Source: a virus. From it: a stretch of DNA of 23,069 bases. Below the pieces are notes generated by a model. The model was not told the origin of the DNA and did not search any database. It saw only the letters and a list, made by a program, of their open reading frames with translations. The stretch lies in the IMG/VR virus record IMGVR_UViG_3300025098_000307, positions 1 to 23,069 of that record; one strand, 5' to 3'. This document shows, piece by piece, positions 1 to 23,069 of the stretch (its first letter is position 1; every line of letters begins with the position of its first letter). The position numbers and the translations under genes are program-made.

Positions 1-123
1 TTTCTTGAGCCATGTTACCAAGTCCTGTCGAGCTTCTCTGATTTCTGCCTGCGCTTCATCGATAGCTTTGTCTGCCGAATCATGCGCGTCTTTGATTGCT
101 TTTTCTACGTTCTTCTTAGCCAT
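1..123 (-). CDS. Coiled-coil small protein, 3' end missing
   Basis: The first 41 codons of a gene that runs off the left edge of the window. The ATG is at 123 and is preceded by a strong ribosome binding site, GAGGTG, six bases or so upstream. The visible part begins MAKKNVEKAIKDAHDS and is almost entirely charged and alanine-rich, with the spacing expected of an amphipathic helix or coiled coil. It lies ten bases downstream of the SSB-like gene, so it is the most distal visible member of the leftward recombination operon. I do not recognise the family, and function cannot be assigned without the missing C-terminus. Confidence 0.7.
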   Translation of the reverse strand, partial: MAKKNVEKAIKDAHDSADKAIDEAQAEIREARQDLVTWLKK

Positions 124-133
124 GCTTCACCTC

Positions 134-433
134 TTAGAATGGTACGTCTTGTGATAGGAAATCATCTTGCTTCTTAGCCTGACCGCCTTCAGTGTAGATA
201 ACCTTGCAGTTACCTAGAATAGGTGGTCGCTCTGCACCAGACTCGCGCTCTTCTTTATCCTGAGACTGTGCAATAAAGCCATGATTGCCATACTGATCTT
301 CTTCAGTTGGGTTGATAAAGGTAGTCAGGTTTACATACTTAGCCACTGACCCATCTTTTTTAGTTACTTCTTTAATGCGTGACTTGTCAATCTTTGTCAC
401 ATCTATAGATACTGAGATTCCTATTTTACTCAC
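134..433 (-). CDS. Probable phage single-stranded DNA-binding protein
   Basis: A 99-residue protein starting MSKIGISVSIDVTKIDKSR. The N-terminal 75 residues read as a compact beta-rich domain (alternating hydrophobics in SVSIDVTKI and YVNLTTFI). The C-terminus is acidic and ends DDFLSQDVPF, like the acidic Asp-Phe-type tips (DDDIPF) by which bacterial SSB proteins recruit partners. The start overlaps the stop of the YqaJ exonuclease gene in an ATGA junction (430-433), so the two are probably translationally coupled. Context beside an exonuclease and an annealing protein supports a role in coating single strands during phage recombination or replication. The OB fold itself is inferred, not seen; an anti-nuclease or other small partner is the alternative. 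Confidence 0.6.
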   Translation of the reverse strand: MSKIGISVSIDVTKIDKSRIKEVTKKDGSVAKYVNLTTFINPTEEDQYGNHGFIAQSQDKEERESGAERPPILGNCKVIYTEGGQAKKQDDFLSQDVPF

Positions 434-1026
434 GTTAAATTCCTCACTTCTGATTTGATTTCCTCTACGGCTAGGTTTATTTGCTTAGCCAGTTTCTCTA
501 TAAACTCTTCATTGCGCTCTACTCTTACAACAAAGGGCTTCATATCAGGGTGGTATGACATAAAGTCCCACCATTCTCTGCCTGTAATATACAAACAACC
601 CTGTACCTGAGCATAGTGCTTACTCGGACATTCGCCCTTTCTGCTCCATGCTATGTGGTTCTTTGGTGCAGGGCATTTAAACTCAACACCCCCATCTTCA
701 CCAATCAATCCATCAGGGCTACAACCAAACTCTCCTGAGTCATCTAGTATAAACCCTACTTCTTCTACGTCAACACTGTGCATCAACTCATACATTGCGC
801 GAGCTTCAGGCTCTAACTCTGTACCTCTCTGCATCCATTCATTAACGTAGATTGGCTCTGATTCGCCCAGTATTCTTTCAGCTATTAAGATGTTTATGTA
901 TTCATCTGCTGATGCACTAGGCTTCCCTGCCGTAGTGATTAGTTTAGAGAACTGACTAGCACTGGGTCTGCCTAACCTAGCATCTAGCCATTCCTGTGTA
1001 CCTTGATCAGCTTGAAGTATTTGCAA
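430..1026 (-). CDS. YqaJ-family viral recombination exonuclease
   Basis: A 198-residue nuclease of the YqaJ / lambda-exonuclease (PD-(D/E)XK) family, which resects double-stranded ends to give single strands for an annealing protein. Family marks are clear: QGTQEWLDARLG near residues 8-19 followed by SAS, GTELEPEA near 68-75, the catalytic Asp in CSPDG (about D105), the E-x-K pair in VEFKCP (E115, K117), and the YAQVQGCLYITG segment downstream. The only start that keeps the QGT motif is TTG at 1026, with GGAG about eight bases upstream; it lies 20 bases inside the end of the annealing-protein gene. The low-efficiency TTG may set a lower level than the annealing protein. Family assignment is firm; the start is inferred from the motif and the binding site. 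Confidence 0.92.
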   Translation of the reverse strand: MQILQADQGTQEWLDARLGRPSASQFSKLITTAGKPSASADEYINILIAERILGESEPIYVNEWMQRGTELEPEARAMYELMHSVDVEEVGFILDDSGEFGCSPDGLIGEDGGVEFKCPAPKNHIAWSRKGECPSKHYAQVQGCLYITGREWWDFMSYHPDMKPFVVRVERNEEFIEKLAKQINLAVEEIKSEVRNLT

Positions 1027-1558
1027 CTTTCTTCTCCAACATTGCTAATGCTCTATCATACTGCGCCACTGACATATCATCTACAGTCTTGCACTTGAAC
1101 ACTTGGCAGAACTTCTTAACATCGCTCTCTGTAGCCTGTAACAATCCCTTTAACTTAGCTGACTGCTCTTCACTGATAGGTGTATCCAATACCGCTAACG
1201 GTAGGTCTTCACCTGCGTAGATGTAATGCCCCAAGCCAAACATAGCAATACACTTAACTAGACAGCGCATTCTAGCATCACTCACATCTCTTGATGTTGG
1301 GTTTACTACTGCCTTGTTCCTGTTATCCATCACTGGTAGCCACATACGTCTGGTGATACCGTCAACAGTCAACTCCACCTCTACCTCAACAGTACCATTC
1401 TGGTCTATGTTAGGCTCAAAGTAGCAGTAACTAGCATCAGGGTAATACTTCATCAGTGTACCCCAAGCATATGCCCATGAAAGGTAACTCAAGTTACCCT
1501 TCTTCTCGATGTTTTTAGATACGTCAATCGCTGACAGTGTTGTCCATACGTTACTCAT
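1007..1558 (-). CDS. DUF1071-type single-strand annealing protein
   Basis: A 183-residue protein beginning MSNVWTTLSAIDVSKNIEKK with the typical DUF1071 stretch LSYLSWAYAWGTLMKYYPDA near residues 22-42, then a beta-rich middle (TVEVEVELTVDG) and the conserved SDARMRCLVKCIAMFGLGHYIYAGEDL segment near 90-120, which recalls the RecT/Erf/Rad52-like annealing fold. Its neighbour is the YqaJ exonuclease, the standard pairing of resection nuclease with annealing protein in phage recombination systems. It starts with ATG at 1558, sharing one base with the stop of the upstream small gene (TAATG). The C-terminal 60 residues are helical and probably flexible. Assignment to DUF1071 rests on recognised motifs; biochemical activity is inferred from family and context. 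Confidence 0.82.
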   Translation of the reverse strand: MSNVWTTLSAIDVSKNIEKKGNLSYLSWAYAWGTLMKYYPDASYCYFEPNIDQNGTVEVEVELTVDGITRRMWLPVMDNRNKAVVNPTSRDVSDARMRCLVKCIAMFGLGHYIYAGEDLPLAVLDTPISEEQSAKLKGLLQATESDVKKFCQVFKCKTVDDMSVAQYDRALAMLEKKVANTSS

Positions 1559-1740
1559 TATGCACCCCCTAAGATTTGTTGAAATTGTTTCTCACTATAC
1601 CATGTAGCACTAGCCTCTTTAGCATATGCATCTGCATAGCCGAAGTAGTAGGCTTCTGGCTCACACTCGCGGGCAGGATGACCGTGTATACAGTCGAACT
1701 CGCCCTTCTCATAATCATTTAGTTTGCTTAAATCACTCAT
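1558..1740 (-). CDS. Small hypothetical protein in recombination operon
   Basis: A 60-residue protein, MSDLSKLNDYEKGEFDCIHG at its N-terminus, rich in acidic, tyrosine and alanine residues (GYADAYAKEASATWY). It has two cysteines (FDCIHGHPARECEPE) and two histidines between residues 17 and 27, close enough for a single metal site, though the spacing matches no motif I know. Its start overlaps the preceding gene by eight bases and its stop overlaps the annealing-protein start, so it is translated as part of the leftward operon. I do not recognise the family. Small proteins in this position are often host-takeover or recombination-modulating factors, but nothing here shows that. Confidence 0.65.
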   Translation of the reverse strand: MSDLSKLNDYEKGEFDCIHGHPARECEPEAYYFGYADAYAKEASATWYSEKQFQQILGGA

Positions 1741-2077
1741 ATCTCATCTCCATTTGTGTAATGTGTTCGTTGATGTAATCAACAGTTATCTGGTTAAGGT
1801 ATGATACAGATGCCTCAACTAGTTTACCAATCTCTTCATAGTTTTCGTCAGCCAGTGCCTGCAAAACTTGCTGATGATATTCTTCTATAAAGCCTAAATC
1901 ACCTAGATACTCACCTATAAAGGCATCTTGTAGCAAGCCTGCATCATTACGCATGATGTCAATAGAGTATCTCCAAGCTGTTTCTGTAACTTCTGCGTCA
2001 CTAGATGTGGTGGTGATGAGAGGGAACTGTGTTTCTGCCCTGTTGAAGTTGTATTCTTCAAATATTATTGGTTTCAT
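1733..2077 (-). CDS. Hypothetical acidic protein, first gene of leftward operon
   Basis: A 114-residue protein when started at the ATG at 2077 (MKPIIFEEYNFNRAE). The open frame extends upstream to an ATG at 2107, but that codon lies inside the -10 box of the leftward promoter and has no ribosome binding site, whereas 2077 is preceded by GAGGA at good spacing; 2077 is therefore the better start. The body is strongly acidic and helical (YEEIGKLVEASVSYLNQ), with no membrane segment or catalytic motif that I can see. It is the first gene of the leftward recombination operon and overlaps the next gene by eight bases. I do not recognise the family; its position fits an early regulatory or host-interaction protein, which is inference. 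Confidence 0.65.
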   Translation of the reverse strand: MKPIIFEEYNFNRAETQFPLITTTSSDAEVTETAWRYSIDIMRNDAGLLQDAFIGEYLGDLGFIEEYHQQVLQALADENYEEIGKLVEASVSYLNQITVDYINEHITQMEMRYE

Positions 2078-2105
2078 TTGTGTGTCCTCATGTTTGTGTA
2101 CTGAC

Positions 2106-2134
2106 ATATTAGTTAATGTTTACACCTATGTCAA
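2106..2134 (-). promoter_or_regulatory. Leftward early promoter
   Basis: On the minus strand a perfect TTGACA -35 box (2129-2134) is followed by a 17-base spacer and TAATAT (2106-2111, four of six matches to TATAAT). The predicted start near 2099 leaves a short leader ending in GAGGA before the ATG at 2077. Position and orientation fit the promoter of the leftward recombination operon. Confidence 0.65.
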
Positions 2135-2139
2135 TATTT

Positions 2140-2158
2140 ATTTGCAAATTAATTTACA
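2140..2158. promoter_or_regulatory. Candidate operator palindromes of the divergent control region
   Basis: ATTTGCAAAT (2140-2149) is a perfect ten-base palindrome, and TGCAAATTAATTTACA (2143-2158) is a sixteen-base palindrome with one mismatched pair. Both cover the -35 box and spacer of the rightward promoter. The half-site TTTRCA also occurs at 2119-2124, within the leftward promoter spacer. This arrangement is what a Cro/CI-type dimer would bind; the adjacent regulator at 2196 is the obvious candidate ligand. Binding is inferred. Confidence 0.4.
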
Positions 2159-2170
2159 TTGATATATGAT
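2142..2170 (+). promoter_or_regulatory. Rightward early promoter
   Basis: TTGCAA (2142-2147, four of six matches), a 17-base spacer and TATGAT (2165-2170, five of six) precede the regulator gene at 2196. The predicted start near 2177 is followed by AAGGAG at 2185-2190. It lies head to head with the leftward promoter, with seven bases between the two -35 boxes. Confidence 0.55.
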
Positions 2171-2195
2171 AGGTACAAATCACTAAGGAGATAAC

Positions 2196-2402
2196 ATGGA
2201 TATTAACAAATCATTAGATCATTTTATGAAAGAACACCGCATGACACAGGCAGATATAGCTAGAGAGGGTGGGTTGTCCCCTGCTACTGTCAGTTTGATT
2301 AGGAATAACCACAGAGAACCAAGCTGTGCCACCCTGATTGCATTGTCAGACCTATTCCAAGTACCAGTAAGCGACTTTATCAGGGCAGGTGAACATGGAT
2401 AA
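2196..2402 (+). CDS. Cro/CI-like XRE-family transcriptional regulator
   Basis: A 68-residue, single-domain DNA-binding protein. The helix-turn-helix lies near residues 16-38 (MTQADIAREGGLSPATVSLI), followed by the usual helices of the XRE/Cro fold (CATLIALSDLFQVPVSDFI). There is no C-terminal cleavage or oligomerisation domain of the CI/LexA type, so it is Cro-sized. AAGGAG sits five bases before the ATG. It is the first gene of the rightward operon, next to a divergent promoter pair with palindromic candidate operators, so it probably represses one or both early promoters. Its 3' end overlaps the replication initiator start by eight bases. A second, CI-like repressor is not seen in the window. 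Confidence 0.85.
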   Translation: MDINKSLDHFMKEHRMTQADIAREGGLSPATVSLIRNNHREPSCATLIALSDLFQVPVSDFIRAGEHG

Positions 2403-3108
2403 GAAAGGTTACTACGCAATCATCCCTGCTAACGTCAGATACGATGAGAGTCTAACGCCTAACGCCAAACTTTTATATGGTGAGATCACTGCACTTTGCA
2501 ATGAGAAAGGATATTGTTGGGCAACTAATGGATACTTTGCAGAACTATATAACGTCAGTAAGGTATCTATTAGTAAATGGATAGGTAGTCTTAAAGACGC
2601 AGGCTACGTCAGCATTGAGATGGAGCAGGATGGGGGTACTAAACAAATCTTAAATAGGTATATAAGATTAGTTAATGACCCTATTAAAGAAAAGTTAAAT
2701 ACCCCACAAAGAAAAGTTAATGGGGGTATTAAAGAAAAGTTTAAGGATAATAATACAGTTAATACTACATCTAATATTACAGTTAATAATATAGATCATT
2801 TTGAATCATTCTGGAGTGTTTACCCAAGAAAGGTTGGCAAGGCGCAAGCTAGGAAATCATGGGATAAGCTCAAACTGAATGACGATACTGTAAAGATGAT
2901 AGCAGAGAACATTGCATTGAGGATTAAGTATGGCGAGTGGAGTGATGCTAACAAAACATTCATACCCCATGCGTCAACCTATCTCAACAATGCAAGGTGG
3001 GAAGATGAGGTCGAAGCCCCTACACTAACTAACGTGGCGAAAAAACCGAATCAAATAAAGAAACGCGATATTGAAGTCGCACTAACCGATAGATCATGGG
3101 CAAACTAG
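2395..3108 (+). CDS. Phage replication initiator (lambda O-like helix-turn-helix protein)
   Basis: A 237-residue protein. Residues 1-80 form a winged-helix domain of the phage replication-protein type (KGYYAIIPANVRYDESLTPN, then ISKWIGSLKDAGYVSIEM). A low-complexity linker near residues 82-131 is rich in Lys and Asn. The C-terminal part carries FWSVYPRKVGKAQARKSW, a signature recurrent in phage O-type replication proteins. The linker DNA holds a phased repeat array, as lambda O carries its origin inside its gene. I chose ATG at 2395 (AGG ending five bases upstream); GTG at 2389 would add two residues. No helicase or helicase loader is recognisable nearby, so the protein presumably recruits host DnaB directly or through one of the small downstream proteins. 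Confidence 0.8.
   Translation: MDKKGYYAIIPANVRYDESLTPNAKLLYGEITALCNEKGYCWATNGYFAELYNVSKVSISKWIGSLKDAGYVSIEMEQDGGTKQILNRYIRLVNDPIKEKLNTPQRKVNGGIKEKFKDNNTVNTTSNITVNNIDHFESFWSVYPRKVGKAQARKSWDKLKLNDDTVKMIAENIALRIKYGEWSDANKTFIPHASTYLNNARWEDEVEAPTLTNVAKKPNQIKKRDIEVALTDRSWAN
2641..2788 (+). repeat. Iteron-like array, candidate replication origin inside initiator gene
   Basis: The 13-mer AAAGAAAAGTTAA occurs at 2686-2698 and 2708-2720, with a one-mismatch copy at 2731-2743 and degenerate copies (three mismatches each) starting at 2641 and 2663. The start-to-start distances are 22, 23, 22 and 23 bases, about two helical turns. An AT-rich stretch follows with two exact copies of TACAGTTAATA at 2754-2764 and 2778-2788. 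The middle copy is flanked by an eight-base inverted repeat (AATACCCC / GGGGTATT). The copies fall in different reading frames (KEKLN versus QRKVN), so the repeat is conserved as DNA, not as protein. Iterons followed by an AT-rich block inside the initiator gene is the lambda origin plan. Confidence 0.65.
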
Positions 3109-3117
3109 GAGTAATAA

Positions 3118-3375
3118 ATGTCTGAATACAATATACCATCTGACCTTTTTGAGCGCAGATACGATGCATATAAGAGCCATCCTGCATACAACGTGATAAT
3201 ACAATTACATCGCGCGTCTATGGCTATGGACTTTATGCAAATCAAGTTGGATATTGAAAGTGATGGACTGACTGACTTAAAAGAAATACTGGATAATTTA
3301 ATAAATTGCTTTATAGAGTTTGATGCAAGCAAAAAAGACTGGGATGAACACTTCCAATATAGGAGAATACAATGA
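3118..3375 (+). CDS. Small hypothetical early protein
   Basis: An 85-residue, mostly helical protein with mixed charge (MSEYNIPSDLFERRYDAYKS at the N-terminus; acidic middle LDIESDGLTDLKEILDNL). It has no signal peptide, membrane segment or recognisable motif. TAGGAG precedes the ATG by seven bases, and the stop overlaps the next start in an ATGA junction, so it belongs to the rightward early operon between the replication initiator and small DNA-binding proteins. A helicase-loading role has been taken by small proteins in this position in lambdoid phages, but no P-like motif is visible here. Function unknown. Confidence 0.65.
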   Translation: MSEYNIPSDLFERRYDAYKSHPAYNVIIQLHRASMAMDFMQIKLDIESDGLTDLKEILDNLINCFIEFDASKKDWDEHFQYRRIQ

Positions 3376-3590
3376 CACAATCAGAGAGAGTATTAAAATA
3401 TTTAGAAGATGGTAAGAAGCTAACCTGCCTGAATGCTTTTGAGGAGCTAGGCATTACACAAGTGGCGGCTCGAATCTTTGAGCTGAAAGAGAAAGGTCAC
3501 GACATAAAGACCAACAGAAGAAAGGTAACTAACCGTTACAATGAGATCTGTAGCGTAGCTGAATACTACATGGAGAGAAAATATGACTAA
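3372..3590 (+). CDS. Small winged-helix DNA-binding protein
   Basis: A 72-residue protein with the compact pattern of the small phage helix-turn-helix family often listed as HTH_39: MTQSERVLKYLEDGKKLT, then ALITQ-like helix (FEELGITQVAARIFELKEKG) and a basic wing (TNRRKVTNRYN). It is likely a DNA-binding accessory or regulator. It starts at an ATGA overlap with the preceding gene and ends inside the start of the next gene (eight-base overlap), so expression is coupled within the rightward early operon. The family assignment is from pattern memory; target sites cannot be read from this window. Confidence 0.65.
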   Translation: MTQSERVLKYLEDGKKLTCLNAFEELGITQVAARIFELKEKGHDIKTNRRKVTNRYNEICSVAEYYMERKYD

Positions 3591-3924
3591 CTATCAGAAG
3601 GCTAAAAAGCATGGCGGCATCAAAGGCTATAAGTATGTAGGCACTGAGAGTGATAAGTTTGTTACTGGTAACTACTACACTTATGAAGATATGAGTGAGC
3701 TTACAGGGCTGAGTGAGCATACACTTAGGTCTCGCATGGTGAAGAACAAGCTAAAAGAGAATGGCGAGAAAGTAATCACTGACTTACAGCTTATGCCAAA
3801 GAGAAAGCCGTTTACCAATCTTGATGGAACTAAATCACGTTATGTTTTAGGTCAAGACAATATCAAGAGATGTGAGACACAATCAGAAATTATGATGAAC
3901 AAATATTTGAGGTTAGCGTTATGA
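3583..3924 (+). CDS. Small protein with MerR/excisionase-like helix-turn-helix segment
   Basis: A 113-residue basic protein. Residues around 28-50 (YTYEDMSELTGLSEHTLRSR) resemble the first helices of MerR- or excisionase-like winged domains, where a Leu-Thr-Gly-Leu-Ser turn precedes the recognition helix. The remainder is Lys-rich (QLMPKRKPFTNLDGTKSRY) without other motifs. GGAG lies seven bases before the ATG. It overlaps the preceding gene by eight bases and the NinB-like gene by four (ATGA). Possible roles are transcription control of late genes or an excision factor; the sequence does not decide between them. Confidence 0.55.
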   Translation: MTNYQKAKKHGGIKGYKYVGTESDKFVTGNYYTYEDMSELTGLSEHTLRSRMVKNKLKENGEKVITDLQLMPKRKPFTNLDGTKSRYVLGQDNIKRCETQSEIMMNKYLRLAL

Positions 3925-4364
3925 ATGGTGCCGCTTGGACTGTCAACTGTCCTAAGAAACTCACAATGTATAAAGAATTTGTCGAGCAAATGTATGAGAA
4001 GCATAAGTACATTACGTTTGAATACAAGCTAGGTAAGCCTAGGAGTATTAAGCAAAACAATGCTATGTGGGTATTCTGTAAGGAGATAGCCAAGCGGTGC
4101 AATGATGCAGGGTTTCCTTGCATGATAAGTAGTCCTGTTTTAACAAAAGATATTGAAGCACCGTGGACTGACCGCAGTGTAATGGACTTGATATGGATGA
4201 CAGTACAGCGCGCTATGTATCCTGAGAAGGATGAAAGTAGTAGGCAGTTGTCTACAGATGAAGTATCGTTAGTAGCTGAAACAATAACCAGACACCTAGC
4301 AGAGAAGTACAAACTATATGTTACATTCCCTACAAAGGATTTTAAGAATGGCAATAAAGCGTGA
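3921..4364 (+). CDS. NinB-like recombination mediator
   Basis: A 147-residue protein with the layout of lambda NinB (Orf): a short beta-rich N-terminus, a central RSIKQNNAMWVFCKEIAKRC (about residues 33-52) comparable with the RSLDQN-x-x-LW stretch of lambda NinB, and a C-terminal helical region ending LYVTFPTKDFK. NinB binds single-stranded DNA and helps load recombinases, acting at forks and breaks. Here it sits directly before an HNH nuclease, echoing the ninB-ninG neighbourhood of lambdoid phages. The start is an ATGA overlap with the preceding gene. The family call rests on this motif and gene order; overall similarity to lambda NinB is low. Confidence 0.65.
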   Translation: MNGAAWTVNCPKKLTMYKEFVEQMYEKHKYITFEYKLGKPRSIKQNNAMWVFCKEIAKRCNDAGFPCMISSPVLTKDIEAPWTDRSVMDLIWMTVQRAMYPEKDESSRQLSTDEVSLVAETITRHLAEKYKLYVTFPTKDFKNGNKA

Positions 4365-4737
4365 TGCGGCAGACAAGTGGTTTAGTGATGTAGTTAGGAA
4401 GAAAGCAGGTCATGTGTGTGAAAGCTGTGGAAAGGTAGAAGGCAGGATGGAGTGCGCTCACATCTATGGAAGGTCGGCTAAGTCAGTGAGGTGGTCAATG
4501 GACAATGCAGTATGTCTGTGCCATTACTGTCACATGCAGTTCACTGCCAACCCACTAGAGTTTACAGCGTGGTTGGAAGAGACTTTAGGCGAGGGACACA
4601 TGGAGATGCTGAGAGAGAAGTGGCAAGTCCTGATGAAGACGAACAAGCAGTTAAGAAAAGAAATAGCAAAACATTACAGGGAAGAATTTAAGAAGATGGA
4701 TCAAGATGAAACCTATGAACCAGTAAGTTATAACTGA
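4348..4737 (+). CDS. HNH endonuclease, NinG/Rap-like by position
   Basis: A 129-residue nuclease starting MAIKRDAADKWF. It carries a zinc-binding C24-x2-C27, the catalytic-type AHI (H38), an Asn at about 53, and C58-x2-C61-H62, the order expected of a zinc-finger HNH domain. The C-terminus is a charged helix. The frame is open further upstream, but ATG 4348 has AGGA at suitable spacing, and the longer form would only add ten residues read from inside ninB. It overlaps the NinB-like gene by 17 bases. Next to NinB, an HNH protein may play the role of lambda NinG (Rap), a structure-specific recombination nuclease. A free-standing homing-type or restriction-like nuclease is the alternative, made less likely by the tight operon packing. 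Confidence 0.8.
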   Translation: MAIKRDAADKWFSDVVRKKAGHVCESCGKVEGRMECAHIYGRSAKSVRWSMDNAVCLCHYCHMQFTANPLEFTAWLEETLGEGHMEMLREKWQVLMKTNKQLRKEIAKHYREEFKKMDQDETYEPVSYN

Positions 4738-4745
4738 GGTGTGAT

Positions 4746-4985
4746 ATGAGTGATCAAATATTAGGCATTATGTTTGACAAGATAGACCAGTATGGGCTGA
4801 CTGATATACGTGAAGAGTTAATCAATGTAATAGATGCGGCTGTGTATAACAATGCTAGTGGCTATGCTAGATATGAAATAGCAAAGTTGTGGGATCAGGT
4901 TGAAGAAGAGATAGCTAAACAGTCTGAGCCACCCACGGAAGAGCAATTAAGTCTTGAACATCCTGAGATGTTTGATATAGAATAG
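4746..4985 (+). CDS. Small acidic hypothetical protein
   Basis: A 79-residue, strongly acidic protein (C-terminus EEQLSLEHPEMFDIE) with no membrane segment or known motif. GAGGTG sits a few bases before the ATG. It is the last gene of the rightward early operon and is followed, about 40 bases on, by a strong intrinsic terminator. Acidic proteins of this size in early phage operons often act as DNA mimics or as partners of host enzymes, but nothing in the sequence specifies that here. Confidence 0.6.
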   Translation: MSDQILGIMFDKIDQYGLTDIREELINVIDAAVYNNASGYARYEIAKLWDQVEEEIAKQSEPPTEEQLSLEHPEMFDIE

Positions 4986-5023
4986 AAATACATATCCCCT
5001 AGTATGTGTAGTATGTCCACTTT

Positions 5024-5049
5024 GCCCCATGTATTTGGGGCTTTTTTTT
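5024..5049 (+). terminator. Intrinsic terminator ending the rightward early operon
   Basis: The stem GCCCCA (5024-5029) pairs with TGGGGC (5036-5041) around a six-base loop, and eight T residues follow (5042-5049). This is a textbook rho-independent terminator on the plus strand; the minus strand lacks a matching T tract. It separates the early operon from the small basic gene cluster. Confidence 0.85.
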
Positions 5050-5057
5050 GGTATAAT
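5049..5057 (+). promoter_or_regulatory. Extended -10 promoter for the small basic gene cluster
   Basis: TGGTATAAT is a perfect extended -10 (TG-N-TATAAT) whose first base is the last T of the terminator tract. No convincing -35 lies at 16-18 bases, as is usual for extended -10 promoters. With TATAAT ending at 5057, transcription should start at about 5064, the A of the ATG of the first gene, implying a leaderless or nearly leaderless transcript. Confidence 0.55.
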
Positions 5058-5063
5058 AGGGCA

Positions 5064-5339
5064 ATGTCTAAGTCCCTATTAAAACGTATTGGCGTATCAG
5101 GTTATAACAAGCCTAAGCGCACCCCATCCCACCCTACTAAGTCTCATGTAGTAGTGGCAAAGTCTGGCGATAAAGTAAAAACCATTCGCTACGGTCAACA
5201 AGGCGTATCAGGAGCAGGCAGTAACCCAAAGACTGCTAAGCAAAAGGCTAGACGCAAATCATTCAAAGCTCGCCATGCTAAGAACATCGCTAAAGGTAAG
5301 ATGTCTGCGGCATACTGGGCAAACAAATCAAAGTGGTAG
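5064..5339 (+). CDS. Very basic small protein 1 (DUF6321-like)
   Basis: A 91-residue protein beginning MSKSLLKRIGVSGYNKPKRT. By eye it has 18 Lys and 6 Arg against a single Asp and no Glu, with a Lys/Arg-rich middle (KQKARRKSFKARHAK) and the end MSAAYWANKSKW. I recall this pattern from small proteins of many marine phages grouped as DUF6321. The frame is open upstream to 5004, but that would start before the terminator; ATG 5064 is the start implied by the extended -10 and by the family N-terminus. AGGG lies only two or three bases upstream, too close for a normal binding site. The charge suggests binding to DNA, RNA or the virion interior; function is unknown. Confidence 0.8.
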   Translation: MSKSLLKRIGVSGYNKPKRTPSHPTKSHVVVAKSGDKVKTIRYGQQGVSGAGSNPKTAKQKARRKSFKARHAKNIAKGKMSAAYWANKSKW

Positions 5340-5348
5340 GAGATAACC

Positions 5349-5456
5349 ATGCCATACGGTAAAGGTACATACGGTTCTAAGGTGGGCAGACCGCCTAAGA
5401 AGAAAAAGAAAAAGTCATTACTAGGAATGGGCAATGGCAGTAAACGCGGCAGGTAA
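5349..5456 (+). CDS. Very basic 35-residue protein 2
   Basis: A 35-residue reading frame: it starts MPYGKGTYGSKVGRPPK, has six consecutive Lys near residues 17-22 and ends GSKRGR. By eye it has 12 basic and no acidic residues. AGGAG is seven bases before the ATG, a strong binding site for so short a gene. Its last 23 bases overlap the next gene in another frame. I recall closely similar MPYGKGTYG-type peptides in marine phage genomes, where they are usually missed because of their size. It is presumably intrinsically disordered and nucleic-acid binding, but that is inference. Confidence 0.7.
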   Translation: MPYGKGTYGSKVGRPPKKKKKKSLLGMGNGSKRGR

Positions 5457-5598
5457 TTATACCAAGCCAACCATGCGTAAGAACCTGTTTAACAGAATTA
5501 AAGCAGGGAGCAAGGGCGGTAATGCAGGGCAATGGTCAGCGCGTAAGGCGCAGATGCTTGCACGTATGTACAAAGCTAAAGGCGGTGGGTACAAGTAA
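5434..5598 (+). CDS. Very basic 54-residue protein 3
   Basis: A 54-residue frame starting MAVNAAGNYTKPTMRKNLF and continuing with a Gly/Lys/Arg-rich segment (IKAGSKGGNAGQWSARKAQM) and the end YKAKGGGYK. It has 12 basic and no acidic residues by eye. GGA lies about nine bases before the ATG, within the end of gene 2. The pattern is one I recall as conserved in many aquatic phages, often beside proteins like numbers 1 and 4. Its stop overlaps the next ATG by one base (TAATG at 5596-5600). Conservation of the residue pattern argues that it is a real gene despite its length; function unknown. Confidence 0.75.
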   Translation: MAVNAAGNYTKPTMRKNLFNRIKAGSKGGNAGQWSARKAQMLARMYKAKGGGYK

Positions 5599-5855
5599 TG
5601 CTTGCTAAATCACAGCGTAGCCTAAAGAAGTGGACTAAACAGGACTGGGGAACTAAATCAGGCAAACCTAGTACGCAAGGACCAAAGGCGACAGGGGAAA
5701 GATACCTGCCTAGAAAAGCAAGACAAGCACTCAGCCCTCAAGAGTATGCCGCCACATCAGCAAAGAAAAGAAGAGATACTGCCGCAGGAAAGCAGTATAG
5801 TTCTCAGCCTAAGAAGATTAAAAAGAAAGCCAGACGTAAATCCCTTTTAGCCTAG
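5598..5855 (+). CDS. Very basic small protein 4 (DUF5872-like)
   Basis: An 85-residue protein starting MLAKSQRSLKKWTKQDWGTK. It has about 25 Lys/Arg against 4 acidic residues and a C-terminal KKIKKKARRKSLLA tail. The central RYLPRKARQALSPQEYAATS stretch is a pattern I associate with DUF5872-type small proteins of phages. It begins at a TAATG junction with gene 3 and is the last gene of the cluster. Its TAG stop interleaves with the stop of the convergent endolysin gene in a CTAG (5852-5855), so there is no room for a terminator. A virion or DNA-associated role is suggested by charge only. Confidence 0.75.
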   Translation: MLAKSQRSLKKWTKQDWGTKSGKPSTQGPKATGERYLPRKARQALSPQEYAATSAKKRRDTAAGKQYSSQPKKIKKKARRKSLLA

Positions 5856-6196
5856 TATTGCCAGACCACTGGTGTAGTCTCTCTGATGTCCACATGGATG
5901 AATGTCTTAGCAACACCTATTCCTGTAAACCCTAGACGCATAGCCTCACGCACAATCTTATATCTTTCTGCACCACCAGAGACAGCAATGTCAGCCGCTA
6001 TACCCTGAGCGTGAGTTCCGGGCTTTGACTTACGAGCCTCGATAGGATGTGATGGATCTCTATAACCAGAAGTAATAATAAAACTAAAGCCACATGCTTC
6101 ACGCAACTCATCTAGCTTATGGATGAACTCTTCTTTCATCTCATTGTTGCTAGTACACTGGCAGTCAAACTCACTTAACTTAAAATACTTAAACAT
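5852..6196 (-). CDS. Endolysin, peptidase M15 family
   Basis: A 114-residue zinc peptidase that would cut peptide cross-links of peptidoglycan at lysis. The M15_3 pattern is complete: SGYRDPSHP (residues 43-51), the first zinc ligands in GTHAQGIAADI (H62 and D69), and the last in FIHVDIR (H101, with D103). The N-terminal FKYFKLSEFDCQ is the usual lead-in of this family. It has no signal peptide, so it needs a holin for release. GAGGTG precedes the ATG, and the start overlaps the previous stop (TAATG). It is the last gene of the late operon and ends head-to-tail against the small basic cluster. The family assignment is firm. Confidence 0.92.
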   Translation of the reverse strand: MFKYFKLSEFDCQCTSNNEMKEEFIHKLDELREACGFSFIITSGYRDPSHPIEARKSKPGTHAQGIAADIAVSGGAERYKIVREAMRLGFTGIGVAKTFIHVDIRETTPVVWQY

Positions 6197-6618
6197 TATT
6201 CACCTCGATACGGATTTGATAGGTAGTCCATGCCTTGCCAGATGGAATCTATTTCTTTATCAATCTTATCTAGCCTACCCTGTATCTTATCACTATTCTC
6301 TGTAGCTAACTCAGCTTTTTCTACAGTTACCTGCATCTCTGTGACTAGCTTCTCTACATCAACTACTCTTTCCTGCAGGGCTATCAATTCCTTTTGTCTT
6401 TCCATAATGGTTTCTAGGTTACTTCCTAAACCAACCAATTGTTCTTGCATCTCTGATGTATCAGGTATCTGTATAGCCTCTACAGTCTCTAGTCTTGAAT
6501 ACAAACTACTGGCTGTCCATACAGTACCCCCGATACTTGTACCTATCGTCAGGACAATGGCAATCCACACACCTTTGAGTTTAGTACCACCTATATTAAC
6601 TTCTGTATCAGCAAGCAC
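6196..6618 (-). CDS. Membrane-anchored coiled-coil protein of the lysis region
   Basis: A 140-residue protein with one hydrophobic segment at about residues 14-37 (GVWIAIVLTIGTSIGGTVW) followed by a long coiled coil (residues 40-130). The start is GTG at 6618, overlapping the upstream TAG stop (TAGTG), so it is coupled to the exported protein before it. The topology (short N-terminal tail, one membrane pass, periplasmic coiled coil) is that of an inner-membrane spanin or of a holin accessory protein. I find no embedded Rz1-like lipoprotein frame, so the spanin reading is not proven. Position immediately before the endolysin supports a role in lysis. Confidence 0.65.
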   Translation of the reverse strand: MLADTEVNIGGTKLKGVWIAIVLTIGTSIGGTVWTASSLYSRLETVEAIQIPDTSEMQEQLVGLGSNLETIMERQKELIALQERVVDVEKLVTEMQVTVEKAELATENSDKIQGRLDKIDKEIDSIWQGMDYLSNPYRGE

Positions 6619-7424
6619 TAGTATTCCTCACAGTAAAAACAATCGTCAGCAGTTGGTCCAGTCTGGTAGAACTCACCCTCTTGACCCGCACCTAAGACAT
6701 CAGCCGCACTTACAAACGCACCTTCTAAACTGTACATCATAACCACGTTAGTCGTATGGAATGACAAAGAAGCATACCCAGTAGATGAATCAAATGACGC
6801 ATCATAGGCATTCATAAAGTCATCACCCATCATATCTACTTCTGCCTGCATATCTTGTACTAAGCCTTCATCATTCTGCACAGCTACGAATGCGGCAAAG
6901 GTTTGGGCTGTCTCTTCCACTGTGTCGAGGGAATCATTGTAGGCATCAACATGTGTGTCAGTAATCTCAACATCATTGTTAGCAATGAATGACTGTATCT
7001 CTTGTGCCTGTACAGCATCACCACTCTCTTCTGTTTCTACCGCCATGTCATTAACAACAACAGCTTTGATCAATACCTCTGACGCGCCCACAAATGCGCT
7101 TACAGCCGTGTTAAGTTCCATCTTAGCCTGATCTACTTGTTCGTCTACAAACTCGTTAGCGGTCATTGTATAGACTGCTTGCGTTGTCATTTGTAAAGCA
7201 TCATTGTAGGCTTGAGCTTGCTCGTAAGTTAACTTGCTGTCATCTACGACACTATCGGGAGCAATCAATCCCTGATCAGATAATGTTTGTAGTGCAGATA
7301 CTCTCTGTATGCCTGAGTCGAACGTGTCAACAATGCTCTGGCTAGTATCAACTAAGTTAGATACATCAATGCTGTGGGCGGAAACGCTCAGACACGCTAA
7401 GATTGTCGCTAGTATCTTCTTCAT
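6618..7424 (-). CDS. Exported acidic protein of unknown function
   Basis: A 268-residue protein with a clear signal peptide (MKKILATILACLSVSAHS, likely cleaved before ID) and a long, acidic, Ala/Val-rich helical body (many Asp/Glu, few Lys/Arg) ending in a short cysteine-containing tail, DDCFYCEEY. The two C-terminal cysteines could form a disulphide in the periplasm. AGGGG lies about eight bases upstream of the ATG. The first 59 bases of the gene overlap the end of the preceding gene in another frame. A lipobox-like ILAC is present at residue 11 but is early for a lipoprotein. It may be a periplasmic or cell-surface factor such as a lysis or superinfection factor; no family is recognised. 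Confidence 0.65.
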   Translation of the reverse strand: MKKILATILACLSVSAHSIDVSNLVDTSQSIVDTFDSGIQRVSALQTLSDQGLIAPDSVVDDSKLTYEQAQAYNDALQMTTQAVYTMTANEFVDEQVDQAKMELNTAVSAFVGASEVLIKAVVVNDMAVETEESGDAVQAQEIQSFIANNDVEITDTHVDAYNDSLDTVEETAQTFAAFVAVQNDEGLVQDMQAEVDMMGDDFMNAYDASFDSSTGYASLSFHTTNVVMMYSLEGAFVSAADVLGAGQEGEFYQTGPTADDCFYCEEY

Positions 7425-7974
7425 CTATTGTTACCCCTATTCCTAGTAGTTGGTTGTAGTGTGTTTCTTTGTCTTCATAGTCAGGAATAAATAATGTCGG
7501 GTTATTCTTCATGGCTATAAAGGCATTCTTGCCAAAGACCATACGACCATTAACTAATATGGGGCATGGTGTTCCTGCGATAAACATGGCTGTCCAGTTA
7601 TTATTGTTCTGACACATACGCGATACTGCCGCGATAGACATGCCCATGTCTTTTAAAACCTTACTGTCTTTCCTTCTGTTACACTCTTCATCTTGTACGT
7701 ATCGACCACCATTAATACCTAAGACATCTATCTGCATACCTGCACTTGCAGACCGTAGACAAGTATCCTGACCTGATGACATAAGGGATGGAGATATAGC
7801 AGTGTTTACTGGGTTAGGCTTCCCTGCCCCTGCCCCTACGTTCTGGGTTGTAGTGCTTGTTGTAACATTATTACTGTTAACCGTAGAGTCTTGTGTGTTG
7901 TTGTTTAGATCACCGTTCTGTTGGCTGTCTGACGCATACACTGACACAGAGAATAACAGTAACAGCAGTCTCAC
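7366..7974 (-). CDS. Exported cysteine-containing protein
   Basis: A 202-residue protein with an N-terminal signal peptide (MRLLLLLFSVSVYA, cleavage likely before SDS), then an Asn/Thr-rich linker (residues 20-50), then a domain with four cysteines (in QDTCLRSAS, DEECNRRK, SRMCQNNN and GTPCPIL) spaced for two disulphides. I recall this QDTC...CQ...GTPCP pattern from proteins near the lysis genes of marine phages, but have no function for it. The start is GTG at 7974, overlapping the holin stop (GTGA), without a strong binding site, so translation probably depends on coupling. It shares 59 bases with the next gene, also exported. Confidence 0.7.
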   Translation of the reverse strand: MRLLLLLFSVSVYASDSQQNGDLNNNTQDSTVNSNNVTTSTTTQNVGAGAGKPNPVNTAISPSLMSSGQDTCLRSASAGMQIDVLGINGGRYVQDEECNRRKDSKVLKDMGMSIAAVSRMCQNNNNWTAMFIAGTPCPILVNGRMVFGKNAFIAMKNNPTLFIPDYEDKETHYNQLLGIGVTIDEEDTSDNLSVSERFRPQH

Positions 7975-8342
7975 TTACGCAAACTCATCAGCTTAGATAC
8001 GCCCTTGATGCCAAACGAACTAGAGATAGCTATGAATAGTAGATACTGATACCACTCTGGTAAGTTAGACAAGGCAACAAAGCCATCCTCTACCCTGTCT
8101 ATAACCGTAGTGTCATTTACTACTATTGCGTAACCAATCATAAAGATAGGCACAGCTAATACTAGTGTCCAGAACTCATCCTTCCATGAGTTAGTAGAAG
8201 CATCTACAGCTTTAGATTCCCAGTCACTATCACTCTGTATGACCTTCATCTTAGCCTCATGCTTGGCTTGCTTTTCTTCTGCCTTGTTCTTTAGGTAGCC
8301 ACCTGCAATGTTAGCAATAGGACCTATCAATGTTTGCCACAT
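7971..8342 (-). CDS. Probable holin (3-TM GTA-holin-like)
   Basis: A 123-residue membrane protein from ATG 8342 (MWQTLIGPIANIAGGYLKN). GGAG is six bases upstream; the frame could also start at TTG 8354, adding four residues, but the ATG has the better site. After an N-terminal hydrophobic helix and a charged segment it has two membrane helices at about residues 57-75 (FWTLVLAVPIFMIGYAIVV) and 97-115 (WYQYLLFIAISSSFGIKG). This layout matches the holin family known from gene-transfer agents. It would permeabilise the inner membrane to release the endolysin, which lies three genes downstream in the same operon. Holin is the best call; a membrane virion protein is possible. Confidence 0.7.
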   Translation of the reverse strand: MWQTLIGPIANIAGGYLKNKAEEKQAKHEAKMKVIQSDSDWESKAVDASTNSWKDEFWTLVLAVPIFMIGYAIVVNDTTVIDRVEDGFVALSNLPEWYQYLLFIAISSSFGIKGVSKLMSLRK

Positions 8343-8343
8343 A

Positions 8344-8565
8344 TTATACTCCAAGCACTCTCATCATGCCGCCTAAGCCAAAAGATTCTCCTACTATCAC
8401 AAGCCCAACACCAAGTGCTAACCACTTAATCTGAAGTAATGATCTGTTAATATTATGTAACTCATCTCTTAGTTCAGACGTTTGATTATGCAGTCTTGTT
8501 AGTTGTGCAGAGTGATTGTCTACACGCCACTCCAACTTGCTTACTCTTGGCTCTAAGTTTGACAT
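8344..8565 (-). CDS. Small coiled-coil membrane protein
   Basis: A 73-residue protein: a coiled-coil N-terminal half (LEWRVDNHSAQLTRLHNQ) and one C-terminal membrane helix (about residues 48-70, LALGVGLVIVGESFGLGG). GAGGAAGAAT precedes an ATG that overlaps the upstream stop. The end comes one base before the ATG of the holin gene. Its position suggests an antiholin or a holin partner, but it could also be a spanin-like or virion-associated peptide. No family is recognised with confidence. Confidence 0.6.
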   Translation of the reverse strand: MSNLEPRVSKLEWRVDNHSAQLTRLHNQTSELRDELHNINRSLLQIKWLALGVGLVIVGESFGLGGMMRVLGV

Positions 8566-8750
8566 TATTCTTCCTCAGACAGACCTTCTTTAATTGAGTT
8601 GGCATACGCACTTATAAGAACATTAAGCTCTTGCGCGCGCATTTCATATTGACCTAATTCATTGCGTAGTTCATTAACACGCTTTACTAAAACTACTTGC
8701 TCTTCACTTAGGTCATCTTCCGTGTACGTCTTGTCATCAATAGTAATCAT
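8565..8750 (-). CDS. Small coiled-coil protein
   Basis: A 61-residue protein started at ATG 8750 (MITIDDKTYTEDDLSEEQVV), which lies in a TAATG overlap with the stop of the DUF7936-like gene. A TTG at 8756 would add two residues but has no advantage. Nearly all of it is an acidic amphipathic helix. It has no membrane segment. It sits between the tail-fibre-associated gene and the small membrane proteins; a chaperone or adaptor role is conceivable, but no evidence separates the options. Confidence 0.6.
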   Translation of the reverse strand: MITIDDKTYTEDDLSEEQVVLVKRVNELRNELGQYEMRAQELNVLISAYANSIKEGLSEEE

Positions 8751-9037
8751 TACCAAGGTGTCCCTGTTAGTGTTGATGGTGTTGCTTGTTCCGCTAGGTC
8801 AGCATCAAGATTAGCCTCGATGTCTGCTGTGTCTAAGTCAGCTTCTACCCAAGCAATTACATTAGCTTCAGTTAGTGAGTCAAATGCCACATAACCTTCA
8901 GCAGTTGTGTCTGGGAAGAAAGAACAAGTACCATAAGATGATGCTGTGTTTTCTCCAGATGTTTTACTAACACGCCAGTGTACTACTTTAACGCCACCGT
9001 CTGTGTTTCTTTCAAGTTCTTCTATTGTGAAGTTCAT
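8750..9037 (-). CDS. DUF7936-like small tail-fibre-associated protein
   Basis: A 95-residue protein. Residues 1-55 are beta-rich (KVVHWRVSKTSGENTASSYG, then FDSLTEANVIAWVEADLD), the pattern I associate with DUF7936 proteins next to tail fibre genes of T7-like marine phages. The C-terminus is acidic and Ala-rich, ending TPSTLTGTPW. It is the gene directly downstream of the tail fibre and may be a fibre-assembly or fibre-tip partner; that role is inferred from position. The assignment is from memory of the motif. Confidence 0.6.
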   Translation of the reverse strand: MNFTIEELERNTDGGVKVVHWRVSKTSGENTASSYGTCSFFPDTTAEGYVAFDSLTEANVIAWVEADLDTADIEANLDADLAEQATPSTLTGTPW

Positions 9038-9055
9038 TAAGTTTTCTCCAGTTGT

Positions 9056-12000
9056 TTACCAAGATGCCAGTGCGGCACGTTTCCAAGTGTTTGTTGCTAC
9101 ACAAACATACATGTAGTCACTATCATAGCATATTTCGCCTTTGTTACCTGTTGCTGTAGCAGACGCCGGTGTTTTTGAGTTTCGTAATCTAAGTGTATCA
9201 CCATTAATATCTAAAAGGTTTGTAGGGGAAGTTGTGGCAATACCAACCATTCCATTTGCGGCTACACACATTCGTGTTTGTGTGTTAACTCTAAACTCCA
9301 TTTTATTATAGTAATGACTATAAATTAATCCACCTGCGTCATTATCCGCAGTGTCACCAAAATATATACCGCCACTGCCATAAGTATTAGAGGCTAATTG
9401 TATATAGGCACTTCCATTAGTATTTCTTCCTTGTATAACAGTACTAGCGGGGGCAGATGTTGCGTTACCACCGCCATGTGCAGTAATCCTTGCTGAAGGA
9501 GCAGTAGTGCCTACCCCTAAATAACCACTTGAGTTGAGACGCATCGCTTCCGAGCCATAATTCCTAAACGCCATCGAGCCGCCACCATGACTAACCGCTA
9601 TTCCTGCTCTTGATGCACTAAAGCTATTACCAAAATAAAGTGCGGCAGAGTTATAAGTTCCTGACCCCATCTGTAAAGTATTACTGCCAGAACTATCAAA
9701 GAATACAGTAGAGTTTGAATCTGGCGTTATGCCTGACGAGCCAGATGAAACATGCAGTTTAGACGAGGGGGTAGTAGTACCTATACCTACGTTGCCAGAT
9801 GAGTCAATACGCATACGTTCAGTAAATGCCTCATCCGAATAAAAAGTTGTAGCACCACTTATACTGCCTATGAGTGTAGAGCCACCTGTTTCTTTTAGCT
9901 GTATATATGCTTCTGCATCACTAGACTCAAACTTAGAAACAACATTTGTTGCTCCTGAATTAACGTGTAAAGATTGTGTTGGACTAGTAGTACCTATGCC
10001 TAATCTGCCTAATGAGTCGATACGCATACGTTCAGAGCCACTTACATCAAAACGAACACCAGCCGCACTTGAATGTATTTTATTGGTTGTATCGTTATCC
10101 TTTAAATATATTGATACTGTGTCGTCAGTTGACTGAAACTGTGCTGAAACATTGTTTGTTCCTGAATTAACGTCTAAAGCATAAGCAGGACTAGAAGTAC
10201 CTATACCTACGTTTCCAGAAGTATGAATACTAATCGCTTCATTGACCTGCCCGCTTGTTTGACCTGTTGTAGCCTCAATAACAGTTCTAGGATTACCAGT
10301 AGCATTGCTTTTAATTTTTAAGGCTGACTTCCAATGAGAACCAGTGTCACTGCCCATCTGAACAGCAATACCACCATCTTGGCTTGATGAATAACTCCCT
10401 GCTTTAACAACAAGTTTTTCATCAGGACTACTAGTACCTATACCTACATTGCCTAACTGATTAATACGCATCATCTCCGAGCCATCTAACTGAAATATAG
10501 TAGATGTCCCATTAGATGCATTTGCTCTATCAGCCTCTAATATAAGAGAACCATTATTGTTTCTAATGTAGCTAGAGCCGTTTGCATCTTTTAAATGTAT
10601 GTCTGCGTATTGGTCTGCACTTTCTATTCTCAGCCCCTCGTCAGCTTGCCCTGAAAAAACGTGCAAAGCTGTAGCAGGACTAGCAGTGCCTATACCCACT
10701 TTTCCATTAGAGGCAATACGCATGGCTTCGCTACCACCATTAACCCATAGGGTTTGATTACTTCCTGCAAACCTCATGTATGTGTCGGTGTCACCACCTG
10801 CGCCAATATAGTTGGTATAGACTTTGTTTGATAGGTAGAGGTCTTTCCATCGCTTGCTTGAACTGCCTAAGTCATGTGCGCTATCTGTGCCTGATAATAT
10901 ATTACCTGATGCGGTAATCCCGCCAGTAACGTCTATACCTGTGGATGTTGTCTTAAATTTCTCATCACCATTATAACGTAGGCTACACTCTGCACCTGTT
11001 TTAAACTCAGCTAATTGGTTGCTGTTGGCACTGTCATAAAAATTAACTTGTGACCCATTAGTGTGTAGAGATAAATCACCACTACCAGTTTCCATAATTA
11101 TAGACTGTCCATTGTTACCATTATGCAAAATCTGTAACTCATTATTATCCCCAAAGGTAGCGTGTACGTTATCCGCTAGGTCTACACCTGTAGCTGTACC
11201 GCCACCACCGCCACCACCAGAAGCATTTATAGTAGTAAATATTGTTCCACCATCTTGCTGTGTTAGCGTAAGGGTATTGCCAGAATAACTAACCCCTGTG
11301 ATGTGGTTGCTATATGCAGTATTCCAGTTGCTATCGTTGTAGCCTGTAGCAGACAATGTCCCTGTAACACTTATACCTGTGTTAGTGGTTGCCAACTTAG
11401 CAGCATTATCATAGTAAAGAGTAACAGCACCATTAGCCTGTCCCTGAATAACATCTTCGCCATCAGAGGTTTGGATACGTACATCAGTACCTTTAATTAT
11501 AAGATGCCCTAACCCTGTTTCTTCAATAACACTAGTGTCATATACATCTTTATATATATCTAAATTTGGCAGGGAGATTCTACCAGAGGCAAACACTAAG
11601 TTGCCTGTTAATGTGCCGCCTGATAACGGTAAATAACGACCATCTAAGCTAGTAGATATAGTTCCGCCATCTTGTTGGGTCAGCGTGTAGTTACCACCAC
11701 TAAATGACGCAGAGGTAATCATGTTGTTGTATGCGGCATTCCAGTTGCTATTATTATTGTCTGATGTTTCAGGCAAGCCAGTAGTAGCATTAAATCCTAA
11801 CAGCTTTCCTTTACGGTCATCCTTGCTAGGCAATTCCATATTGCCTGTAGTAGCATCATCATCTTGTAAACGTAGCGATCTATTAATAGCTGTTTGCTGT
11901 TGATTAGAAGCAAGCCATAAACGATCAAAATCATTGTTAACATCTGATGCCGCAAACAAGCCAGACTGTTGATAGTTAGTATCTCTATCTAAGTCCATTG

Positions 12001-12253
12001 CCATTACAATAGAAATAGCTTGGCTAGATGTTGGATGTATAGGGTTATTGTTCTCATCTACGAGAGTGAATGTAATAGTGCCGCCTGAGCCTACACCCAC
12101 GTTCTCTACCGTGTAATGCGTATTTAATGTCTGCACGACACCATCTAAGTAGACAGTTACGTCAGAGGCATCGTTAAGCTGAAACGTATAGCTGTATACG
12201 CTTTGCCCATTACCAACATAATCATTTCTAGTTGTATTCGCTGTAACTGTCAT
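9056..12253 (-). CDS. Tail fibre with T7-type N-terminal domain and tandem repeats
   Basis: A 1065-residue receptor-binding fibre. The N-terminus (TANTTRNDYVGNGQSVYSYT) is the T7 gp17-like domain that attaches the fibre to the tail. Two copies of a SNWN-A/T-AY...LTQQDGGTI unit follow (about residues 170-345), then a glycine run (seven Gly near 345), then about seven repeats built on GIGT-S/T-SP...LHV-SG beginning near residues 518, 600, 680, 750, 820, 910 and 1001. They are 70-90 residues apart and are also visible in the DNA. The C-terminus (GNKGEICYDSDYMYVCVATN) is short, with no S74 intramolecular chaperone. Expected to trimerise and bind the host surface; the variable segments between repeats are the likely specificity region. 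Confidence 0.9.
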   Translation of the reverse strand: MTVTANTTRNDYVGNGQSVYSYTFQLNDASDVTVYLDGVVQTLNTHYTVENVGVGSGGTITFTLVDENNNPIHPTSSQAISIVMAMDLDRDTNYQQSGLFAASDVNNDFDRLWLASNQQQTAINRSLRLQDDDATTGNMELPSKDDRKGKLLGFNATTGLPETSDNNNSNWNAAYNNMITSASFSGGNYTLTQQDGGTISTSLDGRYLPLSGGTLTGNLVFASGRISLPNLDIYKDVYDTSVIEETGLGHLIIKGTDVRIQTSDGEDVIQGQANGAVTLYYDNAAKLATTNTGISVTGTLSATGYNDSNWNTAYSNHITGVSYSGNTLTLTQQDGGTIFTTINASGGGGGGGTATGVDLADNVHATFGDNNELQILHNGNNGQSIIMETGSGDLSLHTNGSQVNFYDSANSNQLAEFKTGAECSLRYNGDEKFKTTSTGIDVTGGITASGNILSGTDSAHDLGSSSKRWKDLYLSNKVYTNYIGAGGDTDTYMRFAGSNQTLWVNGGSEAMRIASNGKVGIGTASPATALHVFSGQADEGLRIESADQYADIHLKDANGSSYIRNNNGSLILEADRANASNGTSTIFQLDGSEMMRINQLGNVGIGTSSPDEKLVVKAGSYSSSQDGGIAVQMGSDTGSHWKSALKIKSNATGNPRTVIEATTGQTSGQVNEAISIHTSGNVGIGTSSPAYALDVNSGTNNVSAQFQSTDDTVSIYLKDNDTTNKIHSSAAGVRFDVSGSERMRIDSLGRLGIGTTSPTQSLHVNSGATNVVSKFESSDAEAYIQLKETGGSTLIGSISGATTFYSDEAFTERMRIDSSGNVGIGTTTPSSKLHVSSGSSGITPDSNSTVFFDSSGSNTLQMGSGTYNSAALYFGNSFSASRAGIAVSHGGGSMAFRNYGSEAMRLNSSGYLGVGTTAPSARITAHGGGNATSAPASTVIQGRNTNGSAYIQLASNTYGSGGIYFGDTADNDAGGLIYSHYYNKMEFRVNTQTRMCVAANGMVGIATTSPTNLLDINGDTLRLRNSKTPASATATGNKGEICYDSDYMYVCVATNTWKRAALASW
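9238..10700 (-). repeat. Tandem GIGT-type repeats within the tail fibre gene
   Basis: Seven units, about 210-275 bases apart, share a core whose plus-strand complement reads like GTACCTATACCTACGTTGCC. The boundaries are near 10700, 10450, 10210, 10000, 9790, 9520 and 9250. In the protein each encodes a GNVGIGTSSP-like turn. The DNA cores are near-identical between some copies, so internal recombination could change repeat number. Confidence 0.7.
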
Positions 12254-12264
12254 TTTATATCCTC

Positions 12265-14592
12265 TTAATCCTGCACAAATTCTGGAGTTAATTCACCTTG
12301 TTGCCACCACTGACCTTGTCCATATTCAGTCTGTCGCTGTCTTGCCATTTTATTTAATGTTCTTTCCCTATTAGGGTCTACTTCTTTTCTAAACGCTTCT
12401 ATCATGTTGTCAGTGAATAACTGCGTATACCATGTATCTGGCGTTAAACCTTTTATAAAGTTCAAGCCATCACCTAGTATGTTTGTATCTTCACCTTTTA
12501 ATGCGTCTTTAATGTTACCTTTAGTCATCTTAATCAACTTAGAAGCTGTAGAAGCCTGTACGCCTGCTATGCTTTCAGTTAAAGACTGCCCATACTTTTC
12601 TGAATCAGCTAATATAAAGTCCGCAAACAATGAGCCAGAGCCACCCATAATAAATGCGTCAAATACAAATGTGCCGTCTACGTTTCTAGCATCACGCCCT
12701 TTAGCTAGTTCTTTTGCTTGTAATGATAATCCACCCATCATAGTAGAAGCCGCGGCAAAGGTAGTTAGATAGGATATTGTGCCACCCATTGTTGCTTGTG
12801 ACATACCACGCATCCAGTGATTCATAGCTACAGTTATAGGAAATGATTTAATCTGCATAACACTTCGCACAGCCTGACCTACTCCTGTGCCTCTTTGCGT
12901 GCCTGCTGTTGTAATAGCTTGCGTTCTAGCATCCATAGTGGGGGTAGCGTATTCCATCTCTTGTAGTATCATTCTATGGAACTTCATGCTTTTATCTAAT
13001 GTTACATTAGCAAACTTAGCACCTTTAAAGTCAAGCACTTCAGTCTTTCTAAATGCATCCCAATCTTCTTTAGTAATACCATAACGCTCTAGCACTTCCT
13101 TAAACTCTAAATCATCGAATGACTTTTTGAAGCTATCAGACAACATTCCTGCAAACTCCATAGTAAAGCCTTTTTGCATAGCCTGTGTCCAAGCCTCTAA
13201 CCCTGATGCACGCAATGTTACTTCAGCAACTTTAGCTGTTGTTCCAGAGCCATATGTATCAGTGTATCTATTTAAACTATGCGCTCTGCCTAATGTGGTA
13301 TCAAATACAAAGCCCATTCTTGCAAGCACGTTGCGGGCTTCTTCGCCACCACCTGCGGCTTGCTCTTTAAGTAACTGCGCTTGTCGCATAAACACTTTAG
13401 TCGCGCTCATTTTATTGTAATTAGCAGTAATTGCAGTAGTAGCTACGTCAGTGAACGATGCTAGTGCCGCGCCACCAAGTTTAGATGCAACCTCTACATT
13501 ACGCCATGCTTGCATAGTATCAGCTATTCCAGTTACCTGACCGCCATTTACCTCACCACTAATCACTTTATATAAGTTGTCGTAATACTGTAGCTTTGCT
13601 CCGCCCAAAGGTTTGCCTCGTTTTTGAGACTCTCGTACTGCATAGTTTTTTAACCCTTCATACATATTTTTAGGGTTTGTCCCTAGCACTTGCATGAGTG
13701 CAATATCGCCTGCTTTGTCTTGTATGTGGTCAGTAATCGTTGTTAATATATCACCTCTACCAAATTTGTTCTGATAGCTAATCCATGAATCGCCATCTTT
13801 AAAATATAAAAACCTTTTTTCACTACCTTTGCGAGACAGTTTGCGACCAAGACCTCTAGGCACACTTAATCCCTGCGCTTTATTCATGCCGCCAGTAGTA
13901 ATGGTTTGATAGGTGTATCGTAAACCTTCATCAAATTGTGCGTCATTTAGTGGCTTGCCTAAATCATCTAGCATTTTTGTTCTATCTAATAAAGGCTTTA
14001 TGTAATCAACCCACTCATCTTCAGACAGTTTAGAGACTCTTGTCATGTCGTGTTTTTGTGGCAATATCCAGTCTTCATTTTTGCTGATACTGCCGCCTAC
14101 CGCATTAAAATCTAAACGTATGTTTTCCATCATTACGTTATAATCTTTTGCAATTTGCATTATGTTTGCATCATCTACAGCTTTGCCATGCAATGCGCGT
14201 ATAAAGTTATTAATGCCTTCTTTATCTTGTGACAATCCAAAGGTAGTAGTTCTAAATCTCTCTAAACCATTAGCCCAACCTGCAAGAAACTTATTAGTAT
14301 ATGTTTTTTGCAAAAAATCTACATTTGCATACTTAGCTTTACCTGTTATATCTTTGCCCATCAAAGATGCCAATCCTGCACCCAGTCCTTCTGGGTGTGA
14401 CTCTGCGGCTTCTATTGCATTAGATAAACGTATAGCATCTACAACCTTTTCTCTTCGCTCGCGTGATAATGTTTCAGCAATATCTCTAATCATTTCTGCT
14501 TGATCAGGTGCGGCAAGTATTTCATCAGCCATTGTTTTGCTAATCTTTTTGCTTTTAACAGCTTCATTTATACAATAATTGAAACTAGACAC
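12265..14592 (-). CDS. Large internal virion protein (gp16-like C-terminal part)
   Basis: A 775-residue, mainly helical virion protein from a GTG at 14592. The start is supported by GAGGTG five bases upstream and by an in-frame TGA just before it. The N-terminus (NYCINEAVKSKKISKTMADE) looks like the beginning of a separate gene in related phages. Residues 1-400 are charged; the later part holds several short Gly/Ala-rich hydrophobic segments (TISYLTTFAAASTMMGGLSL; MGGSGSLFADFILA). By position between another internal protein and the fibre it corresponds to the last internal core protein of T7 (gp16), ejected with the DNA. No transglycosylase motif of gp16 is visible. Virion location is inferred from gene order. 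Confidence 0.7.
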   Translation of the reverse strand: MSSFNYCINEAVKSKKISKTMADEILAAPDQAEMIRDIAETLSRERREKVVDAIRLSNAIEAAESHPEGLGAGLASLMGKDITGKAKYANVDFLQKTYTNKFLAGWANGLERFRTTTFGLSQDKEGINNFIRALHGKAVDDANIMQIAKDYNVMMENIRLDFNAVGGSISKNEDWILPQKHDMTRVSKLSEDEWVDYIKPLLDRTKMLDDLGKPLNDAQFDEGLRYTYQTITTGGMNKAQGLSVPRGLGRKLSRKGSEKRFLYFKDGDSWISYQNKFGRGDILTTITDHIQDKAGDIALMQVLGTNPKNMYEGLKNYAVRESQKRGKPLGGAKLQYYDNLYKVISGEVNGGQVTGIADTMQAWRNVEVASKLGGAALASFTDVATTAITANYNKMSATKVFMRQAQLLKEQAAGGGEEARNVLARMGFVFDTTLGRAHSLNRYTDTYGSGTTAKVAEVTLRASGLEAWTQAMQKGFTMEFAGMLSDSFKKSFDDLEFKEVLERYGITKEDWDAFRKTEVLDFKGAKFANVTLDKSMKFHRMILQEMEYATPTMDARTQAITTAGTQRGTGVGQAVRSVMQIKSFPITVAMNHWMRGMSQATMGGTISYLTTFAAASTMMGGLSLQAKELAKGRDARNVDGTFVFDAFIMGGSGSLFADFILADSEKYGQSLTESIAGVQASTASKLIKMTKGNIKDALKGEDTNILGDGLNFIKGLTPDTWYTQLFTDNMIEAFRKEVDPNRERTLNKMARQRQTEYGQGQWWQQGELTPEFVQD

Positions 14593-16420
14593 GCGAACAC
14601 CTCATTATTGATTCTAAGCCTTCAAGATCATCATCTATAGCTTTGATTACGTCATCAGCAGACGTCAAGACAACATTTCCATCTTCGTCTAAATCAAATA
14701 ATCTTTTGTTTTCCAAAGTATTGTAGATAGCTATTTCCTCATTATATGCTTTAGTAAAGCCTGCTTCAGTTAGTGCCGCATCTTGCAAGCTAGTAGTATT
14801 AGCTTTAGGTGCAGGCGGTTTAGCCTTTGGCATGTATTCTTCTGGCTTAACTGTATAAGTTTCTATAGCCTCTCTTACAGCTTCATTGTTTTCAAGAATG
14901 CGTAAATCTTTTTCTATATTAGCTTTAAACAAATCGTTAAATGCTATTTCAGCATCATCTGTTGCTTCTAACTTGTTTATCAGGCTATCAACCTCTTTTG
15001 CACTGGAACTATCTGCATCTAATGTCTTCAGCTTATCTCTTAGCGACTGTATTGCGATTTGACGCGCCTCATCGATAGACTTGACCGTACCCTCTGCAAA
15101 CCCTGAAAACGCCTCTAAAGCTAATTCCTCGGCTCTGAAGCCCTTTTGCAATCTCAAATTTTCAGCTATTTTTTCTATTGCATAAACAGATTGTGTTTCT
15201 GGTGTACTGTTTTGCTGTATCCAGTCATCTAGTTCTTTTTGTACTTTTGCATCTAGTGACGGTACTTGCCCTTGCTTAATGCGCTCAAGCTGTGATTGTG
15301 CCGCTAATGCCTCAGCATCTTTATTAATTTGTTGTTGTGTTCTTTTTATTAAAGGATTGTATTTATCACGTAATGCTTTTCTTTCCGCGCTTGCTTTAGC
15401 CTTTAATGCTTTTTTGTCTTTAGTTTTTTTTGCAGCTTTTGTTTCTTTAGCTAAGCGTTTTGAAATTTTATCTAAATCTAACTCTAGTCTTCTTTCTAGG
15501 CTACGAAGTTCGCCATTTAGTTTTTTTCTTTCTGGCACTGTGAGCCTTTCGCCTGCTGTGGCAGTTAGCTTGCTAGTTTGTTCATTGAACAATTTTGTTC
15601 TAACAATCTCTATATTTTTAGCTGTTGGAATGCTTGCGGCTTTTCCTTCAATAATCGATGGTTGCCATTTTATTGGTGGCTTAGTGTATATGCCTTCCCT
15701 TACGCTTAAATACTTTGCCGCTTTTTCTGCTGATTTTGCCAAATAACCTGCAACGCCTTGTACACCGCCACCTAATACGCCTGCTGTAATAGCTGTGATG
15801 CCTATTACGCGCAATGAATCTTCAACTGTATATGGTGAATCAATATCATTTTTATGCGAGTAAACTAAAGGCTGTATAGCCATTTCGGAAGCTAATGATA
15901 CGCCTGCCATATTTCTTGCGCCTAGCATTGACCTGCTTAACACACTAAGACCTTTAGCCCCTGCACCTACACCGCCAAATGGCAATGATGCTATATTAAT
16001 AGGGTCTGACATATAAGAGCCTGCCATGCCTAAAAACTGAGCAAAACCATTGCCGCGCTCCATGACATCTTGATTACGCTCTCTGCGCTCTGCAAGCATC
16101 TTGTTACGCTCTTCAAAAAGCTCTCTGTTGCTTTTTACTAATCCAGTATCTTCAGCTAACTTGTCATAGTTAAACGCACCATTTCTATTTGTATATGCGT
16201 CAAAATCCATACCGTCTTTTATTAACTGACGAACTGTATTTTTTCTGTCAAAATATGCTTGGTTGTTAAACAAAGATGAGTTGGACCTTTCTTCATCTCG
16301 CACAAATCCATAAGAAGCCTGCATGGTTTCAAAAAACGTAGGGTCATCAGGAGCATCATAGTCTATAGGTTTAAGACTAAGTAATGTTTCTCTGTAACCA
16401 CGTTCTGATAATAAAGGCAT
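14585..16420 (-). CDS. Large internal virion protein
   Basis: A 611-residue protein. Residues 1-130 are charged and Asn-rich (DDPTFFETMQASYGFVRDEE). Two Gly/Ala-rich hydrophobic stretches follow at about 150-170 (SLPFGGVGAGAKGLSVLSRS) and 205-235 (VIGITAITAGVLGGGVQG). A long Lys/Glu/Leu coiled-coil region occupies residues 260-480. The acidic C-terminus ends IDDDLEGLESIMRCSRV. The profile of an N-terminal globular part, membrane-active segments and coiled coil fits an ejected internal protein. It overlaps the 775-residue gene by eight bases; the two lengths together approach the roughly 1300 residues of T7 gp16, so they may be a split equivalent. Confidence 0.7.
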   Translation of the reverse strand: MPLLSERGYRETLLSLKPIDYDAPDDPTFFETMQASYGFVRDEERSNSSLFNNQAYFDRKNTVRQLIKDGMDFDAYTNRNGAFNYDKLAEDTGLVKSNRELFEERNKMLAERRERNQDVMERGNGFAQFLGMAGSYMSDPINIASLPFGGVGAGAKGLSVLSRSMLGARNMAGVSLASEMAIQPLVYSHKNDIDSPYTVEDSLRVIGITAITAGVLGGGVQGVAGYLAKSAEKAAKYLSVREGIYTKPPIKWQPSIIEGKAASIPTAKNIEIVRTKLFNEQTSKLTATAGERLTVPERKKLNGELRSLERRLELDLDKISKRLAKETKAAKKTKDKKALKAKASAERKALRDKYNPLIKRTQQQINKDAEALAAQSQLERIKQGQVPSLDAKVQKELDDWIQQNSTPETQSVYAIEKIAENLRLQKGFRAEELALEAFSGFAEGTVKSIDEARQIAIQSLRDKLKTLDADSSSAKEVDSLINKLEATDDAEIAFNDLFKANIEKDLRILENNEAVREAIETYTVKPEEYMPKAKPPAPKANTTSLQDAALTEAGFTKAYNEEIAIYNTLENKRLFDLDEDGNVVLTSADDVIKAIDDDLEGLESIMRCSRV

Positions 16421-16436
16421 ATATATCTCTACTCAA

Positions 16437-18581
16437 TTAAAAGCGTGTTGTTCTTTGTTCTAGCACATTCATTTGCGCTTCTGCTAATGCGGCTTGTTTT
16501 TCTGCTGTTCTTTCTCTTAGCTCTTCTTTATACTGACCAAGAGTCTTACCAGTCCGCAACATGTTGTTACTAATAGTTTCAGCATTTACAGCAAACTCTA
16601 ACGGCATTCCGTTTGCATTAAACACTGATTGTCCGTTTGCGTGAGTAACCAAATACTTACCATTTTTGATTGATACAATTCTGTCAGCATTTCTAATTAA
16701 TTCTAAGTCCATTTTAACTTGATTATCTGGTTTATTGCCTGCTATTTTTCGGTATTCAAGTTCAGACATATTATCAAAATACTTTTCTAAATCATCACTC
16801 GATACATCTTTAGGCAAGATAGTTTTAAATCCACGCACAGTTTCAACATTTCCTGTTACAGCTTTAACAGCACTTTTGTAAGCATCCTTGTCAAAGTCTG
16901 CGCCTTGCCCAACTGTGCTTGCATAATATGCGAGACTAGCTTCATACAAGGCTGTTGCGTCTGCATCTGGGACTGTATCACTGCCAATATATTTAATAAA
17001 AATATCTTCTGCATCAGATTTGTCTGTACCTTTGACCTTTACATTGCCTTGTTTCAGTCTGTAATTACCTTTAAATATACCTGTAGATACTGTTAAATCA
17101 GGATGCGTTGCGCCTTGTGCATATACTCGTGCATTTTCTTTAGAAAATTGACTCCATATTCCTGAGTCAGCACCATATACACGCGCTATAGCCGCCTGTT
17201 GTTCAGCAGTAATATCTTCGCTATTAAAGTATTCAATTAACTGTGTTGTTTGTGATGCAGTTAATATAGGAACTTGTGTACCATAATGCTCAAATGCTAT
17301 TGCCGCTTGTTCTTTAGCTAATTCAATAGACTCAGGCGTAGGGTTCAACGGATTGAAGTCACCTAAGTCAGCAACACCTTGTTGTATAGCTAAACCCATT
17401 GGGTCTTCTTCTAATGATTTTTGAATTTTGTATTCTTGCGCTTGCATTTTAACTAAAAGCTCTGCGCCTTCTCTGCCTAACTCTTCTGCTTTATTTCTAA
17501 GTTTTGTTCGTTCGCTAGTAGGCTGTGCAGAATATTGAGCAACTTCCTGTGCGTCTTTTATATTTTTTGCCTGATCTGTACCTTCAGACATTGTAATAGC
17601 TTTTTGCACATCTTCTGGATTAGCTGTACCCATGCCTATCTGAGCAACTACACCGTCTACATACTCTCGATCTTGCTGTGCTTTGCGTTTGTTTTTTATT
17701 GCATTTGCAGTTGCTCTTTTGCCTAACTCAGTTTGTGCGCCTGCTGTAAACTTATCCCAACTATCCGGGTCAACGCCTTTAGGTATTTTTCCTCTCAAGT
17801 CATCAAGATAAGCGTATGCACTTTCAGGGTCTTGGTCAAACAACGTGTTAATTTTGTGTAATTGAGATTGCTCATTAACTAAATTATTGAATTTTTGTTT
17901 AGCAACTACTGGGTCAAAATTTTCGTCTACTAAAGCTTTTGCATCAATAGAATCAAAAACAGATTGTTTTTCTACAGCAAGGGCATCTAACTCTCCCATT
18001 CTTGCTAGGCGAGTTGCTTCAGTTACTCCTGCTTCTATATTGCCTGTATGCTCGGTTATTGCTGTTTTCTTTTGCTTAACATCATAAGCATTATTGATAG
18101 CTGTTTGTGCAGTTAATATACGATCACTTACATCTTGCCTAATTGTTGGGCGCATTTCTTCTGGCGCACCCTCTAGCAACCCATCTAAGTATGAGCTTGC
18201 TTCGTTTTGAAATCCTAATGGATCTTCTTTGTAAGTTTCTTTAAGATCGTTTATTCTTGCGCGACTATCTTGCTCACGCTGACTGCGTACTGTAGCGTTC
18301 AATGCTTGGTTATATTGTGCTGAACCATACTTAAATGCACCGCGCTCCTCAACTTCTGCGTATGTAACTTCGCCAGTTTCAGGATCAACTTTCCTTGCTT
18401 CTTCTGCCGCACGTACAGCTTCTTTTGGGGCTTCTGCCTCGCCAACACGTTTAGCAGTGCCAATAGCCATTTCCTGTAACTGCTCACCAAGACCCGCCAA
18501 TGCTCGCATACGAGTTTCTGCTGAACGATCTACGTCAGTAGGTGTAAACTTGCCATATCTTATAATAGGTTTTATAGCCAT
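16437..18581 (-). CDS. Internal virion protein (gp15-like)
   Basis: A 714-residue protein, close in length to T7 gp15 (747), in the gp15 position between the gp14-like gene and the larger internal protein. The N-terminus (MAIKPIIRYGKFTPTDVDRS) is followed by long helical, Ala/Glu/Lys-rich segments with little hydrophobic content, typical of an extended internal tube component. It ends LEQRTTRF. AAGGG lies about eight bases before the ATG, which directly follows the stop of the gp14-like gene. No enzymatic motif is visible. The family call is by position and composition rather than motif; function would be in forming the ejection channel across the cell envelope. Confidence 0.7.
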   Translation of the reverse strand: MAIKPIIRYGKFTPTDVDRSAETRMRALAGLGEQLQEMAIGTAKRVGEAEAPKEAVRAAEEARKVDPETGEVTYAEVEERGAFKYGSAQYNQALNATVRSQREQDSRARINDLKETYKEDPLGFQNEASSYLDGLLEGAPEEMRPTIRQDVSDRILTAQTAINNAYDVKQKKTAITEHTGNIEAGVTEATRLARMGELDALAVEKQSVFDSIDAKALVDENFDPVVAKQKFNNLVNEQSQLHKINTLFDQDPESAYAYLDDLRGKIPKGVDPDSWDKFTAGAQTELGKRATANAIKNKRKAQQDREYVDGVVAQIGMGTANPEDVQKAITMSEGTDQAKNIKDAQEVAQYSAQPTSERTKLRNKAEELGREGAELLVKMQAQEYKIQKSLEEDPMGLAIQQGVADLGDFNPLNPTPESIELAKEQAAIAFEHYGTQVPILTASQTTQLIEYFNSEDITAEQQAAIARVYGADSGIWSQFSKENARVYAQGATHPDLTVSTGIFKGNYRLKQGNVKVKGTDKSDAEDIFIKYIGSDTVPDADATALYEASLAYYASTVGQGADFDKDAYKSAVKAVTGNVETVRGFKTILPKDVSSDDLEKYFDNMSELEYRKIAGNKPDNQVKMDLELIRNADRIVSIKNGKYLVTHANGQSVFNANGMPLEFAVNAETISNNMLRTGKTLGQYKEELRERTAEKQAALAEAQMNVLEQRTTRF

Positions 18582-18980
18582 TTATTCTACCCTTGCCGCT
18601 GATTCAGCCCCTGATAGTATAGTAGATGCCGCCCCAATAGTGCCTGCATACCTAGCGGCTTCACCTTGTCTTCTAAGCTGTCTTTGTTTTAGGCTTTCAC
18701 TGAGAGCAATTACTGACTCACTTTCACCAACCTTTCTAGCACTTTCCAAAGCTATACTTTCTGGAGTCATGCCAGATATACCACTAGTAGCCATAGCCAC
18801 TTGATTAGCCGCAAGTGTACGATTAAGCTCTTCACGCCTAGCAAGCTCTTCTGTCTTAGCGCGTAGCTTTTCTTCTTCAGCCTGACGCTCTAACGCCTCT
18901 TGTTGCGCTTTGCCAGTTTGATACTGACCGTAAGCACTGACTGCCGTTGATGCACCTATTGCCGCATATAACCAAAACAT
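18582..18980 (-). CDS. Internal virion protein (gp14-like)
   Basis: A 132-residue protein with an N-terminal membrane-like segment (FWLYAAIGASTAVSAYGQYQ), a basic/acidic coiled coil (residues 25-60), the conserved-looking MATSGISGMTPESIALES middle and a Gly/Ala-rich end (GTIGAASTILSGAES). This is the pattern of the small internal protein A of podovirus cores, which is inserted in the outer membrane at ejection in T7. The gene begins 12 bases after the tail nozzle gene (GAGGTTAACG before the ATG) and abuts the gp15-like gene. The call relies on motif style and gene order. Confidence 0.75.
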   Translation of the reverse strand: MFWLYAAIGASTAVSAYGQYQTGKAQQEALERQAEEEKLRAKTEELARREELNRTLAANQVAMATSGISGMTPESIALESARKVGESESVIALSESLKQRQLRRQGEAARYAGTIGAASTILSGAESAARVE

Positions 18981-18992
18981 CGTTAACCTCTT

Positions 18993-21581
18993 TTATGAAC
19001 TTATTTCATAATCTATTGCTAATAAATTAAATGGCGTAGGACCGTCTACAGTGATCTCTGGCGCGACTTCTCTATTCCACCCATTACCACCATTGCTATC
19101 CTCTATAATGCCTGTAGTGGGCTTAGAGGAGCTTAAAAAGCCATCTGCAGTATCTTGCCTTACTTCTGTAAGCACTCCATCAATCTTAACGCCTGACGTT
19201 TCTACAACACGCATATTCATCTTATCGACACGTTTCTGTGACAAGTTGTTGTTAGCACCTGACCCTTTAGCTGTAGCAATTGGCATGGTCTTAACCTTAG
19301 ATACAAAGTTATAACCTATCTCTAATGTGCCATACAATGCTTGCTCATCAGCAGTTAGCGTCACTACACCGTTATTCATGTATCTGTCAGTAAGAACAAG
19401 ATGGTCATCAGTCAAAGCAGTAGCTCCGCCACGTACATATAATTGTACTTCTCTGCTATTCTTTAATCCTGTGTCTACTGTAGAGCCAAATGCAGTGCCT
19501 AAATTTTGACCAGTTGGTGCTGTAAACTTCTTAGAGCAATCCATCAAGCTGTCAAATGACATTCTGCAAATACAGTAATCTTCGTGATCAAATGTAACGC
19601 TGTTCTTATCTAGCTTAGTGATAACGTGTAATACGTTGTTAACAGTAACACATTGCTCAAACGTATCAAAGTCTATGCCTACTTCGAGCGTGTCGCGATT
19701 CTGATTGAATCTGGTAAACCCATTGATGTCTTGTTCGCGTAAAGTGTTTAAGACAACAGCAGTACCGTCACCGTTGATAATAAATACATAGTTAGCGTCT
19801 TCAGCAGATACAGCAGATACAACATCCATATCTACAGGGTTTACAATAGCCTTAGAGGCTAATACAGATAAATCTATACTACGGTATGCGTTCTCATTAA
19901 AGTTAAACAAGAACTGCTTTAGGCTTCTTCCAGTGCCATCAATGAATAGTGTAGCCCCATCCAATGACATAGTGGGTACGTCAACACTGAAGCTACCATG
20001 TTGTGTTTGCTGTTCAGCAGTAATAGTAGCAGGGGTGTTACCTGTTACGTTGTACTCTGCGCTTTCGGTAAATACGTGTACGCCACGACCACCAGACACA
20101 TCAATAATCTTGCTTTTAGAGCCGTTGATAGTAAAGGATAGTCCCTCATCATCAAGCCCTTGATCTATTTCAAAGTCTAAGAATGAGCCTGCTTTAGATG
20201 CTAATAAGTTCTGTGGCTTTAACTTAGTGCCACCAAACCATAATCTACCGTTAGCAAATACACCGCTACGTGGATAGCCTCGTGTTGCGCTCCATATATC
20301 TTCTTTTCTAGTTACACCCGCAGTAATAATGGCTGTAGCGATAGCCCCTGTACCGCCAGATGTAGCAAAAGCAAGCACTGTAGTCAAGGTAATTGCTGAT
20401 TCGTTAGCACAAGTTACTGTGTATAAATGCCCGCTAGTATGTGACACAGATACGCCATTATCACCAAACAAAGGCATATCCTGAACTATGCGTCTTATTT
20501 CTTCTTCTTGTACTGTATGCGCTGAATTAGAGCTTGTTAAAGTCTTAGACTCTATACCGTTGATTTCTATTTTATATCTATAGCCAGTAGTCTTGTGATG
20601 CTGTAAGTCAATAGTAAATACAGCACTAGTAGGCGTAGGGCTTTGCGAATCATTGTAATCAAACTGTGGGATATTCTGGAATGTAGGCGTATCTATCTCT
20701 AGCCTACCCAATCCATTAAAGTCATGTATGATTCTTAGCGGTGGTTTGTTTTCATGAAACCCTAGCAATATGTTCTCGTTAACAGCTACACGGTCAGGCA
20801 AGTCACTACCATTGTAGTGCATTAGGTCCTGCACCTTAGTAGTAGCAGTGTCAGTTACGCGATATACCGCAATGTTGTTAGGGTCAAACACAAGCAAGAA
20901 CGAGTCAGTCTTACTAACATCAAAGCTGTGTACTTTATAGACTGGAGTATCAGCAGTTTGCTCGTGGAATATACGAATCTCAGCAATCTTAATCGAGCTA
21001 TATGGCGCAGTTGAAGATGCTTTACGAACTAAACGCCACCCATCAGCCCCAGTCCCACCAATGCCATTAACATCAATTCTTATGTTTTGCGGAAAGTCAG
21101 AGTAAATAGTTGGTACGTCTGCCGCTTTAGTCCAAGCTCCTGCACCTACTCTGTACTCAATGTCAAACGTATCCTCTTGATGTCCTGTGCCTGCAAGCTG
21201 TAATTGAAATAAATCAACATACTTCTTAGTAGTTGTAGCATTAATAGTTGTAGTCCAAACAACATAGTCTGCCCCAGTAACAGTTGCAGTTGTGCTTACC
21301 TGTGCTTCTAAATTATCATTATACAAGTATGGATATTCTGAAGTATTAGTGTTATTAGGCATTGTTGTGTTTGTATAGCTTGTTATTTCATCAACCATGA
21401 TAGGCGCATGAGATATAAACTCAGTACCCATGCGACGCTTAACGCCACCCTGCGGTACGGTTACTACATTCTCAGCTAACTGCATGCCCTTGAAGTATTG
21501 ATCAATATCTGTACGACCTTTGATTAGCTCAGACAGCTCACCACTTGTGAAGTTGTTTTGTAAAAAGCTACTCTTAGCCAT
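18993..21581 (-). CDS. Tail nozzle / tail tubular protein B (gp12-like)
   Basis: An 862-residue structural protein. The N-terminus FLQNNFTSGELSELIKGRTD plus GGVKRRMGTEFI near residues 45-57 is the strong signature of podovirus tail nozzle or stabilisation proteins (T7 gp12; 794 residues). A beta-rich body follows, with KPPLRIIHDFNGLGRLEID near 280 and RKEDIWSATRGYPRSGVFAN-type motif near 430, typical of the nozzle family. It starts one base overlapping the stop of the adaptor gene and is followed by the gp14-like gene. It would form the hexameric nozzle closing the tail after the adaptor ring. Assignment is firm from the N-terminal and central motifs. Confidence 0.9.
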   Translation of the reverse strand: MAKSSFLQNNFTSGELSELIKGRTDIDQYFKGMQLAENVVTVPQGGVKRRMGTEFISHAPIMVDEITSYTNTTMPNNTNTSEYPYLYNDNLEAQVSTTATVTGADYVVWTTTINATTTKKYVDLFQLQLAGTGHQEDTFDIEYRVGAGAWTKAADVPTIYSDFPQNIRIDVNGIGGTGADGWRLVRKASSTAPYSSIKIAEIRIFHEQTADTPVYKVHSFDVSKTDSFLLVFDPNNIAVYRVTDTATTKVQDLMHYNGSDLPDRVAVNENILLGFHENKPPLRIIHDFNGLGRLEIDTPTFQNIPQFDYNDSQSPTPTSAVFTIDLQHHKTTGYRYKIEINGIESKTLTSSNSAHTVQEEEIRRIVQDMPLFGDNGVSVSHTSGHLYTVTCANESAITLTTVLAFATSGGTGAIATAIITAGVTRKEDIWSATRGYPRSGVFANGRLWFGGTKLKPQNLLASKAGSFLDFEIDQGLDDEGLSFTINGSKSKIIDVSGGRGVHVFTESAEYNVTGNTPATITAEQQTQHGSFSVDVPTMSLDGATLFIDGTGRSLKQFLFNFNENAYRSIDLSVLASKAIVNPVDMDVVSAVSAEDANYVFIINGDGTAVVLNTLREQDINGFTRFNQNRDTLEVGIDFDTFEQCVTVNNVLHVITKLDKNSVTFDHEDYCICRMSFDSLMDCSKKFTAPTGQNLGTAFGSTVDTGLKNSREVQLYVRGGATALTDDHLVLTDRYMNNGVVTLTADEQALYGTLEIGYNFVSKVKTMPIATAKGSGANNNLSQKRVDKMNMRVVETSGVKIDGVLTEVRQDTADGFLSSSKPTTGIIEDSNGGNGWNREVAPEITVDGPTPFNLLAIDYEISS

Positions 21582-22138
21582 TAGAACCTCACATCAAGGA
21601 ATGGTCTGCTCTGTATAGGTGTGGTTGGGTGCTGTTGCGAATCAGTGTTACGCGCCATCTGAGAGGCATTTAGATACTCTCTAGCCATTGCGTCTTTAAT
21701 GGTTGCACTCTCACTTATAGCGAGGGCAAAGTCTTTAGCCAAAGCGTACTCAAGCATCTTGGTAAAGTATGCAGGGTAATCAGCTTCAGATACGTCATAA
21801 ATGTAATCGCAGTACAAGTCACCACTATAGTTACAGTACACACGATCACCAAGAACTTGATATGGTAAATTAGGATTTAACTTGATTAGTGTAAGTAGAT
21901 CAGACGGCAACTGATACATTGATGAATACTCAGTGCCTACAGGGTCAGCGTTTATCTTAGCTAACTGTGCTTTCTTCCTAGCAAAGCCCCATCTGTGCTT
22001 AGTAAGCTCATGCGCGACTATGTTGTCGTATAAGTTATTAGCTACGACCTGTGCGCGAGAGTTGCCAGTAAGAGATGTTATTGGCAAACCACCTATTAAA
22101 ATTAATGCGTTAGAAACTAATCCTATTTTACTAGCCAT
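21581..22138 (-). CDS. Tail-tube adaptor (tail tubular protein A, gp11-like)
   Basis: A 185-residue protein, near the length of T7 gp11 (196). Its N-terminus (ASKIGLVSNALILIGGLPIT) and the motif VANNLYDNIVAHELTKHRWGF with the following QLAKI are typical of head-tail adaptors, which form a twelve-subunit ring between portal and nozzle. The SMYQLPSDLLTLIKLN segment is also characteristic. It is the first gene after the capsid terminator, and its stop overlaps the nozzle start. The call is firm. Confidence 0.88.
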   Translation of the reverse strand: MASKIGLVSNALILIGGLPITSLTGNSRAQVVANNLYDNIVAHELTKHRWGFARKKAQLAKINADPVGTEYSSMYQLPSDLLTLIKLNPNLPYQVLGDRVYCNYSGDLYCDYIYDVSEADYPAYFTKMLEYALAKDFALAISESATIKDAMAREYLNASQMARNTDSQQHPTTPIQSRPFLDVRF

Positions 22139-22155
22139 GATTTACCTTTATGTAG

Positions 22156-22183
22156 AAAAAGAAAAGGGGGGCGAACCCCCCTT
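22156..22183 (-). terminator. Terminator between capsid and tail genes
   Basis: On the minus strand an eight-pair stem (AAGGGGGG / CCCCCCTT) with a TTCG loop is followed by TTTTCTTTTT-type uridine-rich sequence (22156-22165). It is placed directly after the capsid stop and would cut or reduce read-through into the tail genes. It resembles the position of the T7 terminator after gene 10. Confidence 0.88.
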
Positions 22184-22187
22184 ATAA

Positions 22188-22199
22188 GCCTAATTAGGC
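22188..22199. other. Perfect palindrome overlapping the capsid stop codon
   Basis: GCCTAATTAGGC is an exact 12-base palindrome that includes the last Ala codon and TAA stop of the capsid gene. Together with the terminator hairpin four bases further, it would give a two-hairpin 3' end on the capsid transcript. It might serve to protect the RNA end; this is inference. Confidence 0.5.
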
Positions 22200-23024
22200 A
22201 GGTGTTGCGTCATACTTGATTTCAACCAGACCTGCGACATCACGAACAGCCGCGCCTGCTTTCAACATACCGTTGCACAAGAAAGAAGTCTTCTGTGGAA
22301 CGTAGTCAATAGAAGTTTTCATGTCCATGCCAATAGCAAGACCAATTGCAGATTTGTCAAATGCGTAAGCACTAACAACATCAGAAGCAACAGTTAGACC
22401 GCCTTCTGCACGATCTTCAAGAACAACAACATTAAAACCTGCAAATGTGTTAACTTCACCATTTACTAGAGCTTTAACATTTTGGTAGTCAGCAGATGAT
22501 ACTTTCTCATCAGCTAATAGACCTGCAAGACCAGTACCGTTGATAGCAACAGTAAGATCACCAGAACCAACACCTGCTTTAACCAACGCAACTTTAGCGT
22601 CAATCAAGTCAGAAGCAAGAAGACCAGTAGTAGTAGTACCTACAGCAGTAGGAGTAGCCGCATCCATAGCCGCAATTACTAGTTGGTCAAGTCTACGACC
22701 TAATGCACCTGCAATAGTAGTAGCTAGTTCTTGTTTTTCGTCAAAGTTTACTTCAGCCGCATCAAATACATCAGTGTACTCTGGAGCATTCCAGTTAGAT
22801 AAAGTGGCTGTAATAAGGCTGTGTGCAACATCCATTGGATCAACGTCAGCACTGGTAGCTTTTTGATTAGCTAGACCTTTGCCCATTGCACGGAACTTGT
22901 AAGTGTCGCCAACTACGTTGTTACGTACAGTTACGGTGTCACGAAGGAGAGATGCGTTTTGAAACGCGTGTTTTACCATGCTGTCAAATTCAGTAACAGC
23001 TACTGGAGATAAGTTAATACTCAT
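22194..23024 (-). CDS. Major capsid protein
   Basis: A 276-residue protein with the HK97-fold character of podoviral major capsid proteins: N-terminal MSINLSPVAVTEFDSMVKHA, a beta strand-rich middle with GDTYKFRAMGKG, the VAHSLITATLSNWNAPEYTD segment (the extended arm region in this family) and KTSIDYVPQKTSFLCNGMLK at the end. It is shorter than T7 gp10A (345) but suits marine podovirus capsids. GAGGAT precedes the ATG by seven bases. A strong terminator follows, as expected for the most highly expressed structural gene. The scaffold and portal would lie to the right of the window. The assignment is firm by motif style and order. Confidence 0.85.
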   Translation of the reverse strand: MSINLSPVAVTEFDSMVKHAFQNASLLRDTVTVRNNVVGDTYKFRAMGKGLANQKATSADVDPMDVAHSLITATLSNWNAPEYTDVFDAAEVNFDEKQELATTIAGALGRRLDQLVIAAMDAATPTAVGTTTTGLLASDLIDAKVALVKAGVGSGDLTVAINGTGLAGLLADEKVSSADYQNVKALVNGEVNTFAGFNVVVLEDRAEGGLTVASDVVSAYAFDKSAIGLAIGMDMKTSIDYVPQKTSFLCNGMLKAGAAVRDVAGLVEIKYDATPA

Positions 23025-23069
23025 TATAATATCCTCGAAAAAGAGATTTTTAATTTAATAGTTTTTCAA
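23025..23069 (-). promoter_or_regulatory. Leader of the capsid gene
   Basis: The 45 bases upstream of the capsid ATG are very AT-rich and hold the binding site GAGGAT seven bases before the start. No complete promoter is visible before the window ends, so I annotate the leader only. Confidence 0.4.

Follow-up and report, generated by a model that had tools for sequence, protein, structure and literature searches.

Phage lambda transcribes a leaderless cI mRNA from the promoter PRM, and to our knowledge no terminator is fused to cI or PRM. Lambda or its cI has been named as an example of leaderless phage mRNA (PMC3160421, PMC9031893), phage transcripts are often leaderless (PMC5312081), and leaderless promoters have been predicted in the Cluster O mycobacteriophages PL1 and PR2 (PMC4351075). 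Moreover, in many bacteria a -10 element next to the open reading frame (ORF) gives rise to leaderless mRNA (PMC3160421), and in Deinococcus-Thermus the distance from such elements to ORFs whose mRNA is leaderless is 6-7 bp (PMC12340547).

We analyzed a virus record of 23,069 bases, possibly a fragment (hereafter the window), in which a hairpin, a T tract and a -10-like element abut the ATG of a gene for a small basic protein. Like the TA-led and other leaderless genes described in bacteria, this block has a -10-like hexamer ~6-7 bases from the ORF, preceded by TG as noted for TA-led genes of low-GC genomes (PMC3160421, PMC12340547), and like lambda cI its predicted transcript would be a leaderless phage mRNA (PMC9031893). 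It also resembles ordinary intrinsic terminators in having a GC hairpin and a T tract, but its T tract is common to the next promoter. Unlike the block, the surveys of bacterial TA-led genes report no terminator fusion (neither PMC3160421 nor PMC12340547 uses the word "terminator" in its main text), while the PL1 and PR2 promoters are divergent and lie in an AT-rich intergenic region, with no terminator fusion mentioned in the available portion of that paper (PMC4351075). No description of a terminator-fused leaderless phage promoter was found in the accessible part of the open-licence literature, outside which most subscription journals lie. Leaderless genes that have a -10 right beside them are an established kind, of which the conserved terminator-fused phage cassette is a new form.

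The block stands between a rightward operon (2196-4985) and four small basic-protein genes (Table 1). The operon encodes a replication initiator, NinB- and NinG-like proteins, a 79-aa protein that matched no Pfam or PHROGs family, and a small protein that we take, from its translation, to be XRE-like; the operon would be "early", judging from gene content only. The minus strand carries at 2106-2134 a promoter-like TTGACA-17-TAATAT that points leftward and overlaps a leftward ORF at its first ATG (2107), suggesting that the real start of this ORF lies further in. The genes 3' of the four basic genes (5064-5855) run leftward, the rightmost of them encoding tail and major head proteins, and the basic-gene module meets the first leftward gene tail to tail, overlapping at 5852-5855. 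From 5855 to 11733 the terminator scan lists none in the rightward direction, so RNA begun at 5064 may extend, as antisense, into those leftward genes. Isolates offered no close genome: among 73 capsid-relative records, which also include pelagiphages and vibriophages, the nearest were Methylophilales phage MEP301 (42%) and the Dunaliella "virus" SI2 (41%). The basic protein at 5064 had no PDB sequence match, and its AlphaFold model (mean pLDDT 49.9) was too low in confidence for use.

Table 1. Features of the window at and around the block.
Feature	Position	Strand	Remarks
Last gene of upstream rightward operon, 79 aa	4746..4985	+	Conserved neighbour in 45/80 NinG loci
Putative terminator stem-loop GCCCCA-TGTATT-TGGGGC	5024..5041	+	Hairpin kept with different sequences in relatives
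T8 tract	5042..5049	+	Final T doubles as the first base of the TG element
Predicted extended -10 element TG-G-TATAAT (TGGTATAAT)	5049..5057	+	T5049, G5050, G5051, TATAAT 5052-5057
Inverted repeat TAATAGGG (5054-5061) / CCCTATTA (5074-5081) around start codon	5054..5081		Strong in window clade only
Six-base discriminator AGGGCA	5058..5063	+	Blocks rich in G from -5 to -2; every block has spacing 6 or 7
Basic-protein gene, 91 aa, PHROG 7595	5064..5339	+	ATG 5064-5066; predicted +1 = A5064
Second small basic protein, 35 aa	5349..5456	+	With Shine-Dalgarno site
Third small basic protein, PHROG 17747	5434..5598	+	
Fourth small basic protein, PHROG 14910	5598..5855	+	End overlaps convergent gene 5852-6196

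The hairpin (-12.4 kcal/mol; z = -3.0 against 200 shuffles), with five GC pairs followed by T8, was listed first of nine terminators in a scan of positions 1-12000, and as a stable GC hairpin directly abutting a T tract it has the form of an intrinsic terminator. TGN stands immediately 5' of TATAAT, as in extended -10 promoters, and the -35 position, at 17 bases, reads ATGTAT (2/6 matches), so that by sequence there is no consensus -35. The -10-like element lies ~6-7 bases from the start codon, as in TA-led leaderless genes; because its last T is 7 bases 5' of A5064, the usual -7 to +1 register, the +1 is predicted on the A of the ATG. The initial annotation had located the stem, T8, TG-N-TATAAT and ATG as in Table 1, and all of these coordinates match the window sequence. 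It had further proposed that the T tract supplies the T of the TG element, which holds at T5049, and that AGGG is too close to the ATG for a normal binding site: this run (5058-5061), the only purine run near the ATG, leaves a gap of 2 bases, and the best anti-Shine-Dalgarno pairing is -2.8 kcal/mol, which leaves 5064 without a Shine-Dalgarno site, as expected of a leaderless gene. We put at roughly 85% the probability that terminator, extended -10 and leaderless start are united in one block. The promoter assignment assumes that the host uses the sigma-70 consensus.

The motif TGNTATAAT alone was not above chance in the window (2 observed vs 1.91 expected), nor were sigma-70-like sites enriched over 1-12000 (23 observed vs 30.5 expected). 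The argument against chance rests on conservation. The second TGGTATAAT of the window (5456-5464, minus strand) lies inside coding sequence and carries synonymous changes in close relatives; it was not conserved and was rejected as an element, and thus serves as a within-window negative control. On conservation, a chance motif at the block was rejected, although TGNTATAAT by itself is not rare.

Conservation was assessed with NinG, a query independent of the block, over the best 80 of 162 viral relatives, each on a different contig; the query found no locus in bacterial genomes. The gene for the 79-aa neighbour was present in 45 of these 80 loci, and the other 35 had neither neighbour nor block. 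The 45 window-type loci comprise 36 with the block (TGNTATAAT 6-7 bases before ATG), three with the gene but no block, four that end before the site (L120, L134, L135 and L151) and two without a basic gene; the block thus precedes 36 of 39 readable gene starts, where L125 is cut inside the gene, L146 retains only a 21-aa remnant of it, and the counts are not independent events because the loci are related. In the three genes without the block (L122, L123 and L128), the -10 is missing and a GGAG Shine-Dalgarno site is present; L123 and L128, with the same gene order, have a terminator with a weaker AATTTTTT tail and GGAG before the ATG, and L122 has the same sequence. That loci of like gene order gain a Shine-Dalgarno site when they have no -10 favours a leaderless start at the block.

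Counting against the preferred reading, most family members outside this group lack the block, the examined isolates among them. In five loci (L017, L025, L035, L067 and L080), a hairpin-like stretch and a pyrimidine tail (TCTTTTCTTT or similar) abut the basic-gene ATG, with neither a -10 nor a Shine-Dalgarno site before the gene. Elsewhere, GGTATAATCGGATGATG stands before a 60-aa gene in NinG-related phages (L144, L145, L148, L157, L159, L160, L173, L181 and L183), possibly another leaderless start, and in L027 and L031 TGGTATAAT lies 3 bases before an ATG ORF, the related proteins beginning MED.VT.ELYYNNYF.

The block is also separable from its gene. It precedes another basic gene, DUF6321 (PF19846), in L131 and L136 (the Pfam scan covered L131 only); L131 and L139 have nearly identical blocks but different next genes (DUF6321 vs the PHROG 7595 type), and in L255 block and gene are placed after a different operon. 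Furthermore, L170 has kept the terminator and lost both -10 and gene, while L153, a case that speaks against the preferred reading, retains the terminator and TGCTATAAT although nothing rightward follows them; the element can therefore persist after its gene is gone. L153, L170 and L146 show states of decay.

With all loci up to L310 pooled, 34 distinct blocks precede a PHROG 7595-type gene or DUF6321: a T tract is present at spacing 6 in 31 and at spacing 7 in one, and the remaining two (L002 and L003) have spacing 6 but no T tract; eight of the 34 are biased towards the pattern because they were found by a pattern scan. The hairpins vary widely, from GCCCC...GGGGC to ACCCTGTC...GACAGGG and GGCCCTAATTGTT...AGCGATTAGGGC, with about ten or more types in use, yet always lie directly 5' of the T tract where there is one. 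Among 32 distinct blocks, aligned by choosing those with TATAAT at spacing 6, TG at -15/-14 was present in 32/32, -13 was variable and -5 to -2 was G-rich; the invariant TG with a free -13 is the mark of a TGN extended -10, on this sequence evidence a predicted one. No -35 was conserved: 0/29 blocks reached 5/6 matches and two reached 4/6. The reading of the initial annotation, a fusion of terminator, extended -10 and leaderless start, gains support from the conservation of TG and TATAAT on either side of one variable base, the fixed spacing of 6 and rarely 7 bases, the hairpins maintained with varied sequence, and the lack of both -35 and Shine-Dalgarno site.

Spacing was counted from TGNTATAAT to ORFs that begin with ATG and encode 60 aa or more. 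At the 94 distinct TGNTATAAT sites of the window and L002-L191, spacing 6 occurred in 27, all of which precede a PHROG 7595-type gene or DUF6321, and spacing 7 in two, while the other spacings from 0 to 40 occurred 0-2 times each. Start-site choice generally varies by 1-2 bases. The promoter could be real and its start shifted by a few bases (e.g. to 5058-5063 or inside the gene), giving a tiny leader or a later start codon, as spacing 7 in two distinct blocks might suggest. However, with a leader the distance from -10 to ATG would have no reason to hold at 6-7, and base -1 varies freely (A, C, T or G) in the aligned blocks; we regard a shifted start as unlikely.

Shine-Dalgarno sites are common in the window: 22 of 33 gene starts have anti-Shine-Dalgarno pairing of -5.5 kcal/mol or better (two of the 33 rows, 4351 and 5350, sit 1-3 bases away from where the gene truly starts). 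Across loci, pairing of -4.5 kcal/mol or better was found at 0/35 distinct block starts vs 46/86 starts without the block (Fisher p = 1e-9, relatedness ignored), a count on which it bears that the block fills the place a Shine-Dalgarno site would occupy; the remaining 40 of the 86 starts without the block also lack a good site. These counts weigh against the view that there is only a terminator, with TATAAT an AT-rich coincidence and the basic genes read by leaky termination and translated from leadered RNA. In favour of this view, chance would give about two copies of the bare 9-mer per window, and L123 and L128, with weaker tail and GGAG site, look so arranged. On the other hand, no block start has a good Shine-Dalgarno site, the spacing is fixed and TG conserved over many hairpin types, and in L002 and L003 the -10 occurs where there is no terminator, which makes this view quite improbable, though the same two loci also count against the preferred reading. 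The comparison favours a genuine extended -10 promoter, joined to a terminator, whose product is most likely a leaderless mRNA.

The same junction was found before unrelated genes. A scan of viral contigs, an arbitrary sample, for T7-GNTATAAT-N1-14-ATG gave at least 120 stretches. Among the viral matches listed, spacing 6 occurred in 23/48 distinct sites with an ORF of at least 40 aa, in 17/22 of those whose hairpin reaches at least -8 kcal/mol, and in 14/39 once the basic-protein family was removed (p = 2e-7 against a flat 1-14 spread, a rough null). Junction examples among these matches are L193 (PHROG 10504), L246 and L205 (PHROG 1574), L235 and L242, and most of ten junctions examined have same-strand ORFs nearby upstream. 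A -35 (TTGACA, TTGACG or TTGACT) lies within the terminator hairpin in L235 and L209, both outside the basic-protein family, and in L252 and L268 (a spacer of 17 was measured for L235 and L209, with TTGACA/TTGACG; L252 and L268 were read by eye), so that terminator and promoter are interleaved there. In contigs of bacterial genomes, again an arbitrary sample, spacing was 6 in 10/37 and 6-8 in 23/37, one example being the junction before lspA of Lactococcus insecticola (L330). The element might be read not by the main sigma of the host but by a polymerase or alternative sigma factor that the phage encodes, whose gene could lie outside because the 23 kb record may be a fragment; but the element is the exact ordinary TGN-TATAAT consensus and the same junction is found upstream of bacterial genes, lspA of Lactococcus among them, and we consider such a reader very improbable. 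Finally, the protein might begin upstream in frame (ATG 5004 or 5013) and run through ...FFWYN..., the window frame being open from 5004 and the 6-base spacing keeping TTT-TTT-TGG-TAT-AAT in frame, but this coding extension was rejected, its chance being close to nil, on missing upstream in-frame starts (L089, L133, L140, L002 and L003), a spacing of 7 that breaks the frame in L089/L140, and N-termini that align at the ATG.

Under the preferred reading, a fused terminator and promoter with a leaderless start, the intrinsic terminator would end the rightward operon (genes to 4985) and its T tract would lead straight to an extended -10 promoter that has no -35. A host-type sigma-70 RNA polymerase would presumably start at the A that opens the ATG (A5064), and the leaderless mRNA would cover the small basic-protein genes (5064-5855). 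The purpose is likely compact double insulation, with upstream transcription stopped and read-through RNA poorly translated: since read-through RNA would present an internal AUG without a Shine-Dalgarno site, the basic protein would be made mainly from its own promoter. Leaderless initiation may keep genes silent on read-through or leaking upstream transcripts (PMC3160421). The inverted repeat around the ATG, perfect over 8 bases in the window, strong in its clade and weaker in L002, L003 and L150, exceeds re-pairings (0/500 as good, a comparison confounded by relatedness); formable only in read-through RNA, it may conceivably add a further layer of insulation in this clade, or it might instead be an operator. 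More tentatively, and with the odds somewhat against it, the junction of terminator, extended -10 and AUG could be a repeatedly evolved "insulated leaderless" cassette of phages and some bacteria, in which a 40-base block ends an operon and leaves the next gene translatable solely from its own start site.

The block appears to belong to a group of uncultured, mostly marine phages, in which a known type of gene start has been put to a use that is rare in phages and kept by evolution. The signature of hairpin, T tract, TGNTATAAT, 6 bases and ATG predicts leaderless phage genes in uncultured viruses, whose starts may be misplaced by gene callers that expect Shine-Dalgarno sites. Moreover, the junction is a compact natural part for testing whether a leaderless start shields genes from read-through expression, and makes the published idea of silence on read-through transcripts (PMC3160421) directly testable.

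Follow-up and report, generated by a model that had tools for sequence, protein, structure and literature searches.

Results and discussion

Gene content of the cassette

The window, i.e. the whole stretch of DNA that was analysed, comprises an entire virus record of 23,069 bases and is probably a genome fragment. Replication genes lie on its left. To their right come a plus-strand operon that includes NinB- and NinG-like genes, then the cassette described here, and finally a convergent operon on the minus strand, in which large ORFs accompany the genes for an M15-peptidase endolysin and the major head protein. The two recombination genes directly upstream of the cassette, NinB/Orf-like (3921-4364) and NinG/Rap-like (4318-4737), recall the nin region of lambda. 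The same virus species has been sampled twice, positions 858-8945 of contig L475 being 99.8% identical to positions 1-8088 of the window, whole cassette included. The features of the locus are as follows:

5024-5049, plus strand: intrinsic terminator GCCCCA-TGTATT-TGGGGC then T8, found by terminator scan; ends the upstream operon and leads into the P1 promoter
5049-5057, plus strand: extended -10 promoter TGGTATAAT, six bases 5' of the P1 ATG; mRNA predicted to be leaderless
5064-5339, plus strand: P1, basic protein of 91 aa, phrog_7595
5070-5081, plus strand: KSLL tag near the N-terminus of P1 (residues 3-6)
5349-5456, plus strand: P2, peptide of 35 aa, MPYGKGTYGSKVGRPPKKKKKKSLLGMGNGSKRGR
5385-5393, plus strand: nearly invariant Gly-Arg-Pro of P2, an AT-hook-like core (not a proven AT-hook)
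5412-5423, plus strand: KSLL tag of P2 (residues 22-25)
5434-5598, plus strand: P3, 54 aa, N-terminal half of a DUF5872-type module with WSARKAQ motif, phrog_17747
5598-5855, plus strand: P4, 85 aa, phrog_14910; forms the C-terminal half of the same DUF5872-type module, with an initiation codon that shares a base with the stop codon of P3
5838-5849, plus strand: KSLL tag near the C-terminus of P4 (residues 81-84)
5852-6196, minus strand: convergent M15-peptidase endolysin at the end of the late operon; context, outside the cassette

All four frames were found open and intact in an ORF check, in exact agreement with the 91, 35, 54 and 85 residues given in a preliminary description of this DNA. 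The proportions of basic to acidic residues (K+R:D+E) counted there by eye were identical to the computed values of 24:1, 12:0, 12:0 and 25:4 for P1 to P4, for which isoelectric points of 11.2-11.6 were calculated. The overlaps of one and 23 bases reported there were located at P3/P4 (TAATG) and P2/P3, respectively, while a gap of 9 bases separates P1 from P2, and the good ribosome-binding site ascribed to the first of the short genes is AGGAGATAACCATG, ahead of P2. All four proteins belong to families conserved far above chance, which confirms these tiny basic ORFs as real genes.

Co-occurrence and order in phage contigs, a check proposed with the preliminary description, bore out a recurrent association. 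Among the matches listed, P3 and P4 occurred together in 102 viral stretches, with P3 first in 101 and never on opposite strands, and the full order P1-P2-P3-P4 was found in 15 stretches, which amount to roughly twelve contigs as some had been fetched twice; the counts from the P1-, P2- and P3-type scans are likewise of matches listed, i.e. lower bounds. The four genes had been presented as a joint unit: they do recur together but can be separated, as P1 and P2 were each found in the absence of the others and P2-P3-P4 is swapped out in sister genomes.

Families of P1 and P2

P1 matched phrog_7595 (1e-38), and an alignment of 45 sequences contained 32 invariant columns. It was also similar to part of phrog_220, a minor head protein and DNA pilot (2e-6). 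The frame holds an earlier ATG at 5004; 5064 was taken as the start because both the relatives and the conserved promoter favour it. In two cyanosiphophages P1 is flanked by the genes for the MuF head protein and the coat protein, and in CRP-6 it is fused in front of an XkdF prohead protease, a fusion that at most hints at cleavage by the prohead protease. The structure model of P1 was poor (pLDDT 59). Roseobacter phage SIO1 also carries P1 (AF189021.1 24065-24277), at a place without an annotated gene.

Membership of P1 in DUF6321, a family with 547 phage records, was considered and rejected. The DUF6321 proteins of cyanophages and pelagiphages are similar in being small basic domains of the head or terminase region that adjoin P2 orthologues in T7-like phages, and in virion proteins of cyanomyoviruses they are joined to P3/P4-like segments. 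However, hhalign gave a probability of 4-6%, partial matches were weak (E 4e-4 to 1.5e-3) and a short RKSF-AR segment is all that P1 has in common with them, so that homology is not supported. Searches of PDB sequences with P1 and with one DUF6321 protein gave no match, and DUF6321 was not found by name in a literature search in which DUF5872 does appear.

P2 belongs to a largely unannotated family with the pattern MPxGKGTYGxKxGRPxKK. Since it is too short for family libraries, its relatives were sought with a degenerate DNA pattern for the first nine residues, and at least 120 stretches were obtained. Codons 13-15, which fall outside the searched pattern, encode Gly-Arg-Pro in nearly all of the 138 sequences listed, with third positions varying freely. 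Together with the flanking lysines, and with R or K before GRP in about half of the relatives, this core makes P2 resemble, by eye, a minimal AT-hook. Assignment to that family was not retained, as the Pfam AT_hook model gave at best a non-significant match in one relative (E 1.2) and none for P2 itself, a model so short being a weak test.

Prochlorococcus phage P-SCSP1u encodes, without an annotated gene, a 23-aa peptide (OM416779.1 11465-11536) that agrees with P2 at every one of residues 1-22. The absence of annotated genes for P1 in SIO1 and P2 in P-SCSP1 phages indicates that databases under-count both families. In the passages found of the P-SCSP1u cryo-EM paper, small proteins are unassigned and mass spectrometry is unmentioned. 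In T7-like phages the P2-type peptide is accompanied by DUF6321 and by LYANI, a further small basic protein named after its own sequence, either between scaffold and capsid or directly behind the capsid gene. Among the matches listed, 54 of 115 P2 loci had one of the small basic families at most 1.5 kb away, and all such neighbours (89/89) were on the same strand.

P3 and P4 as halves of one protein

Clear PHROG matches were obtained for P3 (phrog_17747, 1e-33) and P4 (phrog_14910, 1e-30). At bacterial loci both profiles fell within a single ORF in the same order in 80 of 80 cases, with matches in most of about 1e-18 for P3 and 1e-26 for P4; such single ORFs are also present on Azospirillum and Phaeobacter plasmids. 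Pfam assigns the bacterial proteins to DUF5872, the Azospirillum member scoring 28.5 bits against a cut-off of 27.5. Neither P3 nor P4 alone matched the DUF5872 model at E up to 1, and their membership is drawn from the full-length bacterial proteins, which carry both domains in order. Judged from these sequences, P3 and P4 represent the two halves of a single DUF5872-type protein that is split in the phage, and the TAATG overlap suggests coupled translation. In S-EIV1 the P3 domain runs on into a P4-like start.

Bacterial proteins of this kind (Azospirillum, Sphingomonas, Methylobacterium and others) differ from the phage version, which consists of two genes without Rho_N. The Phaeobacter protein continues into a clear Rho_N domain, whereas the Azospirillum match to Rho_N was below the cut-off; Rho_N domains bind nucleic acids. 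A fair structure model of a bacterial DUF5872 protein (pLDDT 82) gave no match in the PDB by fold recognition. Chromosomal DUF5872-type genes (L193-L272) are common in Sphingomonas, Methylobacterium, Aureimonas and some Pseudomonas/Stutzerimonas.

A terminator abutting a promoter

The cassette had been credited with a promoter of its own, a claim that is confirmed and sharpened by a conserved extended -10 element before P1. The stem of the terminator (5024-5041) and its T-tract, which extends to 5049, directly abut TGGTATAAT (5049-5057), giving the pattern TGnTATAAT-N6-ATG. A scan for TATAAT-N6-ATG ahead of P1-type proteins returned 59 loci including the window. Among 34 distinct P1 upstream regions, the TG of the extended -10 was present in 31 and a T-tract in 17, with several different stems. 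Because this first scan had fixed the spacing at six, a control scan was run with spacings of 1 to 30, in which five P1 starts lay at spacing 6 and five others were spread across five other spacings. With about two chance occurrences of TGnTATAAT expected per window, it is its conserved place, not its mere presence, that matters. By standard promoter geometry, TATAAT-N6-ATG should place the transcription start close to the A of the start codon, and the P1 mRNA would thus be leaderless.

Genomic neighbourhood and virion records

The position of the cassette between early and late regions, as first described, holds for the clade of the window, where the cassette lies outside the late operon. Elsewhere it is found inside the late head module, in the portal-scaffold interval. 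More specifically, the gene order in sister phages is endolysin-TerL-portal-P1-P2-P3-P4-two small ORFs-scaffold-major head protein. This head-building and packaging neighbourhood supports the link to packaging that had been suggested.

Virion records exist for remote relatives of the four families, not for exact members. Cyanophage S-SCSM1 gp29 combines segments resembling P4 and P3 with a DUF6321 domain at its C-terminus. In the S-SCSM1 paper, mass spectrometry is reported to have identified 45 virion proteins (PMC9602691). The sequence record citing this paper labels gp29 as a virion protein, which is taken here to mean detection in the virion. Similarly, S-CREM2 gp137, which carries a C-terminal DUF6321 domain (3.5e-10), was represented by four unique peptides in purified virions (PMC10665884). 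P3 and P4 are linked to the S-SCSM1 segments via DUF5872 and phage C72C1, with weak pairwise similarity between these segments and the bridging C72C1 proteins (E 5e-4 and 0.004).

A swappable slot and a common terminal tag

Within the clade, the slot between P1 and the endolysin is filled by P2 or KKY plus either LYANI or P3+P4, in varying combinations; in sister genomes other small basic proteins replace P2-P3-P4 behind the same P1 promoter. KKY is a family of ultra-short basic peptides (MPxVGKKxYxYTxxGxAAAKKAAKK...) that takes the position of P2 in part of the clade, and it was seen behind P1 in contigs L390, L407, L423, L438, L473, L482, L487 and L491. Several micro-proteins of this swappable set fall below gene-calling size.

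In the clade of the window, mutually unrelated families carry a terminal K-S-[L/M]-L: P2, LYANI, KKY and P4, as well as P1 at its N-terminus; P3 is without it. The motif was picked after inspection of the data and one clade dominates, so the following counts overstate independence. The tag was present on P2 in 9/9 distinct clade sequences vs 4/134 elsewhere, on LYANI in 15/17 vs 0/18, on KKY in 3/7 vs 0/2 and near the N-terminus of P1 in 33/39 vs 2/122, the tagged version of P1 being a few substitutions from its usual DSRLxRAG start. At the C-terminus of P4 it was found in the window and in L428; some P4 proteins, including a P4 subfamily elsewhere, also have KSLL close to the N-terminus. Genomes with tagged P1 had tagged P2 (18/18), LYANI (24/26) and KKY (4/4), the two LYANI exceptions reading KTSLLSK, with SLL retained. 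The corresponding figures for genomes with untagged P1 were 0/28, 0/12 and 0/7. The codons of the tag differ among the copies in the window, which indicates that amino acids rather than DNA are conserved and that there was no recent copying of DNA.

The strongest part of this case is the C-terminal tag on mutually unrelated families. Such tagging of unrelated basic proteins suggests cargo that would be loaded into the head with the DNA. Nothing convincing was found on recognised scaffold, capsid or portal proteins of the examined contigs, and the other tagged ORFs in clade contigs were, by inspection, mostly spurious-looking frames. The MPLLSER start of a large late ORF of 611 aa (14585-16420, minus strand) was rejected as a different motif. 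MPLLSER or MNLLSER opens this ORF in the window and relatives (L082 4805-6688, minus strand; L391), with a faint likeness to SLLSR of the sister P1 that is possibly due to chance.

Proposed function

The reading that we favour, with modest confidence, is that the cassette products are basic internal proteins, targeted to the head, which bind the packaged DNA and work like the internal proteins of T4. It draws on the portal-scaffold/capsid interval occupied by the sister cassette, on P1 near or fused to head proteins and P2-type peptides beside scaffold or capsid, on the bacterial protein formed by P3+P4 and then Rho_N, on the virion relatives with DUF6321 and P3/P4-like segments, and on the genome-concordant tag. 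From these we infer virion presence, DNA binding and a function for the tag. The T4 internal proteins are diverse and have only a capsid targeting sequence in common, and their lysines contact packaged DNA (PMC3012670). IPI, IPII and IPIII thus offer an analogy of working, as diverse small basic proteins with one short common sequence; in the cassette, K-S-[L/M]-L is a short, genome-concordant sequence on otherwise unrelated proteins whose targeting role is putative. The cassette tag differs in having about four residues and in standing at either end, and no kinship of sequence is claimed.

On this model P1 would be made from its own, probably leaderless, transcript and P2 from its own ribosome-binding site, while coupled translation of P3 and P4 would supply the two halves of a DUF5872-type nucleic-acid-binding module. 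The tag on P1, P2 and P4 would dock to a partner in head assembly, be it scaffold, portal or capsid interior, and so allow entry into the prohead, where the lysines of the cassette proteins would neutralise and organise the packaged DNA. The proteins may also accompany the DNA out of the particle and serve to protect or condense it once inside the next host. A more far-reaching version, that in marine podoviruses related to that of the window a position-independent four-residue tag loads at least four swappable, unrelated micro-proteins into the head as a protamine-like coat of the DNA, expressed from a terminator-promoter hybrid as leaderless mRNA, is put forward tentatively, as a doubtful extension. 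Counting against internal head proteins are the place of the window's cassette outside the late operon, the untagged P3, the weak pairwise link to the virion relatives, the unsupported homology of P1 and DUF6321, the restriction of the tag mainly to one clade and the nearness of the P1 tag to the usual P1 start.

Alternatively, the proteins could act in assembly only, as packaging or charge cofactors that attach to DNA, scaffold or portal during formation and filling of the prohead and are absent from the finished particle. The head-module position and the P1-protease fusion would suit such a role, a domain ahead of a prohead protease being one that could be cleaved and lost, but proteins remotely related to them, with P3/P4-like and DUF6321 segments, are among those recorded from purified virions, and we regard this explanation as unlikely. 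We give slightly less credence to intracellular DNA or RNA binders that seize the host nucleoid, transcription or translation and have no part in the particle. A promoter of their own outside the late operon in the window's clade, chromosomal bacterial homologues with the nucleic-acid-binding Rho_N and the AT-hook-like look of GRP and lysines in P2 speak for them; most other contexts seen are nevertheless head modules, P1 is fused to head proteins and the AT-hook profile match was not significant. Specific support was absent for the host nucleoid takeover proposed in the preliminary description, the interpretation of which is overall partly supported.

The tag itself might have no head partner and instead link the basic proteins to one another, set their stability or reflect recombination among neighbours. 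In the contigs it was seen on cassette members and on none of the scaffold, capsid or portal proteins recognised there, and the tagged families adjoin and exchange positions; both are consistent with this. Its N-terminal place in P1 and C-terminal place in the others are unlike N- or C-degrons, however, and the differing codons in the window argue against recent DNA copying; we hold such a role possible but improbable.

Conclusions

Beyond what had been described, the analysis adds that P3 and P4 form one split family, that a leaderless mRNA is to be expected from the promoter and that the small proteins carry a common terminal tag. Peptides of the P1, P2 and P3 kinds and DUF6321 proteins are very common in ocean phages and without assigned function, P2 being mostly unannotated. 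The common tag and the full-length bacterial homologue turn these small anonymous ORFs into a testable idea on what is packaged alongside the DNA by marine phages. Should the tag indeed load cargo, it could serve to bring other proteins into such heads.
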